From: Tenuifilum thalassicum
GTDB taxonomy: Bacteria; Bacteroidota; Bacteroidia; Bacteroidales; Tenuifilaceae
Assembly: GCF_013265555.1 (NCBI RefSeq)
Contig: NZ_CP041345.1
Location: 2,030,581 to 2,094,580, forward strand
Direction of reading: 5' to 3'
Length of the DNA stretch: 64,000 nucleotides
Under the pieces are notes generated by a model. That model saw nothing but the letters and a program-made list of their open reading frames with translations. It was not told where the DNA came from and ran no database searches. Positions 1-64,000 of this stretch are shown here, one piece after another; position 1 is the stretch's first letter; each line of letters starts with the position of its first letter. The position numbers were made by a program, and so were the translations under genes.

Positions 1-1
1 A

Positions 2-100
2 CTTAAACCAGGCGAAAGGGTTGTAACTCGTGGAGCCATTTATGTAAAAATGGCACAAAGTTCTGGTGCATTAGATGCTCATTCGGGTCACATTCATTAA
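2..100 (+). CDS. RND efflux periplasmic adaptor, C-terminal end (partial)
   Basis: Only the last 32 codons are in the window; the gene enters from the left edge. The peptide has the LKPGERVVTRGAIYVKM pattern typical of the membrane-proximal end of CusB/HlyD-type adaptors (membrane fusion proteins). It finishes with a short His-bearing tail (DAHSGHIH), as is common in Bacteroidota metal-efflux adaptors. The adaptor would link the inner-membrane RND pump to the outer-membrane TolC channel in the periplasm. It ends 12 bases before the permease start, so the two are almost certainly co-transcribed. The family call rests on this short tail plus the neighbours. Confidence 0.75.
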   Translation, partial: LKPGERVVTRGAIYVKMAQSSGALDAHSGHIH

Positions 101-112
101 ATCGTTACGGCT

Positions 113-3100
113 ATGCTTGATAGGATAATAAAATTTTCGCTAAATAATAAGTACTTAATACTAGTAAGCACTTTAGTGCTTATTCTTGTTGGGCTACGTA
201 CGGTATCGACTATGGATATCGACGTGTTCCCAGACCTAACTGCGCCAACGGTGGTTGTATTGACCGATGCGCATGGTATGGCAGCCGAAGAGGTTGAACG
301 GCTAGTTACCTTTCCCATTGAAACTGCTGTAAACGGAGCAACCGATGTTCGACGTGTACGCTCGGTTTCGGCGCAAGGATTCTCTTTTGTTTGGGTTGAA
401 TTTGATTGGGGTGCCGATATTTTTAAAGCACGACAGATTGTTAGCGAAAAGCTAATAAACGTATCCCAACAAATGCCAATGGGAGTTGGACAGCCAATGC
501 TTGCCCCACAGAGCAGCGTTATGGGAGAAATCTTTTTTGTTGGTTTACAAGCCGACAGCACAAGCATGATGGAGCTACGCACCTTGGCTGAGTGGACCGT
601 AAAACCGTTAATTCTTGCTACTGGTGGAGTTTCGCAGGTTACCATTATTGGAGGGGATTACAAGCAATATCAAGTTGTTGCCAATCCAACACGAATGCTT
701 CACCTTGGAATATCGATGCACGAGCTGGTGGAGGCCTGCAAGTATATCAGCCTAAACTCAAACGCAGTTAACATTCGCGAATACGGGAATGAATATGTAG
801 TTCGTGGAATTGCACGAACAGCCGATATTGAACAGCTTGGGCAAACACTTGTTACCACTAGAAATGGCTTACCAGTAAAGGTTAGCGATGTGGCAGATAT
901 TAAAATTGGAGCTGCTCCTAAAATGGGATACGCATCGTTTAACGCTTCGCCTGCAGTTATTCTTGCCATCTCAAAACAGCCCAATATCAACACGCTTGAG
1001 GTTACTAAAAAGATTGAAGAAAACCTCGAAAACCTAAAAAAATCGCTACCAGCAGATGTAAAACTCGATACAAAGATTTTTCGTCAGGCCGATTTTATTG
1101 AGCGGTCAGTTGGAAACGTACAACAAGCCCTAATTGAGGGAGCAATATTTGTCTCCATCATTCTTTTTCTTTTTCTAGGTAGTTTCCGAACTACCATAAT
1201 CTCTCTTCTTGCCATCCCCCTTTCTCTTCTTGCCACATTTGTGGTTATGAAACTATTGGGATTAAACATCAACACCATGAGCTTAGGCGGCATGGCCATT
1301 GCCATAGGTTCACTTGTTGATGATGCCATTATTGACGTGGAAAACGTATATAAGCGACTAAGGCAAAACCGGCTGAAGCCTAAAGAGGAACGATTATCGT
1401 CATTTTCTATTGTTTTTGAGGCCTCACGTGAGATTAGAGCATCAATTATGAATGCTACACTTATTATAATAGTTGCCTTTGTGCCCCTATTCTTCCTTAG
1501 CGGGATGGAAGGTCGCATGCTTAAACCACTTGGAATTTCGTTTATAGTTTCGCTTTTCATGTCGCTACTTGTAGCCATGACACTTACTCCAGTTCTTGCT
1601 CGCATGTTATTAACTGGCGATAAGTACTTGAAACGAAACGAAAAGGAGAAATGGCTTGTTATCAAGTTACGTAATTGGTACGAAAGGTCACTTACCAAAG
1701 CGCTAAATCACAAGTGGAGCGTGATAAGTTCTGCCCTTATCCTATTGATAGCATCAGTAATCCTGCTTAGTGGTATGGGACGTAACTTTTTGCCAGAGTT
1801 TAACGAGGGCTCTCTAACGCTCTCGGTAGTTACACCACCAGGGACATCACTTGACGAGACTCATAAAGTTGGTTACTATATTGAAAAGCAACTACTAGCT
1901 ATACCTGAAGTTATTTCAACTGCTCGAAGGACAGGTAGAGGGGAGCTTGACGAACACTCACAGGCAACCAATAGCTCAGAGATAGATGTAAACTACCAGC
2001 TAAAAGAACGTAGCAACGACGAATTCCTGGCAGATGTTCGCGCAACACTTGCACGCATACCTGGTATTGCTGTTACTGTTGGCCAACCGTTAGGCCATCG
2101 AATCGACCATATGCTATCAGGTACAAGGGCTAGTATTGCCATAAAACTTTTTGGCGACGACCTGAGCAGGTTATATTCACTTGGCAATCAGATTAAATCT
2201 GAGATTATTGGTATAGAGGGCCTGGTTGACGTTAACGTTGAGCAGCAGGTTGAAGTACCACAAATACAGATTAGAGCCAATAGGGCTATGCTAGCCGAGT
2301 ATGGTATTAGCATAGAAGAATTTAACGAGTTTATTGATATGGTTCTTGGTGGGGAAAAACTTGCAGATATCTATGAGGGTCAACAACGTTTCGACTTGGT
2401 GGTTCGATTAGACTCAAGCTATACATCCACTATTGATGGGTTAAAATCGGTTTTAATCGATTCGCCCACACACGGGAAGGTTCCTCTTGAACAGGTTGCC
2501 GAAGTAGTTTCGGTTACCGGGCCTAACACCATAAGCCGAGAGAATGTTCAGCGTAAGCTTGTTATTTCGGCCAATGTGGCCCAACGCGACCTGCGCAGTG
2601 TAGTAAATGACATCAAAAGAACTGTAGAGGATAAAATCTCGTTTCCCGAGGGTTATAGAATTGAGTATGGCGGTCAGTTTGAAAGTGAGGCCCGCGCTTC
2701 ACGTACACTTATGATTGCCTCATTAATATCTATCCTGGTAATTTTCATGTTACTTGTGGTAGAATTTCGTAACTTTGGTTTAGCAGGAATTATTCTGCTT
2801 AATTTGCCCTTAGCCCTTATTGGTGGAGTTTTTGCCATTTGGATTACATCAGGTGTAATAAGTATTCCTGCAATTATTGGATTTATTTCGTTATTCGGAA
2901 TAGCTACACGTAATGGTATTTTACTAATATCTAACTATATTCGACATCATAAAATGGGAGTAGATATCCAGGAAGGAGTTATACAAGGGTCATCGGACAG
3001 GTTAAATGCAATTCTAATGACAGCATTAACCGCTGCCCTAGCCCTAATTCCTCTTGCGTTTAAGGGGCATCTTTCTGGTAACGAAATTCAAAGTCCAATG

Positions 3101-3220
3101 GCAAAAGTAATTTTGGGAGGCCTACTAACATCTACATTTTTAAACATTTACATTATCCCAATTGTTTATACCATGTTTGTTAAAAACAAAAAAGTTAAAT
3201 ACGATGATATTGAGGACTAA
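113..3220 (+). CDS. CusA/CzcA-type heavy-metal RND efflux permease
   Basis: This is a 1035-residue inner-membrane proton-driven pump of the RND superfamily, matching the usual 1020-1050 residues. After the first membrane helix comes the HME-type segment DIDVFPDLTAPTV (about residues 35-47). Two large periplasmic loops separate two six-helix bundles. The charged TM4 segment GSLVDDAIIDVEN has the acidic pair D403/D404 expected of the proton relay. With the adaptor (gap 12 bases) and the TolC gene (overlap 17 bases) it forms a complete tripartite efflux system. The family exports Cu/Ag or Zn/Co/Cd ions. The exact metal cannot be read from the sequence, and some Bacteroidota homologues are only annotated as generic RND permeases. 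Confidence 0.93.
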   Translation: MLDRIIKFSLNNKYLILVSTLVLILVGLRTVSTMDIDVFPDLTAPTVVVLTDAHGMAAEEVERLVTFPIETAVNGATDVRRVRSVSAQGFSFVWVEFDWGADIFKARQIVSEKLINVSQQMPMGVGQPMLAPQSSVMGEIFFVGLQADSTSMMELRTLAEWTVKPLILATGGVSQVTIIGGDYKQYQVVANPTRMLHLGISMHELVEACKYISLNSNAVNIREYGNEYVVRGIARTADIEQLGQTLVTTRNGLPVKVSDVADIKIGAAPKMGYASFNASPAVILAISKQPNINTLEVTKKIEENLENLKKSLPADVKLDTKIFRQADFIERSVGNVQQALIEGAIFVSIILFLFLGSFRTTIISLLAIPLSLLATFVVMKLLGLNINTMSLGGMAIAIGSLVDDAIIDVENVYKRLRQNRLKPKEERLSSFSIVFEASREIRASIMNATLIIIVAFVPLFFLSGMEGRMLKPLGISFIVSLFMSLLVAMTLTPVLARMLLTGDKYLKRNEKEKWLVIKLRNWYERSLTKALNHKWSVISSALILLIASVILLSGMGRNFLPEFNEGSLTLSVVTPPGTSLDETHKVGYYIEKQLLAIPEVISTARRTGRGELDEHSQATNSSEIDVNYQLKERSNDEFLADVRATLARIPGIAVTVGQPLGHRIDHMLSGTRASIAIKLFGDDLSRLYSLGNQIKSEIIGIEGLVDVNVEQQVEVPQIQIRANRAMLAEYGISIEEFNEFIDMVLGGEKLADIYEGQQRFDLVVRLDSSYTSTIDGLKSVLIDSPTHGKVPLEQVAEVVSVTGPNTISRENVQRKLVISANVAQRDLRSVVNDIKRTVEDKISFPEGYRIEYGGQFESEARASRTLMIASLISILVIFMLLVVEFRNFGLAGIILLNLPLALIGGVFAIWITSGVISIPAIIGFISLFGIATRNGILLISNYIRHHKMGVDIQEGVIQGSSDRLNAILMTALTAALALIPLAFKGHLSGNEIQSPMAKVILGGLLTSTFLNIYIIPIVYTMFVKNKKVKYDDIED

Positions 3221-4391
3221 AATAATTGGTCTACTACTGATTTTAGCTGTAGCAGACATCTCTCACGCCCAAAATAGTTTCCAAGCTATTTTACAACAGA
3301 TAGACACAAACAACCTGGCATTAAAAGTTTATCGGCAGCAACTTGAAGCCGATAAACTTGCAAGCCGAATTGGGCTATCACCAAGCAATCCTCAAGCCGA
3401 AGTAATTTACCAATGGGGTAGCCCTGTTGACATAGGCAACAAAACCACAATTAGCATAACTCAGGAGTTCGATTTTCCAACAGCTTATATTTATAAGTCA
3501 AAGCTAGCAAAAGGTTCAGAAAATTCTTATCAACACGAATATTCTATTAAACGTGCCGAGGTTCTTCAAAATGCATCAAGAGTATATGCCGATATAGTAT
3601 ATTACAACGCATTGGTTGCAGAACTACAGCGCCAGTACAAAAGTGCTGAAATAATTGCACACTCGCTAGAACGAAAGTTTGAGGTTGGAGAGCAAAACAT
3701 AATTCCTTCAACACAAGCAAAACTAGTTATGCAAGAGCTGAGTTCTCGTCTTGAACAGATTAAAATGGAACGGCTGGCACTAAGAGACGAACTCACAGCA
3801 CTTAATGGGGGTATTCCAATAGAAGTTACCGATTCGACAATGCTGCTTCCAGAACTGCCTGAATCGTTTGAAGCCTGGTATGGTAAAACCGAACAGCTTA
3901 ATCCCGAATTGGCATACTTAAACAACGAAATTGAAAATAGCCGTTTAAGGCTTAGTCTGACCAAATCGGAAAGTTTGCCCACTTTCACATTGGGATATGC
4001 CAGCGAGAAGGTTGTTGGTGAGCGTTTTCAAGGCGTAGTGGCAGGCTTGTCAATTCCTCTTTGGGAAAAGTCTAATACCATTAAGCATGCAAAGGCTAAC
4101 CAACGGTACGTGCAACTTGCTAAGGATGAGTACACATTTACCTACCGGCAGCAAGCCCAACGTCTTTATAACAAGGCAACCAGCCTAAACAAGCTAATAT
4201 TGGAGTTGGAGCAAACCATTAAACAATACGACATAACCTCGAAACTAAAGCTTGCACTCGAAAAAGGCGAAATCTCAGTAGTTGAGTATTACAGTGAGCT
4301 TAATAGCTACAACGCAATCAGAGAAAGGCTGCTGGAGGTTCAGCATGAATATCTTTTAACATACATCGAGCTAAATAGATTTGTATACTAA
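3204..4391 (+). CDS. TolC-family outer-membrane efflux protein
   Basis: The product is a 395-residue outer-membrane channel component. I use the ATG at 3204, 42 bases inside the longest frame, because it gives a clean signal peptide (ILRTKIIGLLLILAVADISHA, then QNS). It also overlaps the permease stop by 17 bases, a normal coupled arrangement. The rest is long alpha-helical stretches (about residues 40-200 and 240-390) in the repeated OEP layout. Motifs such as GLSIPLWEKSN near residue 285 are typical of CusC/CzcC-like proteins in Bacteroidota. It is the outer-membrane exit duct of the efflux system encoded just upstream. Substrate is inferred only from the partner permease. Confidence 0.9.
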   Translation: MILRTKIIGLLLILAVADISHAQNSFQAILQQIDTNNLALKVYRQQLEADKLASRIGLSPSNPQAEVIYQWGSPVDIGNKTTISITQEFDFPTAYIYKSKLAKGSENSYQHEYSIKRAEVLQNASRVYADIVYYNALVAELQRQYKSAEIIAHSLERKFEVGEQNIIPSTQAKLVMQELSSRLEQIKMERLALRDELTALNGGIPIEVTDSTMLLPELPESFEAWYGKTEQLNPELAYLNNEIENSRLRLSLTKSESLPTFTLGYASEKVVGERFQGVVAGLSIPLWEKSNTIKHAKANQRYVQLAKDEYTFTYRQQAQRLYNKATSLNKLILELEQTIKQYDITSKLKLALEKGEISVVEYYSELNSYNAIRERLLEVQHEYLLTYIELNRFVY

Positions 4392-4407
4392 CGTTAACTT
4401 TTGAGTA

Positions 4408-4842
4408 ATGGCAGAACGTAAAACCATACCAACTAATAAAGATGTTTACGAATTTATTAGAGAGTTTGCCAATAACGAGCAAAAGTATAACGATAGTTTG
4501 GAATTAGTCAAGCTAATGAAAGAGGTTACCGGCTGTGAACCAAAAATGTGGGGACCTTCAATTGTTGGTTTTGGCAAGCATCTGTACAAAACCACCAACA
4601 GCAAACAAGAAGGCGAAATGTTTTTAGTAGGTTTTTCGCCTCGAAAAGCGGCCATATCGCTTTATGTTTACACAGGAAAATCGGAACACGAGCACCTACT
4701 GGCAAACCTAGGAAAGTTTAAGAAAGGAAAGGCTTGCATTTATATCAATAAACTTTCCGACATAAATTTGCAACAGCTAAAACAACTGATGAACGAAACG
4801 GTTAAATACAAAAAATCTCAAAATGAAGAAAATAAGAATTGA
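4408..4842 (+). CDS. DUF1801 (YdhG-like) protein
   Basis: A 144-residue cytoplasmic protein with the DUF1801/YdhG pattern: MWGPSIVGFGKHLYK followed by FLVGFSPRKAAISLYVYTG and a C-terminal K-G-KACIYINKLSDI segment. Members are small single-domain proteins of unknown biochemical function, often annotated as iron-chaperone-like from structural similarity to frataxin. It starts 16 bases after the TolC stop and its end overlaps the next start by 20 bases, so it probably rides on the efflux operon transcript. A link to metal homeostasis is inferred from context only. Confidence 0.8.
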   Translation: MAERKTIPTNKDVYEFIREFANNEQKYNDSLELVKLMKEVTGCEPKMWGPSIVGFGKHLYKTTNSKQEGEMFLVGFSPRKAAISLYVYTGKSEHEHLLANLGKFKKGKACIYINKLSDINLQQLKQLMNETVKYKKSQNEENKN

Positions 4843-5320
4843 GTTCAAATGGGCAGTTATATTTACGTTGGTAGCATTACTTTGGATGCTACTTGAAAAG
4901 TTAAGTGGACTGCACGGAAAATACATTGATTATCATATGTATTTGACAAATCTATTTGCCATTCCTGCTATAATAGTAATGGTTATGGCTTTACGCGATA
5001 AGAAAAACACCTACTATGGAGGGGTGATGAGCTATACACAAGGATTAATCTCGGGAATTGTTCTTTCGGCGTTTATAGCTTTACTTAGCCCATTAGCACA
5101 ATGGATAACAACTTATGTGATTACGCCAGAATATTTTCCAAACGTTATTAAACGCTCTGTTGAACTTGGCTTTTATAAATCAATTGAAGAGGCACAGGCA
5201 TATTTTAACTATAAGAACTATGCCATTCAAGGTGCGATATGGTCATTAATCATGGGAATTGTCACTACTGCTATAGCCATGATTTTCATTAGAAGTAAGA
5301 AAAGTGCAGAGAATAAATAG
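4823..5320 (+). CDS. DUF4199 membrane protein
   Basis: A 165-residue integral membrane protein with four predicted helices, at about residues 9-25, 37-57, 69-95 and 130-155. It fits DUF4199, a Bacteroidota-restricted family of unknown function; the GGVMSYTQGLISGIVLS segment is characteristic. The ATG overlaps the end of the DUF1801 gene by 20 bases, implying translational coupling. A rho-independent terminator follows 24 bases after the stop, so this is the last gene of the efflux transcript. No substrate or activity can be proposed. Confidence 0.78.
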   Translation: MKKIRIEFKWAVIFTLVALLWMLLEKLSGLHGKYIDYHMYLTNLFAIPAIIVMVMALRDKKNTYYGGVMSYTQGLISGIVLSAFIALLSPLAQWITTYVITPEYFPNVIKRSVELGFYKSIEEAQAYFNYKNYAIQGAIWSLIMGIVTTAIAMIFIRSKKSAENK

Positions 5321-5345
5321 CGATTAGAAAATGGCTACAAAATAG

Positions 5346-5372
5346 CGCTCACCATATGGTGGGCGTTTTTTC
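5346..5372 (+). terminator. rho-independent terminator after the efflux operon
   Basis: Eight-base stem CGCTCACC / GGTGGGCG (one G-T wobble) with an ATAT loop, followed directly by a run of T. It lies between the DUF4199 stop and the promoter of the next gene. Confidence 0.85.
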
Positions 5373-5420
5373 TTTAACAAGGTTTTTAGCTATTCCAGTT
5401 TTAAACCAACCGAAAAATTT

Positions 5421-5428
5421 TATCTTTG
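5421..5428 (+). promoter_or_regulatory. Bacteroidota -7 box TATCTTTG
   Basis: Matches the Bacteroidota sigma-ABfr -7 consensus TAnnTTTG and sits 20 bases before the ABC gene ATG, just after the preceding terminator. The -33 element is not clear. Confidence 0.55.
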
Positions 5429-5447
5429 CTTAACCAAACCTAAAAAA

Positions 5448-8400
5448 ATGAGCGAGTCGCTGCTCGATGCACTTATTAAGCTTTTTGCCATTTTGGTTAA
5501 TATCGAGAGCAAAGCCGATAATGGTTTTGCTATCGAAGTGCTCGACGATTATCTTCATCACGATTTTAGCACCGAGCAGGCCAAAGTATTTATCGACAGG
5601 TTTACTAACTTTGGCATAAGCTACCGCAAAGAGCTTGAGGATGTTTCCCTAGACCGCTACACCGAATCGCCAATAGTTCATGGAATTATTGACGCCATTA
5701 ACCACGAGTTTGAACAACATCAAAAGGTTTGGTTGGTACTTCAACTTTTAGAATTTCTGGCCGATAGCAAACTCACCACAACCGACAGGTTAGAGTTTGC
5801 ACAAAGAGTAGCAAACCAATTTAACATTAGCGATTTTGAATTCAAAAATGGTCGCGATTTTATTTTAAGTGAGTCGCCAGGTCAGATTCCATGGAACCAA
5901 CAGGTTCTGCTTATCAGTCCCGAAAAGGATAACCCGATACCAGAAATTAAGCATCTGGTTAACGAAAGGTTAAAGGGACAAATATATGTGCTTCGTATAG
6001 CAAGCACCAATACGCTACTTGTAAAATACTTTGGCGAGGCTGAACTTTTCATGAATAGCCGGGTTTTAAAACCTGGCAGAACTTACCTCTTTGGGCCTGG
6101 AGCGGTTATTCGTGGACAGCGTATATCGCCAGTATACTATAGCAAGATAGTTTCTCTATTTATTCAAAACCCAGGGAAACCGTTTGTATCGATTGTTGTA
6201 AAAGATATTGAATACAAACACAAAGGAAGTCGCAATGGCATATATCCATTCTCCTTTTCGGCATATTCTGGCCAACTTGTTGGCATAATGGGAGGAAGTG
6301 GAGTAGGAAAATCAACACTTATTAATTTACTAAATGGCAATTTAAAACCCGCGGCAGGTAATGTTTACATAAATGGTTATGATGTTCATACCCGTAAAGA
6401 TGAGCTCGAAGGTGTAATCGGATACGTACCGCAAGACGATTTGCTAGTTGAGGAACTTACTGTCTTCCAAAATCTTTACTACAACGCTCTGTTCTGTTTC
6501 AGCAACTTAAGTAAGAAGGAGATTATTGAACTAGTTGACAACACCCTTGTAGAGTTCGATTTGGTTGAAGCACGCGATTTGAAGGTTGGCAACCCGCTAA
6601 ACAAATATATAAGTGGCGGACAACGAAAGCGCCTAAACATTGCCATGGAGCTAATGCGAGAACCCTCAGTACTTTTTGTCGATGAACCCACTTCAGGCCT
6701 TTCATCGCTCGATGCAGAACGTATAATGCTCCTACTTCGAAAGCAAACCTTTAAGGGGAAGGTTGTAATTACAAACATTCATCAGCCATCATCCGATATT
6801 TTTAAAATTTTCGATAAGATAATTGTGCTTGACCATGGCGGCAGGCCAATATTCCAAGGCAACCCCATGGACGCCGTTGTTTACTTTAAGCGCATGGCAA
6901 ACTTCCTTAAACCCGATGAAAGCGAATGCATAACATGCGGAAATGTAAACACCGACATCATCCTTAGAATAGTTGAGGCTCGCGTAGTTAACGAATATGG
7001 CCGTTTAACCCGTAAACGAAAACGCTCGGCAAGGGAATGGTATGAACTCTACCTAAAGAACATTCAAAGCAGACTTATTATTCCTGCTCCTGCTTGTGAA
7101 TCGCCTCTCCCACCAAACGACTTTAACATACCGTCGAAACGTAAACAGATTTGGATTTATTTCAAACGTAACATACGGAGCAAACTTGCCAATGCTCAGT
7201 TCATGAATATTAGCATTTTGGCTTCGCCAATACTTGCGGTTATTATTAGCTTTTTCTCAAAATATATTCATGGCACATTAACCAATCCTAACGCCTATAT
7301 ATTTAGCGAGAACGATAACATTCCAAGTTTTATCTTTATGAGTGTGGTTGCCATGCTGTTTCTTGGCTTAACCATTAGCGCTGAAGAAATTATTAGCGAC
7401 CGACGCATTCTATTCCGTGAAAAATTTCTCAACCTAAGCTACTTTAGCTATATCAACTCAAAGCTGGTAATTCTTTCAATGTTTGCTGCCATACAATCAT
7501 TTCTATTCGTACTTATATCGACACATATTCTTGAAATCCAGGGAATGTTTTGGCACTACTGGCTTATCCTTTTCTCAACCTCGTTTTGTGCAAGTATGAT
7601 TGGTCTTAACCTTTCTGCAGCTCTCAATTCAGTTGTAGCAATTTATGTGATGATTCCCCTAATTCTAGTACCTCAACTCATGTTTAGCGGAGTAGTTATT
7701 AGCTACAATAAGCTTCATAAAAGCTTATCGCATCCTGAATATGTTCCATTTATTGGAGATTTAATGCCTAGCCGATGGGCATACGAAGCGCTTTGTGTTT
7801 ACCAATTTAGCGCAAACGAGTATAACAAGAACTTCTTTTTTACCAACATGGAAATCAGCAACAATAACTACAATGCTACCTTGCTAATTCCCAAACTCAT
7901 TTCGCTTTTGAACGAGACTGAGTCAGATATATTAGTCAATAAAACAAATCCACACACAATAAAGAAACTCGCTATTGTTCAAAATGAGATTAGAAGGCTA
8001 AAGGAAAACTATCCAATCCGAGGTTTTGAGTACCCAAACCCCGATATGCTTGATATCAATAACACAACGCCACAATACATTTCAAAGTCAATAGGAAAAC
8101 TTGATACTTTAAAAATGCACTTTAACGCAAAATATCGTAGGAGTGTTGAAAAGCGCGATGATATTGCTACCAAATTATCACAACGGTTGGAAGGCACCTC
8201 TACTCTTTTCGACCTTAAACGGAAACATCATAATAATGCTCTGGAGACATTGGTTACCAACCGTAACGATTTAACTAAAATTGTTGAGCACAACAATCGG
8301 TTAATAAGACGTTACGAGCCTATATGCGCTCTACCTAATTCTAAAAGCGGAAGAGCTCATTTTTACTCATACTATAAAGCATTAGGGAACAGGCTCATAC

Positions 8401-8555
8401 CAACCTACTGGTTTAATCTTTTTGTACTTTGGATTATGTCAGGTATACTTTACCTTACACTATGGAGCGATATCTTCAGGATAGTAAATAGATTTGTGGA
8501 ACGTTTACGTTTCCGTAAGCTTACCGAAAGAATTTCACGCTATCTACCTTCGTAA
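5448..8555 (+). CDS. ABCG-like ABC transporter, fused ATPase and permease
   Basis: A 1035-residue half-transporter of the layout common in Bacteroidota. Residues 1-250 are an N-terminal region with an acidic TerB-like start and a beta-rich segment before the ATPase. The ATPase has Walker A GGSGVGKST (about 281-289), signature SGGQRKRL (about 389) and Walker B VLFVDEPTSGL (about 407). An ABC-2/ABCG membrane domain follows, with about five helices between residues 580 and 770. A long hydrophilic insert (about 800-970) and a final helix near 985-1010 complete it. The ATPase-before-membrane order is that of eukaryotic ABCG proteins. Substrate is unknown. It stands alone between a terminator and a gene-free stretch. 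Confidence 0.9.
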   Translation: MSESLLDALIKLFAILVNIESKADNGFAIEVLDDYLHHDFSTEQAKVFIDRFTNFGISYRKELEDVSLDRYTESPIVHGIIDAINHEFEQHQKVWLVLQLLEFLADSKLTTTDRLEFAQRVANQFNISDFEFKNGRDFILSESPGQIPWNQQVLLISPEKDNPIPEIKHLVNERLKGQIYVLRIASTNTLLVKYFGEAELFMNSRVLKPGRTYLFGPGAVIRGQRISPVYYSKIVSLFIQNPGKPFVSIVVKDIEYKHKGSRNGIYPFSFSAYSGQLVGIMGGSGVGKSTLINLLNGNLKPAAGNVYINGYDVHTRKDELEGVIGYVPQDDLLVEELTVFQNLYYNALFCFSNLSKKEIIELVDNTLVEFDLVEARDLKVGNPLNKYISGGQRKRLNIAMELMREPSVLFVDEPTSGLSSLDAERIMLLLRKQTFKGKVVITNIHQPSSDIFKIFDKIIVLDHGGRPIFQGNPMDAVVYFKRMANFLKPDESECITCGNVNTDIILRIVEARVVNEYGRLTRKRKRSAREWYELYLKNIQSRLIIPAPACESPLPPNDFNIPSKRKQIWIYFKRNIRSKLANAQFMNISILASPILAVIISFFSKYIHGTLTNPNAYIFSENDNIPSFIFMSVVAMLFLGLTISAEEIISDRRILFREKFLNLSYFSYINSKLVILSMFAAIQSFLFVLISTHILEIQGMFWHYWLILFSTSFCASMIGLNLSAALNSVVAIYVMIPLILVPQLMFSGVVISYNKLHKSLSHPEYVPFIGDLMPSRWAYEALCVYQFSANEYNKNFFFTNMEISNNNYNATLLIPKLISLLNETESDILVNKTNPHTIKKLAIVQNEIRRLKENYPIRGFEYPNPDMLDINNTTPQYISKSIGKLDTLKMHFNAKYRRSVEKRDDIATKLSQRLEGTSTLFDLKRKHHNNALETLVTNRNDLTKIVEHNNRLIRRYEPICALPNSKSGRAHFYSYYKALGNRLIPTYWFNLFVLWIMSGILYLTLWSDIFRIVNRFVERLRFRKLTERISRYLPS

Positions 8556-8928
8556 GGTTAAAGGTTAAAGGTTAAAGGATAAAGGATAAAGTTCAATGTT
8601 CAAGATTTCAGATTTGTCAGGCGAAGACGGATAAAAGGCGTTAAACGTTAATCGTTAAGGGTTAAACGGAAAAATCTTCCGAATCCTTCCGATTATTTCC
8701 GATTCTTTCCATGTCATTCTTTTAACTTCCTTTAACTTCTCCTAACTTCCTCATATTCTTCCACCAAAGCTGCTTCGACAAGCTCAGCATGACAAGAAAA
8801 TGTTTGTGACTATGTCTGGCGAAGAAGGATAACGAAGAATCTTTAAATTTAACGTTTTAATTAGGCTCAGGCTCTTGGAAAAACTATGCAGCAAATAACT
8901 TCCTCAGAGTGGAGCAACTAATACAGTA
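8556..8928. repeat. Gene-free stretch with a dispersed repeat copy
   Basis: About 370 bases without a supportable gene. It opens with a short tandem array of GGTTAAA/GGATAAA units (8555-8591). A TTCCGAT-rich and a TAACTTCC-rich segment follow (about 8670-8755). Then comes one copy of the dispersed core CTTCGACAAGCTCAGCATGA (8773-8792), which recurs at 22.8-23.5 kb and 46.7-47.5 kb. Confidence 0.75.
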
Positions 8929-9336
8929 CTAAACCACTCCATGTTTTTTGAAATGCTCTTCGTATGCTTTATCGGAATTTGCTATATGGTCTTTTAGCCA
9001 GCTACTTAAAAATCCAAGCAGCTCAGGAATCGCTATTGATTTATTATCGCTAACCTCTTTTTTAATCTCTTGGATTTTCTGTTTAAATGCCTCATGCTCC
9101 TTAATATGCTCTACAGACTCTGGGTAGTTCGTTTGTCTAAAGAAGGTCTCTTCACGGTTGAAATGAAAGTTTGAATATTGCTCAAGTTCGTTTAAAATAT
9201 CGTAAATAACAGCGTTTGCTTTACCTTTACTTATAGAGTCAAAAAGTTTATTTATTGTGTTCAACAGTTTTATATGATCGTCATCAATACTTTTAATTGA
9301 GACACTGTATTTTGGGCTCCACTCAACGATTTTCAT
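8929..9336 (-). CDS. Bacteriohemerythrin
   Basis: A 135-residue four-helix-bundle protein with a non-haem di-iron site that binds O2 reversibly; in bacteria it acts as an O2 carrier or sensor in the cytoplasm. I place the start at the ATG giving MKIVEWSP, eight codons inside the longest frame, because hemerythrins typically begin at this I-x-W motif. All seven iron ligands are visible: H21, H58, E62, H77, H81, H117 and D122. It lies 75 bases downstream of the response-regulator gene on the same strand and may share its transcript. No fused signalling domain is present. Confidence 0.93.
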   Translation of the reverse strand: MKIVEWSPKYSVSIKSIDDDHIKLLNTINKLFDSISKGKANAVIYDILNELEQYSNFHFNREETFFRQTNYPESVEHIKEHEAFKQKIQEIKKEVSDNKSIAIPELLGFLSSWLKDHIANSDKAYEEHFKKHGVV

Positions 9337-9411
9337 TTGTAAAACCTTTAAACTCTGCAACTTTTTTACGGGGAAAAGTGGATAAATGTTATAGATAGAT
9401 TTTACATAAAA

Positions 9412-10104
9412 TCATAACGAGAACTTATACCCTACCCCTTTTACTGTCTTAATGTATTTATCGCCTAGTTTTTCCCTTAGCTTACGAATATGCACATCAA
9501 TTGTCCTATCGCCAACTACAATGTCATCGCCCCAAATAGCTTGGTAAATCTCATCACGAGTAAACACTTTATGTGGTTTACTTTGAAGAAGCGATAAAAG
9601 TTCAAACTCCTTTTTGGGGAGTGTAATCTCGTTCCCATTTAGGTAAACTAGGTAACGTTCCTTATCGATATAAATCCCTTCATTAGGTACTTCCACATTG
9701 GATTCACCAGCCTCAACAATCTGTCCGCTACGCTTTAAGAGAGCTTTGATTCTGCTAATTAAAACTTTTGGTTTAATGGGTTTGGTAATATAATCGTCGC
9801 CACCAGCTTCAAATCCAGCAATTTGACTATAATCCTCGCTTCGGGCCGTTAGAAAAGCTATTAAAGTATTTTTGGTAACTGGTAAATTCCTTAGCTCCTC
9901 ACAGGTTTCAACTCCATCCATATCGGGCATCATAACATCTAGCAAAATTAGATGTGGTTTAAAGCTAATGGCTTTTTCAATTGCCATTTTCCCGTTCGAT
10001 GCCGAATCCACAATAAAACCGTCTTTTTTTAAATTATAAGTTAGGAACTCTACAATGTCGGGTTCATCATCTACTACTAAAATCTTATAGTTCTCTGGAT
10101 TCAT
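9412..10104 (-). CDS. OmpR/PhoB-family response regulator
   Basis: A 230-residue two-domain regulator. The receiver domain (about 7-120) has the acidic pair D12/D13, phospho-acceptor D56 in LLDVMMPDMDG, the FLTARSED switch Thr near 87 and the ITKPIKP lysine near 109. The winged-helix DNA-binding domain (about 135-230) has the PhoB-like FELLSLLQSKPHKVFTRDEI and VDVHIRKLREKLG-type segments. No sensor kinase gene lies next to it, so it is an orphan here. Downstream is the hemerythrin; divergently upstream is the TonB receptor, a candidate target by position only. In Bacteroidota such stand-alone regulators are often called PhoB, but the phosphate link is not shown. Confidence 0.92.
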   Translation of the reverse strand: MNPENYKILVVDDEPDIVEFLTYNLKKDGFIVDSASNGKMAIEKAISFKPHLILLDVMMPDMDGVETCEELRNLPVTKNTLIAFLTARSEDYSQIAGFEAGGDDYITKPIKPKVLISRIKALLKRSGQIVEAGESNVEVPNEGIYIDKERYLVYLNGNEITLPKKEFELLSLLQSKPHKVFTRDEIYQAIWGDDIVVGDRTIDVHIRKLREKLGDKYIKTVKGVGYKFSL

Positions 10105-10121
10105 TTCTTTTGCACTTTTTA

Positions 10122-10129
10122 CAAAGATA
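10122..10129 (-). promoter_or_regulatory. Bacteroidota -7 box for the response regulator
   Basis: TATCTTTG on the minus strand, 17 bases upstream of the response-regulator ATG. It matches TAnnTTTG. Confidence 0.55.
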
Positions 10130-10273
10130 AATAAGAAAGAAAACAGTTAAGCTAACTTAATGTTAACATTTTGAGACAAAACAGCCTTATCGGATTAACA
10201 TAAGTATAACGTTCATTTAAAACGAATACGATTTTATCAGCCTTTCTTTGCAAAGAAAAAATTGAGAAAAATT

Positions 10274-13081
10274 ATGCGTAACACTTTTAAGCAAAAAGTT
10301 ATTACACTAGTAGGCCTAATTATAACGACCCATTCTATAGCTCAGGTTGGTTCAATAACGGGAACAGTATACGACAAGACTCACAATGAATCGCTTGTGG
10401 GCGCTACTATAATAATTGAAGGCACAACATTAGGAACAACAACCGACCTGGATGGACATTTTGAAATAAACAATCTAAAACCAGGGCATTTCAATCTTTC
10501 GGTGTCATTCATCTCATACGAACCCAAGGTTGTAAAGAATATTCTGGTTGAGCCTAACAAAAAGGTCAAATTATACATTGAACTTGAAGAGGTTACAACA
10601 GCCATTGAAGGCGTTACGGTTACAGCCACTCGCAAAACAAATACCGATGTGGCAATGCTAAGCACTATAAAATCGAGTTTATCGGTTGCAAATGGTATTT
10701 CGGCACAGCAAATATCTCGCTCGCAAGATCGTGACGCTTCGGAGTTTATTCGCCGAATCCCTGGCGTTTCAATAATCGACAACCGTTTTGTTGTTGTTCG
10801 TGGACTAAACCAACGTTACAATAATGCATGGCTTAATAACTCATCAACCCCATCAAGCGAGGCTGACCAGAAAGCCTTCTCATTTGATGTGATCCCTAGC
10901 TCAATGATTGATAACGTCCTTATCTACAAAAGTCCTTCACCAGAAATTCCTGCCGATTTTACTGGGGGTTTTATCAAAATATTCACTAAAAATATGCCTA
11001 GCGAAGATTATCTTAGCATTGGCTATTCAACAGGTATAAACACGAGCACCAACTTAAACAGTTTCAAACAGATAACCACCAGCAAAACCGACTGGTTAGG
11101 ATTCGACGACGGTACAAGGAACTTACCTCAAAATTTCCCCTCTTCACTAAAAGGCTTGTCAAACTCTCAACTGGCAGAATATGGAAAAATGTTGAACACA
11201 AGCTGGAATCCACATGTAACTACTGCTATTCCAGAACAAAAATTTAACATCACATTTGGGAAAAAATGGCAAAAGGGTAATAGACAAATTGGGAACATTA
11301 CATCTATATCGTACAGTAACAATCATCAAACTGAAGATATAGCACATAAAGAGTACCAAGTACAGCTTACACCAGGAGAACTACCTCCCATAAATCACAA
11401 TTACACTGATAGTGTTTTTATTCGCAGTGCAAAAATTGGAATACTACATAATTGGACCTTACTAACTGAGAAAAACACAAAAATTGAGTTCAGAAATCTT
11501 TTTAATCTTATTGGGAAAAGCAGCATTCTCATTAGAAATGGTTTTAACGGTCATGAAGGGTTTACCATAAGATCATATCAAGATTATTTTCAAAATCGAA
11601 CAACATACTCGTCGCAATTGGCTGGTGAAAGGAAATGGGGCGAGAACCTAAATAGCAAAATCGACTGGGTAATTGGATACGCCTTATCGTATAAAAACGA
11701 ACCCGACATGAAACAGCTCCGCACAACCCTTCAGGATGAGCCATTGCTACCTCACTATAACGAGTACTACGCTGCTGTTGGGTTAACCCCTTCGGTAAGC
11801 GATGCTGGCAGGTCGTTCCTTAAACTTATTGAGCACACAAGCAGCATTGGAATCAACTATGAGCAAAAGCTCGATTTGAATGGCTGGCAACCAACCATTA
11901 AAGGGGGCATCTACGGCGAATTTAAAACCCGCAGCTTTAACGCTCGAGTATTGGGATTTGCTAAAAACTCTTCCTATACCGAATCGGTTTGGTTACCAAC
12001 TAGTCAAATCTTTAGCCTTGAGAATATAAACACAAGCCCCGATGGCTTCATACTAAAAGAATCCACCTCAAAATCTGACTCTTACGACGTCAACTCTATT
12101 CTGGGAGCCTCCTATTTTGCATTAAACACAAATATTACAAAGAAACTATCTTTTTATGGGGGAATTAGGGCAGAACTTGTAAACCAAAAGTTGAATAGCT
12201 ACAACAGATATGGCTTACCACTCACAGTTAATGACAATAAAATAGACGTTTTCCCTTCGGCAAATCTGACCTATAATTTGAACGATAGGAACCTGTTAAG
12301 ATTAGCTGCTGGTATTTCCATTAATCGACCTGAGTTCCGTGAAATTGCACCATTTTACTTCTATAACTTTAACGATGAAGCAGAATATGTTGGGAAAAGC
12401 GATCTTAAAAGCTGCCTAGTAAACAACTTCGATTTACGATGGGAGCAATACCCTAACACAGGTGAGTTTTTCTCAATTGGGTTGTTCTATAAGAAGTTTA
12501 GTGCACCTATTGAACTTGTATTTAAACCAGCAGGTGCACGTCCACTTTTCACATACGACAATGCAGAAAGTGCTTATAGTGTTGGTGCAGAAATCGAACT
12601 ACGTAAATCTCTTAAAGCCATATCATTACTTAAGGATTTCTATATTTCAATGAATGCTGCACTTATTCATAGCAGAGTTCAATTCCCAAAAGAAAGTATT
12701 TTCAGGGAGAGACCTATGCAGGGGCAATCACCATATCTTGTAAATGCCGGGATATTTTACCAAAACGAGGAAAACAAACTAAACATTGCTATTCAGTACA
12801 ATGTAATTGGTGATAGAATCCAAGCAGTTGGTATTCCATTTCAAAACGAGGAACAAGACATACCCGATTACTACGAAAAGCATCAGCATATGTTAGACTT
12901 AACAATATCAAAAACCTTTGCAAACAACATTGAAATTAAAGCAGGTGTAAAAAATCTACTAAACCAAAAATTTAATATTTACCAAAAATTTAAAGGAGAG
13001 AACAATACCGATATGGACCTTAGCAACAAGCAATACAAGGAGGGTTTATCTTTTTCAATTGGAGCAAATTACAAGTTTTAG
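10274..13081 (+). CDS. TonB-dependent outer-membrane receptor
   Basis: A 935-residue outer-membrane receptor. The ATG at 10274 gives a signal peptide ending SIAQ; the frame opens four codons earlier at a TTG that I do not use. Residues about 25-110 are a carboxypeptidase-regulatory-like (CarbopepD_reg_2) domain (GSITGTVYDK, LVGATIIIEGT). Then come a plug domain (about 130-240, RRIPGVSIIDNRFVVVRGL) and a beta-barrel ending in aromatic F (IGANYKF). It would import a nutrient using proton motive force through TonB/ExbBD, which are not encoded here. It is not a SusC: no SusD gene follows. The lipoprotein at 13754 may be a surface partner. A terminator follows. Confidence 0.92.
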   Translation: MRNTFKQKVITLVGLIITTHSIAQVGSITGTVYDKTHNESLVGATIIIEGTTLGTTTDLDGHFEINNLKPGHFNLSVSFISYEPKVVKNILVEPNKKVKLYIELEEVTTAIEGVTVTATRKTNTDVAMLSTIKSSLSVANGISAQQISRSQDRDASEFIRRIPGVSIIDNRFVVVRGLNQRYNNAWLNNSSTPSSEADQKAFSFDVIPSSMIDNVLIYKSPSPEIPADFTGGFIKIFTKNMPSEDYLSIGYSTGINTSTNLNSFKQITTSKTDWLGFDDGTRNLPQNFPSSLKGLSNSQLAEYGKMLNTSWNPHVTTAIPEQKFNITFGKKWQKGNRQIGNITSISYSNNHQTEDIAHKEYQVQLTPGELPPINHNYTDSVFIRSAKIGILHNWTLLTEKNTKIEFRNLFNLIGKSSILIRNGFNGHEGFTIRSYQDYFQNRTTYSSQLAGERKWGENLNSKIDWVIGYALSYKNEPDMKQLRTTLQDEPLLPHYNEYYAAVGLTPSVSDAGRSFLKLIEHTSSIGINYEQKLDLNGWQPTIKGGIYGEFKTRSFNARVLGFAKNSSYTESVWLPTSQIFSLENINTSPDGFILKESTSKSDSYDVNSILGASYFALNTNITKKLSFYGGIRAELVNQKLNSYNRYGLPLTVNDNKIDVFPSANLTYNLNDRNLLRLAAGISINRPEFREIAPFYFYNFNDEAEYVGKSDLKSCLVNNFDLRWEQYPNTGEFFSIGLFYKKFSAPIELVFKPAGARPLFTYDNAESAYSVGAEIELRKSLKAISLLKDFYISMNAALIHSRVQFPKESIFRERPMQGQSPYLVNAGIFYQNEENKLNIAIQYNVIGDRIQAVGIPFQNEEQDIPDYYEKHQHMLDLTISKTFANNIEIKAGVKNLLNQKFNIYQKFKGENNTDMDLSNKQYKEGLSFSIGANYKF

Positions 13082-13101
13082 AACATGGTTTTCTAAAGTA
13101 G

Positions 13102-13130
13102 CGGATGTTTTTAAAGGCATCCGTTTTTTT
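13102..13130 (+). terminator. Terminator after the TonB receptor
   Basis: Stem CGGATG / CATCCG followed by seven T, starting 20 bases after the receptor stop. Confidence 0.8.
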
Positions 13131-13241
13131 CAAACATATTCCAGAATTAATTATTTCTTAACAAACACTTCATCTACATTTAAACACTAACAAATTAATA
13201 TACACTTACTTTGTATCAGTTAAACAAAAAAAGAAGAAGAA

Positions 13242-13583
13242 ATGAAAAAGTTAGCAGTTATCCTAATAGCAACCATTTTAGCAGCAAATGTTGTAAGTGC
13301 TAGAAATGATGATAAGAAAGAAGCAAAATCTTCCAATACATCTTCAATGGTTAAAACCATAAAAGGTGTAGTAGTAGACAAAACTACTGGCGAAGGTCTT
13401 GCAGGTGCTTCAGTAATGGTTAACGACAAGGTTATATACACTGATTTTGAAGGTAATTTTAGCGTAAAACTCTCAGAGCCAAAAGCAAAAATTAGAGTTG
13501 GATTAATATCATATTCAACAACCGAACTTGAAATCAACAAAAACTTAAACGAGTTAAAAGTAGAGCTAGATGCTGTTGAATAG
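13242..13583 (+). CDS. Small secreted carboxypeptidase-regulatory-like protein
   Basis: A 113-residue exported protein. It has a signal peptide (MKKLAVILIATILAANVVSA), a short charged Ser/Lys linker, and one CarbopepD_reg-like Ig-type domain from about residue 38 to the end (IKGVVVDKTTGEGLAGASVMV and the TDFEGNFSVKL turn). The fold equals the N-terminal domain of the upstream TonB receptor but stands alone. Function is unknown; such free domains are common in Bacteroidota. It is bracketed by terminators at 13102 and 13611, so it forms its own transcript. Confidence 0.75.
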   Translation: MKKLAVILIATILAANVVSARNDDKKEAKSSNTSSMVKTIKGVVVDKTTGEGLAGASVMVNDKVIYTDFEGNFSVKLSEPKAKIRVGLISYSTTELEINKNLNELKVELDAVE

Positions 13584-13610
13584 ACGATAAAAAAGGTATT
13601 TTCACATTCA

Positions 13611-13640
13611 GAGGCTGTAGGTTAATTACAGCCTCTTTTT
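13611..13640 (+). terminator. Terminator after the small secreted protein
   Basis: Perfect nine-base stem GAGGCTGTA / TACAGCCTC followed by five T, 27 bases after the stop. Confidence 0.9.
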
Positions 13641-13711
13641 ATTAGCTCAAACCTAACATTTAACTAATGTAATGGTAAACCAGGCTTAACCCGAATATCC
13701 TACATATACGA

Positions 13712-13719
13712 TACTTTTG
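13712..13719 (+). promoter_or_regulatory. Bacteroidota -7 box TACTTTTG
   Basis: TAnnTTTG match 35 bases upstream of the lipoprotein ATG and downstream of the preceding terminator. Confidence 0.45.
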
Positions 13720-13753
13720 AAATGTAAAAACAAACCAATAAATATTAAAAGTT

Positions 13754-15103
13754 ATGAATCGATCAAAAACAAATCTTCTATTAGCGGCATTGACCGTTCT
13801 AGGCATTCTGCTAACATCATGTGAAAAAGACGAGGGAACAAACACAATTCCTCAAGGTACCAAAAAGACTGTAACTGGCGAAATTTCTGAAAACACATTA
13901 TGGGCAGCTGAAGATACCATCTTCCTCGATGGATTTGTATATGTTAAACCAGGTGTAACCCTTACAATTGAACCTGGTACAATAATAAAGGGGATTAGTG
14001 ACACAAAAGCGTGTCTGATTGTTGAACGTGGTGCCAAAATTGAAGCTAATGGAACAGCCCAAAAACCAATAGTATTCACAAGCGATAAGCCTGCTGGTGA
14101 ACGGAAGCCTGGCGATTGGGCTGGCATTATTATATGCGGGAAAGCGCCAATAAACCAAACAGGTGGCGAAGCTGAGATTGAAGGCGGAACAGGTGCCACT
14201 TTCGGAGGTTCCGATCCTAACGACAACTCAGGAACTTTACATTATGTTCGAATTGAATTTGCTGGCTACGAGGTTTCAAATGGAAATGAGATTAACGGAT
14301 TAACCCTTGGTGGGGTCGGTAGCGGAACTACCATTGAATATGTTCAAGTTTCATTTGGACGCGACGACTCATTTGAATGGTTTGGTGGCACTGTAAATGC
14401 TAAATACCTTGTATCGTACCGTGCAGGTGACGACGATTTTGATACTGATAATGGTTTCAGCGGAAATGTTCAATTCGGTTTTATCCTTAGAGGCCCAGAA
14501 GAAGCAGACAAAACCGACGCTTCAAACGGATTCGAATCAGATAACGATGCTAGCGGTTCTTCAAACAGTCCACTTACTTCGGCCAAATTTAGCAACATCA
14601 CCATCCTAGGCCCATACGCAACAAAAGACCAACAAAACGTTAATCCTAATCACAAGTATGGGTTACGACTTAGAAGAAACACCCGACTAAGCCTTTACAA
14701 CTCAATAATTGCAGGTTTCAACACAGGTCTATATATCGAAGGCCCTTCAAAGAATTTATATAACACTGCCAACGGCCCTGAGATTAAGAACTGTATCATG
14801 GCAGGAATGATTAAAAACTACAACGTTAAAACCGATGGATCTTCACTTACAGAACAAGAATATGATGCAATGTTTACAAATGGCAATAACACCTTATTTG
14901 ATGAGAATTCACAGCTAAAAATATCCAACTCATGGAACTGGGGAAATGTTAATCCTTTACCAGAATCGGGTTCACCAGTGTTAAACGGTGCATCTTTCGA
15001 AGGACTTACTGGATTTGAACAAGTTTCGTTCCGTGGGGCTTTTGGATCAACAAATTGGACCGCTCAATGGTGCAACTGGGATCCTCAAAACACTGCCTAC
15101 TAA
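13754..15103 (+). CDS. Surface lipoprotein, beta-helix type
   Basis: A 449-residue lipoprotein. The signal sequence ends in the lipobox LLTS-C with Cys23 as the lipidated residue. The mature protein is rich in Gly/Asn/Asp and beta-strand repeats such as GVTLTIEPGTIIKG, THYVRIEFAG-like and SGTTIEYVQVSFG. These fit a right-handed parallel beta-helix found in a large Bacteroidota lipoprotein family that is often encoded beside TonB receptors. It could be a surface ligand-binding partner of the receptor at 10274; this is inferred from position and family habit. No catalytic residues are evident. A strong terminator follows. Confidence 0.7.
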   Translation: MNRSKTNLLLAALTVLGILLTSCEKDEGTNTIPQGTKKTVTGEISENTLWAAEDTIFLDGFVYVKPGVTLTIEPGTIIKGISDTKACLIVERGAKIEANGTAQKPIVFTSDKPAGERKPGDWAGIIICGKAPINQTGGEAEIEGGTGATFGGSDPNDNSGTLHYVRIEFAGYEVSNGNEINGLTLGGVGSGTTIEYVQVSFGRDDSFEWFGGTVNAKYLVSYRAGDDDFDTDNGFSGNVQFGFILRGPEEADKTDASNGFESDNDASGSSNSPLTSAKFSNITILGPYATKDQQNVNPNHKYGLRLRRNTRLSLYNSIIAGFNTGLYIEGPSKNLYNTANGPEIKNCIMAGMIKNYNVKTDGSSLTEQEYDAMFTNGNNTLFDENSQLKISNSWNWGNVNPLPESGSPVLNGASFEGLTGFEQVSFRGAFGSTNWTAQWCNWDPQNTAY

Positions 15104-15122
15104 TCGGTTGCAAAACGTTTTC

Positions 15123-15153
15123 AAAAACTTCCCAAAAAACCGGGAAGTTTTTT
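15123..15153 (+). terminator. Terminator after the lipoprotein
   Basis: Eleven-base stem AAAAACTTCCC / GGGAAGTTTTT with a short loop and a terminal T run. Confidence 0.9.
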
Positions 15154-15197
15154 GCACCTTTTTTAATAACCATTCGTTTAAGTATAAAAAAAACGCT

Positions 15198-15656
15198 ATG
15201 AGGTCATTTATTACGCTACTCTTATCTTTAATTTGTTTTGTTGGTTTTTCTCAATCGAATGTTGTTGAGCGCGATGGGAAATATTACGATGAAAATGGGA
15301 ATGCCTTTTCTGGCATCTACTCTTTATACCATAACAATGGGAAAATCAAGGTTAAAGCAACAATTAGCAATGGCCTTCCCAATGGAGAAATGACCTTTTT
15401 CTATCCTTCTGGAAAAATTAAAGAAAAAAGGGTATACACAAATGGTATAAAAAATGGCAAATGGGAAAAATGGAACGAGCAAGGGGTAAAAACTTCTGAA
15501 GCTAATTTTTCAAATGGCCAAAAACATGGCAAATGGTATGTCTGGGACGATAATGGCACATTACGATACGACATGACCTACACCAATGGTAAAAAAAGCG
15601 GCACTTGGATCATATTTGATGAAAATGGAAAGGAATTATCACGTAAAAAATATTAG
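15198..15656 (+). CDS. Secreted MORN-like repeat protein
   Basis: A 152-residue exported protein. The start at 15198 gives a signal peptide ending VGFSQ; the frame is open further upstream but that part overlaps the previous gene and terminator. After the signal come about five 22-23-residue repeats of the form NG..NGEMTFFYPSGKIKEK, NGIKNGKWEKWNEQGVK and NGQKHGKWYVWDDNG. This is the repeat of the YwqK/MORN-variant family, often annotated as an antitoxin although no toxin partner exists here. Its function is unknown; an extracytoplasmic structural or binding role is the most one can say. Confidence 0.8.
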   Translation: MRSFITLLLSLICFVGFSQSNVVERDGKYYDENGNAFSGIYSLYHNNGKIKVKATISNGLPNGEMTFFYPSGKIKEKRVYTNGIKNGKWEKWNEQGVKTSEANFSNGQKHGKWYVWDDNGTLRYDMTYTNGKKSGTWIIFDENGKELSRKKY

Positions 15657-15731
15657 TTAGATATTTAATAAACTTACACATCCAGAGAATCCTACTATTT
15701 TACTCAAATTCATTTCTTACATATCATAATT

Positions 15732-15760
15732 TAATCCGGTTTAGCCGGATTATTTTTTTT
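15732..15760 (+). terminator. Terminator after the MORN-like gene
   Basis: Stem TAATCCGG / CCGGATTA (eight pairs, five-base loop) followed by eight T. Confidence 0.88.
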
Positions 15761-15861
15761 GAATTCGACAACACGTTGAACTAAATTGCTTTTAAAAGGT
15801 TTTATATATTACTTGCCTTTAAACCAATTTTGTAATAATTTTATATGTAAAACCTCGTGTT

Positions 15862-16896
15862 ATGCGAAATTCTTTATTAATGCTACTTTTTTTCGGTTTT
15901 GTACAGGCAAGCTATGCTTTTGCTGGTATTAATGGCATTAGTTTTTACAAGAAATTTTCTGATATTGATAAAGACATTCGTAACGACCAGTATGGTAAGG
16001 TTTCGGCTATTGTTGTCATTAACTCTAAGGGGCAAAAACTTTTTGAGCAATATTACGGTTTTACGAACAAGTACACTTTAAATCAAATTAGCTCTGTAAC
16101 TAAAAGTATAACATCCATTGCAGTTGGAATTTGTATCGATAAAGGATTAATTGAATCTATCGAAAAGCCAATCTACATCTACTTTCCTGAATACGAGGAA
16201 ACTTTTAAGAAACAACCGCTATTCAAACAGATAACCATAAAGCATCTTCTAAATCAAACCACTGGCTTAAAGTGGAACGAGTGGTTATTTCCATATAACT
16301 ACGCATCAAATAGTTTAATAGCACTTCTTGAAGAGAAAAAGAATTGGTTAGATCGATTCTTCTCCCTCTCTTTCGATACTATACCTGGGACTAAATTCAA
16401 CTACAATAGTCTTTCGTCGCAGGTGCTAGCAGAAATAGTTAGCAGGGTAAGCGGAAAACCTTTCAATAATTTTGTTGACAACCATATTTTCAAACCATTA
16501 AGAATCGAAAATTTCCACTGGGATCAGTATCCCAACAACCCATACCCTGCTTGGGGAGGAATATCATTATCGACTTACGATATGGCAAAAATTGGGCTTC
16601 TACTTTTAAACGAAGGCACCTTCTCAGGAAATTATATTGTTTCAAGCAAGTGGACAAATGAATCGTCAAAGTTGAACATTAAAATTGACAGTAGCACTGG
16701 TTATGGTCTGCACTGGTGGATATTACTGGAAAATGATAAACCAGCAATGTACTATGCAGCAGGCTATGGCGATCAATACGTATTTGTGGTTCCAAGCAAG
16801 GATATAATAGTTGCCATTAGTTCAAAAAATTTCACTGATTATCGTTGGCCAAAATCCGTTATTGACCTCGCAAAAAGCATTGTTAAAAAAATATGA
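15862..16896 (+). CDS. Secreted serine hydrolase of the beta-lactamase/class C family
   Basis: A 344-residue exported protein with a signal peptide (RNSLLMLLFFGFVQASYAFA). It has the SxxK nucleophile motif in SSVTKSIT (about residues 77-84), the YxN motif in FNYNSLSSQ (about 178) and a late G-rich GYGDQ segment replacing the usual KTG box. This is the serine beta-lactamase-like fold shared by esterases, D-aminopeptidases and penicillin-binding proteins. Most stand-alone members of this kind are esterases or peptidases, not resistance enzymes. It is followed 27 bases later by the DHOD-like gene on the same strand; no functional link is evident. Confidence 0.85.
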   Translation: MRNSLLMLLFFGFVQASYAFAGINGISFYKKFSDIDKDIRNDQYGKVSAIVVINSKGQKLFEQYYGFTNKYTLNQISSVTKSITSIAVGICIDKGLIESIEKPIYIYFPEYEETFKKQPLFKQITIKHLLNQTTGLKWNEWLFPYNYASNSLIALLEEKKNWLDRFFSLSFDTIPGTKFNYNSLSSQVLAEIVSRVSGKPFNNFVDNHIFKPLRIENFHWDQYPNNPYPAWGGISLSTYDMAKIGLLLLNEGTFSGNYIVSSKWTNESSKLNIKIDSSTGYGLHWWILLENDKPAMYYAAGYGDQYVFVVPSKDIIVAISSKNFTDYRWPKSVIDLAKSIVKKI

Positions 16897-16923
16897 TTAA
16901 ACAACCCCCTAATACCAAATATT

Positions 16924-17934
16924 ATGTCAAAATTAAAAACTAACTATTTAGGAATAGAGCTAAAGAACCCGCTAATAGTGGGAGCTTCATCGCTCACTTC
17001 AAACATCGACACCCTCAAAGCCATTGAAAAAGCTGGAGCTGGTGCCGTTGTTTTTAAATCATTATTCGAGGAGCAAATTCAGCTCGAGGAGCTGGAAATG
17101 GAAAACGAACTGGAAGAGTATAACGAACGCCATGCCGAGATGGTAAAACTCTTCCCTACTCTAAAGCATGCTGGTCCAGCCGATCATCTTGCAAAACTAA
17201 AAAGGGCAAAGGAAGAACTTAGCATTCCTGTAATAGGTAGCCTAAACGCCATGCACCCCGACACCTGGGCTGAATATGCCATTGCAATTTCCGAAACTGG
17301 TGTTGATGCATTGGAGTTGAACTTCTATACTACTCCTAAAGATTTTGAGGTTGAAGGAAAAACAATTATTCAATCCCAAATTGAAATTCTTAAAAGTGTA
17401 AAAGAAAATATCAAAATTCCAGTAAGCGTTAAACTAAGCCCATTCTACACAAATCCTCTTGATGTAATCGGCAAGTTTGACAAAATCGAAGTGGAAGGTT
17501 TTGTTCTATTCAACAGGTTATTCCAACCCGATATCGATATTGAGAAAGAGGAACTCATACAAACAATCATACTTAGCGAACCTGATGCCAATAGATTACC
17601 ACTTAGGTTCATTGGTCTGCTTTATGGCCATATTGCTGCCGATATTTGCGCAGCAACTGGTATTTTGAATGGAACCGATGCAATTAAAATGATACTTGCT
17701 GGAGCAAATGCATTCCAAGTTGTTAGCACACTTTACAAAAATGGTATAGAGCACATTACCAAAATTTTAGCTCAAATCGAATTATGGATGAGTAGAAAAG
17801 GATATGAATCTATCGATGATTTCAAAGGAAAATTATCCAAGAAAAATCTCCACGATCCATTTGCTTACCGTAGAGCACAATATGTCGATATTCTTCTACG
17901 TTCAAATGATATTCTTAAATCTAACTCATTATAA
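16924..17934 (+). CDS. Dihydroorotate dehydrogenase-like flavoprotein
   Basis: A 336-residue TIM-barrel FMN protein of the PyrD-like family. It begins with the DHOD-type strand LGIELKNPLIVGASSLTSN, and has PVIGSLNAM and SVKLSPFYTNP strands and an FNRLFQPDID segment that align with the FMN-binding face. The length is like class 1 DHOD. The canonical N-C-P-N/Cys active-site loop is not obvious, the equivalent region reading LNFYTTPK. Bacteroidota carry this paralogue in addition to true PyrD, and its substrate is not established. A terminator follows the stop. Confidence 0.82.
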   Translation: MSKLKTNYLGIELKNPLIVGASSLTSNIDTLKAIEKAGAGAVVFKSLFEEQIQLEELEMENELEEYNERHAEMVKLFPTLKHAGPADHLAKLKRAKEELSIPVIGSLNAMHPDTWAEYAIAISETGVDALELNFYTTPKDFEVEGKTIIQSQIEILKSVKENIKIPVSVKLSPFYTNPLDVIGKFDKIEVEGFVLFNRLFQPDIDIEKEELIQTIILSEPDANRLPLRFIGLLYGHIAADICAATGILNGTDAIKMILAGANAFQVVSTLYKNGIEHITKILAQIELWMSRKGYESIDDFKGKLSKKNLHDPFAYRRAQYVDILLRSNDILKSNSL

Positions 17935-17957
17935 TTCACACGAAAAGATGTATAGCT

Positions 17958-17981
17958 GAGCCAGGTAATCCTGGCTCTTTT
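17958..17981 (+). terminator. Terminator after the DHOD-like gene
   Basis: Perfect eight-base stem GAGCCAGG / CCTGGCTC with a TAAT loop and four T. Confidence 0.85.
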
Positions 17982-18132
17982 CATAAACAGCTGATTACAT
18001 GAAACATGAAAGAATGTTGATAAATTTTTATTTATAATCCACATTTTAACCCTTTAAAAAAATACCTTATAGCTAATTTAGCAGATAACTAGCAAATTGC
18101 ATATTACACTAATTCAGCAACATACAAATACA

Positions 18133-21100
18133 ATGAGTCAGTTTGTACACCTACACGTTCACAGCCATTACTCAATTCTCGATGGGGCATCAAGTATCGA
18201 TAAACTAATTGCTCGTGCTAAAGAGTTAGGGATGCCTGGCTTAGCGCTTACCGATCATGGTAATATGTTTGGTATCAAGGAGTTTATTGCAAAGATTGGT
18301 AAGGCAAACGCCTCGATAAATGCCGAGATTAAACAGATAAAAAGTGAGATTGAAAAACTTAAAGGTGAGAATTCTCAAGAAGCTGACAACCAATTAGCCC
18401 TATCCGATTTAGAGAAAAAGCTTAAAGAAACCGAATCAAAACTTTTCAAACCCATTGTTGGTTGTGAAACCTATATTGCAAAAAAGAGTCGTTTTGACAA
18501 AACCGACAAAGAAGATAGGCAAAACTTCCACCTCATTCTGTTAGCCAAGAACAAAGAGGGTTACCATAACTTGATGAGATTAGTTAGCTATGGTTTCACA
18601 GAAGGGTTCTACTATAAACCTCGAATCGACAAGGAGCTACTTCGCAAATACAGCAAAGGAATAATTGCCTCAAGCGCTTGCTTAGGGGGAGAAATCCCCC
18701 AAGCCATCATGAAGGGCGATATGGATGAAGCCGAAAGGTTAATTTACGAGTACAAAGATATTTTCGGAGATGACTTTTACCTAGAGCTAATGCTTCACAA
18801 ATCGGGCGAACCTCGCATCGACTATGAAGTATATGAGAACCAGGTAAAGGTTAACCAAACAATAATTGAGCTTTCAAAAAAAACTGGAGTAAAATGCATC
18901 GCCACTAACGATGTGCATTTTGCTCTAGCCGACGATGCTTCGGCGCACGACATCCTTATTTGCCTAAACACAGGGAAAAAGTTAAGCGAAACAAATCGTA
19001 TGCGCTACACCTTTCAGGAGTACCTGAAAAGTGAGGATGAAATGCGAGAACTTTTCCCCGATTGCCCAGAAGCAATATCAAACACCATGGAAATATACAA
19101 TAAGGTTGAGTTTTACGATATTTCCAGCAAGCCCATTATGCCCTACTTCCCAATCCCGGAAAACTTTGAAAACGACGATGAGTACCTACGATACCTAACC
19201 TACGAGGGGGCTAAACAGCGTTGGGGCGAGAATCTAAGCGAAAAGGTAATAGAACGTTTAGACTTTGAACTTGGAGTAATCAAGCGAATGGGTTACCCCA
19301 GCTACTTCCTAATTGTATGGGACTTTATTAAAGCAGCCCGTGAATTAGGAGTTTCGGTTGGCCCGGGAAGGGGTTCCGCTGCAGGTTCGGCTGTTGCGTA
19401 CTGCCTTAGAATTACCGATATCGACCCAATCAAGTATGACCTTCTGTTTGAGCGTTTCCTTAACCCCGAACGAATTTCAATGCCCGATATCGATATCGAC
19501 TTCGATGAAGATGGTCGCGAAGAGGTTCTACAGTACGTGGTTAATAAGTATGGGGCAAAACGCGTGGCTCACATCATCACATTCGGAACCATGGCTGCAA
19601 AGTCGTCAATTAAAGATGTGGCACGAACACTAGAACTCGACCTACCTACATCTGAACGATTGGCCAAAATGGTTCCTGAAAGACCTGGCATCACACTTCA
19701 AAAAGCATTCAAAGAGGTTCCTGAACTAGAAAAAGAAAAAGATTCCGACAATCCGCTAATCAGAGAGACACTTAAACAGGCTCAAGTTTTAGAAGGAACT
19801 GTTCGACAAACTGGCGTTCATGCCTGTGGTATAATTATTGGTCGTGACGACCTAGAAGAGTACGTACCATTATGCACCAACTCCGATGCTAAGCTTTTTG
19901 TAACTCAATATGAGGGCGCGCATGTTGAAGATATCGGGTTGCTTAAAATGGACTTCTTGGGACTCAAAACCCTTTCCATCATAAAAGACACCCTAAAACT
20001 TATTGAGCAATCTACTGGAGAAAAGGTCGATATCAATAATATCCCATTAGATGACCCAAAAACCTTTGAACTCTTCTCACGTGGCGACACAACAGCCATC
20101 TTCCAGTTCGAATCACCAGGGATGAAAAAGTACATGCGAGCTCTTCAACCAAACCGGTTCGAAGACCTAATCGCCATGAATGCCCTTTACCGCCCTGGCC
20201 CCATGGAATATATTCCTAGCTTCATCAACAGGAAGCATGGAAGAGAGCCCATAAACTACGATATTCCTGAAATGGAAGATGTGCTCAAGGACACCTACGG
20301 GATTACGGTTTACCAGGAGCAGGTGATGCTTCTTTCCCAGAAACTTGCAGGCTTTACTAAGGGTCAAGCCGATGCCTTACGTAAGGCAATGGGAAAAAAG
20401 CTCAAAAAGGTGATGGATGAGCTTAAAGAAAAATTTATTGAGGGTTGCCTGAACAAAGGTTACGATAAGAAAATAGTTGAAAAGATTTGGTCCGACTGGG
20501 AGGCATTTGCCGAGTATGCATTTAACAAATCGCACTCAACATGCTACGCGTACGTGGCCTACCAAACTGCTTACTTAAAAGCCCACTACCCTAGCCACTT
20601 TATGGCCGCTGTACTTAGCCGAAACCTTTCCGATATTAAAAAAATAACAACCTTCATGGACGAGTGCCGACGTGTGGGAATTCAGGTACTTGGTCCAAAC
20701 GTAAATGAGAGTCAGATTAAGTTTGCAGTAATGCCAAATGGAGATATTCGGTTTGGATTAGGCGCAATTAAAGGAATGGGAGAAAACGCAGCTCAAAATA
20801 TTATTGACGTTCGAACCAAAGGGGGCAAATTCAAAAATATTTTCGACTTCTTCGAAAGGGTTAATCTCCAAACAGTCAACAAAAAAAATCTTGAAGTCCT
20901 TGCCATTGCAGGTGCTTTCGACGACCTAATAGACTTTGATAGAAGCCTCTTCTTTGCTCCCGACAGTAAGGGTTCAACATATCTTGAAATTCTAATGCGA
21001 TACGGCATAAAAATTCAAGATGAAAAGAACAGCTCTCAACAATCGCTTTTTGGAGAAATGGCTGGCTTTGAAATACCCAAACCAGTTCCACCTAAAGCAG

Positions 21101-21762
21101 AACCTTGGCCTGCTATAGAAAAACTTAATAAGGAAAAAGAGGTTATAGGCATTTACCTTTCTGCACACCCTCTGGACCAATTTAAGTTTGAAATTAAAAA
21201 CCTATGTAATGTTACCCTTGCTGAGCTTAAAGCTAATATGGGAAATTACAAGGATAGAGATATCGTAATCGGGGGCATGACTATTGCCTCTTACATTGGA
21301 ACTACCAAAAATGGTAAGCAATATGGTAAAATTACCCTTGAAGATTATACCGATTCAATGGACATCATGCTCTTTGGTAAAGATTTTGAAACCTTTAGGA
21401 ATTTTTGCTACAACGATTATTTCCTATTAATTCGCGGTAAGGTACAAGAAAGAAAATACCGACAAGATGAGCTTGAATTTTCAATTAAAACCATCAACCA
21501 GCTTTTTGATGTCCGTGAGAAAATGATTAAGAGTATCACTATTAACATGCCTCTTGAAGATATTAACGACATTTTAGTTGACGATTTACTTAAACATAGC
21601 AAGCACGAAAAAGCAAACATCACTCTTAAGTTCAAAATCTTTGATAAAGAGAATAAGGTTTCGGTTAATATGTTCTCACGTTCTCTCCGTGTGAATATAA
21701 CTCAAGAATTTATTGATTTTCTCGACGAAAACGAATTTAGCTATAAAGTTGCGCTTGCATAA
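18133..21762 (+). CDS. dnaE: DNA polymerase III subunit alpha
   Basis: The replicative polymerase catalytic subunit, 1209 residues from the ATG at 18133 (MSQFVHLHVHSHYS). The frame opens 12 codons earlier at a TTG that would add a non-conserved leader. An N-terminal PHP domain (about 5-280) carries the His motif HLHVHSHYS. The palm catalytic aspartates sit in PDIDIDFDEDGR (D452, D454, D456). Then come the fingers, a helix-hairpin-helix (about 870-930), and an OB-fold domain (about 1035-1085). Length is slightly above E. coli DnaE (1160). It is monocistronic or leads into trxA, which begins 73 bases later behind its own -7 box. Confidence 0.98.
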   Translation: MSQFVHLHVHSHYSILDGASSIDKLIARAKELGMPGLALTDHGNMFGIKEFIAKIGKANASINAEIKQIKSEIEKLKGENSQEADNQLALSDLEKKLKETESKLFKPIVGCETYIAKKSRFDKTDKEDRQNFHLILLAKNKEGYHNLMRLVSYGFTEGFYYKPRIDKELLRKYSKGIIASSACLGGEIPQAIMKGDMDEAERLIYEYKDIFGDDFYLELMLHKSGEPRIDYEVYENQVKVNQTIIELSKKTGVKCIATNDVHFALADDASAHDILICLNTGKKLSETNRMRYTFQEYLKSEDEMRELFPDCPEAISNTMEIYNKVEFYDISSKPIMPYFPIPENFENDDEYLRYLTYEGAKQRWGENLSEKVIERLDFELGVIKRMGYPSYFLIVWDFIKAARELGVSVGPGRGSAAGSAVAYCLRITDIDPIKYDLLFERFLNPERISMPDIDIDFDEDGREEVLQYVVNKYGAKRVAHIITFGTMAAKSSIKDVARTLELDLPTSERLAKMVPERPGITLQKAFKEVPELEKEKDSDNPLIRETLKQAQVLEGTVRQTGVHACGIIIGRDDLEEYVPLCTNSDAKLFVTQYEGAHVEDIGLLKMDFLGLKTLSIIKDTLKLIEQSTGEKVDINNIPLDDPKTFELFSRGDTTAIFQFESPGMKKYMRALQPNRFEDLIAMNALYRPGPMEYIPSFINRKHGREPINYDIPEMEDVLKDTYGITVYQEQVMLLSQKLAGFTKGQADALRKAMGKKLKKVMDELKEKFIEGCLNKGYDKKIVEKIWSDWEAFAEYAFNKSHSTCYAYVAYQTAYLKAHYPSHFMAAVLSRNLSDIKKITTFMDECRRVGIQVLGPNVNESQIKFAVMPNGDIRFGLGAIKGMGENAAQNIIDVRTKGGKFKNIFDFFERVNLQTVNKKNLEVLAIAGAFDDLIDFDRSLFFAPDSKGSTYLEILMRYGIKIQDEKNSSQQSLFGEMAGFEIPKPVPPKAEPWPAIEKLNKEKEVIGIYLSAHPLDQFKFEIKNLCNVTLAELKANMGNYKDRDIVIGGMTIASYIGTTKNGKQYGKITLEDYTDSMDIMLFGKDFETFRNFCYNDYFLLIRGKVQERKYRQDELEFSIKTINQLFDVREKMIKSITINMPLEDINDILVDDLLKHSKHEKANITLKFKIFDKENKVSVNMFSRSLRVNITQEFIDFLDENEFSYKVALA

Positions 21763-21784
21763 ACATTTTTTCATTTTTTTGGTT

Positions 21785-21792
21785 TAATTTTG
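21785..21792 (+). promoter_or_regulatory. Bacteroidota -7 box TAATTTTG
   Basis: TAnnTTTG match 43 bases upstream of the thioredoxin ATG. Confidence 0.45.
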
Positions 21793-21835
21793 TAGGAAAT
21801 TACATATTGATAAATCTAACTAAAAACATATAACT

Positions 21836-22153
21836 ATGGCATTAGCAGTAACAGATGCAAATTTTGATGAGCTAGTACTCAACTCAGGCAAACCTGCAAT
21901 GGTTGACTTTTGGGCAGAATGGTGTGGACCATGCCGTATGATTGCCCCCTACGTTGAACAAATGGCAGAGGAATATAAGGACAAGGCAGTTGTGGCAAAA
22001 GTAGATGTAGATAGCAATCCTGGCATTGCTGCTCGCTACGGCATCCGTAACATTCCAACCGTTCTTTTCTTTAAAGATGGTCAAATGGTCGACAAACAAG
22101 TAGGAGCAGTTCCTAAAAGCGCTCTTGTTGCAAAACTTGAAGCTTTACTATAA
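21836..22153 (+). CDS. trxA: Thioredoxin
   Basis: A 105-residue cytoplasmic thiol-disulfide oxidoreductase, the normal thioredoxin length with no signal peptide. The active site WCGPC gives redox cysteines C30 and C33. The cis-proline segment RNIPTVLFFKDG (about 73-84) and the final helix are standard. It reduces ribonucleotide reductase, peroxiredoxins and other targets. A terminator follows, so it is likely transcribed alone from the TAATTTTG box. Confidence 0.97.
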   Translation: MALAVTDANFDELVLNSGKPAMVDFWAEWCGPCRMIAPYVEQMAEEYKDKAVVAKVDVDSNPGIAARYGIRNIPTVLFFKDGQMVDKQVGAVPKSALVAKLEALL

Positions 22154-22174
22154 ACTTGTTTTTTGATACTTTTG

Positions 22175-22202
22175 GCCGGGTCAAGATTATGGCCCGGCTT
22201 TT
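22175..22202 (+). terminator. Terminator after trxA
   Basis: GCCGGG / CCCGGC stem with a 12-base loop and a short T run. Confidence 0.75.
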
Positions 22203-22225
22203 ACTTTTTTTAAAATACACTATCG

Positions 22226-22801
22226 ATGAAAGTTTGTGTTTACTGTGCCTCAAGCTCAAAGGTTGACACCAAGTACTTTGAGGCCACAAAAAAATTGGCA
22301 AAGGAATTAGCGCGGCAAGACATTACAATTGTTTATGGTGGTGGCTCTTATGGATTGATGGGTTGCCTTGCCGATACTGCGTTAGAGAATGGAGGAAAAG
22401 TTATTGGCATTCTACCTCGTTTTATGGAAAAGGTAGAATGGGGGCACAAAAACCTAACCGAGCTCATCCTGGTAAAAGATATGCATGAACGAAAAAAGTT
22501 ACTCATTCAGGACGTTGATGCTGTTGTGGCACTTCCTGGAGGATGTGGCACCCTAGAAGAACTTTCTGAGGTTATCACACTCAAACGCCTTGGTAAATTC
22601 ACAAAACCAATTGTAATCCTCAACACCGATAACTTTTACTACCACTTAAGAATGCTACTAGAAAAAATGATCGCCGAACGTTTCATGCGAAAAGAGCACG
22701 GAGAAATTTGGCAATTTGTTGACAACCCCGAAGAAGTTATCCCCGCAATTGAAAACGCCCCCCATTGGGATGCCGACGCCATAAACTTTGCAGCCGTATA
22801 G
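22226..22801 (+). CDS. LOG-family nucleoside 5'-monophosphate phosphoribohydrolase
   Basis: A 191-residue cytoplasmic Rossmann-like enzyme of the LOG (lonely guy, TIGR00730) family, often misannotated as lysine decarboxylase. The two hallmark motifs are YGGGSYGLMG (residues 37-46) and LPGGCGTLEE (103-112), the latter forming the catalytic PGGxGTxxE. The family releases a free base from nucleoside monophosphates, making cytokinin in plants; the physiological substrate in Bacteroidota is not settled. It starts 24 bases after the trxA terminator, and a long gene-free repeat field follows. Confidence 0.92.
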   Translation: MKVCVYCASSSKVDTKYFEATKKLAKELARQDITIVYGGGSYGLMGCLADTALENGGKVIGILPRFMEKVEWGHKNLTELILVKDMHERKKLLIQDVDAVVALPGGCGTLEELSEVITLKRLGKFTKPIVILNTDNFYYHLRMLLEKMIAERFMRKEHGEIWQFVDNPEEVIPAIENAPHWDADAINFAAV

Positions 22802-23757
22802 CAAGTGAAAGCTATAAGGAAATTGGAAGGAGTCAGGAATAATCAGAAGCCATGTCATGCTGAACTTGTCGAAGCATCTATGGTGAAGGAATATGATGAA
22901 TAAAAGGAAGTTAGAAGAAGCTAGAGGAATGAATGAGTCGGAATGATTCGGAAATAATCGGAAGATATCAGAAGCGCCCTGTCATGCTGAGCTTGCCAAA
23001 GCATCTCTTGTTGAGGAATATGAGGGAGTTAGAAGAAGTTAAAGGAATTTAAAAGAATGATACAGAAGGTATCGGAAATATTCGCAACGAATCGGAAGAA
23101 CAGTGTTTCGTTTTTAGTTTTTGGTGTTAAGAAAAGTAAGCTTAGAATCAATCAATTAAAAAGAATGAAAATTTTGCTACGTAGGGGCTAACAAATGGTA
23201 GAATTAACAAGCCCCAAAGTGATTGGCGATGCACGAAAGAATCACTCCAAAGAACGAATATGATGCGTTGCATCGCAATTTGGATTAATTGCCCAAAGAA
23301 CCAGTATTGTCATGCCGAGCGTAGTCGAGTCATCTCTTCTTGAAGAATGATTCGGAAGGATTCGGAAACATTCGGAATGAATCGGAAGCTCATGGGACAA
23401 TTCTTGAATCTTAAATCTGAAATCTGAAATTTTGAATTATTATCATGCCAAGCTTGCCGAAGAATCTCTTATTGAATGAAATAAGATAACCTACTTTAAA
23501 ATGTGCCTACTTTGAACATTGAACTTTGAACATCAAACCCAAAACACTGTATCCCATGAAAAAACGGGTTTATAGAAACGCCATTCAATCCGAAATCCAT
23601 CCTTATAACCCAATACAATTCCTATTTCATAACTAAAATCCGTTTAACTACATTAAATTGATAATTATTACAATATGCAACACAAGAATTTAAACTTTTT
23701 TCTAAATATTTGTTCTAATAAATTTAAACAGTCGATTAAATTTTAAACCCAACAACC
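22802..23757. repeat. Gene-free composite repeat field (reverse orientation)
   Basis: About 955 bases with no supportable gene. It contains four copies of the TGTCATGC-type core (about 22853, 22980, 23309 and 23442) separated by GGAATGATTCGGAA-like and GGAAGTTAGAAGAAG-like runs. It also holds one copy of a longer module (about 23100-23312) with TGCATCGCAA (23269-23278), GGCGATGCA near 23226 and GTAGGGGCTAAC near 23180. The same units occur at 46.7-47.5 kb on the other strand. Confidence 0.85.
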
Positions 23758-24840
23758 ATGAAACGAGCTATTTTTCTGTTAGTAGCAGCAATGATGTTAA
23801 ACCAGCTGCTAGCACAAACTAATAATGATTTACAAAAACGCGTTGATCAGCTATTACAAGAAAACGAAAGCCTAAACCACAGGCTTGACGTCCTTGAAAA
23901 AAAGATTGATGATGTGACCTGGTTCAACCGGGTGTGCGATGTGGCTTTCATCGACAAGGTTTACATCTACGGTCCTCCTCCTGCTAATGTTAAGAACCCC
24001 GAGCAAACGGGTGCCACTAATCCGGTTAAATTCTGGAGCTATGTGTTTATTCCTAAAAATATTGATATCAACAAAAAATATCCTCTACTTGTTTTTCCAC
24101 ACGGTGGTGTTCACGGTGACTTCACAACCTACTACACCCATATTGTTAGAGAAATGATTGCGCAGGGATATATTGTTGTTGCTCCTGAATATCGTGGCAG
24201 CACTGGTTATGGATCAGGACATTGGCGCAGAATAGATTATGGCGGGCTAGAGAAAGAAGATGTTTACGCAAGCCGCAACTATATGATTGAAAACTACGAC
24301 TTTGTGGACAAAAACCGTATTGGGATTATTGGCTGGAGCCATGGGGGAATGATTGCACTTCATAACATCTTTGACCATCCAAACGACTATGCCTGTGCCT
24401 ACGCTGGCGTACCAGTATCCGACTTAATCCTAAGGTACGGTTATGCCGACGACGATTATCGCCGATTATACGACTCCGATTATCATATCGGACAAACACC
24501 CAGGGAGAATATTAACGAGTACCTCAAGCGCTCCCCAACCTGGCAGGCTCATCGGCTAAAAAACACTCCCCTGCTAATCCATACCAATACTAATGATGAT
24601 GATGTTTATGTTATTGAAGTGCAAAGTTTAATTAACGCACTAAAAGCAGAAGGGAAAGATTTTGAATATGAGATATTTCAGGAAATGCCTGGTGGCCACT
24701 CGTTTAACCGTATGGACACAAAGGCTGCTCGTGAGATTAGAGTGAAGATTTACAAGTTTCTTGCAAAATATCTGAACCCACCTAAACCCATTAAATCCAT
24801 TGAAGATATCAATAGGGCAGCCTATTTGCCATTGAGGTAA
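23758..24840 (+). CDS. Secreted S9-type prolyl oligopeptidase-family hydrolase
   Basis: A 360-residue exported alpha/beta hydrolase. A signal peptide (ending LLAQ) is followed by a short coiled coil (about 22-53, LQKRVDQLLQENESL and on). The catalytic domain starts near residue 80. The nucleophile is Ser194 in GWSHGG, the acid is in the run D280-D282 and the base is His314 in GGHSFN. The beta-propeller gate of full S9 peptidases is missing; the coiled coil takes its place, so it may oligomerise. Its function could be a periplasmic or surface peptidase or an esterase. It is convergent with the next gene across a shared terminator. Confidence 0.85.
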   Translation: MKRAIFLLVAAMMLNQLLAQTNNDLQKRVDQLLQENESLNHRLDVLEKKIDDVTWFNRVCDVAFIDKVYIYGPPPANVKNPEQTGATNPVKFWSYVFIPKNIDINKKYPLLVFPHGGVHGDFTTYYTHIVREMIAQGYIVVAPEYRGSTGYGSGHWRRIDYGGLEKEDVYASRNYMIENYDFVDKNRIGIIGWSHGGMIALHNIFDHPNDYACAYAGVPVSDLILRYGYADDDYRRLYDSDYHIGQTPRENINEYLKRSPTWQAHRLKNTPLLIHTNTNDDDVYVIEVQSLINALKAEGKDFEYEIFQEMPGGHSFNRMDTKAAREIRVKIYKFLAKYLNPPKPIKSIEDINRAAYLPLR

Positions 24841-24853
24841 ATCAAAATATTTG

Positions 24854-24883
24854 AAAGAGGAGTGCCAATGAGGGCTCCTCTTT
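24854..24883. terminator. Bidirectional terminator between convergent genes
   Basis: Stem AAAGAGGAG / CTCCTCTTT between the S9 gene (plus) and the phosphodiesterase gene (minus), with A and T runs on both sides so it can act in both directions. Confidence 0.8.
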
Positions 24884-26108
24884 ATTCTTTCATCACTCCC
24901 CTTACCTGCTCCAAGCTACCATCAGTTTTGGCTGGGGTTAGGTTTAGAATATGGGCAATTATGGTGTAGATGTTAACGTTGTAAAACGATGGGTGAACAT
25001 ACCCACTTTTAAACGCAGGTCCCTTAGCATAAAAGATACCTTGCATATCGGGAATAAGGTTGTCGTAGCCGTGTGTTCCACCAGAGTATCCCTCTTTATT
25101 GTTCGACCAGGTAACACTCCAGCCTAACTCAGCCTCAACCAGAATGTCATTTATACGTGGATTTGTCCCATAAACGTAGCGTTGCGGAATATCCCCCCTC
25201 TCCCAGACTTTGAGATGTGGAATTGATTTTAGCTTAGCTAACACCTCATTGTAATGCTCAACCTTTGGCTGAAGACTATATACAGGGTTACTCCCTGTTA
25301 TGTATTTAAATAAGCTTTTATCAACATATTCCGAAAGGTTAACTACCCTTTCATTTGAAATCTCTGCCATTCCGTGATCCGAAACTATTATGATGTTTAG
25401 CTTATCCGAAATGGGCAGTTCTGCCAACTTAGTAAGAAAATAACCTATTAAACTATCGAGTTGCTCAACAACCTTTTCTGTTTGTAGTGAAACAGGTCCA
25501 TATTCATGGCTAACCCAGTCGGGTTCGTGGTAGTAGAATGTAACCAAATGGGGTCGTAACTCCACAGGAAGTGTAAACCACTTTAATACAGTGTCGACAC
25601 GTTGCTCAAAAGTAACCTTTTGGTTATACCTTTTCCAGTATGTAGGTTGAAATCTCTTTATGAGTGCTTCCGAGCCAACCCAATAAAACGATGCTGTTTT
25701 AACACCCTGTTTTTCGGCGGTTACCCAAATGGGTTCACCTCCGTAAAACTCTCCATTCTCCACGCTTTTCCTATCTCCCAACCTATAGTAACCTAACTTC
25801 TCATCGTAAAACGAGTTGTTAACAATGCCATGATGGTCGGGATGGAGGCCTGTTGCCAAGCTATAATGGTTAGGAAAAGTTTTTGATGGATAGCAGCTAA
25901 TTAACGACTGTGCGCGAACTCCAGTTCGCCCAAACTCATCAATATTTGGCGTGTTATATATGGCAGGATAATCCCATCTAAAGCCATCGAGCGATATGAG
26001 TAAAACATAGGTATCAGACTTGCCTGAATACTGAGCATGTAACTGTGATGTATTAGCCGTTAAAACAAATACGAAAAGAACAGAAAATAACTTTTGCAAA
26101 ATTCTCAT
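24882..26108 (-). CDS. ENPP-type nucleotide pyrophosphatase/phosphodiesterase
   Basis: A 408-residue exported member of the alkaline phosphatase superfamily. I use the ATG giving MRILQKLFSVLFVFVLTANTS because it yields a signal peptide; the frame is open 17 codons upstream into the photolyase end. Metal and nucleophile motifs are in order: SLDGFRWDY (Asp), CYPSKTFPNHYSLATG (Thr nucleophile), HEPDWVSHEYG, SDHGM and GTHGYDN. These match the ectonucleotide pyrophosphatase/phosphodiesterase group, which cleaves phosphodiester or pyrophosphate bonds in the periplasm. It lies 43 bases after the photolyase stop, probably on the same transcript, although the jobs look unrelated. Confidence 0.9.
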   Translation of the reverse strand: MRILQKLFSVLFVFVLTANTSQLHAQYSGKSDTYVLLISLDGFRWDYPAIYNTPNIDEFGRTGVRAQSLISCYPSKTFPNHYSLATGLHPDHHGIVNNSFYDEKLGYYRLGDRKSVENGEFYGGEPIWVTAEKQGVKTASFYWVGSEALIKRFQPTYWKRYNQKVTFEQRVDTVLKWFTLPVELRPHLVTFYYHEPDWVSHEYGPVSLQTEKVVEQLDSLIGYFLTKLAELPISDKLNIIIVSDHGMAEISNERVVNLSEYVDKSLFKYITGSNPVYSLQPKVEHYNEVLAKLKSIPHLKVWERGDIPQRYVYGTNPRINDILVEAELGWSVTWSNNKEGYSGGTHGYDNLIPDMQGIFYAKGPAFKSGYVHPSFYNVNIYTIIAHILNLTPAKTDGSLEQVRGVMKE

Positions 26109-26151
26109 GGTACCAAGTTTATATGTTAAACACGTTTTGAGGGGGAAAAGT

Positions 26152-27510
26152 TTAACCAATATTCATTTTAATATACTTATCCACATCGAATTTACGCCTA
26201 CAGCCTTCGAAGTTCATGTATCGGATTTTACCGAATATTGGCCTTTCGGGCCAAGCCCTGTCGTGAACACCACCAATGGACCATGCAATTCCAGTATATC
26301 CATTTGGATCGCGCCCATCAAGGCTATACTTATCGTTCAGATAGATGGCAAAACGCATTGCCTCCTCGGGACAGGTAGTCCATTCCAAGATCTTTTTAGC
26401 CCAATACATCCGCATGTATCCATGCATCTTACCAGTATTAACTAGCTGAAGCTGTGCAGCATTCCACAGTGGGTCATGAGTATGGGCTATTTCAAACTCC
26501 TCGAGCGTGTAAAGGTAATCCCTTACATCGAACCTATGAATACGATGGGTTTCCTTTGCCCAGTCTGGAAAGCCTGCAAAGCGGGAATAGTTCGGGTTGT
26601 AGTAACAGAAGTTGTCGGAAAGTTCACGGCGAACTATCAACTCCTCCAGAAAAGCTTGCTTATCGACCTCAGGAGCAGGCGCTTTAAGCACCTCAATGGC
26701 TACTCGTTGAGCCGAGATATGCCCATAGTGTAAATAGGGCGACAAGTTAGATTGCCACTCGAGTGTTGGATCGTTTCGTTTTTCAACGTAACCATTAAGC
26801 TTTGCTTGAATGAACTCGTCAAGAACTTCGTGAGCTGCTTTCTCACCAGGAACAACTCCTTTTACAGGCTTTACCTCAGAAGCTGTTTTAAACCAAGAAT
26901 TAACATCATGCCAATTTATCGATTTGCTAACCCTTTCTTTATTCTTAAGTTCAATTATTGGGAATTCGGTTAAGAACGAAGATAGATGCTTCTTTATCTT
27001 CGGGCGAATGGTATATGCTCCGAACTCCTGCTTGGGTGACACATACCAGCAAGGCACTACGTTATGCGCATCCACCTCGTAATGTGGTATGGCTAATTGT
27101 TGGTTTAGCTGAGCTTTCCAACTGCGTTTAACCAGCAAAGGATCAAAATCGCTTATAAGAAGTGAAGCCTTTACCTCTTCAGAAAACTCCAGTAGCCTTT
27201 CAGCAGGATCGCCATTTAACGTTACAAAGGGCATACCAAGTTCCTTGAACTTATGCTCTACTTCTGTTAGCCCTTTTAGCATGAAGCCATAATGTCGAAG
27301 GTTTGTGCTGGGAAAAACTTCGGATAAAGTAAAAACTACTACTAATGGGACCTTTAGCTCATTTGCATTTATGATTGAGTAAATTAAAGCCCAATTATCG
27401 GCAACACGTTGGTCACGCGACATCCAATAAATCACAGGCCCCCGACGAGATTTTCCGCCATCCTTAAGCAGCCTAGCCCTGTGTTTATTGAAAATCGACT
27501 TGCCAAACAT
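26152..27510 (-). CDS. Class II deoxyribodipyrimidine photolyase
   Basis: A 452-residue flavoprotein that uses blue light to split cyclobutane pyrimidine dimers in DNA. The N-terminal antenna-binding domain begins VIYWMSRDQRVADNWAL, a class II hallmark. The FAD-binding domain has NLSPYLHYGHISAQR (about 270), the tryptophan-rich segment near 330-370, and the class II signature GKMHGYMRMYWAKKILEW (about 375-392). Length agrees with class II enzymes (440-470), which are the animal, plant and archaeal-like type and are less common in bacteria than class I. The start codon is the first ATG of the frame. Confidence 0.95.
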   Translation of the reverse strand: MFGKSIFNKHRARLLKDGGKSRRGPVIYWMSRDQRVADNWALIYSIINANELKVPLVVVFTLSEVFPSTNLRHYGFMLKGLTEVEHKFKELGMPFVTLNGDPAERLLEFSEEVKASLLISDFDPLLVKRSWKAQLNQQLAIPHYEVDAHNVVPCWYVSPKQEFGAYTIRPKIKKHLSSFLTEFPIIELKNKERVSKSINWHDVNSWFKTASEVKPVKGVVPGEKAAHEVLDEFIQAKLNGYVEKRNDPTLEWQSNLSPYLHYGHISAQRVAIEVLKAPAPEVDKQAFLEELIVRRELSDNFCYYNPNYSRFAGFPDWAKETHRIHRFDVRDYLYTLEEFEIAHTHDPLWNAAQLQLVNTGKMHGYMRMYWAKKILEWTTCPEEAMRFAIYLNDKYSLDGRDPNGYTGIAWSIGGVHDRAWPERPIFGKIRYMNFEGCRRKFDVDKYIKMNIG

Positions 27511-27651
27511 AATTCATTGGGTTTAGGTAAAGATAGTAATAAATATCGATGATGTGAAATGCATTTCTCACATTAGCTAACAGTTTTAAGCCTTCTCATT
27601 TGAATTACAGAAATTATTTTATCTCTTATAATTCAATCACATAACTTTATG

Positions 27652-29295
27652 CTAAACAACTACCTTAGGATAATCGATTCCATTAAACTCAACTACAAGA
27701 ATATCAGACTTAATCCGAACATCCTTATTTTGAAGCAAATGCTTAACATCAAAATGAACGGGATGAAATGAATAACGGTACTTATGGTGATTAAGCCCCA
27801 ATTTATTGTATAGGGTTAAGCGTTGCTGCTTTTCAATTTCAGGTATGAAACGCGAGGCGGGTTTAATCTTATGGCTCAAATAGTAATCAAGCGTAATTAA
27901 CTCTATAAGCAAGTCATCATCGGGGTAGTTACTCTTTGAAAAATGGTATAGGGTGTTATACAATCCAACTAAACCTACATTTTTATGAGAGCTTGTCTTT
28001 AGCCAAACCTCTCCTAATCCTTTTAAAAATTCAAAAATTGAATACTCTCGGGCTACATACCTAAGGGTGTTGGTTGCTCGCTTTTTATTCCAGAAAAGGT
28101 CTAAAGCATGCTCTACATGCTCTATTTGCTTTATTTCGTTTGCACTAAGATATTTACTTTCAAGCACCTGATAAGGTGGATGCTGCTGAAAACGATATCC
28201 ATGCTGTTTATAATCTTTCCGAATTGGTGTTCCTTTCAGGAATTTCAGAAAGCCAAGTTGCAACTCGGGCGCAAAAAGTTTAAAAACCTCTTCAAAGGTG
28301 TACTTTATATCATCGTAATAATCGTAAGGCAAGCCAACAATTAGGTCAAGGTGAACCTCAACACGTTCCGACACACGCCGAACAAAACTTTTTATATTTT
28401 CAAAATTCTGTCGACGATGCACGGCATCGTTTGCCCTGTCGTTTAAAGTTTGTATGCCAATTTCGAAACGGAAAATGCCCTTTGGAACTTTATTACAAAC
28501 GAATTCTATCAATTCGTTCTGGGCAATATCGGCTTTAATCTCAAACTGAAAAACATTACTTGGCTTTCTATTATCAAGAATAAACTGGAAAACCGAAATG
28601 GCAAACTTTTGATTTGCATTGAAGGTGCGGTCGAGAAACTTAATCGTTCTGCCATTTTCCATAAGATATTGAAGCGAGCTATGGATATAATCCATTGGCA
28701 TGTAGCGCAGCCTATTTTGTAAACCAGCCAGACAGAAACTACACCTATTGGGGCAACCGCGCGATGCCTCTACATAACAAACCTTATTCTTTAACTCATC
28801 CTTTGGAATATGAAGGTAAGGGTTGATGGCTTTTAGGCTGTTCAAATCAAAGGGCTCGGGCAATTTATTTGAAATAACCTTTCCATCTTTTTTCCAGACC
28901 AATCCAGGTATGCTAATCAATTCTGGATATTTTTCAAGAAATATAGAGAAGGGTATTTCGCCCTCGTCAACAATAATAAAATCGACATAAGGACGTTCGA
29001 TAACGTCATAGTATTCATACGATACCTCAGGCCCACCTAATAAGATTTTGCACGAAGGGTTGTTGTGCTTGATTTGCTTAGCAACCTCCAATGTCTTTTC
29101 AATATTCCAAATGTAGCAGCTAAAGGCAATCAAATCAAAGCTGCTGCAGTAATCTGCAACCTCATCTACCGGCATTTTAGTCGTGAACTCCTTAATATCA
29201 AGGCCTTTAAAACCTCTATTTAAATGATAGAGCAATCCTATAGCCAGGTTTTGGTGAATGTATTTTGAATTTAAGGTTGTGAGTAAGACCCTCAT
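27652..29295 (-). CDS. B12-binding radical SAM protein with DUF4080 domain
   Basis: A 547-residue enzyme of unknown substrate. It has an N-terminal cobalamin-binding Rossmann domain (about 1-130), then a radical SAM core whose [4Fe-4S] cluster motif CPNRCSFC follows SRG near residue 180. The C-terminal DUF4080 region runs from about 370 to 547. The combination is frequent in Bacteroidota and Firmicutes. B12-dependent radical SAM enzymes methylate or rearrange unreactive carbons, but no target can be inferred here because the gene stands alone, 141 bases from the photolyase start. Confidence 0.9.
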   Translation of the reverse strand: MRVLLTTLNSKYIHQNLAIGLLYHLNRGFKGLDIKEFTTKMPVDEVADYCSSFDLIAFSCYIWNIEKTLEVAKQIKHNNPSCKILLGGPEVSYEYYDVIERPYVDFIIVDEGEIPFSIFLEKYPELISIPGLVWKKDGKVISNKLPEPFDLNSLKAINPYLHIPKDELKNKVCYVEASRGCPNRCSFCLAGLQNRLRYMPMDYIHSSLQYLMENGRTIKFLDRTFNANQKFAISVFQFILDNRKPSNVFQFEIKADIAQNELIEFVCNKVPKGIFRFEIGIQTLNDRANDAVHRRQNFENIKSFVRRVSERVEVHLDLIVGLPYDYYDDIKYTFEEVFKLFAPELQLGFLKFLKGTPIRKDYKQHGYRFQQHPPYQVLESKYLSANEIKQIEHVEHALDLFWNKKRATNTLRYVAREYSIFEFLKGLGEVWLKTSSHKNVGLVGLYNTLYHFSKSNYPDDDLLIELITLDYYLSHKIKPASRFIPEIEKQQRLTLYNKLGLNHHKYRYSFHPVHFDVKHLLQNKDVRIKSDILVVEFNGIDYPKVVV

Positions 29296-29419
29296 CAGCT
29301 AAAAATTATGACTCAAATAATTCTCTCCTTTTGATAGATATGCAAAGTAACTAAATAAGGACGAATAGGAACTATGTTCAGCGAAAGTTTGCGACAAAAA
29401 GAAAAATAGTTGTGGACAT

Positions 29420-29442
29420 AAAAAAGCCGGGTAGTTCCCGGC
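29420..29442 (-). terminator. Terminator after the T9SS cargo gene
   Basis: Stem GCCGGG / CCCGGC with a five-base loop; on the minus strand it is followed by six T. It lies 21 bases beyond the stop. Confidence 0.87.
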
Positions 29443-29463
29443 TTTGCTATGCTTAAGTTTTTT

Positions 29464-30495
29464 CTATAGTTCAACCAACTTTCGGGTCAGCTCCTTACTA
29501 CCAGCTCTTAGCTTCAAAATATATGCACCACCAGGAAGCCCCAAAGACTTTGCTGAAAACTCAAAATGCTTTTGACCAGCGTCGAGCGTTGTGTTTGCTA
29601 ACTCTTTTACAACACGTCCCGTTAAATCGTAAACACTAATATTTACACTGCATTTAGCAGGAATATTAAAATCGATGTTTACCTTTTCGGCATACGGGTT
29701 TGGATAAATGCTAAGGTTAATATCGGAAAGCGTGGAAACTGGAGTAGAGGTTGTTGCATTCATAACGTTACTGTTGTACGCAGCCTTTGTGGTTACAGCT
29801 GGTTCAGAGTTCTGGCCTTTCACCTCGCTTCGTATTAAAACCAAAACAGGGAATCGATGATTTGAAACATACCAACGATAAGTTATATCGGTAATTAGCA
29901 CAGAGCTACTGCTAAAAGTCTGCTTGGTTGTTTTTACCTCTTTCACTCTAAGGACATTATCGAGGGTTTGCCCATTTGGAAGAATCAGCTTCCCAATTCC
30001 ATCTCCCTCAACACTATAGGTTCCAGCTATAGAGCCAATCACATTATCGTTTAAAATGTAATCGCCATCGAACTGACCGCTATAGCTATCGCCATAGGAA
30101 AAAGGATAGCGCATCTTAACGAATGGTTTATTATAGCTAAAGCGCGTATTCCCAGTAGCCGACATGTAGCCTACCTGTTCAAGGCTTTCGTTTGTGGATT
30201 CAAAAACAAAAAAGTTTCCAAACTCCTCAAGCACCACATTCCCTTTGGTGAACTTACTGCAGCATTTTGATGTATAAAAACCATCAATATTTCCTGTAAA
30301 AGAATTCTTAACCTCAAGGTTACTAAAATCCCAAACCACATTTTTGCCAGCCATGCCTGGTTCAACATAGCTTGTTAAAACCATTGGATTTTTTAAATCG
30401 GCAAAGAAACCATGGGTTTCCTGCGTTAAGGTAACTTGCGCCATTAAACCTGAAAAGGTTAATGCACATGCTGCAAATAGTAAAACTTTTTTCAT
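29464..30495 (-). CDS. T9SS-exported protein of unknown function
   Basis: A 343-residue exported protein. The signal peptide is MKKVLLFAACALTFSGLMAQ, using the second of two closely spaced ATGs. Residues about 265-343 form a type A T9SS C-terminal sorting domain: LSIYPNPYAEKVNIDF, then ISVYDLTGRVVKEL, and a final GGAYILKLRAGSKELTRKLVEL-like end. It should pass the type IX secretion pore and be released or anchored at the surface. The mature part before the sorting domain (20-260) has no motif I recognise. It has its own TATATTTG promoter and terminator. Confidence 0.83.
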   Translation of the reverse strand: MKKVLLFAACALTFSGLMAQVTLTQETHGFFADLKNPMVLTSYVEPGMAGKNVVWDFSNLEVKNSFTGNIDGFYTSKCCSKFTKGNVVLEEFGNFFVFESTNESLEQVGYMSATGNTRFSYNKPFVKMRYPFSYGDSYSGQFDGDYILNDNVIGSIAGTYSVEGDGIGKLILPNGQTLDNVLRVKEVKTTKQTFSSSSVLITDITYRWYVSNHRFPVLVLIRSEVKGQNSEPAVTTKAAYNSNVMNATTSTPVSTLSDINLSIYPNPYAEKVNIDFNIPAKCSVNISVYDLTGRVVKELANTTLDAGQKHFEFSAKSLGLPGGAYILKLRAGSKELTRKLVEL

Positions 30496-30517
30496 AAGCA
30501 TTCTCTTTTAGATTAAA

Positions 30518-30525
30518 CAAATATA
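30518..30525 (-). promoter_or_regulatory. Bacteroidota -7 box TATATTTG
   Basis: TAnnTTTG on the minus strand, 22 bases upstream of the chosen ATG of the T9SS cargo gene. Confidence 0.55.
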
Positions 30526-30580
30526 AGAATGCTGTAAACCTAAATCAAGCAGGAAATGTTAAAATAACGAGCTACATTTA

Positions 30581-30588
30581 TAACTTTG
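30581..30588 (+). promoter_or_regulatory. Bacteroidota -7 box TAACTTTG
   Basis: TAnnTTTG match 17 bases upstream of the TrmJ-like ATG, implying a very short leader. Confidence 0.55.
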
Positions 30589-30605
30589 CATCAATTATCA
30601 ATGCT

Positions 30606-31292
30606 ATGAATATTTCATTTATACTTGTTGAGCCTGCTGTTCCAGAGAATGTAGGAGCAGCTGCACGCGCCATAAAAACCATGGGTTTTTCTGATTTTCG
30701 ACTAGTAAATCCATGCGACTACCTTTCGGTAGATGCACGTAAGCTTGCCCATGGCTCTAATGATATTTTGGAGAACGCACAAGTTTTTAATAATCTCGAG
30801 GAAGCATTATATGATATTGATTTTGCGTTTGCCACATCGGCCCGCGACCGATGGGTGAAGCTTGACATTATAGATAGCCATCAACTCACTCAATTCATCA
30901 ATGATAAAGGCGATACCATCTCCAATATTGCCATAGTATTTGGGCGTGAAGAATCGGGGCTTACCAATCAAGAAATCAATCTGTGCCAAAGGGTTACAAC
31001 TGTTCCGCTTAAAACCAAATATCCATCGCTTAACCTGGCACAATCGGTAATGGTTTATGCCTATATACTATCGGAGTTAAATGAATCTGAAACCAAATCC
31101 ACTAACTCAACTAACGAGCAATCGTTTAAAGCATTGGTTAACAAGGTTAATAAGATAATGAATGAGATTGAACTTGGAGCCAAGACGCTAATTCATGGCA
31201 GGGTAATGGAGCGTCTTAGTGAGCTTAGTGAAAAAGATATTAAGCTACTTCATTCAGTTACCGCTGAACTAATAAAAAAGTTGTCAAAGTAG
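30606..31292 (+). CDS. TrmJ-like tRNA 2'-O-methyltransferase (SPOUT)
   Basis: A 228-residue SPOUT methyltransferase. The N-terminal FILVEPAVPENVGAAARAIKTMG segment holds the conserved N and R of motif 1. Motif 2 is IVFGREESGLTNQEI (about 105-119) and motif 3 is LNLAQSVMVYAYILSEL (about 137-153), which form the knotted SAM site. This matches TrmJ, which methylates the ribose of tRNA position 32, more closely than TrmL or TrmH because of the C-terminal helical extension (about 165-228). The exact tRNA target cannot be proven by sequence. Confidence 0.88.
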   Translation: MNISFILVEPAVPENVGAAARAIKTMGFSDFRLVNPCDYLSVDARKLAHGSNDILENAQVFNNLEEALYDIDFAFATSARDRWVKLDIIDSHQLTQFINDKGDTISNIAIVFGREESGLTNQEINLCQRVTTVPLKTKYPSLNLAQSVMVYAYILSELNESETKSTNSTNEQSFKALVNKVNKIMNEIELGAKTLIHGRVMERLSELSEKDIKLLHSVTAELIKKLSK

Positions 31293-31340
31293 TTGAATTT
31301 CTTTCGTTTAGGACAAACCATCAAAAAGTTAACGCATACT

Positions 31341-32159
31341 TTAAAAATCCCTTTTCCTGAAAATATAGTAAGAAACAGCAGCAAAAAGTATAATGTAAAT
31401 TATAGCAAAGCCAACATCATGTATTAGAGTTGGTGCATCGTTCAATCCTCTTATGGCATTTAGTGTGCTATCGCTAACATTTTGCTGGTCGAGGCTGAAC
31501 TGCTTGGCCATAATCCCAAGGAAATCGGGCATAGGTGTAAGGTTCGAAATTATTTTTACAGGCATATATGCCGCAATCTTATCGGGTAAAAACAGTCTAA
31601 TAATAGGCTCTATTAAGGCAAAATACAGGAGATAAAGGATAATAGAAAGCGAAACATTACGGGTTAAAACCACAAATAACATGGCAAAGGTTAGGTATCC
31701 AATCACCTGAACAAAAAGCACCAGAACATATTTATAGCTGACAAACAAACTGCTTGTCGATTTTAGCACTGGCGTGGCTATAAATGCTGCCAGGGAAACT
31801 AGAACAACAACATAAATGGCGAAAATTGTAAGCATAGAAAGTTTTGCGCCGAAAAGCTGGTTGCGACTAAATCCATCGAGTAAACTTCTACGAAATGTAC
31901 CAAAAAGGAAATCGTTTCCCACATAAATGATAAATAGTATAGCAAGTATAAGGTTAAACCAGCTAGCAAGCCAAGCAACTGTTCCCCATGTGTATGGTTT
32001 TGAAAGCAGAACATTTGTTTCAACACCATTAAGGTTCATTGTGGCATTGTTTGCTATTAGGAGCACCATTAAAAAAAGCAATGCATGCATAGCAATCACA
32101 ACCCAGAATGTTGAGTATCCAAAAAGTTTTACCAGTTCTGCTTTTAACGACCTAATCAT
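31341..32159 (-). CDS. ABC-2 type transporter permease
   Basis: A 272-residue membrane protein with six predicted helices (about 15-37, 62-82, 105-130, 143-165, 172-192 and 245-265). It begins IRSLKAELVKLFGY, the usual start of ABC-2 permeases. It lies five bases after the ATPase gene and pairs with it as an exporter. Substrate is unknown; Bacteroidota members are often annotated as antibiotic or lipid exporters without evidence. Confidence 0.85.
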   Translation of the reverse strand: MIRSLKAELVKLFGYSTFWVVIAMHALLFLMVLLIANNATMNLNGVETNVLLSKPYTWGTVAWLASWFNLILAILFIIYVGNDFLFGTFRRSLLDGFSRNQLFGAKLSMLTIFAIYVVVLVSLAAFIATPVLKSTSSLFVSYKYVLVLFVQVIGYLTFAMLFVVLTRNVSLSIILYLLYFALIEPIIRLFLPDKIAAYMPVKIISNLTPMPDFLGIMAKQFSLDQQNVSDSTLNAIRGLNDAPTLIHDVGFAIIYIILFAAVSYYIFRKRDF

Positions 32160-32164
32160 AGTAA

Positions 32165-33058
32165 TTACTTTCTGATTAGTTTAATGAATAGCTCCTCAAG
32201 ATTCATATTACGAATTTCAAACGAGTTTACAACAACCCCAAACTCCTCTAAATCAATAAGTAAACTTTTCTGTTCTTTTTCGTCAAGTAACAACTTGAAA
32301 TCGTTACCTAACTTTTCAACAAGTTTAATATCGGGATGCTCCGATATAAAACCATTCATTTTTCCAGCATTAGCTACTGATATATGAGCCACTTTAGCAG
32401 ATGCAAGAAGTTCATCTACCAAGCCTGCAGCCTGTAATTCACCCTTATTAAGAACCGCCACATGAGTACAAGTTCTTTGCACCTCGTCCAAATTGTGACT
32501 TGCTAAAATGATAGTCTTACCTTTTAAATGTAACTCTTTTATCAGGTTTCTAACCTCAACAATGCCTTCGGGATCCAAACCATTTGTTGGTTCATCCAAA
32601 ATAATTATTTCTGGATTTCCGAGCAATGCCTGAGCAATTGCCATCCGTTGCTTCATTCCAAGCGAGAAAGTCGAAACCTTTGCCTTTAAATAAGGCGTTA
32701 ACCCAACAAGTTCAATAGCAGGATAAATTTGATCATAGCTAATATTCTTAGCAAAAGCGCTTACTCGCAGATTTTTTTCGAGTGAAAGGTATGGGTAAAA
32801 TGTTGGCACTTCAATCAAAGCCCCCACGGATCCTTTTGGAAAGCAATTGGGCTTAGAATCTCGCCATTCAAAACTACCACTTGTAGGGAATCGTAAACCC
32901 AGTATAATTGAAAGTAGCGTGGTTTTACCACTACCATTGGGGCCAAGAATGCCTATCACCTCGCCCTTTTTAACATCAAGAGTAAAATCGTTTAATGCTA
33001 GAGTTGAGCTATACCTCTTGGTTAATTTTTTTATGGACAAAAGAGTAGACATCCCCAT
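32165..33058 (-). CDS. ABC transporter ATP-binding protein
   Basis: A 297-residue ATPase with Walker A GPNGSGKTT (about 38-46), Q-loop region EVPTFYPYLS, signature TFSLGMKQR (about 135) and Walker B IIILDEPTNGLDPEG (about 155). The drug-exporter type C-terminal extension (about 215-297) is present. It powers the permease encoded five bases downstream. It begins ten bases after the recQ stop, so recQ and the transporter probably share a transcript; a functional link is not implied. Confidence 0.92.
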   Translation of the reverse strand: MGMSTLLSIKKLTKRYSSTLALNDFTLDVKKGEVIGILGPNGSGKTTLLSIILGLRFPTSGSFEWRDSKPNCFPKGSVGALIEVPTFYPYLSLEKNLRVSAFAKNISYDQIYPAIELVGLTPYLKAKVSTFSLGMKQRMAIAQALLGNPEIIILDEPTNGLDPEGIVEVRNLIKELHLKGKTIILASHNLDEVQRTCTHVAVLNKGELQAAGLVDELLASAKVAHISVANAGKMNGFISEHPDIKLVEKLGNDFKLLLDEKEQKSLLIDLEEFGVVVNSFEIRNMNLEELFIKLIRK

Positions 33059-33068
33059 TTTAATACAT

Positions 33069-35273
33069 TTAGTTACCCATTTCGGACATGAACTTAATTC
33101 GCATCAACCGGATTTCTTCCTCTGTAATATCATCATCATCTAAAGCCTCAATTGCCTCTTCGATGCTCTCTGACTCTGCCTCGTTCCGGAAGTAGTCGTA
33201 AATCTCATCCTGCTTGTCCTCATCAATTACCCTATCGATGTAATAGTCAATATTGATTTTAGTACCAGAGTTTACAATAGCTTCAATTTCGTTAAGCAGT
33301 TCATCCATCTCAAGATTCTTAGCTTCGGCAATGTCCTCTAAATCGAGTTTACGGTCGATACTTTGAATGATATAGACTTTTAGCATCGACTTACTAGCCA
33401 CAGACTTAACCACCATATCCTGAGGCCTAATAATCTCTTTCTCCTCAACATAGGCCTTGATAAGCTCTACAAACTCCTTTCCAAACTTTCTGGCTTTACC
33501 AGCACCCACACCAGAGATATTCTGGAGTTCATCAATAGTTACGGGGTATTGAATGGCCATATCCTCAAGCGAAGGGTCTTGGAAAATAACAAAAGGAGGA
33601 AGATTAAGTTTTTTAGCCATCTTCTTACGAAGTTCTTTAAGCATGCTAAGCAGCTCATCGTCTGCTCCTCCCCCACCCGATTTATCGGGCGATAAACCAA
33701 TTGCATCATCGTCGTCGCCATCCTCGTAGCGTTCGTCTAAGGTAAACATTACCTCGTGAGGATTTTCCAAATACTCTTTGCCTTTCTCAGTTACCATAAG
33801 CAAGCCGTAATTTTCAATATCTTTGTCGATATACTTCATTACCAATGCCTGACGAATGATTGAATTCCAAAACATGGGGTCCTTCTCGGCACCCTGACCA
33901 AAAGTGTCGAGCTGATTATGCTTATATGATTTGATAGCGGCAGTTACGTTACCTATTAGAATGTTAACAATATGGTCGCCCTTAAATTTTTGGTTTACTG
34001 CTAATATAGTTTCCAAAACCATTTGAAGCTCTTCCTGCCCGTCGAATTGGGTTTTGGGATTTAAGCAGTTATCGCAAGAACCACAATTTTCCTCGGTGTA
34101 CTCCTCACCAAAATAGTTTAGCAAGGTTTTACGTCGACAAATGGACGACTCTGCATAGGAAACAGTTTCAAGCAAGAGCTGCTTCCCAATTTCTTGTTCA
34201 GAAACGGGTTTCCCCTGCATAAACTTTTCGAGTTTCTGGATATCCTTATAGCTGTAAAAAGTGATACACTGACCTTCGCCTCCATCGCGGCCAGCACGAC
34301 CAGTTTCCTGGTAATATCCTTCCAAACTCTTAGGAATATCGTAATGGATTACATACCGAACATCGGGTTTATCGATGCCCATACCAAATGCAATGGTAGC
34401 CACAATAACATCAACCTCCTCCATCAGGAACTTATCCTGGTTACCAGAGCGAGTATTGGCATCCATACCCGCATGGTAAGGTAATGCTTTTATACCATTA
34501 ACCTGAAGCACCTCTGCTAGCTCCTCAACCTTTTTTCGGCTTAAGCAGTAAATGATTCCCGATTTGCCAGGATTATTCTTTATATACTTGATTATCTCCT
34601 TAACAGCATTACGTTTAGGTCTAACTTCATAGTAAAGATTGGGGCGATTAAAAGATGATTTGAATACGTTTGCCTCAAGCATACTAAGGTTTTTCTGTAT
34701 ATCGTGTTGAACCTTGGGAGTTGCTGTAGCGGTAAGGGCAATGATAGGCGCATTCCCAATCTCATTAATTATTGGTCGAATACGTCGATATTCTGGGCGA
34801 AAATCGTGTCCCCATTCCGATATACAGTGTGCTTCGTCAATGGCGTAAAATGATATTTTGGCCTGCCTTAAAAACTGAACATTCTCCTCTTTAGTAAGCG
34901 ATTCGGGCGCCACATAAAGCATTTTGGTTTTGCCCGCCATAATATCGTCCTTAACCTTTTGAATTTGGGTTTTATTGAGCGAAGAATTCAAGAAATGGGC
35001 AACACCCTCATCTATCACAAAGCTGCGCATATTATCTACCTGATTCTTCATCAGAGCAATTAAAGGAGAAATAATTATTGCTGTACCATCAAGAATAAGA
35101 GCTGGAAGCTGATAGCATAAAGATTTTCCACCACCCGTTGGCATAAGCACAAACGTGTCGTTCCCCGCCAGAACATTTCTTATTATAGCTTCCTGGTTAC
35201 CTTTGAAAGTATTAAACCCAAAGTATTTATTCAGGTATTCTTTTAACGATATTTCCGATGCATCTATCTTCAT
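33069..35273 (-). CDS. recQ: ATP-dependent DNA helicase RecQ
   Basis: A 734-residue 3'-5' helicase. The helicase core has Walker A MPTGGGKSLCYQ (about 41-52), DEAH in YAIDEAHCISEWGHDFRP (about 137) and motif VI YQETGRAGRDG (about 320). Zinc ligands follow in CRRKTLLNYFGEEYTEENC and CDNC (about 376-400). Then come the winged-helix RQC domain (about 405-520) and an HRDC domain (about 545-620). An extra acidic C-terminal tail (about 640-734) goes beyond E. coli RecQ and is usual in Bacteroidota. It acts in recombination and fork repair. Confidence 0.96.
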   Translation of the reverse strand: MKIDASEISLKEYLNKYFGFNTFKGNQEAIIRNVLAGNDTFVLMPTGGGKSLCYQLPALILDGTAIIISPLIALMKNQVDNMRSFVIDEGVAHFLNSSLNKTQIQKVKDDIMAGKTKMLYVAPESLTKEENVQFLRQAKISFYAIDEAHCISEWGHDFRPEYRRIRPIINEIGNAPIIALTATATPKVQHDIQKNLSMLEANVFKSSFNRPNLYYEVRPKRNAVKEIIKYIKNNPGKSGIIYCLSRKKVEELAEVLQVNGIKALPYHAGMDANTRSGNQDKFLMEEVDVIVATIAFGMGIDKPDVRYVIHYDIPKSLEGYYQETGRAGRDGGEGQCITFYSYKDIQKLEKFMQGKPVSEQEIGKQLLLETVSYAESSICRRKTLLNYFGEEYTEENCGSCDNCLNPKTQFDGQEELQMVLETILAVNQKFKGDHIVNILIGNVTAAIKSYKHNQLDTFGQGAEKDPMFWNSIIRQALVMKYIDKDIENYGLLMVTEKGKEYLENPHEVMFTLDERYEDGDDDDAIGLSPDKSGGGGADDELLSMLKELRKKMAKKLNLPPFVIFQDPSLEDMAIQYPVTIDELQNISGVGAGKARKFGKEFVELIKAYVEEKEIIRPQDMVVKSVASKSMLKVYIIQSIDRKLDLEDIAEAKNLEMDELLNEIEAIVNSGTKINIDYYIDRVIDEDKQDEIYDYFRNEAESESIEEAIEALDDDDITEEEIRLMRIKFMSEMGN

Positions 35274-35345
35274 TTCCTTTACTTCCTCTTTCTGGTATTT
35301 AACTTTTGTTAATAAGTTTTGACTACTGCTAAATTAAAAATTCAA

Positions 35346-35353
35346 TACTTTTG
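35346..35353 (+). promoter_or_regulatory. Bacteroidota -7 box TACTTTTG
   Basis: TAnnTTTG match about 95 bases upstream of the kdsD ATG; a TTTG lies 24 bases before it. The leader would be unusually long. Confidence 0.4.
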
Positions 35354-35446
35354 CTTAGTAATAAAGATATAGGTTTTTAGTCAAACATTGTTACGTTTAG
35401 TGTCTTTTAACAATAAAGTCACAAAATTAGAAAAAAAAGGTACATA

Positions 35447-36409
35447 ATGAACGAACAAATAAAAAGTCTTGCCATTGACACAATAAAAAGCGAAGCCGCT
35501 GCTATTGAGCAACTTGCCAACTACATCGACGATAATTTTGAAAAAACAATTCACGAAATCTTTAACGGTAAAGGACGCGTTATTGTTACAGGAATTGGCA
35601 AAAGTGCAATTATAGCAAGCAAAATAGTTGCAACACTTAATTCCACTGGAACCCCCGCTATTTTTATGCATGCTGCCGATGCCATTCATGGGGATTTAGG
35701 AATAATTCAACCCGATGATATTATTATTTGCCTGTCAAAAAGCGGGAATACCCCAGAAATAAAGGTTCTTGTTCCCTTAATCAAAAATTTAGGAAATAGA
35801 TTGGTTGGCATTGTTTCAAACACTAATTCTTACTTGGCACAAAAAGCCGATTATGTTATTAGAGCTACTGTTGAACGAGAGGCCTGCCCAAATAATTTAG
35901 CACCAACATCTAGCACAACCGCACAACTAGTCATTGGCGATGCTATTGCCGTGTGTCTCTTAAAATTACGCGGCTTTACACCTGCCGATTTTGCCAGATT
36001 CCACCCGGGAGGGTCGTTGGGGAAAAAACTTTATATGCGTGTATCAGATATTTACACTCAAGAAAACGTTCCTAAAGTAAATTTGGATGATACCCTACCA
36101 TCTGTAATCATTGAGATATCAAGTAAACGGTTGGGTGCAACTGCTGTGCTTGACAATAATGGAAAGTTGCAGGGCATCATAACCGATGGCGATTTACGCC
36201 GAATGCTACAAAAAAACATAAGCACAGAAGGAATTACAGCAAAGGAAATCATGTCGGTTAATCCTAAAACCATTACACCCGACGAACTGGCAATAAATGC
36301 GTTCAACCTAATGGAGCAACATAAAATAACTCAACTTCTTGTAGTTGAGAACAATAAGTACTTGGGTGTAATTCACATCCACGATATCCTTCGGGAAGGC
36401 ATAGTCTAA
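35447..36409 (+). CDS. kdsD: D-arabinose 5-phosphate isomerase (KdsD/KpsF)
   Basis: A 320-residue cytoplasmic enzyme that converts ribulose 5-phosphate to arabinose 5-phosphate, the first step towards KDO of lipopolysaccharide. A SIS domain (about 35-170) has VTGIGKSAIIASKI and CLSKSGNTPEI, and the metal or substrate His is in HAADAIHGDLG. Two CBS domains follow (about 200-255 and 265-320). Length equals the E. coli enzyme (328). It is the first gene of a tight cluster with tatC (gap 16) and the DUF5686 gene (gap 3). Confidence 0.95.
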   Translation: MNEQIKSLAIDTIKSEAAAIEQLANYIDDNFEKTIHEIFNGKGRVIVTGIGKSAIIASKIVATLNSTGTPAIFMHAADAIHGDLGIIQPDDIIICLSKSGNTPEIKVLVPLIKNLGNRLVGIVSNTNSYLAQKADYVIRATVEREACPNNLAPTSSTTAQLVIGDAIAVCLLKLRGFTPADFARFHPGGSLGKKLYMRVSDIYTQENVPKVNLDDTLPSVIIEISSKRLGATAVLDNNGKLQGIITDGDLRRMLQKNISTEGITAKEIMSVNPKTITPDELAINAFNLMEQHKITQLLVVENNKYLGVIHIHDILREGIV

Positions 36410-36425
36410 CCAACTCTTAAAGTTC

Positions 36426-37205
36426 ATGGCAAAAAGGTCGGAAATGACCATTCTTGAGCACCTTGCAGAGCTTCGAATTGTTCTGCTTAAAATTTTCATT
36501 GCCATTACCCTTGGAAGTCTTGTAGCTTTTATTACGGGAGAGCATCTCCTAAATCTAATCATACATGTATCTAGCCCTCAGTTCATAACAAATCGACTTC
36601 TTTGCAACTTAAGCAAATCATTAAACCTAACAGAATTGTGCATTAATAGCTCTCAAATAGGTTTTATAAACATTGAGCTATCGGGGCAGTTTATGCTTCA
36701 CATTAAAATTGCAATTTGGGGAGGGATAACCCTCGCAGCGCCATACTCCATAAAGGCATTATTGAATTTCATTATGCCAGCACTAACAAAAACAGAACAA
36801 AAAGTTTCAAAACTATTTCTGCTCTCAACTATCTTTCTCTTTGTTTTAGGAATAGCCTTTGGTTACTTTATAATTGCACCCATTGCTGTTCATTTTCTAG
36901 CCACTTATAGTGTCAGTAGCAAAATTTTAAACCATATCGCCATTCAATCGTTTATAAATACCGTTGTCCAAACAATCTTTGCTATGGGAATTGGGTTTCA
37001 ACTTCCACTTATAGTTCATTTACTGACCAAATGGCATCTTATAGACAGAAAAGTATTAGTAAGAAATCGAGCCATTGTGTTTGTTATCGTTCTGACATTA
37101 TCTGCCATAATTACACCACCAGACGTATTTAGTATGATTATTGTAGCGCTGCCCCTTTGGTTGCTTTACGAGCTAAGCATTTTTGTTTCAAAACCCACTA
37201 ATTAG
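36426..37205 (+). CDS. tatC: Sec-independent protein translocase TatC
   Basis: A 259-residue six-helix membrane protein. The N-terminal MTILEHLAELRIVLLK holds the conserved E-H-L-x-E-L-R contact for twin-arginine signal peptides. Two helices enclose a large periplasmic loop with F-I-N-I-E-L; later helices have FALGIAFGYF-like and GFQLPLIVHLL segments. It receives folded RR-signal proteins for the Tat pore. No tatA/tatB gene is in the window. Confidence 0.95.
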   Translation: MAKRSEMTILEHLAELRIVLLKIFIAITLGSLVAFITGEHLLNLIIHVSSPQFITNRLLCNLSKSLNLTELCINSSQIGFINIELSGQFMLHIKIAIWGGITLAAPYSIKALLNFIMPALTKTEQKVSKLFLLSTIFLFVLGIAFGYFIIAPIAVHFLATYSVSSKILNHIAIQSFINTVVQTIFAMGIGFQLPLIVHLLTKWHLIDRKVLVRNRAIVFVIVLTLSAIITPPDVFSMIIVALPLWLLYELSIFVSKPTN

Positions 37206-37208
37206 ATT

Positions 37209-39665
37209 ATGAGATTTTTCAAAAAATATATAGCCTTTATTGTTCTATTAGGAATTTCATTATTAGGTTTTGGTCAGGGACAAATAACCAAGATAAGAGG
37301 AACCGTGCTCGATGCCGAAACCAAAGAACCGTTGCCATACGTAAATGTTTCGTTTAAAAATACAGCCATTGGTACTATCACTTCGGATAAAGGTGAATTT
37401 TTTCTTGAAACTCGTTCTACCGCCGACACCCTTATAATTTCTTTTGTAGGTTACAAAACAGAAACCATTAAAATAAGGAAAGGTGTTTACCAAGAGCTAA
37501 AAGTTGAGCTAAAGCCCGATGCAGTAGAACTCGAAGCCGTTATTGTTAAACCTGGAGAGAGTCAAGCAAACAGAATTATAAGGAACATTATTAAAAACAA
37601 GGATAGGAATAACCCCGAAAAGTACACCTATAGCTGTAAAAGCTATAACAAAATCCAGGTAGATATCAACAATATTGATGACGATATTAAGAAACGAAAA
37701 GTTTTTAAACAGTTTGATTTTATTTGGAACTACGTGGATACAAATGCGGTAACCGGAAAAACATACCTACCCATTTTTATTACTGAGTCCATATCGGATT
37801 ACTACCACAGCGCCGACCCAAAAATGGAAAAGGAAATTATTAAGGCAACAAAGATGTCGGGTGTAAACAACGAAAGCGTTGCCCAGTTTACGGGTAAAAT
37901 CTATCAGAACGTAAACATTTACGACAACTACATAAACATATTCGACCAAGGGCTGGTTAGCCCAATTTCTAATTCAGGGCTGCTGTTTTACAAGTATATA
38001 CTTCTTGATAGCATGTTCATTGGTAACCGTTGGTGCTACCAAATCACCTTTAAACCGCGACGTAAGATGGAGCCAACTTTTACTGGCGATTTCTGGGTAA
38101 ACGATAGCACCTGGGCAATCGTAAAGGCTCAAATCAGGTTGTCGGACATGGTTAACCTTAACTTTGTAAACGACATGGTTGCCACTTCGGAATATGTTCC
38201 CATAAACGATTCCATTTGGTTCCCCAAGCAGCTCACCCTTTTTGTCGATTTTAACCTAACCGATAAAACAACCGGATTCTTTGGTCATAAAACCATTTCG
38301 TACAGCGATGTTAAGCTAAATGCCCCATTCCCCGAAGAGGTTTCAGAAATGCCAACCAACCTTCAGGTTGAGGAGGGCGCTCTTAACCAAAAAGAGGACT
38401 TTTGGGCAGATGCTCGCCCCTTTGAGCTAACACCTCGTGAAGCTGGAATATACCAAATGGTCGATTCCATTCAACAAGTACCCATGTACAAAACATTTAT
38501 CGATATCATTAATATGTTTGTAAACTACTACTACGTGGTGGGATACTGGGAAATTGGACCATACTACCAGACTTACAGCTTTAACGAAATTGAGGGCAAT
38601 CGCTTTAAAATCTCGGGCAGAACAAGCAATAAGTTTAGCAAAAAGGTTATGCTTGACGGATTTTTAGCCTATGGCGATAAGGATAACCGCTTTAAATGGG
38701 GAGTTGGTTCGCTTTACATGATTAATAAAAACCCACGTGTCGCTCTCAGCGTGCGCTATAAAAGCGACATTGAGCAGCTCGGGCAAAGCCCCTATGCGCT
38801 AACCGAAGACAATATACTAACCTCATTTCTACGTCGTAACCCAAACAACAAGCTCACCCTTGTAAAGGACTTTACGGCATATTTTGAGAAGGAGTGGTTC
38901 GTTGGGCTATCAAACAAAATAACGGTTAGTCATCGTATTATTTATCCAACACAATTCATCCCATTTGTTTCAGTGGCCGATGGAAGCAGCTTAAGCAATA
39001 TTACTACATCAACGGTAACGTTAAATACAAGATGGATAAAGGATGAGCGCTATGTTTCCGGTGAATTTGAAAAGGTGAGCCTCGGTAGCGATTGGCCTGA
39101 GGTCAACTTTGATATCACAAAATCGATTAAAGGTTTTGCCGGTTCCGATTACGATTTCTGGAAGCTACACCTAAACTACTACCACAAGTTCAACGTTAAC
39201 CCCATTGGCTATGCAAGGTTAATTATTGATGCCGGGAAAATATTCGGTAAGGTCCCCTACCCTTTGCTTCAGCTACACGAAGGTAACGAAACTTACGCAT
39301 TCGACAGGTACGCCTTTAACATGATGAACTACTACGAGTTTGCTTCGGACCAGTATGCTAGCTTCTACTATGAGCATCACTTTCAAGGATTTTTCCTAAA
39401 CCGTTTTCCGCTTATTCGTAGGCTAAAATGGCGCGAAGTTGCAACTGCCAAATATCTAGTTGGCAGTATAAGCCAACAAAACAAAGATGTGCTCCAGTTT
39501 CCAACTGGTTTAGGTGAAGTTTCAAAACCCTACATAGAGCTAAGTGCCGGTGTTGAAAACATTTTTAAGGTATTTAGGGTTGATGCGCTCTGGCGCCTAA
39601 CCCATTTGGATAATCCCAATATCGAACCCTTTGGGATTAGAGTGGGACTTCAGATAATTTTTTAG
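37209..39665 (+). CDS. DUF5686 outer-membrane protein with carboxypeptidase-like domain
   Basis: An 818-residue exported protein. A signal peptide (ending LLGFGQ) precedes a CarbopepD_reg-like domain (about 25-110, KIRGTVLDAETKEPLPYVNVS) and a DUF5686 region to the end. The C-terminal half is rich in alternating aromatic strands and ends IRVGLQIIF, which fits an outer-membrane beta-barrel. This architecture is widespread and conserved in Bacteroidota but its role is not known. It sits three bases after tatC, so it is co-transcribed with kdsD and tatC, a cell-envelope setting. Confidence 0.85.
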   Translation: MRFFKKYIAFIVLLGISLLGFGQGQITKIRGTVLDAETKEPLPYVNVSFKNTAIGTITSDKGEFFLETRSTADTLIISFVGYKTETIKIRKGVYQELKVELKPDAVELEAVIVKPGESQANRIIRNIIKNKDRNNPEKYTYSCKSYNKIQVDINNIDDDIKKRKVFKQFDFIWNYVDTNAVTGKTYLPIFITESISDYYHSADPKMEKEIIKATKMSGVNNESVAQFTGKIYQNVNIYDNYINIFDQGLVSPISNSGLLFYKYILLDSMFIGNRWCYQITFKPRRKMEPTFTGDFWVNDSTWAIVKAQIRLSDMVNLNFVNDMVATSEYVPINDSIWFPKQLTLFVDFNLTDKTTGFFGHKTISYSDVKLNAPFPEEVSEMPTNLQVEEGALNQKEDFWADARPFELTPREAGIYQMVDSIQQVPMYKTFIDIINMFVNYYYVVGYWEIGPYYQTYSFNEIEGNRFKISGRTSNKFSKKVMLDGFLAYGDKDNRFKWGVGSLYMINKNPRVALSVRYKSDIEQLGQSPYALTEDNILTSFLRRNPNNKLTLVKDFTAYFEKEWFVGLSNKITVSHRIIYPTQFIPFVSVADGSSLSNITTSTVTLNTRWIKDERYVSGEFEKVSLGSDWPEVNFDITKSIKGFAGSDYDFWKLHLNYYHKFNVNPIGYARLIIDAGKIFGKVPYPLLQLHEGNETYAFDRYAFNMMNYYEFASDQYASFYYEHHFQGFFLNRFPLIRRLKWREVATAKYLVGSISQQNKDVLQFPTGLGEVSKPYIELSAGVENIFKVFRVDALWRLTHLDNPNIEPFGIRVGLQIIF

Positions 39666-39725
39666 CTATCCGAACGTTCCTTACTACTCTTAACCTTTCC
39701 ATTTTAAGAACCAAAGTGCCAAAAA

Positions 39726-39854
39726 GTGAAAAAATCGACTTTTGAGATTAAGAAGATGGACTGCCCATCGGAAGAGAACCTAATTAGAATTAAACTAAAT
39801 GGGTTTAACCAGATAAAAAAAATGGCATTTAGCCTCTCAGAAAGAAAACCGTAA
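39726..39854 (+). pseudogene. Remnant of an HMA-domain cation transporter
   Basis: A 42-codon fragment starting at GTG reads KKSTFEIKKMDCPSEENL and continues to a stop. The MDCPSEE motif is the metal-binding N-terminus of Bacteroidota cation transporters (HMA domain fused to a CDF or similar membrane part). The fold is cut off after about half a domain, and no continuation of the family is visible downstream in any frame. It is 60 bases after the DUF5686 stop. I read it as decay of a former metal-resistance gene. Confidence 0.6.
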
Positions 39855-40222
39855 ATTCAACAAGCAAATGCGACACATTTAAAGAACTCAGTTTTTGGAG
39901 TACTAAAATGCAAATTCTTCCTTAGTCTTCTGTTTATTTTATGTTGTACCTGTTTTACAAAATCTGAATCAAAGTTATCAAAATTTGATTTTTTAGGGAT
40001 GTTCTGTCTAATTAATTTATTAGAGTTCTCACTTAAACCCCCATTGCTAAGCGTAGTCTGAAACCAAAAGAATAAAAGAACAAGAAGCTTAGCGTAGATT
40101 GCATTTACGCTTTCTTTGTAGTAGATTGTAACTACACCCTAGTTCTTCCCCCGTTCGCGCGGATTTGTAACTCCAACTATTTTTTCTGGTTGTGCCTGAG
40201 TTTTCCTGCTATTGCAATTTCA

Positions 40223-40352
40223 CTGGCAGAGCCAGCAAGAATGGTTTAGACTTAGGCGGAGCCTAAGCCGAACGTTGGAGAAAACGTACAATTAGCTATA
40301 TTTACCGGGCAGAGCCCGAAGAGATGGATTCGACTAAGGCGTATAGCCTCAG
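40223..40352. repeat. Cluster of four small hairpins with a GGC-loop-GCC core
   Basis: Hairpins CTGGC-AGA-GCCAG (40223-40235), CTTAGGC-GGA-GCCTAAG (40251-40267), CGGGC-AGA-GCCCG (40306-40318) and CTAAGGC-GTATA-GCCTCAG (40334-40352). The stems differ but pair in each case, and the inner GGC/GCC with an AGA or GGA loop recurs. This resembles REP-type palindromes. No transposase of the RAYT kind is in the window. Confidence 0.6.
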
Positions 40353-40471
40353 CCGAACGGGGGAATCTTAAAAAAAAGTATTGGTAATTAAACATTTTGA
40401 TTAACTAATTTTTTTAAATTTGTTATATAACATTTGGGAGCTAGGTAAAGCAACTAGATAGAACGAATGCC

Positions 40472-40624
40472 ATGGCAGATGTTTTAAAACAATATAAAGA
40501 TTTGCTTATTCAAAAAAGGTATAGCCCGAATACAGTAAATATAACAACAATTGATGTTATTACTCCAAATTGTCAGGATAACAACAATGGGAGATATACG
40601 AACGTTACCACCAATATTAAATGA
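40472..40624 (+). pseudogene. Truncated tyrosine recombinase (N-terminal remnant)
   Basis: A 50-codon frame. Its first 20 residues (MADVLKQYKDLLIQKRYSPN) match the start of XerC/D- or integron-type tyrosine recombinases: the first helix of the core-binding domain with the conserved K/R-x-Y-S-P-x-T. After codon 22 the similarity stops at a near-perfect 20-base palindrome (40541-40560) and the rest is unrelated. The catalytic R-H-R-Y domain is absent. The remnant runs in the same direction as the three cassettes that start at 40604. It may be the debris of the integrase that built the array, or of another recombinase. Confidence 0.6.
40541..40604. other. attI-like junction in front of cassette 1
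   Basis: ATAACAACAAT occurs twice (40541-40551 and 40578-40588), and the first copy is part of a 20-base palindrome (9 of 10 pairs). The last base of this stretch, 40604, is the G of GTTACCACCA that opens cassette 1. Repeats beside the insertion point are a feature of attI sites. No left arm of an attC can be found here, so a primary attachment site is more likely than another attC. Confidence 0.4.
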
Positions 40625-40653
40625 AGAACCAAAAACAGCAAAAATACTAACCA

Positions 40654-41571
40654 ATGATTCCTGACTATCAAACAATAATGCTACCTCTTTTAAAAACTAT
40701 GAGTGACAAAAAAACTCATAAATTAAGAGAGTTAATTGAAATTCTTTCTGTTCATTTTAACTTAACCGATGACGAAAGAAAAGAATTATTACCAAGTGGG
40801 TCGCAAGCCATTTTTGACAATCGCGTGGGTTGGGCAAAATTTTATTTAGAAAAGGCAAATTTGTTAAAAACAGAAAAAAGAGGTTCTTACCACATTACAG
40901 AATTAGGACTTAATTTTTTAAAATCTAATCCAAAAGAACTAAGAACAAAAGACTTGGAAAATTTTAAAGCATTTAAAGAGTTTAAGCAGTCAATAACGGT
41001 AAAAAACGAAACAGAAAGTTCCGAGCAGGAAAATCAAGAAAATGAAGAATCTAATAAAACTCCTGAAGAAGCTTTAGAATACGCATATCTAAAACTAAAA
41101 AATGACCTTTCAAGAGATTTGCTTGACACAATTAAGGGTTGTTCTCCTGAATTTTTTGAAAAACTGGTAATTGACATGCTGACTAAAATGGGGTACGGCG
41201 GTTCAAGAAAAGATGCAGGAAAAGCATTAGGAAAAACGGGAGACGGAGGAATTGATGGAATAATAAAAGAAGATAAACTTGGGCTTGATACAATTTACAT
41301 TCAGGCAAAAAGATGGGAAAATACTGTGCCCGTGAGAGAAATCAGAGATTTTGCAGGAGCGTTGTTATCAAAAAAAGCAAGAAAAGGAATTTTTATAACA
41401 ACGTCCAATTTTCCTAAAAGTGCATTTGACTTTGTAGAAAGTATAGAACATAAAATAATTCTAATAGACGGAGAGCGGTTAACAGATTTGATGTTTGAAT
41501 TTAATGTTGGTTTATCAACTCAATCAATTTACGAACTTAAACGTATTGACTCTGACTATTTTGAAGAATAA
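40654..41571 (+). CDS. mrr: Mrr-type type IV restriction endonuclease (cassette 1)
   Basis: A 305-residue nuclease that cuts DNA carrying foreign modification, mainly methylated adenine or cytosine. The N-terminal winged-helix Mrr_N domain (about 1-90) starts IPDYQTIMLPLLK and contains RKELLPSGSQ. An acidic linker (about 105-140) follows. The C-terminal Mrr catalytic domain (about 155-290) has the PD-(D/E)XK motif as GDGGIDGII (Asp) and YIQAKRW (Q-x-K). Its length matches E. coli Mrr (304). It is the only gene of cassette 1, starting 49 bases after the GTT core and ending 12 bases before the R'' box. Base composition is markedly AT-rich. Confidence 0.93.
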   Translation: MIPDYQTIMLPLLKTMSDKKTHKLRELIEILSVHFNLTDDERKELLPSGSQAIFDNRVGWAKFYLEKANLLKTEKRGSYHITELGLNFLKSNPKELRTKDLENFKAFKEFKQSITVKNETESSEQENQENEESNKTPEEALEYAYLKLKNDLSRDLLDTIKGCSPEFFEKLVIDMLTKMGYGGSRKDAGKALGKTGDGGIDGIIKEDKLGLDTIYIQAKRWENTVPVREIRDFAGALLSKKARKGIFITTSNFPKSAFDFVESIEHKIILIDGERLTDLMFEFNVGLSTQSIYELKRIDSDYFEE

Positions 41572-41583
41572 AAAATAAAATAC

Positions 41584-41720
41584 TGGTGGTAACAAAGTAC
41601 ATATTGCAGGGCGGGGTTCGGAGGTATGCCAACCGCGGATTCTCGCATCGCAGTTCAGTCCTGGCGGACATGAACGCTCTCCGAAATCCGCTCCGCAACA
41701 TGTACTAACCGTTAGCCATT
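41584..41720 (+). other. attC-like site of cassette 1
   Basis: R'' TGGTGGTAAC at 41584-41593 and the next cassette's R' GTTAGCC at 41711-41717. Between them are two 28-base arms, 41596-41623 and 41679-41706, which pair at 23 positions (AGTACAT.TTGC and TTCGGAG are the best blocks) and leave a central loop of about 55 bases. The length of about 135 bases lies in the known attC range. Confidence 0.72.
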
Positions 41721-41742
41721 ATTGCAAAAAGACCACAAAACT

Positions 41743-42699
41743 ATGAATAGTAGACAAAAAGCGAAAGAATGGATTTATCCACGACATACTGAATTTGAAT
41801 CAGAATTAAGAAAATCATCATCTGAATGGTTTATTAAAAATAGATTCCAAGTTCATAGCAAAATGCCATATTGTTTGGACTCATTAGACAACTGGCGAAA
41901 TAATATCATTTTATCGGAAGTTGCTGATTACATTGAGAATTTCAAAAATGAGAGTGAAAAGAATAATAAACCATTTCCACTTCACAAGTACGCACATCAC
42001 GGATTGAGTAGTCAAGCGATGGTCTTTAATTTAATTGGACCTTTAATTACACGAAACGATTTGACTCCTTTGACTGCCCTACTTGATGCTAAGGGGATTG
42101 TTAACAAATTAAAAAAAGCACAATTTGAATATGAAGACAGGACTGTTTTTAATGAAGATACAGGGCAACCCACTTCAATTGACTTAGTTCTTTTTGACAC
42201 GGAAAATAGACCAAAGATATTTATTGAAAGCAAATTAGTCGAAGCAGAATTTGGAGGTTGTTCTGTTTTTAAAAAAGGAGATTGCGCTGGAGGAAATCCT
42301 ATTGATAATTTACAAGAATGTTTTTTGCATTTCATCGGAAGGAAATATTGGAGGTTAATTGAAAAATATGGCTTCAATGAGAAATTAAAGAATGAAAAGA
42401 TTTGTATTTTAGTAAATTACTATCAGTTCTTTAGAGAGATTTTATTGAGTATTGATAAAGACGGCTATTTTGTTTTGCTTTCAGATGAACGTAGTCCAGT
42501 TTTTAATTATCAAAATGGGGAAAAAGTTCGTGGATTAATACCATTACTAACTGAGTTCGTTCCTGATAAATACAAGGACAGAATAGTTTTAGTTACTATC
42601 CAAGAGATTGTTCTTTCAATTGAAAGTACTGGTAGACACAATGACTGGATAAATGAATTTGAATTAAAATATGGATTAAAAAAAGCAACAAATGGCTAA
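41743..42699 (+). CDS. PD-(D/E)XK-like nuclease (cassette 2)
   Basis: A 318-residue protein from the ATG at 41743; the frame opens at a TTG seven codons earlier. A candidate nuclease core lies near residues 146-170. TSIDLVLFDTENRPKIFIESK gives Asp in a hydrophobic strand followed by E-S-K in the next strand, the spacing of a PD-(D/E)XK active site. A Cys- and Gly-rich segment (GGCSVFKKGDCAGGNP) follows. It resembles the stand-alone PD-(D/E)XK proteins annotated as PGN_0703-like restriction endonucleases, an assignment I cannot confirm. No methylase is in its cassette. Its TAA stop is part of the R'' box. Confidence 0.7.
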   Translation: MNSRQKAKEWIYPRHTEFESELRKSSSEWFIKNRFQVHSKMPYCLDSLDNWRNNIILSEVADYIENFKNESEKNNKPFPLHKYAHHGLSSQAMVFNLIGPLITRNDLTPLTALLDAKGIVNKLKKAQFEYEDRTVFNEDTGQPTSIDLVLFDTENRPKIFIESKLVEAEFGGCSVFKKGDCAGGNPIDNLQECFLHFIGRKYWRLIEKYGFNEKLKNEKICILVNYYQFFREILLSIDKDGYFVLLSDERSPVFNYQNGEKVRGLIPLLTEFVPDKYKDRIVLVTIQEIVLSIESTGRHNDWINEFELKYGLKKATNG

Positions 42700-42826
42700 C
42701 ACGCGGTATAAAAAATTGCCGGGACAGTAGGTTATTCAAGGATTGTAGCCCGCTCCAACTTTTGTGTAACTTGACAGGAAATCGCCCGTAATCGGCAACT
42801 TTTCATACCGCCAACCGTTGTAGGGC
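42693..42826 (+). other. attC-like site of cassette 2
   Basis: R'' ATGGCTAAC (42692-42700, overlapping the gene's stop codon) and R' GTTGTAGGGC (42817-42826). The arms GCGGTATAAAAAATTGCCG (42703-42721) and CGGCAACTTTTCATACCGC (42793-42811) pair at 17 of 19 positions. Both mismatches are A-C on this strand and therefore T-G wobbles on the other, so the bottom strand folds as an unbroken stem. That is the strand used in attC recombination. Confidence 0.78.
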
Positions 42827-42869
42827 ATTAGAAAAACGGGACAAAACGAATTAATAATAAGGGAAGACA

Positions 42870-43997
42870 ATGGCAAATAAAGACCTCATAAAAGCAAAAG
42901 CGGCGAAAAACGATGAGTTTTATACGCAATATCAAGATATTCAAAAAGAAGTAGAAGCATACTTGGAATATAATCCGGATACATTCCGAGGAAAAACAGT
43001 TTATTGTAATTGCGATGATCCGTACGAAAGTAATTTTTTCCGGTATTTTGTGCTGAATTTCGAAAAACTAGGTTTGAAGCGTTTGATAACTACCAGTTAC
43101 AAGCCGTCGCCGATTGCCAATACGCAGTTGAGTTTGTTTGGCGACGACCAAACCTTGCCACAACAAAAAGGCCGTCCGAAAGTAACGGCAAATCGTTTTA
43201 TTATCAACGAAGTAGGCGATTACAATCAAGACGGTGAGTTTAATTTGGAAGATATTGCTGCACAGCTTAAAGCCAACAAAAACAACGAATGGGCGCCATT
43301 AAAAGAGGATGGCGATTTTCGTAGCGAGGAGTGCATAGAACTACTAAAACAGTCCGATATTGTCGTTACAAATCCACCGTTTTCACTTTTCCGCGAGTAT
43401 GTGGCGCAACTGTTTGAGTATAAAAAGAAGTTCTTGATTATTGGAAATATGAATGCTACTACTTACAAAGAGATTTTTCCTTTAATTAAGGAAAACAAAA
43501 TGTGGTTAGGTCCAACTATATCCAGTGGCGATCGTGAATTTCAAGTCCCAGATTATTATCCTTTACATGCTGCTGGATATAGAATTGATGGGAAAGGAAG
43601 GAAATTTATACGAGTCAAAGGTGTACGATGGTTCACCAATCTTGACCATGGACGCCGTCATCAGCCGTTGCCTTTAATGACCATGGCGGACAATCTTAAA
43701 TTCAACAAAAAAATCCAGAAGAATCCTAACAGCTACAAAAAATACGATAACTACGATGCCATTGAAGTGCCCTACACCAAAGCCATCCCCGGTGATTATG
43801 ATGGCGTGATGGGAGTGCCGATTAGTTTCTTAGACAAATATAATCCGGAGCAGTTTGATATTGTTGGCAGCGATTATTATGTTAAGGAAGGACTGTTGCC
43901 GGAATTGGTAAATCCTAAATGGAAGGGTAAGATTGATAGAGGTTATATAGACGGGAAGCGTATGTATACCAGACTTTTTATCAAACATAAGGAATAA
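42870..43997 (+). CDS. EcoRI-family adenine-specific DNA methyltransferase (cassette 3)
   Basis: A 375-residue N6-adenine methyltransferase. It begins with [19 protein letters not shown] and has [17 protein letters not shown] (about 44-60). The catalytic motif IV is NPPF at 168-171 ([17 protein letters not shown]). These are features of the EcoRI methylase family (PF13651). It should transfer a methyl group from SAM to adenine; the recognition site is unknown. An EcoRI-like endonuclease gene is absent. Instead a DUF262-HNH gene follows after two bases, which implies a linked two-gene system. The coding sequence is richer in G and C than the two preceding cassettes. Confidence 0.93.
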
Positions 43998-43999
43998 TT

Positions 44000-45169
44000 A
44001 TGATAACTACACTAAAAACCGATATTACAATTGAGCAAATTTGCGAAGGTTTTGTATATAGCGAACTTGAAGGTAAAGGGCTTTTTGGGCTTGCCGGTAA
44101 ACTGACCATTCAGCCGGAATATCAGCGCAACTACATCTACGCATCCGATGGCGGAAAAAGGGAACAGGCGGTAATTGAGTCGGTTTTGAAAAGTTATCCG
44201 TTGGGTCTGATTTACTTTAACAAAGTGGACGTAGACAAATTTGAAGTGCTGGACGGGCAGCAACGCATTACCAGCTTGGGGCGGTTTGTAACCGGCAAGT
44301 TTGCAATCAAAGACGAAAACGGCAACGAGCAGTATTTTAGCGGCATGGCTCAAGACAAAAAGCAAAAGATTCTCGAAACCAAACTTTTGATTTACGAATG
44401 TGAAGGAACAGAGAGTGAAATCAAAGAATGGTTCAAAACAATCAATATTGTCGGAGTACCGCTTAACGAGCAAGAATTGCTGAATGCCGTCTATTCCGGC
44501 CCATTTATAACAAAGGGGAAAGAGTGGTTTAGCAACAGTCAGAATCCAAATATTCAAAAATGGAGCGCGTATATCAGAGGTAGTGCTGTGCGGCAAGATT
44601 TTTGGCATACGGCTCTTGATTGGGTAAGTAAAGGCAATATCGGCGATTATATGAGCTCACATCGGTATGACGCCGACATTAAAGAGGTAAAAAATTATTT
44701 TGATACCGTGTTAGATTGGGTTTCTGCCGTGTTTGAAGATGTGGAGAGTGAAATGTGCGGTTTGGAATGGGGACGGCTTTACGAAGAGTATCATAAGCAA
44801 TCGTATGATCCGAAAAAGGTTTCTGAGCGTGTACAAGCTCTTTATGCCGATCCTTATGTCAAAAATCGAAAAGGAATATTTGAGTATATTCTGGGCGGAG
44901 AAAAGGATACCAAACTGCTTAATGTTCGTGTATTTGATGAAGCAACCAAAAGGGCTGCCTATAAACAACAAACAAAAGAGGCTAAAGAAAAAGGAATATC
45001 CAATTGTCCGCTTTGCGCTTTAGGTCACGATGCTAATAAGGCAAGAATTTATGAATTTAAGGAAATGGACGCCGACCACGTTACTGCTTGGAGCAAAGGT
45101 GGAAGTAGCGATATTTCCAATTGCCAGATGCTTTGCAAGACGCACAATCGTGCAAAGGGTAATAAATAA
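44000..45169 (+). CDS. DUF262 plus HNH endonuclease protein (cassette 3)
   Basis: A 389-residue protein. The N-terminal DUF262 domain (about 10-230) has the ParB/Srx-like motif [13 protein letters not shown] with D85-G-Q-Q-R89, the likely nucleotide-handling site known from GmrSD-type and related defence proteins. The C-terminal HNH nuclease (about 330-389) has CPLC (336-339), [12 protein letters not shown] with catalytic H360, N374 and LCKTHN (378-383). The usual GmrD domain is absent; a short helical linker joins the parts. It begins two bases after the methylase stop, so the two are translated together. I infer that the methylase marks self DNA and this protein cuts unmarked DNA. Confidence 0.88.
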
Positions 45170-45173
45170 AAAC

Positions 45174-45281
45174 GCCCTACAATAAATAGGACTCTGAGCG
45201 GCGTGCAGCGCCCAGCGAAGAGTCGGTGTTGAACTACACCCGCTGGGTTCGGAGCTATGTACTTAATGACGGTTTTTGTTT
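45174..45281 (+). other. Degenerate attC-like site of cassette 3
   Basis: R'' GCCCTACAAT (45174-45183) pairs with cassette 3's own first bases (GTTGTAGGGC) at nine of ten positions. The palindrome behind it is weak: CCCAGCG (45211-45217) with CGCTGGG (45241-45247), plus scattered pairs. The likely R' is GTTTTTGTT from 45272. The IS256 element begins 49 bases later. Confidence 0.55.
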
Positions 45282-45351
45282 TTTTTGAAGTTAATATTTT
45301 GAAGGGTTCTTTGACGTATTGGGGTCTATTCAAAAAACTGTGTCATTCTAT

Positions 45352-45405
45352 AATTTTTCTTTTTCAAGGCCCTCCACAAATTAAGGGTTTTGAAAAAGAA
45401 AAATT
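45352..45405. terminator. Long hairpin abutting the transposase stop
   Basis: A 22-base stem (45352-45373 with 45384-45405) with two G-T wobbles and a ten-base loop. The two A/T-rich arms give T runs in both directions. It ends exactly where the transposase stop begins, so it can stop transcription leaving the gene and shield it from read-through entering from the cassettes. Confidence 0.75.
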
Positions 45406-46617
45406 CTATTTTGTAAATCGCTCTTCAAATATAATTGATAATTGTGATTGTATTGTTCTCCACGCAAACATTGGCTTTTGCCAGTTGTCCGCTACAAACT
45501 GTTTCTGAACCAGGTAGAGTAGTTTCATTAGCGCCATATCGCTGCTAAACAGCCGTATTGTTTTGGTTACCTTTCTTAACCTGCCATGAAAATTTTCGAT
45601 GACGTTGGTTGTGTAAATCAGCTTCCTGATTTCAGGCGGGTACTTGTAAAAGTTGGTAAGCCTCTCCCAGTTCGTCTTCCAGCTTCTTGTAGCATATGGG
45701 TATTTTGATTCCCATTTGGCACAAAAATCCTCAAGCGCCTGTCTTGATGCCTCCCTGTTCGGCGCCTTGTAAATCTGCTTCATGTCTTTCATTACTGCCT
45801 TGCTATCTTTATATGGCACAAAACGCATGGTGTTACGAACCTGGTGAATTACACATAGCTGGACGTCCGTCTGCGGGAAGCTGGCCTCGGTGGCCTCTGC
45901 AAACCCCTTTAAGTTGTCGATGCTGGCAATAAGAATATCGTTCACGCCGCGCGCCTTCAAATCCGACAGAACCTCCAACCAGAAGCTCGCCCCTTCTGAC
46001 TGCCCAAGATACATGCCAAGGATATCCTTGAACCCTTCCCGGTTAACCCCGATAACGCAGTAAACAGCCTTTGTAACTATCCTGTTCTCTTCTTTTACTT
46101 TAAAATGGATGGCATCCATCCAAACAAGCGGATAAACCGGTTCCAGGGGACGGCGCTGCCACTCCTTCACATCCTCTACAACCCGATCGGTTACTGCAGT
46201 TATTGTCGACTCTGAGGTGTCCAGGCCATACATCTCATGCATGTGCTTGCGAATATCGCTGTAGCTTAGACCCAAGCCGTACATGGATATGATTTTTCGG
46301 TCAAGTTCCTCGTTTAAAACACGTTGTCTCTTCTTGACCAGTTGTGGCTCAAAGCTGCTGTTACGGTCTCGGGGGGTGTTGATCTCTATTGGGCCAATGC
46401 TGGTCCTTAGGCTCTTTGAAAGCTTGCCGTTTCTTCGATTGGGCTCCTCGCTTTCTTTCAGGTGGGCATCAAGTTCCCCCTCCAAACTGGACTCGATAAG
46501 CCGCTTTATCAAGGGTGTAAAAATACCGCCAGCTCCAGTTAACGGTGTACCTGCTTTTAGCTTTTCCATCGCCTCTTTTTCAAAGGCTGCATAGTCAAAT
46601 GGTTCTTCTCTTTTCAT
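45406..46617 (-). CDS. IS256-family transposase
   Basis: A 403-residue DDE transposase (mutator-type). I use the ATG giving MKREEPFDYAAFEKEA; the frame opens 12 codons upstream in the terminal repeat. Catalytic acids are in VWMDAIHFKV (first Asp), IASIDNLKGF (second Asp) and TTNVIENFHGRLRK (Glu). The CVIHQVRNTMRFV segment near residue 255 is an IS256 hallmark. It is intact, without frameshift, and read opposite to the cassettes. Its codon use is richer in G and C than that of the surrounding genes, which suggests recent arrival. Confidence 0.95.
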   Translation of the reverse strand: MKREEPFDYAAFEKEAMEKLKAGTPLTGAGGIFTPLIKRLIESSLEGELDAHLKESEEPNRRNGKLSKSLRTSIGPIEINTPRDRNSSFEPQLVKKRQRVLNEELDRKIISMYGLGLSYSDIRKHMHEMYGLDTSESTITAVTDRVVEDVKEWQRRPLEPVYPLVWMDAIHFKVKEENRIVTKAVYCVIGVNREGFKDILGMYLGQSEGASFWLEVLSDLKARGVNDILIASIDNLKGFAEATEASFPQTDVQLCVIHQVRNTMRFVPYKDSKAVMKDMKQIYKAPNREASRQALEDFCAKWESKYPYATRSWKTNWERLTNFYKYPPEIRKLIYTTNVIENFHGRLRKVTKTIRLFSSDMALMKLLYLVQKQFVADNWQKPMFAWRTIQSQLSIIFEERFTK

Positions 46618-46689
46618 GGTGTCAAATTTATAATTTAACTTTTTATTTGACACAGTTATTTAAATAGCGTCATTTGTTGAGACCCGTAT

Positions 46690-47720
46690 TTATCTTCCGT
46701 ATCCTTCCGAATATTTCCGTGTCATTCCGTATCATTCCTATAACTTCCTCTAACTTCTTCATATTCCTCATGCAGAACTACTTCGACAGGCTCAGCATGA
46801 CAAACTGGTTCTTAGGGCAATTAATCTAAATTGCGATGCAAAGTTTCATTTTCGCTCTTTGGAGTAGTTTTTTCGTGCATCGCAAATCACTTTGGGTCTT
46901 GTTAATTCTACCATTCCTTAGCCCCTACGGGGCAATGTTTTCAAACTTTACTAATTGGTTGATTCTGAGCACTCATTTCTAAACACCAAAAACTAAAAAC
47001 CAAACACGGTCTCAAATCTTCCGACACCTTCCGAATATTTCCGAATCATTCCGACTAATTCATTCCTATAACTTCCTTTAACTTCTTCTAACTTCCTCAA
47101 ATTCTTCAAGAAGAGATGACTCGACTACGCTCGGCATGACAATACTGGTTCTTTGGGCAATTAATCCAAATTGCGATGCAACGTTTCATATTAGCTCTTT
47201 GGCTTGGTTCTTCCGTGCATCGCAAATCACTTTGGGGCTTGTTAATTCTACCATTCCTTAGCCCCTACGGGGCAAAATTTTCAATCTTTATTAATTGGTA
47301 GATTCTTATCACACTTTTCTAAACACCAAAAACTAAAAACCAAACACGGTTCTTCCGAATATTTCCGATTCATTCCGATTCATTCCTTTAACTTCCTCTA
47401 ACTTCTTTTAACTCCCTCAAATTCCTCAACAAGAGATGCCTCGACTACGCTCGGCATGACAATAATTCAAGATTTCAGATTCAAGACTTGTCCGGCATTG
47501 ACGGATTCAAGAATTGTCACATGAACTTCCGATTCGTTCCGATTATTTCCGAATCATTCCGATTCATTCATTCCTCTAACTTCCTCTAACTTCTTTTAAC
47601 TTCTTCTCATTCTTTTACATAACAATGGCTCCCAATTCATACCACCAGCCCCCTCCCCCTTTAGCTTTTATTAAAAAAATATTACATTTGGCACAAATTT
47701 CAATTATCAAGCTATAAATT
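46690..47720. repeat. Gene-free composite repeat field (forward orientation)
   Basis: About 1030 bases with no supportable gene. Two direct copies of a longer module lie at about 46800-47010 and 47145-47350. Each has TTGCGATGCA, then TGCATCGCAA (inverted), then GCCCC-TAC-GGGGC (46921-46933 and 47261-47273). Around them are TTCCGAAT-like and TAACTTCCTC-like runs. Three cores of the CGGCATGACA/CAGCATGACA type lie at 46781, 47111 and 47431. The same modules occur inverted at 22.8-23.5 kb. Confidence 0.88.
47693..47700 (+). promoter_or_regulatory. Bacteroidota -7 box TACATTTG
   Basis: TAnnTTTG match 26 bases upstream of the SDR gene ATG, directly after the repeat field. Confidence 0.55.
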
Positions 47721-47726
47721 AAACCA

Positions 47727-48524
47727 ATGGTTTCCTTTAAAAATCGTCTTGTTTGGATAACTGGAGCCTCATCGGGGATAGGTCGCGAGCTGGCCTTACT
47801 ACTTGCCGAAGAAGGGGCACACCTTATACTATCGTCGAACGATCCCAAGGAGCTATCAAAAGTTGCCGATGAGTGTCGCGAGTTCACTTCATTCTGTCAG
47901 GAATATCCTTTTGATCTGTCAAAACCCGAAGAGGTTAATAGCACTGCCGAAACAGTTGTAAACACCTTTGGGAACATCTATCTTCTTATAAATAATGGTG
48001 GCATAAGCCAACGTTCGCTGGTTAAAGACACACCAGTAGAGATTGATAGAAGGATAATGGAAATCGACTATTTCTCATATGTCATACTTACCAAAGCGGT
48101 TCTACCTGGAATGATTGAAGCCGGCGAAGGTTTTATTGCTGCAACAAGCAGCATATCGGGCAAGTTTGGATTCCCACTTCGTTCGGCATATGCTGCAGCT
48201 AAACATGCCATTCAGGGGTTCTTTGAAACCCTCCGGGCCGAAGCAAAACCGCACAATATCTCGGTAACCATTGCCTACCCTGGACGTATCCAAACCAACA
48301 TCTCGCTTCATGCTATCGACTCAAAAGGCAATAAGCATGGAGTTATGGATCCAGGACAACAAAACGGCATGCCTGCCCGAGAATGTGCCAAAAGATATAT
48401 TCGAGCAATAAAAAAGCGCAAACCCGAGGTTTACATTGGAAAAAGCGAAATACTTATGGTGCATATCAAACGCCTGTTCCCAAGGCTCTTTTTCAGAATA
48501 GTAACTAAAATCAAACCCACATAA
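47727..48524 (+). CDS. Short-chain dehydrogenase/reductase
   Basis: A 265-residue Rossmann oxidoreductase. It has the NAD(P)-binding motif TGASSGIGRE (about 10-19), the NNGG segment near 89, the catalytic Ser in TSSISG (about 140) and the active-site YAAAK (about 155-159). Length and motifs fit classical SDRs. The substrate is unknown; a C-terminal hydrophobic end suggests membrane association, as in lipid-modifying SDRs. The VOC gene begins two bases after its stop, so the pair is co-transcribed. Confidence 0.92.
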   Translation: MVSFKNRLVWITGASSGIGRELALLLAEEGAHLILSSNDPKELSKVADECREFTSFCQEYPFDLSKPEEVNSTAETVVNTFGNIYLLINNGGISQRSLVKDTPVEIDRRIMEIDYFSYVILTKAVLPGMIEAGEGFIAATSSISGKFGFPLRSAYAAAKHAIQGFFETLRAEAKPHNISVTIAYPGRIQTNISLHAIDSKGNKHGVMDPGQQNGMPARECAKRYIRAIKKRKPEVYIGKSEILMVHIKRLFPRLFFRIVTKIKPT

Positions 48525-48526
48525 AT

Positions 48527-49603
48527 ATGTCAAGTATAATTTACGGTATTCAGCAAGTTGGAATTGGTGTTTCAAGTTTAACTGAAGCATGGAAGTGGTA
48601 TAAAGAATATCTTGGTTTTGATATCCGAATTTTTGAGGATAGCACCGTTGCAGAGCTAATGCTACCCTATACTGGCGGGCAGCCCCAACATCGCCATGCT
48701 GCGCTTGCTCTTAATATGCAAGGTGGTGGCGGTCTTGAAATTTGGCAATACAAAGGCAGAACCCCGCTAATGCCTAACTTCCAGCTACAGCTGGGCGACC
48801 TTGGTATATTTGCTGCCAAAATTAAATGCCCCGATGTTAAAAAGGCCTACGAATTCTTTTCAAGCAAGGGTGTACCCGTCAGCCCATTGGCAATGAGCCC
48901 CAAAAATGAAGAGCACTTCTTCATTCGAGACCCCTTTGGTAACTTCTTTGAAATTTACCAGCACAACTTCGTTTTCAAAAACGAGAAGAAACCAGTCTCT
49001 GGCATTGGTGGTGTAATAATAGGAGTGTCGGATATTGATGCAGCACTTAAAGTTTATCGTGATATCTTAGGATACGATACCATTATTTATGATAAAACTG
49101 GCAATTTTGACGACCTAAGCGAGATTCCTGGCGGCAACGAGCAGTTCCGAAGAATGCTACTGACACATTCTGAAGTTAGAAGTGGAAGTTTCAGCAACTT
49201 CTTTGGCCAATCGGAGATTGAGTTGGTTCAGGTAATTGGTCGAGAGCCCAATAAGATATTCAAAGATAGATTTTGGGGAGACCTTGGATTCATTCATTTG
49301 TGTTTCGATATTAAAAACATGAACGACCTGGAGAAAGAGTGTGTTGAGAAAGGCTTCCCATTTACAGTAAACTCAAATGTTAAGCATAACGAGAAAGGCA
49401 GCTTTGACATGGGCGAAGCAGCCGGCCATTTTTCATACATTGAAGATCCTGATGGTACCTTAATTGAGTTTGTGGAAACACATCGCGTACCGCTAATCAA
49501 ACCCCTAGGCATTCAACTCAACATGGATAAACGCGACCCACACAAACCCATTCCTAACTGGATAACAAAACTTCTTAGTTTAAAGAGAGTTAAACACATT
49601 TAA
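48527..49603 (+). CDS. Two-domain VOC (glyoxalase/dioxygenase-fold) protein
   Basis: A 358-residue protein built from two VOC modules, about 1-150 and 160-320. Each carries the beta-alpha-beta-beta-beta pattern: VGIGVSSLTEAWKWYKEYLGF in the first and IIGVSDIDAALKVYRDILGYD in the second. Both end with a D-P-x-G-x-x-x-E type strand (RDPFGNFFEI and EDPDGTLIEF), which supplies the metal-ligand Glu. It resembles extradiol dioxygenases or 4-hydroxyphenylpyruvate dioxygenase-like proteins. The substrate is not identifiable. It is coupled to the SDR gene two bases upstream and ends at a weak terminator. Confidence 0.85.
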   Translation: MSSIIYGIQQVGIGVSSLTEAWKWYKEYLGFDIRIFEDSTVAELMLPYTGGQPQHRHAALALNMQGGGGLEIWQYKGRTPLMPNFQLQLGDLGIFAAKIKCPDVKKAYEFFSSKGVPVSPLAMSPKNEEHFFIRDPFGNFFEIYQHNFVFKNEKKPVSGIGGVIIGVSDIDAALKVYRDILGYDTIIYDKTGNFDDLSEIPGGNEQFRRMLLTHSEVRSGSFSNFFGQSEIELVQVIGREPNKIFKDRFWGDLGFIHLCFDIKNMNDLEKECVEKGFPFTVNSNVKHNEKGSFDMGEAAGHFSYIEDPDGTLIEFVETHRVPLIKPLGIQLNMDKRDPHKPIPNWITKLLSLKRVKHI

Positions 49604-49609
49604 CATGAA

Positions 49610-49640
49610 AGGCTACCCAAATGGTAGCCTTAACTTTTCT
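49610..49640 (+). terminator. Terminator after the VOC gene
   Basis: Stem AGGCTACC / GGTAGCCT with a five-base loop; the T run behind it is interrupted (TAACTTTTCT). Confidence 0.65.
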
Positions 49641-49694
49641 GTTAAAATCACTACATCAATTCTTTCATCATATAAATTGGCTTAATACTTTTTC

Positions 49695-49702
49695 TAATTT
49701 TG
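49695..49702 (+). promoter_or_regulatory. Bacteroidota -7 box TAATTTTG
   Basis: TAnnTTTG match 17 bases upstream of the CotH-like gene ATG. Confidence 0.55.
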
Positions 49703-49719
49703 ATGTAAAGATTTTATAG

Positions 49720-51888
49720 ATGCGAATCTACTTGCTTGTTTTTATTTTTTTTGTTCAAAACGTATTTTCTCAAACCATTAACCACTGGGAAACTGCTATT
49801 TTCCCTAGCGATACCTGGCGATACAGGGCAAACACTTCGCAGCCTCCAAATGATTGGTATTTACCTAGTTTCGACCATAGTATATGGCCAAGCGGTTCTG
49901 GTGGTTTTGGTTACGGCGACGATGACGATGCTACAATCATTCAAAACTGCATATCGGTTAGTATTAGAAAAACTTTTAACGTAGTAAATGCTAGCGAAAT
50001 AGCAATGGCCGTTCTTAGCGTTGATTATGACGATGCCTTTATTGCATGGCTAAACGGAGTTGAAATAGCACGCTCCGAAGGTCTTAAAGACCTAAAAGCC
50101 GCATGGGATACACCTTCGATTGTCAATCATGAAGCATCAATGTACCTTGGCGGATTCCCAACGGATTATTTAATTAACAGCGATTCGCTAACCAATGCTT
50201 TAAAGGAAGGCGTCAACGTTCTGGCTATTGAAGCCCATAATACGAGTACTAGCTCGTCGGACCTTAGTATTATACCGTACCTATCGTTTGGAATTACCAC
50301 TGGCAATAAGTACTTCCGTCCAACACCCGACTGGTTTAATCCGCCTATAACTTCACTAAATAGCAACCTTCCAATTGTAATAATAGACACCCAAGGACAA
50401 GCAGTTCAATCCGATAATGAGATTGTTGCCAAGATGAAAGTCGTTGACAAACAAGTTCTACCAAACAGCATAACCGACAACGAATATACCTATAACGGCT
50501 ACATCCATTTTGAGTACCGCGGGCAATCGTCGTTATGGAACGACTGGCCTAAGAAAAGTTACAACGTGGAACTTATTGATGAGCTAGGCCAAAACATCGA
50601 CTCCGCTCTCATGGGAATGCCTCGTGGCAACGATTGGGCACTATATGGGCCATACAACGACAAATCGTTAATTCGAAATGCCTTAGCCTACGAAATTGGA
50701 CGCCGAATGGGAAGGTATGCACCAAGAACTGCTTTCTGCGAACTGATGGTTAACAACCAATACTTAGGACTTTACCTGCTAATCGAGAAAATTCGCCGTG
50801 ATAAAGATAGAGTTGATATTGCCAAACTTAAAGAAGATGAAATATCAGGTGACGACCTAACTGGTGGATACATTATTAAAATTGACAAGGGCGACTTTGA
50901 TGAGTTTGGCTGGCAATCGCCATATACTACAAATGGAAAACCTATAAGTTTTCTATGGCATTACCCTAAACCCGAGCAAATACAACCCGCACAAAAAAGC
51001 TATATCAAAAACTACGTCACCACATTTGAAAACACACTCAGCTCAAGCTACTGGAACGATTACTTTTTAGGCTACTATAGATACATCGATTTAGAATCGG
51101 CTGCCGATTACTTTTTGGTAAATGAGCTCACCAAAAACATCGACGCCTATCGTATTAGCACATTTTTGTATAAGGACAAGGACAGCAAAGGAGGGAAGCT
51201 ATCATTTGGGCCGATTTGGGACTACGACCTCTCATTTGGAAATGCCAACTACTACGATGGCGACTCTCCTGAAGGCTGGATTTACAAATCGATTAGCCCC
51301 GACGATTACTTCCAACCAACATTCTGGTGGGCAAAATTCACCACCGATGATAGGTTCAACAACCTTGTTCGTTGCCGCTGGGAAAAGCTAAAACAGGATG
51401 GCCTGTTCACTCCCAATGGAATTAATTCCATTATCGACAGCATGACCACTCTAATTTCCGATGCCCGCATTAGAAATTTCAATACGTTTAATTCCATTGG
51501 CATATGGGTTTGGCCAAACGCATTTGTTGGCAACACTTATGAAGAGGAGATAAACTACCTCAAAACCTTTGCCACCAATAGGATAAAATGGCTCGACACC
51601 TACCTACCCGGAGTTTGCATGGATGATAAAGACACAATACTAGTATCGGCTATTCCAAATCCATTTTCGGCATATTTTGATTTAAGAGTGATTCTACCTA
51701 AAAAAGGAGAAATTACCATTAAGCTAACATCTATCTCAGGCAATACAATACTGCAGATAAATAAACATGTTGAAGAGACATCATTTGCATATCGAATTCA
51801 AAGCCAAAACCTTCAAAAGGGGATTTATATACTCACAGTATACTTAAATGGGAAATATTTAGGCGCAGTTAAGCTTATAAAAACCTAA
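49720..51888 (+). CDS. CotH kinase-family protein with T9SS sorting domain
   Basis: A 722-residue exported protein. The signal peptide ends NVFSQ. A beta-rich carbohydrate-binding-like region (about 20-190) includes a GYGDDDDATI loop. The CotH kinase-like domain (about 240-560) has FEYRGQSSLW, RGNDWALYGPYNDKSLIRN, YLLIEKIRRDKDRVDI and the metal motif GPIWDYDLSFGNANY. A T9SS type A sorting domain forms the C-terminus (about 640-722). CotH folds are atypical Fam20C-like kinases, first known from spore coats. Here the protein should be secreted through type IX, so any kinase action would be outside the cell. It converges with recX. Confidence 0.9.
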   Translation: MRIYLLVFIFFVQNVFSQTINHWETAIFPSDTWRYRANTSQPPNDWYLPSFDHSIWPSGSGGFGYGDDDDATIIQNCISVSIRKTFNVVNASEIAMAVLSVDYDDAFIAWLNGVEIARSEGLKDLKAAWDTPSIVNHEASMYLGGFPTDYLINSDSLTNALKEGVNVLAIEAHNTSTSSSDLSIIPYLSFGITTGNKYFRPTPDWFNPPITSLNSNLPIVIIDTQGQAVQSDNEIVAKMKVVDKQVLPNSITDNEYTYNGYIHFEYRGQSSLWNDWPKKSYNVELIDELGQNIDSALMGMPRGNDWALYGPYNDKSLIRNALAYEIGRRMGRYAPRTAFCELMVNNQYLGLYLLIEKIRRDKDRVDIAKLKEDEISGDDLTGGYIIKIDKGDFDEFGWQSPYTTNGKPISFLWHYPKPEQIQPAQKSYIKNYVTTFENTLSSSYWNDYFLGYYRYIDLESAADYFLVNELTKNIDAYRISTFLYKDKDSKGGKLSFGPIWDYDLSFGNANYYDGDSPEGWIYKSISPDDYFQPTFWWAKFTTDDRFNNLVRCRWEKLKQDGLFTPNGINSIIDSMTTLISDARIRNFNTFNSIGIWVWPNAFVGNTYEEEINYLKTFATNRIKWLDTYLPGVCMDDKDTILVSAIPNPFSAYFDLRVILPKKGEITIKLTSISGNTILQINKHVEETSFAYRIQSQNLQKGIYILTVYLNGKYLGAVKLIKT

Positions 51889-51896
51889 GGCTTTGA

Positions 51897-52382
51897 TTAA
51901 TCCCAACTATTTATTAAGCGATTAACAGCTTCAAAAACATCGTCCAACGGGAACCCTCGAGAAACTCCAAAGCGAATAAGTTTATTCCGCAAATCATAGC
52001 TATTCTTTGCCTTTATCTGTACTTTTTTCTTTTTAAGCAAATCAAAAAGATTTTCGGATGTTTTTTCATCGCTAAGCTCACTTAGAGCAGCATCAATAAT
52101 CTCTTTTGATATTTTTTTTGCCGATAGCATGGTTCTAATCTTAATTGGCCCCCATTTATTGAACTTACTTTTTTCTCTTACATATAGCCTGGCAAATCTC
52201 TGATCATCGACAAAACCATCGTGCTTTAGGCTTGTAATTATTTTGTTGATATCATTTTGGGCAACCCCCCATTGAGTTAGCTTTTGAATAAGGTCGTATG
52301 TACATTTTTCGCGTTGTGCACATAAACGCTGAAGCCTTTCTAAGGCTTTTTCAGGTGTTATACTATTCTGAGAACTGCTCAT
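51897..52382 (-). CDS. recX: RecX regulatory protein
   Basis: A 161-residue all-helical regulator that binds RecA filaments and limits recombinase activity. It has the three tandem three-helix repeats of RecX: RLCAQREKCTYDLIQKL, then FARLYVREKSKFNKWGPIKIR, then LLKKKKVQIKAKNSYDLRNKLIRFG. The length is usual for Bacteroidota RecX. Its start directly abuts the prmC stop, so translation is coupled. recA is not in the window. Confidence 0.9.
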   Translation of the reverse strand: MSSSQNSITPEKALERLQRLCAQREKCTYDLIQKLTQWGVAQNDINKIITSLKHDGFVDDQRFARLYVREKSKFNKWGPIKIRTMLSAKKISKEIIDAALSELSDEKTSENLFDLLKKKKVQIKAKNSYDLRNKLIRFGVSRGFPLDDVFEAVNRLINSWD

Positions 52383-53243
52383 TTAATTCGATGATTTTGC
52401 TACAGCAAAACGTACTCTATCCCTAAAATCGTTTAAAATTCTAACATCATTAAAGCCATTACTTTTTAGAAGTTCACTCACCTCATTACCAAGCGCTTCG
52501 TTAATTTCAAGATACAGCTGACCATCGCGATTTAAGTGATTGAAAGCGAAATTTACAATAGCCTCATAAAAAATCAATGGTTTTTCATCGGGAACAAAAA
52601 GGGCTAAATGAGGCTCATGGTCAAGCACATTACTCTTCATAAGTGGTTTTTCTGACTCACGCACATACGGCGGATTGCTAACAATAATATCGAAATGCAA
52701 ATTATTAAGCGCAAGGGGATTAAAAATATCAGATTTAATAAAGCTAACATTCAAACCATTCAGCTCTGCATTTTCTCTGGCCAGCGTAAGGGCATCATCC
52801 GAAATATCAATACCTGTCACCCTAGAATCTGGAATGGTATTAGCCAGAGCCAGCGCAATGCATCCGCTGCCTGTTCCTATATCAAGAATGGTTGGAGTTT
52901 TAGTTCTATTTTCTTTCACAACTAACGAAACCAACTCCTCTGTCTCGGGTCGAGGAATCAGCACAGAAGGGTTTACTTTTATTTTCAAATCGAAAAAATG
53001 GGTGTAGCCAATAGCGTATTGAACCGGTTGCCCAGCAATAATATCAGTTAAGACCCTATCAAACTCTTTTAACTTTTCAGGTTTTACTTCATCGTTAGGA
53101 TTAAGAAATACGCTATGATAGGGTATATCTAGGATTGACTCAACAATCAGTTTTTTCAATGATTGAATTTCGTCAGCATTAAAAACACCTTCAAGTTTTT
53201 GTGAAATAATCTTTAGTATATCGCTCAGGGTTACAGGCTCCAT
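52383..53243 (-). CDS. prmC: Peptide chain release factor N5-glutamine methyltransferase
   Basis: A 286-residue SAM-dependent methyltransferase that methylates the Gln of the GGQ motif of RF1 and RF2. Motif I is ILDIGTGSGCIALALA (about 120-135). The catalytic NPPY (SNPPYVRE, about 190) is characteristic of PrmC/HemK, and an N-terminal helical substrate-binding domain precedes (1-95). It is divergent from ribD across a 42-base gap and abuts recX downstream. Confidence 0.95.
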   Translation of the reverse strand: MEPVTLSDILKIISQKLEGVFNADEIQSLKKLIVESILDIPYHSVFLNPNDEVKPEKLKEFDRVLTDIIAGQPVQYAIGYTHFFDLKIKVNPSVLIPRPETEELVSLVVKENRTKTPTILDIGTGSGCIALALANTIPDSRVTGIDISDDALTLARENAELNGLNVSFIKSDIFNPLALNNLHFDIIVSNPPYVRESEKPLMKSNVLDHEPHLALFVPDEKPLIFYEAIVNFAFNHLNRDGQLYLEINEALGNEVSELLKSNGFNDVRILNDFRDRVRFAVAKSSN

Positions 53244-53253
53244 AAATTTTCAC

Positions 53254-53261
53254 TAACTTTG
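53254..53261 (+). promoter_or_regulatory. Bacteroidota -7 box TAACTTTG
   Basis: TAnnTTTG match 24 bases upstream of the ribD ATG at 53286, which supports that start over a longer frame. Confidence 0.55.
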
Positions 53262-53285
53262 TATGAAAACAAAAGTAAGCAAAAT

Positions 53286-54374
53286 ATGGATAATGCCGAA
53301 GTTCACCGTAAATACATGGCGCGTTGCCTTGAACTAGCACTTGGCGGACAAGGTAATGTGGCGCCAAACCCGTTGGTTGGTGCAGTTATTGTTCATAATG
53401 GTAAAATTATAGGCGAGGGCTTTCATGCCGTTTACGGGCAGGCGCATGCGGAGGTGAACGCCATAAACTCTGTACAAAACAAGGAGCTACTAAAAGAATC
53501 AACCTTATATGTTTCATTGGAACCCTGTTCGCATTATGGTAAAACCCCACCCTGCACCGAACGGATAATTGAGCATGAGATACCAAGAGTTGTTATTGCA
53601 ACAACCGACCCAAACCCCAAGGTGGCAGGTCGTGGCATTGAGGTTTTACGGAATAGCGGCAAAGAGGTAATTACCGGCGTACTTGAAGATGAGGCAAAAG
53701 AGCTGAACCGAAGGTTTATCACCTTTCATACAAAAAAGCGCCCCTACGTTATCCTAAAATGGGCGCAAACCATGGACGGATTCATTGATAAAATCCGCGA
53801 GGCCAATGAGCCCGTTGGCTCTAACTGGATTACTAACGAGCTGGCCCGCTCATTGGTTCACCGCTGGCGTAGCGAAGAGCAAGCCATAATTGTTGGAACC
53901 AACACAGTTGAAAAAGACAACCCCCGCTTAAATGTAAGAAACTGGAGCGGCCGCCCCCCTGTTCGAGTTGTTATTGACAGGAAGTTACGACTACCACTAA
54001 ACTCAAATGTATTTGACGGTAGTCAGCCAACACTTTTAATCACCGGGAACAACAGTAGTTCTCAAGCCCGAAAGCATGAATTCACTGGTATCGAAAATCT
54101 TGAGATAATCACCATTGATTTTGCCAAAGGGATTGAGAATCAAATCTTAAAAGAGCTTGCCGAACGCGATATTATCTCGGTAATCATTGAGGGTGGCGGT
54201 ATGGTTCTTAGTAGTTTCATTAAAAAGAACCTTTGGGATGAAGCCCGCATGTTTGTTGGAAACAAATTTTTTGGCGATGGAATAAAAGCCCCTACCCTTT
54301 CAGGCAAACTAATCTCTTATGACGAAATTGGCGATAGCAAACTTTTTGTCTACAGGAGAAGCAGACAGGGCTAA
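53286..54374 (+). CDS. ribD: Bifunctional riboflavin biosynthesis deaminase/reductase
   Basis: A 362-residue enzyme for two successive riboflavin steps: deamination of the pyrimidine, then reduction of the ribose side chain. The ATG at 53286 (MDNAEVHRKYMARC) fits the family and the -7 box just upstream. The N-terminal deaminase has zinc ligands in HAEVNAI and PCSHYGKTPPC (about 50-86). The C-terminal reductase (about 150-362) has ILKWAQTMDGFI and SVIIEGGGMVLSSF. Length equals typical RibD. The other rib genes are not nearby. Confidence 0.96.
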   Translation: MDNAEVHRKYMARCLELALGGQGNVAPNPLVGAVIVHNGKIIGEGFHAVYGQAHAEVNAINSVQNKELLKESTLYVSLEPCSHYGKTPPCTERIIEHEIPRVVIATTDPNPKVAGRGIEVLRNSGKEVITGVLEDEAKELNRRFITFHTKKRPYVILKWAQTMDGFIDKIREANEPVGSNWITNELARSLVHRWRSEEQAIIVGTNTVEKDNPRLNVRNWSGRPPVRVVIDRKLRLPLNSNVFDGSQPTLLITGNNSSSQARKHEFTGIENLEIITIDFAKGIENQILKELAERDIISVIIEGGGMVLSSFIKKNLWDEARMFVGNKFFGDGIKAPTLSGKLISYDEIGDSKLFVYRRSRQG

Positions 54375-54429
54375 CTTCATCAAATAAAAAAACTAGTTAA
54401 CTCCAACTAACTTCATCTATCTTTAGTGT

Positions 54430-54457
54430 TGTGGCATAAAGTTTGAATAATGCCACA
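54430..54457. repeat. Inverted repeat before the S41 peptidase gene
   Basis: TGTGGCAT (54430-54437) and ATGCCACA (54450-54457) form an eight-base inverted repeat with a 12-base spacer, 30 bases before the ATG. It could be an operator or a weak hairpin; there is no T run. Confidence 0.35.
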
Positions 54458-54486
54458 TTATATTTTTTGTACAAAATTTAAAAATC

Positions 54487-55896
54487 ATGAGTTTTAAAAA
54501 AGCCATATTAGCGCTATGCTTGATAGTTCCAGCTAAGTCATTTTCCCAAAGATGCAATTGCTACAACGATTTCATTTGGTTAAAAAACACATTTGAAAAA
54601 AACGATGCTGGTTTTGAATGGACAATTAACAAAAAAGGGGTTGAAACATATAATAATTTTAGCGATTCAATAACTTCAATAGCTAAAGTAACATCTGAAA
54701 TGACTTCTTGCGAAAACTTATTAAACGATTGGACAAAATTTTTCAGGAAAGGACACATTGGGATTTACTCAAACTCTACTGCTAGCAACACTCACAAACC
54801 AACCCTTGTATCAAAAACCATGGAGTGCAACACAAATGAGTTAAATAAAATTGAAAAAGGAATTCAAGGAATTTGGCAGATTGATTCCACATATGCACTT
54901 GGCATTACATTATTAAACGATAGTTCCAACCGAAAATATGTTGGCAGCATAGTTGAATCTAAAACACCTGAGTGGAAACAAGGAGAAATCAAAATTGAAT
55001 TTTTTGAAAACAATAATAAGTTAAAGGCCAATTACTACATGCGCGACCACTCATTTAATACATTTGATGTTGAACAGCTAAGCGATAACGAGCTAAAAGT
55101 TGGTTATATATATTTGGTTAGAAAAAGTAAAATGAATAGCATTGACCCTTTAGAGTCAGAAATACTTTTTACTGACCAATGCAAAGTAGTTGAGCTTTCA
55201 AATAAAACAATGCTTATTAGAATACCATCGTTCGAGTATAGCCAGAAGCATCAAATTGACAAAGCCATCTCAAAGAATCTTAAAGCCATAACAAGCCACG
55301 AGAACCTGATAATTGATTTAAGGGACAATGGAGGTGGAGCCGATAATAGTTTTAGCAGCTTAGTTCCATTAATCTACACAAATCCTATTCAATATCATTC
55401 AGTAGAGTTCTTGGCCACGCCTCTTAACATTGAATCCTTTAAAGGCATGAACAGCTCTTTTTTGGCCAGAATCCTAATCAGGAAATACATAAAAAAACTA
55501 GAAAGAAACCCCGGACAATATGTGAATCTTTTTGATGATGAAATCATTACTGTAAAACAAAAAAAGATATACAAAAATCCATCAAAAATTTATGTTTTAG
55601 TAAACGAAGGCTGTGCTAGTTCAACAGAACAGTTCATTTTAGAAGCAAAACAAAGTTCAAAAGTGAAAATTGTTGGGACAAACACCTTTGGTGCACTTGA
55701 TGTTTCAAATGTAACTACAATAAATTCACCCGATAGCTTATTTACATTAATCTATTCAATGTCTAGAACCCTTGCTCCTCAAAATGAACGAATAGATGGC
55801 ATCGGTATTAAACCTGATATAATAATACCAAGAACAGTAATGCGTCTTGAATGGATAAAGTTTGCTAAGGGAAAAATTGAAGCAGAACAAAATTAG
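54487..55896 (+). CDS. Secreted S41-family peptidase
   Basis: A 469-residue exported protein with a signal peptide (ending AKSFSQ). The C-terminal half is an S41 (tail-specific protease) domain: DLRDNGGGADNSF (about 280-292), and the nucleophile Ser in NEGCASSTEQF (about 373-383). A second conserved Lys about 25 residues later forms the Ser/Lys dyad in this family. No PDZ domain is evident, and the N-terminal half has no recognised domain. It probably cleaves peptides in the periplasm. It stands alone. Confidence 0.83.
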   Translation: MSFKKAILALCLIVPAKSFSQRCNCYNDFIWLKNTFEKNDAGFEWTINKKGVETYNNFSDSITSIAKVTSEMTSCENLLNDWTKFFRKGHIGIYSNSTASNTHKPTLVSKTMECNTNELNKIEKGIQGIWQIDSTYALGITLLNDSSNRKYVGSIVESKTPEWKQGEIKIEFFENNNKLKANYYMRDHSFNTFDVEQLSDNELKVGYIYLVRKSKMNSIDPLESEILFTDQCKVVELSNKTMLIRIPSFEYSQKHQIDKAISKNLKAITSHENLIIDLRDNGGGADNSFSSLVPLIYTNPIQYHSVEFLATPLNIESFKGMNSSFLARILIRKYIKKLERNPGQYVNLFDDEIITVKQKKIYKNPSKIYVLVNEGCASSTEQFILEAKQSSKVKIVGTNTFGALDVSNVTTINSPDSLFTLIYSMSRTLAPQNERIDGIGIKPDIIIPRTVMRLEWIKFAKGKIEAEQN

Positions 55897-56013
55897 CGCA
55901 CTTAACCTTGAAGGTTAAGAACTTGAACATGGTTGATTTGTGCTTGAAGTAGATAAATTACCTTATCGCAACTGCACAATCCCAAGCCATTAACATTAAA
56001 GGCAAATATTTAA

Positions 56014-57276
56014 CTAATCGGCAATGATTGCTGCTTCCTTAACTATCTTCGACTTTCTTGCGAAAAGCACAAGGGCTACTACACACAGCACTCCAGAAAT
56101 AGACAACGTAAGCTGTACTCCTATTGAAGGGCTGATTGCACCCAAAAGCAAACTCCCAATAGGAGTTATTCCCATAAACGACAGGCCATATAAAGCAACC
56201 ACTCTACCTCTCATCTTTTCGTCAACAATATGCTGTAATAAAGTATTAACTGCAGCAAACTGAACAATCATACCAAAACCGATAAAGAAAATTACAGCGA
56301 GAGATATTAAAGGAATATTTGATAATGAAAAGACAAATATTCCAACACTAAAAATGGCAGATGCAAAAAGAATATCTTTAGGTAAATCTTTTATTCCTTT
56401 CCTAGAAGCCAGGTAAAACGCCCCCAGTAGAGCACCAGCACCTAGAGCCCCAGTTAGAAAACCTAACATCTGTGAATCACCTCTTAAGATATCACGTGCA
56501 AAAACGGGAAGGAACACCTGAAATGGCAAGCCTATAAACCCGATTGCTGATATTAGCAACAATAAGTTTCGTATTGCCTGATTTTTAAACGAATACCTTA
56601 TACCTTCGGTCAGCTCTTGGAGCACTGACCCCTTGCTGCGCTTCACTATGCGTGACGCAACCCTCATGGCCAAAAGCGATGCAATGACTGCCATGAAGCT
56701 AACGCCGTTAATAAAAAAGCACCACCCCTCGCCAAACCATGCAATTAAGAAACCACCAATAGTTGGACCAATAAAACGGGCCGAGTTAATTAGTGTTGAG
56801 TTCAGGGCAATGGCATTCTGAAGTAAATCCTTTTCACCCACCATTTCGATAAGGAATGCATGTCGGAATGGTGTATCAAAAGCAAGGGCTAGCCCATTAA
56901 TCGCAGATATGAGAATTATTTGCCAAATTTGAATTAAACCTGTTAGACTCAATAATGCTAAAGTAAACGCCATTAACATTGAAAGAGTTTGTGTTCCAAC
57001 AAGCACCCTACGTCGATTTAACCTATCGGCATAAACACCTGCTATAGGAGTAAGAAAGAGTGATGGGATCTGACCAGCAAAGCCAACAGCACCAAGCAAA
57101 AAAGGGGAGTTTGTTAAGCGATAGATTAACCATCCCAAAGCAAGATTCTGAATGTATGTACCCATTAGGGATACAATCTGGCCGGAAAAAAACATTCGGA
57201 AGTTTGGGCTCTTCAACGCCCTAAACGCAAAGCCAACTCTTGTAAAATATGAACGAATATCGATAAACCGAAACAC
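56014..57276 (-). CDS. MFS exporter, EntS/DHA3-like
   Basis: A 420-residue membrane protein with 12 predicted helices. It begins FRALKSPNFRMFFSGQIVSLMG, the start of the EntS/DHA3 group of the major facilitator superfamily. The loop 2-3 motif GVYADRLNRRRVLV (about 80-93) fits G-x-x-x-D-R-x-G-R-R. These proteins export siderophores or drugs by proton antiport. No siderophore genes are near, so the substrate is open. It starts one base after the PAP2 gene stop on the same strand. Confidence 0.9.
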   Translation of the reverse strand: MFRFIDIRSYFTRVGFAFRALKSPNFRMFFSGQIVSLMGTYIQNLALGWLIYRLTNSPFLLGAVGFAGQIPSLFLTPIAGVYADRLNRRRVLVGTQTLSMLMAFTLALLSLTGLIQIWQIILISAINGLALAFDTPFRHAFLIEMVGEKDLLQNAIALNSTLINSARFIGPTIGGFLIAWFGEGWCFFINGVSFMAVIASLLAMRVASRIVKRSKGSVLQELTEGIRYSFKNQAIRNLLLLISAIGFIGLPFQVFLPVFARDILRGDSQMLGFLTGALGAGALLGAFYLASRKGIKDLPKDILFASAIFSVGIFVFSLSNIPLISLAVIFFIGFGMIVQFAAVNTLLQHIVDEKMRGRVVALYGLSFMGITPIGSLLLGAISPSIGVQLTLSISGVLCVVALVLFARKSKIVKEAAIIAD

Positions 57277-57277
57277 C

Positions 57278-58039
57278 TCAAAATAGCATTTTGAATCTTA
57301 GACCCTTGCTTTTTGAGTCATAATATGGCGAAACAAGCGCCACAACCTTTTTAGTTTTGTTCTTCTTAAACTTTAAACGTTCAAAAGCAAAATAGCTGAT
57401 TTTGGTGCTAAGTATACCTATACCCGCACCAGCCACCACATCGGTAACCCAATGCTTATTGTTTATTACCCTGGCAAAACCTATTGTACTGGCTACAAGA
57501 TAACCTGAAACGCCTATCCAAATAGAATGGTCCTTGTATTCCTGCCACAAAAATTCCGCTCCGGAAAAGGCAAGTGTTGTGTGCCCCGATGGGAATGAAT
57601 TGGTTGCACTGCTATCGGGTCGCATTACGTTTGTTGTGTACTTTAATGTCTGAACAACAGCGGTTTGCAGCAAAAAAGAACCCGTTAGAACCGCTGTTCT
57701 ATCCCAAAAGGAATGCTTAGCCTTTAAACCTGCATCATCCAATATGTAAACCGCCAAACCAGGAGCGTACTGAAAATAGTCGTCAGCACGATACTTGGTA
57801 TTTATATGCTCCAACACCTCGCTCCTTATTCCCAAATTCCAACTCTTTAGATGGGGATTATCAAAACCAATTATACCGTAACTAATTAACACGGCAGGAA
57901 TTATTGTATTCCGAAACTTTAAATCGTACTCGTATTCAAAATTCCTTTTGTTTAACGGTAATGTATCGGAATTCTGAGCTACAAGATTAATTGACAATAA
58001 GAGTAAAACAAAAAATAAAATTATCCGATTGGCTTTCAT
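57278..58039 (-). CDS. PAP2-family phosphatase
   Basis: A 253-residue protein from the ATG giving MKANRIILFF, which begins a signal sequence; the frame is open 14 codons upstream. The three acid-phosphatase motifs are complete: KYTTNVMRP, FPSGHTTLAFSGAE and ARVINNKHWVTDVVAG. It is of the type 2 phosphatidic acid phosphatase superfamily and would dephosphorylate a lipid phosphate, such as undecaprenyl pyrophosphate or phosphatidylglycerol phosphate, at the membrane surface. It precedes the MFS gene by one base, so the two are co-transcribed. Confidence 0.9.
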   Translation of the reverse strand: MKANRIILFFVLLLLSINLVAQNSDTLPLNKRNFEYEYDLKFRNTIIPAVLISYGIIGFDNPHLKSWNLGIRSEVLEHINTKYRADDYFQYAPGLAVYILDDAGLKAKHSFWDRTAVLTGSFLLQTAVVQTLKYTTNVMRPDSSATNSFPSGHTTLAFSGAEFLWQEYKDHSIWIGVSGYLVASTIGFARVINNKHWVTDVVAGAGIGILSTKISYFAFERLKFKKNKTKKVVALVSPYYDSKSKGLRFKMLF

Positions 58040-58058
58040 CTTTTCATTTGTGGAATTG

Positions 58059-58066
58059 CAAAAATA
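58059..58066 (-). promoter_or_regulatory. Bacteroidota -7 box TATTTTTG
   Basis: TAnnTTTG on the minus strand, 19 bases upstream of the chosen PAP2 ATG; supports the shorter start. Confidence 0.5.
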
Positions 58067-58081
58067 TGTTTTTCGATACAA

Positions 58082-58432
58082 CTTTGAAACTTTTTCACCA
58101 CTGAGTTTGTGACATATATCAAAAAAATAACCCTCAGCTATACACTGCTTAAGGATTACACCTACTACTACGCTTAAAATTAATTCGATTTAAACACCTA
58201 AATCTTACGCACACCCGCTATCTCACAGCAATCCACAAAATTAACAAAGTGAATCCCGGAGCACTACAGGCATTTGCCTATGCAATAACAGAAAGCATTT
58301 TTGCTATAAATCAGCAATATAGAGTTTCTTAGTAAAAACAAATTATCAAATCCACGAATGTCGTTAAGAATCCTTTTAGAAAGATTAAACAAAACTTAAA
58401 CCTGACAAAAGTCAATATTGATTATCTTTGCT
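58082..58432. other. Gene-free stretch
   Basis: About 350 bases between the divergent PAP2 and mgsA genes. I see no gene, tRNA, tandem repeat or clear hairpin in it. Confidence 0.6.
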
Positions 58433-58440
58433 AAGAAAAA
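58433..58440 (+). promoter_or_regulatory. Bacteroidota -7 box TATCTTTG
   Basis: TAnnTTTG match nine bases upstream of the methylglyoxal synthase ATG, implying an almost leaderless transcript. Confidence 0.5.
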
Positions 58441-58449
58441 TTCAAACCT

Positions 58450-58914
58450 ATGAGCACACAAAAGACTATTGCCCTTGTGGCCCATGATAATCGTAAACGC
58501 GACCTTGTAGAATGGGTTGAATGGAATTGGGCCAAACTACTTAACCATAGACTTATCTGTACCGGGACAACCGGACGTTTAGTTGAAGAGGCACTGATAA
58601 AGATGAAGAATGATGCGGGCGACCATTTGCAGCTAACCCGGCTCAAATCCGGGCCACTTGGCGGAGACCAGCAGCTTGGAGCTAAAATTGCAGAGGGCGA
58701 AATTGATATCCTAATTTTCTTTTGGGACCCCATGCAACCACAACCTCACGACGTGGATGTTAAAGCGCTTCTTCGCATTGCTACGGTTTATAATATTCCA
58801 ACTGCCACCAACCGTTCAACTGCCGATTATCTTATAAGTTCACCCCTTCTTGAGCATGAGTACAAACCCGTTGTTAAGGACTATAGCAAATACATAAATC
58901 GAAAGGTTTACTAA
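58450..58914 (+). CDS. mgsA: Methylglyoxal synthase
   Basis: A 154-residue enzyme that converts dihydroxyacetone phosphate to methylglyoxal and phosphate, a bypass when sugar phosphates build up. Motifs are ALVAHDNRKRDLVEWV (about 10-25), TGTTGRLVEEAL, the phosphate-binding KSGPLGGDQQLG (about 62-73), and FFWDPMQPQPHDVDVKALLR with the catalytic Asp/His. The length matches E. coli MgsA (152). Two small genes follow on the same strand at gaps of 12 and 14 bases. Confidence 0.96.
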   Translation: MSTQKTIALVAHDNRKRDLVEWVEWNWAKLLNHRLICTGTTGRLVEEALIKMKNDAGDHLQLTRLKSGPLGGDQQLGAKIAEGEIDILIFFWDPMQPQPHDVDVKALLRIATVYNIPTATNRSTADYLISSPLLEHEYKPVVKDYSKYINRKVY

Positions 58915-58926
58915 TAAAGTTTAGCC

Positions 58927-59220
58927 ATGAACAGGGAAGAGTATCGCGAAAAGGTTAAAAAGTCTATTGATGAAATTTTTGACCAAATCGACAAACTCTC
59001 AGCTAAGGCTGAAAATGCTTCAGGAAAAGTTAGGCAGGAGTTTGAGGGAAGAATTAGAGAGCTAGAGCAACTCCGTGACCAAATGGTTGAAAAAATGGAA
59101 AAGTTTGCCGACTCCACCGACAGCAAATGGGAAGAGGTTAAGGAAACCGTAAACTCAAGCCTCGATTCTTTCAAAGAAGGTTTTAAGAAGTTGGGGTCAA
59201 TTTTTGAGAAAAAGGAATAA
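58927..59220 (+). CDS. Small coiled-coil protein
   Basis: A 97-residue soluble, highly charged protein that is almost all helix. A heptad pattern runs through residues 5-65 (YREKVKKSIDEIFDQIDKLSAKAE, then FEGRIRELEQLRDQMVEKMEKFA). There is no signal peptide. I do not recognise a family; it resembles short coiled-coil proteins annotated as hypothetical or apolipoprotein-like. It lies 12 bases after mgsA and 14 before a small membrane protein, so the three may form one operon. Confidence 0.65.
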   Translation: MNREEYREKVKKSIDEIFDQIDKLSAKAENASGKVRQEFEGRIRELEQLRDQMVEKMEKFADSTDSKWEEVKETVNSSLDSFKEGFKKLGSIFEKKE

Positions 59221-59234
59221 CAAAAAAACTACTA

Positions 59235-59432
59235 ATGAAAGAATTTGCTCTTTATGCAGGTATAGCCATGCTTTTATTGGCATGGCTAATTGTTTTTATC
59301 GACATTCTAAAACACAAATTTCCAAACAGGGGTTTATGGATTATGTTTTGCATAACCACTCCCCCATTAACCGTGCTGTTTTACCCTTTGGTAAGAAAGT
59401 ATCTTTTGAAGCAGAAGGAGAAAAGGGGTTAA
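59235..59432 (+). CDS. Small membrane protein
   Basis: A 65-residue protein with two predicted membrane helices (about 5-24 and 34-52) and a basic C-terminus (RKYLLKQKEKRG), which puts both ends in the cytoplasm. It resembles the short phospholipase D-N-terminal-like (PLDc_N) membrane domain found free in many bacteria, but the match is too short to be certain. It is the third gene of the mgsA cluster. A longer frame in another phase overlaps it and is not credible as a protein. Confidence 0.6.
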   Translation: MKEFALYAGIAMLLLAWLIVFIDILKHKFPNRGLWIMFCITTPPLTVLFYPLVRKYLLKQKEKRG

Positions 59433-59439
59433 TTACAAA

Positions 59440-59886
59440 TTACTTATCGCTTTCCAACTTGAATCTGATTCTTACGACCCCATTGTTAAAATCGGTTGAG
59501 ATTATTCTAAATCGACCAATTTCTCTTGTATTAGCGACATGCGGGCCTATGCATGCACATGCATCATAATCACCTACTCTTACCACCCTTATGGTGTCGG
59601 GAGCATCGGGCGGGAGTTTGCTCAAATCAAGAAATTTAATAGCATCAGCCTTAAGGGCAAACTCTTCGGTAACATCAAGTTCTTGATTAATAACTTCATT
59701 TACCGCTTTTTCAATCTTTTCAACCTCATCCTGACTTAACGCATGGGATATCCTATAATCGCATTTCGATTTCTTTTTTTCCACATGGCTACTAAATGCT
59801 CTCCCACAATTATAAAACCGAACCATGGTTTGGTTTAAAATGTGCTCGGCAGTATGCATGCGAGGGTCGTAATTCTTTTCACTCAT
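59440..59886 (-). CDS. AlaX-like tRNA editing domain protein
   Basis: A 148-residue stand-alone homologue of the alanyl-tRNA synthetase editing (second additional) domain, which removes Ser or Gly from mischarged tRNA-Ala. The first zinc/active-site motif HTAEHIL (H12, H16) is intact. The second reads CACIGPHVANTREIG, where most AlaX have C-G-G-T-H-V; the Cys and His ligands are kept but the central residues differ. It has no synthetase core. It converges with the mgsA cluster (gap seven bases). Trans-editing is the likely role, with the altered motif as a reservation. Confidence 0.8.
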   Translation of the reverse strand: MSEKNYDPRMHTAEHILNQTMVRFYNCGRAFSSHVEKKKSKCDYRISHALSQDEVEKIEKAVNEVINQELDVTEEFALKADAIKFLDLSKLPPDAPDTIRVVRVGDYDACACIGPHVANTREIGRFRIISTDFNNGVVRIRFKLESDK

Positions 59887-59975
59887 AGCTACAATCTTTT
59901 TAGCAAAAATAGGTTTAATAGATAAAAAACAAGTTCCATTAACAAAGAATGAACATCAACAATTGATAAATAGAT

Positions 59976-59983
59976 TACTTTTG
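59976..59983 (+). promoter_or_regulatory. Bacteroidota -7 box TACTTTTG
   Basis: TAnnTTTG match 17 bases upstream of the EamA gene ATG. Confidence 0.5.
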
Positions 59984-60000
59984 CAAATATTTTCACGGAT

Positions 60001-60894
60001 ATGTTTGAACTCTCGAAAAAAAGGTGGCAGTGGGCTGCCATGATGTTCATGGCCTTTGTTTGGGGTGCATCGTTCATACTCATGAAGCGTGGCCTCGATG
60101 CTCTCACATACATTCAAGTTGCTGCACTTCGCATTTTTATTAGTTTCATCCTTTTACTACCCCTTGCCATTAAGAACCTAAAACTGGTTAACCGGAAAAA
60201 TTTCCTTCCTCTTTTAGGATGTGGGTTAATAGGTAATTTTTTTCCAGCCTTTTTATTCACTCTTTCTGAAACTCAGATTTCTAGTTCGCTTGCTGGAATA
60301 CTAAACAGTTTGACACCTTTCTTTACTGTAATTGCAGGTGTATGGCTTTTCAAACATAAACCCAACAAGTTCCAGATTACCGGGGTTATTATTGGATTTA
60401 TTGGCGCCGCACTTCTAATCACTAATGGAAAATTCAACTCTTTTGGACACATTAATGTTTATGCCCTGTTTGTGGTACTGGCTACCTTCTTTTATGGCAT
60501 AAACTCTAACCTTATTCGATTTAAACTTGTAGGCCTTAATGGTATTCAGATAACCTCGCTGATTTTCTTTTTCATAGGACCTTTAGCTGGTATAATTCTC
60601 CCTTTTACAAATTTCACCGCCGCATTCCAATCGCCCTATTTCTGGAGCAGCATGCTGGCAACATTTACGCTGGCTGCATTTGGTTCGGTAATCACACTAT
60701 TCGTATTTAACAACCTGATACACTATACAAGCGCAATATTTGCATCATCGGTTACATACATAATTCCGTTTTTTGCATTGGTTTGGGGAATAATTGATGG
60801 CGAACACATTGGTGTAATTCACATAACCGCCATGATTATAATACTGATAGGCGTTTACCTATCAAGCCTTAAACGAAAGCCTAAGATATTATAG
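60001..60894 (+). CDS. EamA-family drug/metabolite transporter
   Basis: A 297-residue membrane protein with ten predicted helices in two EamA repeats (about 10-140 and 150-290). Typical parts are FVWGASFILMKRGLDAL at the start of repeat 1 and the family-typical ALLITNGKF end of repeat 1. The second repeat ends IILIGVYLSSLKRKPK. The group exports amino acids, nucleotides or drugs; the substrate cannot be read from sequence. It stands alone. Confidence 0.9.
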   Translation: MFELSKKRWQWAAMMFMAFVWGASFILMKRGLDALTYIQVAALRIFISFILLLPLAIKNLKLVNRKNFLPLLGCGLIGNFFPAFLFTLSETQISSSLAGILNSLTPFFTVIAGVWLFKHKPNKFQITGVIIGFIGAALLITNGKFNSFGHINVYALFVVLATFFYGINSNLIRFKLVGLNGIQITSLIFFFIGPLAGIILPFTNFTAAFQSPYFWSSMLATFTLAAFGSVITLFVFNNLIHYTSAIFASSVTYIIPFFALVWGIIDGEHIGVIHITAMIIILIGVYLSSLKRKPKIL

Positions 60895-60913
60895 AATAGA
60901 AAGTAAGCGCTAC

Positions 60914-61489
60914 TTACTCTTTTGATAATTGCTGTAACCTTTCCACCTGCTTTTTGCTAAACCTAAATGTATAAGGTTGATATCCAAAATATGTTCTTAA
61001 CTCTATATCTGTAGCGTTTTTGAACTCTTCAACAACTTTTTTGGGGAGTGGAGTCACAAAAACATCAAAGTATTTTGTTTCGGATGAAACATTTGGCAGC
61101 GCGTTATCTATCTGAATGGTGTCGTTAATACTCAAACTGGAATAACTTGTATTTGTGCTAGTCTGGGATGATGTATTGATTCTTCCATTTTTCAGCTCAA
61201 ACCTCTCACCATTAATTTTAATGTATGATTTATTAGCAAGTGGGAGTTTGGGCCTTTTACTCTCAACAGTCCAGTAAATCAAGGTGCTATCAAAGTTTGA
61301 ACTGTAGTTTCGCTCAAAAGTAATTTCAGTGATATTGTTTCTTACCTTACGCTCCTTTGGATAGCGCTTTATCTGGTAAGTAATTCGCTTACAGTTTCTA
61401 AAACTATCATCAACAGCCTTGTATGGTCTCCATACATGAGTTGAGCACGAGGTAAGCAGCATGAAGATTAATAAAATATCGCGTTTCAT
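60914..61489 (-). CDS. Putative lipoprotein of unknown function
   Basis: A 191-residue exported protein with a short signal sequence and lipobox LLTS-C (Cys15). The mature part is rich in Ser, Thr and Lys with alternating strands (for example KSYIKINGERFELKNGRI near 105). I do not recognise a domain. It converges with the EamA gene and is 54 bases from the thioesterase gene on the same strand. It is likely attached to the periplasmic face of a membrane. Confidence 0.65.
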   Translation of the reverse strand: MKRDILLIFMLLTSCSTHVWRPYKAVDDSFRNCKRITYQIKRYPKERKVRNNITEITFERNYSSNFDSTLIYWTVESKRPKLPLANKSYIKINGERFELKNGRINTSSQTSTNTSYSSLSINDTIQIDNALPNVSSETKYFDVFVTPLPKKVVEEFKNATDIELRTYFGYQPYTFRFSKKQVERLQQLSKE

Positions 61490-61542
61490 AATTTTGAATA
61501 TTTTTTTTAATCAAATGTGCAATCATTATGCCATAACATATG

Positions 61543-61938
61543 CTAAAACCTTTCAAATCCAGGGATGCTATCAATTTTTATAGGACGACCATTTTTCAAT
61601 CCTACTCCTATAACTTTTGCCTTTACTGCAATCTTCTGCTCAGGTAGTTTAACCACCTCCTGCTCGAAAATCATCCTTAAGAACCCCTCCTTATGCGCAT
61701 TTAGCCTAACAATAAATTTATCACCACTGGTGAGGGAATATTTGTAGTCAATTTCGATGCGGGATACAACCAGGTCAATTCCCTCATCGTGCAGCTTGGC
61801 AAAATCGATTCCCTTGCTCAACAAAAACTTATGGCGGGTATGCTCAAGGTAATTAAGGTAACGAGCATTGTTTACAATTCCCTGCAGGTCGCATTCGTAG
61901 TCCCTGACTTCAAACTCTAACTCAAAAGTGTTCGTCAT
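61543..61938 (-). CDS. Hot-dog-fold acyl-CoA thioesterase (YbgC/4HBT-like)
   Basis: A 131-residue single hot-dog domain of normal length. The active-site segment is RDYECDLQGIVNNARYLNYLEHTRHKFL (D-x-x-x-x-x-V-x-N-x-x-Y-L-x-Y); most YbgC-type enzymes have D-x-D-x-x-G-I/V at this place. It should hydrolyse acyl-CoA or acyl-ACP thioesters in the cytoplasm. A compact multi-stem structure lies at 61973-62063, 35 bases upstream of the ATG in the direction of transcription; it may be its leader. Confidence 0.87.
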   Translation of the reverse strand: MTNTFELEFEVRDYECDLQGIVNNARYLNYLEHTRHKFLLSKGIDFAKLHDEGIDLVVSRIEIDYKYSLTSGDKFIVRLNAHKEGFLRMIFEQEVVKLPEQKIAVKAKVIGVGLKNGRPIKIDSIPGFERF

Positions 61939-62260
61939 AATCGTTTTGCTATTTTTAATGGTTATATATTTGAGCAGTATGGATAGGGCCTGGTTTTCTG
62001 TACCTTCGCAACGAAGGTAACTCGATACAGATTACTTTTATTACCTATCGAACCCATACTGCTACTTTATTTGTCTAACAACTTGTTGTATTTTATTCCA
62101 ATCATTTTTGCTGCTTTATTTTACTGTTCGAGCATTGGCGTAAAACAAGAATTGGGTTACCCTGGCAGGTTTGGGGCATATCTTTAATTCAGTATGTTTT
62201 GCCACCATGCCAAACTGTTTTATCTACCTGTTAATTTATCGATACAGCATATTTATCAGT
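61939..62260. other. Gene-free stretch holding a structured element
   Basis: About 320 bases between the thioesterase start and the DUF3307 stop, both on the minus strand. It contains the multi-stem element at 61973-62063. The remainder (62070-62260) shows nothing I can name. Confidence 0.6.
61973..62063 (-). ncRNA. Unidentified compact multi-stem structure
   Basis: Outer stem AGCAGTATGG (61973-61982) with CCATACTGCT (62054-62063), extended by ATAGG (61983-61987) with CCTAT (62044-62048) across a five-base bulge on the right side (62049-62053). Inside lies TCTGTA (61997-62002) with TACAGA (62026-62031), which encloses CCTTCG-caa-CGAAGG (62003-62017). These nested stems leave few unpaired bases. 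On the minus strand it would be the 5' leader of the thioesterase mRNA. It matches no RNA family I know. The strand is uncertain. Confidence 0.45.
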
Positions 62261-62977
62261 TTAAGCACCGTTAATTAAATTGATTACTATTCCTGAAAAA
62301 ACCGCAATGCCAAAACTTAAAAGGGTTCCCACCAATACGTATTCGCTTTTCTGGGTCGCATTAAATCTTAGAATCGACTTGGCTGCAATAATAAGCCCAA
62401 CCGCTTCGTACTGACCAACAAGAATTAATGCCAAAGCCAGCAGTCGTTCCGTTATGCCAATAAGCTTTCCCGCATTAGGAAGACCTTTTTCTTCATCATT
62501 ATCAGAATTTTCAACTGGTGTCTCAATTGAGAAAGCAAGAAACAAGAACTTAATGATAATATTGGCAGGCTTGGTACAAAGAATGAATCCTGCAATAATG
62601 GCTAACGTCCTAGTTTCCAGCTCAAACAAAAAATGTATACCATGAGTATAATCATACCATAAAACAATACCGGTAATGGCGATGAGGTGCAAAAGCTGGT
62701 CGGCAAAAAACAGGTTAACGGCCCGTGTTTTACGAATCAGGCTGCTTTTTACTCCATCGATTAAAGAGTGGATAACAGTCAGCAAAATAGCAGCCCGCCA
62801 AAATCCAAAATCAAAAGACAGAATATAGCTGGTAATTAATACAACTGCTGCATGGTAGAAAAGATATGGAGATAAAACCTTTAAATATCTTTTATCGCAC
62901 CAGCGTTGTGGTTGCAGTATAAAATCGGATAGCAAATGGGCTATGAGCTGCAGGATAATAAGTTGAGCTACCATCAT
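62261..62977 (-). CDS. DUF3307 membrane protein
   Basis: A 238-residue membrane protein with about six helices. Its N-terminal half (1-125) is the DUF3307 domain: LIAHLLSDFILQPQRWCDKRYLK is the hallmark, and FADQLLHLIAITGIVLW follows near 90. The C-terminal half carries further helices and is found mainly in Bacteroidota. Function is unknown. Its start overlaps the SatD-like stop by four bases (ATGA type), so the two proteins are translated together and probably act in one process. Confidence 0.88.
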   Translation of the reverse strand: MMVAQLIILQLIAHLLSDFILQPQRWCDKRYLKVLSPYLFYHAAVVLITSYILSFDFGFWRAAILLTVIHSLIDGVKSSLIRKTRAVNLFFADQLLHLIAITGIVLWYDYTHGIHFLFELETRTLAIIAGFILCTKPANIIIKFLFLAFSIETPVENSDNDEEKGLPNAGKLIGITERLLALALILVGQYEAVGLIIAAKSILRFNATQKSEYVLVGTLLSFGIAVFSGIVINLINGA

Positions 62978-63660
62978 TGGATTGTGTTCTCAAAATAGGT
63001 TACTGCTTTTTCAATAGAGAGCCAACCTGCTGCAGTAGAATGCTGGCTAACGGTTGATTGATATCTTTTAAGCTTTTCTGATATCTCCTTTTCACTTAAA
63101 CCAAGCAGTTTATAGTAAAGCACCTCGCTTTGTTTTGCTGAGCATTTTGAAATTATCGTATCAAGTAATGAGAGCAATGTATCAAATTGCTCCTGTTGTT
63201 TTTTATCGGATGAACAAAAGAACATGGTGTTTTTAATAACAATTTTCTGCTTGTTCGAGGAAGAAAGGTTTTTTATCGCCCTTCCCGACAAGTAAATTGC
63301 TTCCCCATCAATAATGCCATTTTCAGGGTCAATTGTTTCAAGTGGTGCAACTGCTATGGCAAGTCTTATTCCATGCTCATTGAAATACTTTAAACGCGCC
63401 CTCTTTCCCCTCTCCTTTTTAAATTGAAATGTTTTAACATAGGTTTTAAGTAAAAGGGCTATTCTTAAAGCATATTCAGGTGATTTTATAGCACACTCAA
63501 TATAATCGCCTTGAACTAACCTGCCGTAAAATGAGTATTTTTCATATTTCTTTGTCAGGTTAGACAGTAGTTCTTTTATGCCGGTTTCTAACTCCCTCTT
63601 CTCATCCTCAAATAAGGAGGTATAAGAGATAACATCGGCTGAGATAGTAGAGCAATTCAT
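62974..63660 (-). CDS. SatD-family protein with C-terminal HTH
   Basis: A 228-residue cytoplasmic protein of the SatD family (PF16264). The N-terminal part (1-145) has STISADVISYTSL, YGRLVQGDYIECAI, EYALRIALLLK and the motif IIDGEAIYLSGRAIKNL. The C-terminal part (about 165-228) has a LuxR/sigma-70-type helix-turn-helix, EVLYYKLLGLSEKEISEKL followed by QSTVSQHSTAAGW. It may therefore be a DNA-binding sensor that controls its own operon with DUF3307; the symmetric site 13 bases upstream fits this. In streptococci the name SatD comes from acid-tolerance studies; the role here is not known. Confidence 0.8.
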   Translation of the reverse strand: MNCSTISADVISYTSLFEDEKRELETGIKELLSNLTKKYEKYSFYGRLVQGDYIECAIKSPEYALRIALLLKTYVKTFQFKKERGKRARLKYFNEHGIRLAIAVAPLETIDPENGIIDGEAIYLSGRAIKNLSSSNKQKIVIKNTMFFCSSDKKQQEQFDTLLSLLDTIISKCSAKQSEVLYYKLLGLSEKEISEKLKRYQSTVSQHSTAAGWLSIEKAVTYFENTIQ

Positions 63661-63672
63661 AAAAAAATAGTT

Positions 63673-63721
63673 TATCGGCTAATATACTGATAATTTTAAT
63701 ATATCGGTAATAAAGCCGATA
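63673..63721. promoter_or_regulatory. Symmetric operator-like site before the SatD-like gene
   Basis: Outer arms TATCGGCT (63673-63680) and AGCCGATA (63714-63721) are perfect inverted repeats. Inner arms ACTGATA (63686-63692) and TATCGGT (63702-63708) pair at six of seven positions. The four TATCGG-like half-sites are centred 37 bases before the ATG, where a repressor could block the promoter. Confidence 0.5.
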
Positions 63722-63824
63722 TTTTTAACATGATCTTGCAGTATTACGAAAACATTTTTTTTCTAAAACTTACAATCAGAAATATACTCAAATTTTTCCA
63801 TAATACATTTTGGAGCATTTAAAA

Positions 63825-64000
63825 CTAATGCCAACTTCTAAGTTTGTATCCTTTTATTGCATAGAACAGAATAACAAGATACGATGGAATCAGAATCAGG
63901 TAAGCTGTTTGTGGAGAGTAAACATCGGAAAGGTAACCCCAAATCAGCGGTAAAATGGCGCCACCGGCAATGGCCATAATAAGAACAGCCGAACCGGTTT
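63825..64000 (-). CDS. Sugar MFS transporter, C-terminal end (partial)
   Basis: The last 57 codons of a gene that enters from the right edge. The peptide has AVLIMAIAGGAILPLIWGYLSD (the helix 10-11 region of FucP/GluP-type transporters) and a final helix YLILIPSYLVILFYAIKGYKL. It matches the glucose/galactose or fucose MFS permeases of Bacteroidota, which import sugars with protons. Substrate and start are outside the window. It is separated from the SatD-like operator by about 100 bases. Confidence 0.75.
   Translation of the reverse strand, partial: TGSAVLIMAIAGGAILPLIWGYLSDVYSPQTAYLILIPSYLVILFYAIKGYKLRSWH

Follow-up and report, generated by a model that had tools for sequence, protein, structure and literature searches.

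The gene-cassette recombination site attC2 of Tenuifilum thalassicum probably belongs to a distinct, Bacteroidota-wide type of integron, in which the integrase lacks the I2 helix, the attC sites lack extrahelical bases (EHBs), and fixed A·C pairs on the top strand, T·G on the bottom, provide polarity marks. The site lies within a three-cassette array spanning 40605–45272 of the window, by which we mean the whole 64,000-nucleotide stretch of DNA that was analyzed (Table 1).

As the initial annotation held, attC2 is an attC-type recombination site of a gene cassette. Its left arm (GCGGTATAAAAAATTGCCG) and right arm (CGGCAACTTTTCATACCGC) pair over 19 positions and, just as had been described, differ at only two of them, 42710/42804 and 42715/42799, both A·C on the plus strand and T·G on the minus strand. 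Wobble pairing accommodates the two mismatches on the bottom strand only, so that the stem is indeed unbroken on that strand alone; the folding energy of the DNA is −18.1 kcal/mol for the bottom strand versus −13.1 kcal/mol for the top. The hairpin is beyond chance. A scanner that makes no distinction between strands or between wobble polarities, and that demands ungapped arms, finds two attC2-like sites in the window and none in shuffled window sequence. The cassette boundary at attC2 falls at G42817|T42818. Equally accurate was the observation that the TAA stop of the nuclease gene (ORF 41722–42699) is the TAA inside the R″ box GGCTAAC at 42694–42700. The suggestion that gene and site had been trimmed together does not survive as a rule, since the stop codon falls inside R″ at just 15 of 208 sites and most commonly lies 10–16 nt upstream of it; its place within R″ at attC2 is incidental.

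Table 1. Coordinates of the integron features (window positions unless a locus is named)
Feature	Position	Strand	Description
Integron-type integrase gene remnant	40472–40535	+	Start codon and ~20 codons, remainder deleted; 98.3% to L023 start
attI-like insertion site	40531–40604	+	Crossover end G40604|T40605; 96% to the L023 region after the integrase stop
Cassette 1	40605–41711	+	Mrr-like type IV restriction enzyme gene 40654–41571 (Mrr_cat/Mrr_N; mREase_IV) and attC1
attC1	41584–41720	+	AAC 41591–41593, GTT 41711–41713; A·C at +10 and +15; R1 match 85.8 bits, to be read in light of attC1 itself being in the R1 training set
Cassette 2	41712–42817	+	REase-ARP/PD-(D/E)XK nuclease gene (41722 or 41740 to 42699; PF22558) and attC2
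attC2	42691–42826	+	R″ 42691–42700; arms 42703–42721 and 42793–42811; R′ 42817–42826
Second mark of attC2, at +10	42710	+	A42710 opposite C42804
+15 mark of attC2	42715	+	A42715 opposite C42799, T·G on the bottom strand
Cassette 3	42818–45272	+	EcoRI-type adenine methylase 42870–43997 (PF13651), GmrSD_N-HNH nuclease 44000–45169 (PF03235), degraded attC
~172-bp cassette copies in L031	10905–11078; 13001–13173; third ending near 15554		

The window cassettes each begin with TT followed by an exact or near-exact complement of their own R″, a hallmark of cassettes. The start of cassette 1 (TTACCACCA) closely approaches the complement of its R″ (TGGTGGTAA), and those of cassette 2 (TTAGCCATT; R″, AATGGCTAA) and cassette 3 (TTGTAGGGC; R″, GCCCTACAA, 45174–45182) are exact complements. 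The attC of cassette 3 (45174–45272) retains R″ and a G|TT end, but its arms are unpaired and the covariance model R1 (see below) gives no match; attC1, in the same array as attC2, also bears top-strand wobbles. The window cassette genes are of restriction or defense type, and those of the second platform of this genome are partly so. Directly after the array, window 45349–46653 contains a 25-nt inverted repeat (45349–45408) beside an IS256/Mutator-type transposase gene.

Upstream of the array, window positions 40363–40606 are a copy, in two blocks of 98.3% and 96%, of this second platform (L023; G000:C1:344000–354000), and 438 bp of the L023 integrase gene is absent from the window copy at 40531–40535. 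The L023 integrase, 164 aa in length, is itself without its middle. This platform (L023:892–5355) carries three further cassettes. The attC of one of them is 90% identical to attC2, and one encodes a protein of 706 aa that resembles defense proteins (HEC-05/SspE-like similarity). Judged from their sequences, neither integrase looks functional, and with the local gene deleted and the second copy missing its middle, the window array of defense-type cassettes is a relic. The genome contains 10 R1 sites in all by the model search. Five lone matches scattered elsewhere, some of them weak (G000:C1:1503169, 222357, 2722966, 1539147, and 2705179), are possible isolated cassettes. At L024:3936–4181 lies what is left of a tyrosine recombinase, decayed and containing stop codons, whose end resembles the KIKSPFDDL terminus of the array-linked family. 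A search of 60 relatives with the damaged integrase, a query without its middle, at the strict threshold of E 1e-30 returned no match.

Homologous sites were collected from 80 named loci with their flanks, nearly all from Bacteroidota, fetched via the integrase family. The scanner detects arrays downstream of the integrase in these relatives, against 5 matches in 2.25 Mb of shuffled control. Model R1, for which 21 sites were used and the two columns of mismatches were treated as unpaired, gives 141 matches in the 80 integrase loci, every one of them on the integrase strand (141/141) and nearly all downstream; across a sample of the phylum it matches in 135 of 247 genomes and 78 of 122 genera, counts of non-independent events given the ancestry that related integrases and sites share. 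The stems bear compensatory changes at 13 of their 14 pairs, and the arms, which vary widely from site to site, yet covary within each site across a loop of ~70 nt. Rfam has no family for the attC2-type site, and R1 identifies no site in class 1 integrons and, across 20 loci with a canonical IntI, two marginal ones. The same arms and the +15 mark also occur in a longer class of attC, ~177–180 nt in length (L089:11688–20591; L028:3987–23751). At one locus, L143 (G064:C1:1195000–1213000), a canonical IntI that is truncated has R1-type sites ~4 kb upstream of it, in a stretch with no I2-less integrase; it is the sole case seen in which the two types are close together, and the arrangement may reflect cross-use of R1-type sites by IntI.

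The two mismatches of attC2 recur at fixed positions. Among 173 distinct sites, 105–130 nt in length, an A·C at +15 after the AAC of R″ occurs in 154, and the reversed polarity in none; the mark is found in 53 of 54 loci and 43 of 56 arm clusters. Several of the 19 sites without it are register shifts or chance matches, and in a set gathered by the model, where the alignment allows gaps, it is present in 112 of 125. A second A·C at +9 to +13, mostly at +10, +11, or +12, accompanies the first in 101 of the 154 marked sites and is missing from the remaining third.

Cassettes of this type move, as is evident from the matching of R′ to R″ and from duplicated cassettes with exact borders. When neighboring sites (less than 3.5 kb apart) are compared at six variable positions, all six agree between R′ of one site and the complemented R″ of its successor in 67% of 166 pairs; for random pairs the figure is 0.9%, and within a single site it is 3.5%. 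Duplicated cassettes are found in Flavobacterium saccharophilum (L039; 1088 bp, 99.6% identity), in L151 (~1003 bp, 99.5% identity), and on a Persicobacter plasmid (L028), where a 641-bp cassette carrying the longer attC class is present four times. They start with TT and end with G exactly, giving G|TT borders, and their flanks are unlike. As attC travels with its upstream gene, exchange takes place at R′. Use of the top strand shifts the exchange point to R″ (Bouvier et al., 2009; PMC2727003), and a crossover at R′ would fit use of the bottom strand. The first-cassette boundary could be located in 29 of 29 arrays, mostly 80–136 nt past the stop codon of the integrase gene. The sequence there often reads ATATANACAA|GTT and is preceded by an inverted repeat; this region is likely the attI. 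A ~172-bp cassette with a strong hairpin and no obvious gene, present in three copies on a Chryseobacterium plasmid (L031) and once, at 89%, in Halpernia humi (L098), is possibly a regulatory cassette.

The partner recombinases are as distinctive as the sites. I2, seen as an insert that separates patch II from the RHS motif, is missing from all 36 array-linked integrases examined and present in all 19 canonical IntI, with a KGxxDR-to-RHS spacing of 67–71 residues in I2-less integrases versus 109 in IntI. The array-linked integrase falls in NCBIfam NF040815; two full-length members score 206.7 and 191.5 against TIGR02249, below its curated cut-off of 265 bits, and no protein of this genome exceeds that cut-off. 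One I2-less member was modeled (mean pLDDT 83); its nearest solved fold is XerA (5hxy), with Z-scores of 23.8 to XerA and 21.0 to IntI4, and it has an additional N-terminal β-rich region at about residues 1–56. A tree gathers IntI in a supported group of its own (100/99) and joins the array integrases with a rAID recombinase in another (97/92); the outgroup consists of two Xer rows only, which limits placement of the I2-less group relative to IntI.

The sites themselves rarely bulge in the left arm (13 of 125 model-gathered sites). As a positive control, the same gapped aligner was applied to class 1 integrons, where it places EHBs of the aadA5 and dfrA5 cassettes at +9 and +16. Across 20 loci of the phylum with a canonical IntI, it finds EHBs in 40 of 66 matches (both strands counted), near +9/10 and between +16 and +18, and an A·C at +15 in none, which rules out that canonical IntI sites share the mark; in 16 stretches with sites of the I2-less type, a bulge is seen in 1 of 30 and the +15 A·C in 28 of 30. 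The I2 helix has been described as restricted, among proteins, to integron integrases, and is reported to stabilize extrahelical bases and to be required for cassette capture (PMC7790495). An extrahelical G is described as absolutely conserved and as a requirement for choosing the strand (PMC2727003). Given the reported role of I2, the pairing of an I2-less recombinase with EHB-less sites is coherent. Thus, of the initial annotation's picture of an ordinary integron, the attC-type nature of the site stands, and the expectation of ordinary partners does not, the sites being without extrahelical bases and their recombinases without I2.

From these elements a mechanism may be proposed. Its first steps have support from sequence: the gene of a Xer/XerA-like tyrosine recombinase without I2 lies upstream and reads the same way as the cassettes, which enter at an attI-like point ~100 nt past its stop codon. 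Each cassette closes with an attC of ~120 nt, able to form a hairpin, and is exchanged at the G|TT of R′. As in ordinary integrons, the integrase would recombine the folded bottom strand of attC; lacking an I2 helix with which to read extrahelical bases, it would meet attC sites that offer none. The A·C (top)/T·G (bottom) pair fixed at +15, usually with another at +9 to +13, would polarize an otherwise perfect stem, and this polarity would let the integrase discriminate bottom from top strand and R′/L′ from R″/L″. Because such pairs break the symmetry of the stem, they could label a strand, and their positions lie near those of canonical EHBs (+15 vs. +16; +10 to +12 vs. +9). In its fullest form, which we advance tentatively as a reading that could well prove correct, this amounts to a second, phylum-wide Bacteroidota integron with a folded single-stranded attC, neither I2 nor EHBs, and polarity drawn from fixed T·G wobbles. 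If so, it would be an independent solution, or else a pre-I2 state ancestral to IntI integrons.

The initial annotation had favored the attC of an ordinary integron, with mismatches scattered over the stem that had drifted toward bottom-strand wobble under selection for bottom-strand folding. Part of that prediction holds, as the bottom strand is the more stable in 126 of 173 sites, by a mean difference of −1.36 kcal/mol, and wobbles outside the fixed positions lean to the bottom (51 vs. 17). Yet when positions +6, +10, +11, +12, and +15 are neutralized, the bottom strand folds better in just 88 of 173 and the mean difference shrinks to −0.14 kcal/mol. With nearly all of the bias gone, what had been taken as a diffuse trace of selection over the stem is better described as a positional mark. 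A mismatch conserved at one position is, moreover, the opposite of what selection for a perfect fold would leave, and at +6 the opposite polarity, T·G on the top strand, occurs in 43 of 173 sites, too common for a rule that all mismatches favor the bottom strand. The predicted A·C bias among homologues is therefore real, although tied to position and often reversed at +6. As EHBs and I2 are both missing as well, the drift explanation is largely refuted and we regard it as quite improbable; the A·C mark looks like a label of strand or arm, and not like a trace of selection for fold strength.

Unlikely, though not far-fetched, is classical double-strand recombination, in which R″-L″ and L′-R′ would be two double-stranded core sites with no folded single strand, and the A/G difference at +15 would show the integrase which core site to cut. 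The near-equal resemblance of the modeled integrase to XerA and IntI favors it, as does the lack of I2, to which the capacity for single-strand recombination is attributed (PMC7790495). Covariation of the arms within each site across the ~70-nt loop points instead to recognition of a folded hairpin, and the unpaired spacer by R, A-rich on one side and with a conserved G after AAC on the other, is that of a canonical folded attC (PMC2727003). That the hairpins are transcription terminators or REP-like repeats unrelated to recombination might be supposed from stable stems located after genes. This idea retains next to no probability against duplicated cassettes with exact G|TT borders and co-orientation with the upstream integrase, and the complementarity of R′ and R″ across whole cassettes rules it out.

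A large natural group without I2 and EHBs, whose cassette mobility can nonetheless be followed at single-base resolution, opens the origin of single-strand recombination to direct tests. The sites also matter for integron surveys. For Bacteroidetes proper, one complete integron, that of Salinibacter ruber M1, was named by IntegronFinder 2.0, besides complete integrons in Chlorobi and Ignavibacteriae (PMC9024848), in contrast to the R1 matches in more than half of the genomes sampled here. The open-licence literature yielded no description of Bacteroidota integrons or attC sites of this kind, and priority is thus unproven.

Among known systems, canonical integrons such as those of class 1 and the Vibrio superintegron share with the present type the R″/R′ boxes, G|TT exchange, an asymmetric unpaired spacer, an attI adjoining the integrase gene, and tandem arrays. 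Two of the features that define an integron are found here: cassettes are bounded by R′/R″ with G|TT exchange, and the integrase gene stands beside attI in relatives, the window having a gene remnant and an attI-like end. Excision and insertion by the integrase, a third such feature, would account for the footprints seen in the duplicated cassettes. What defines the canonical IntI family, namely I2 near patch III and a score above the TIGR02249 cut-off, is absent; similarly, the YAAC/GTT boxes and unpaired asymmetric spacer of canonical attC are present and the extrahelical bases of the L″ arm are replaced by A·C/T·G marks, in a site of ~120 nt. Integrase orientation differs too, being the same as that of the cassettes here and divergent in class 1. 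The window array resembles a CALIN, defined by at least two close attC sites and no integrase: two recognizable sites, called by R1 at 41584 and 42691, lie ~1.1 kb apart with no intact integrase, yet they are of the EHB-less type.

Nearer in recombinase are the rAID (recombinase-associated acquired interbacterial defense) systems of Bacteroidales, defined by a recombinase with orphan immunity genes and a conserved short intergenic motif after it. Their tyrosine recombinase belongs to the same I2-less group, and behind it come co-oriented genes with motifs between them (L032; PMC12247911). In the Parabacteroides rAID-type locus (L032:9295–14382), short hairpins of ~46 nt are repeated after genes and are possibly a still shorter site class for a related recombinase. 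These motifs (TAACAA...CCATTA) are unmatched by R1, and the window differs from rAID systems in its R1 sites and in the restriction-type genes of its cassettes. Finally, XerA/XerD-type tyrosine recombinases share core-binding and catalytic domains with the array integrases, which, in contrast, are linked to cassette arrays rather than to dif-type dimer resolution.
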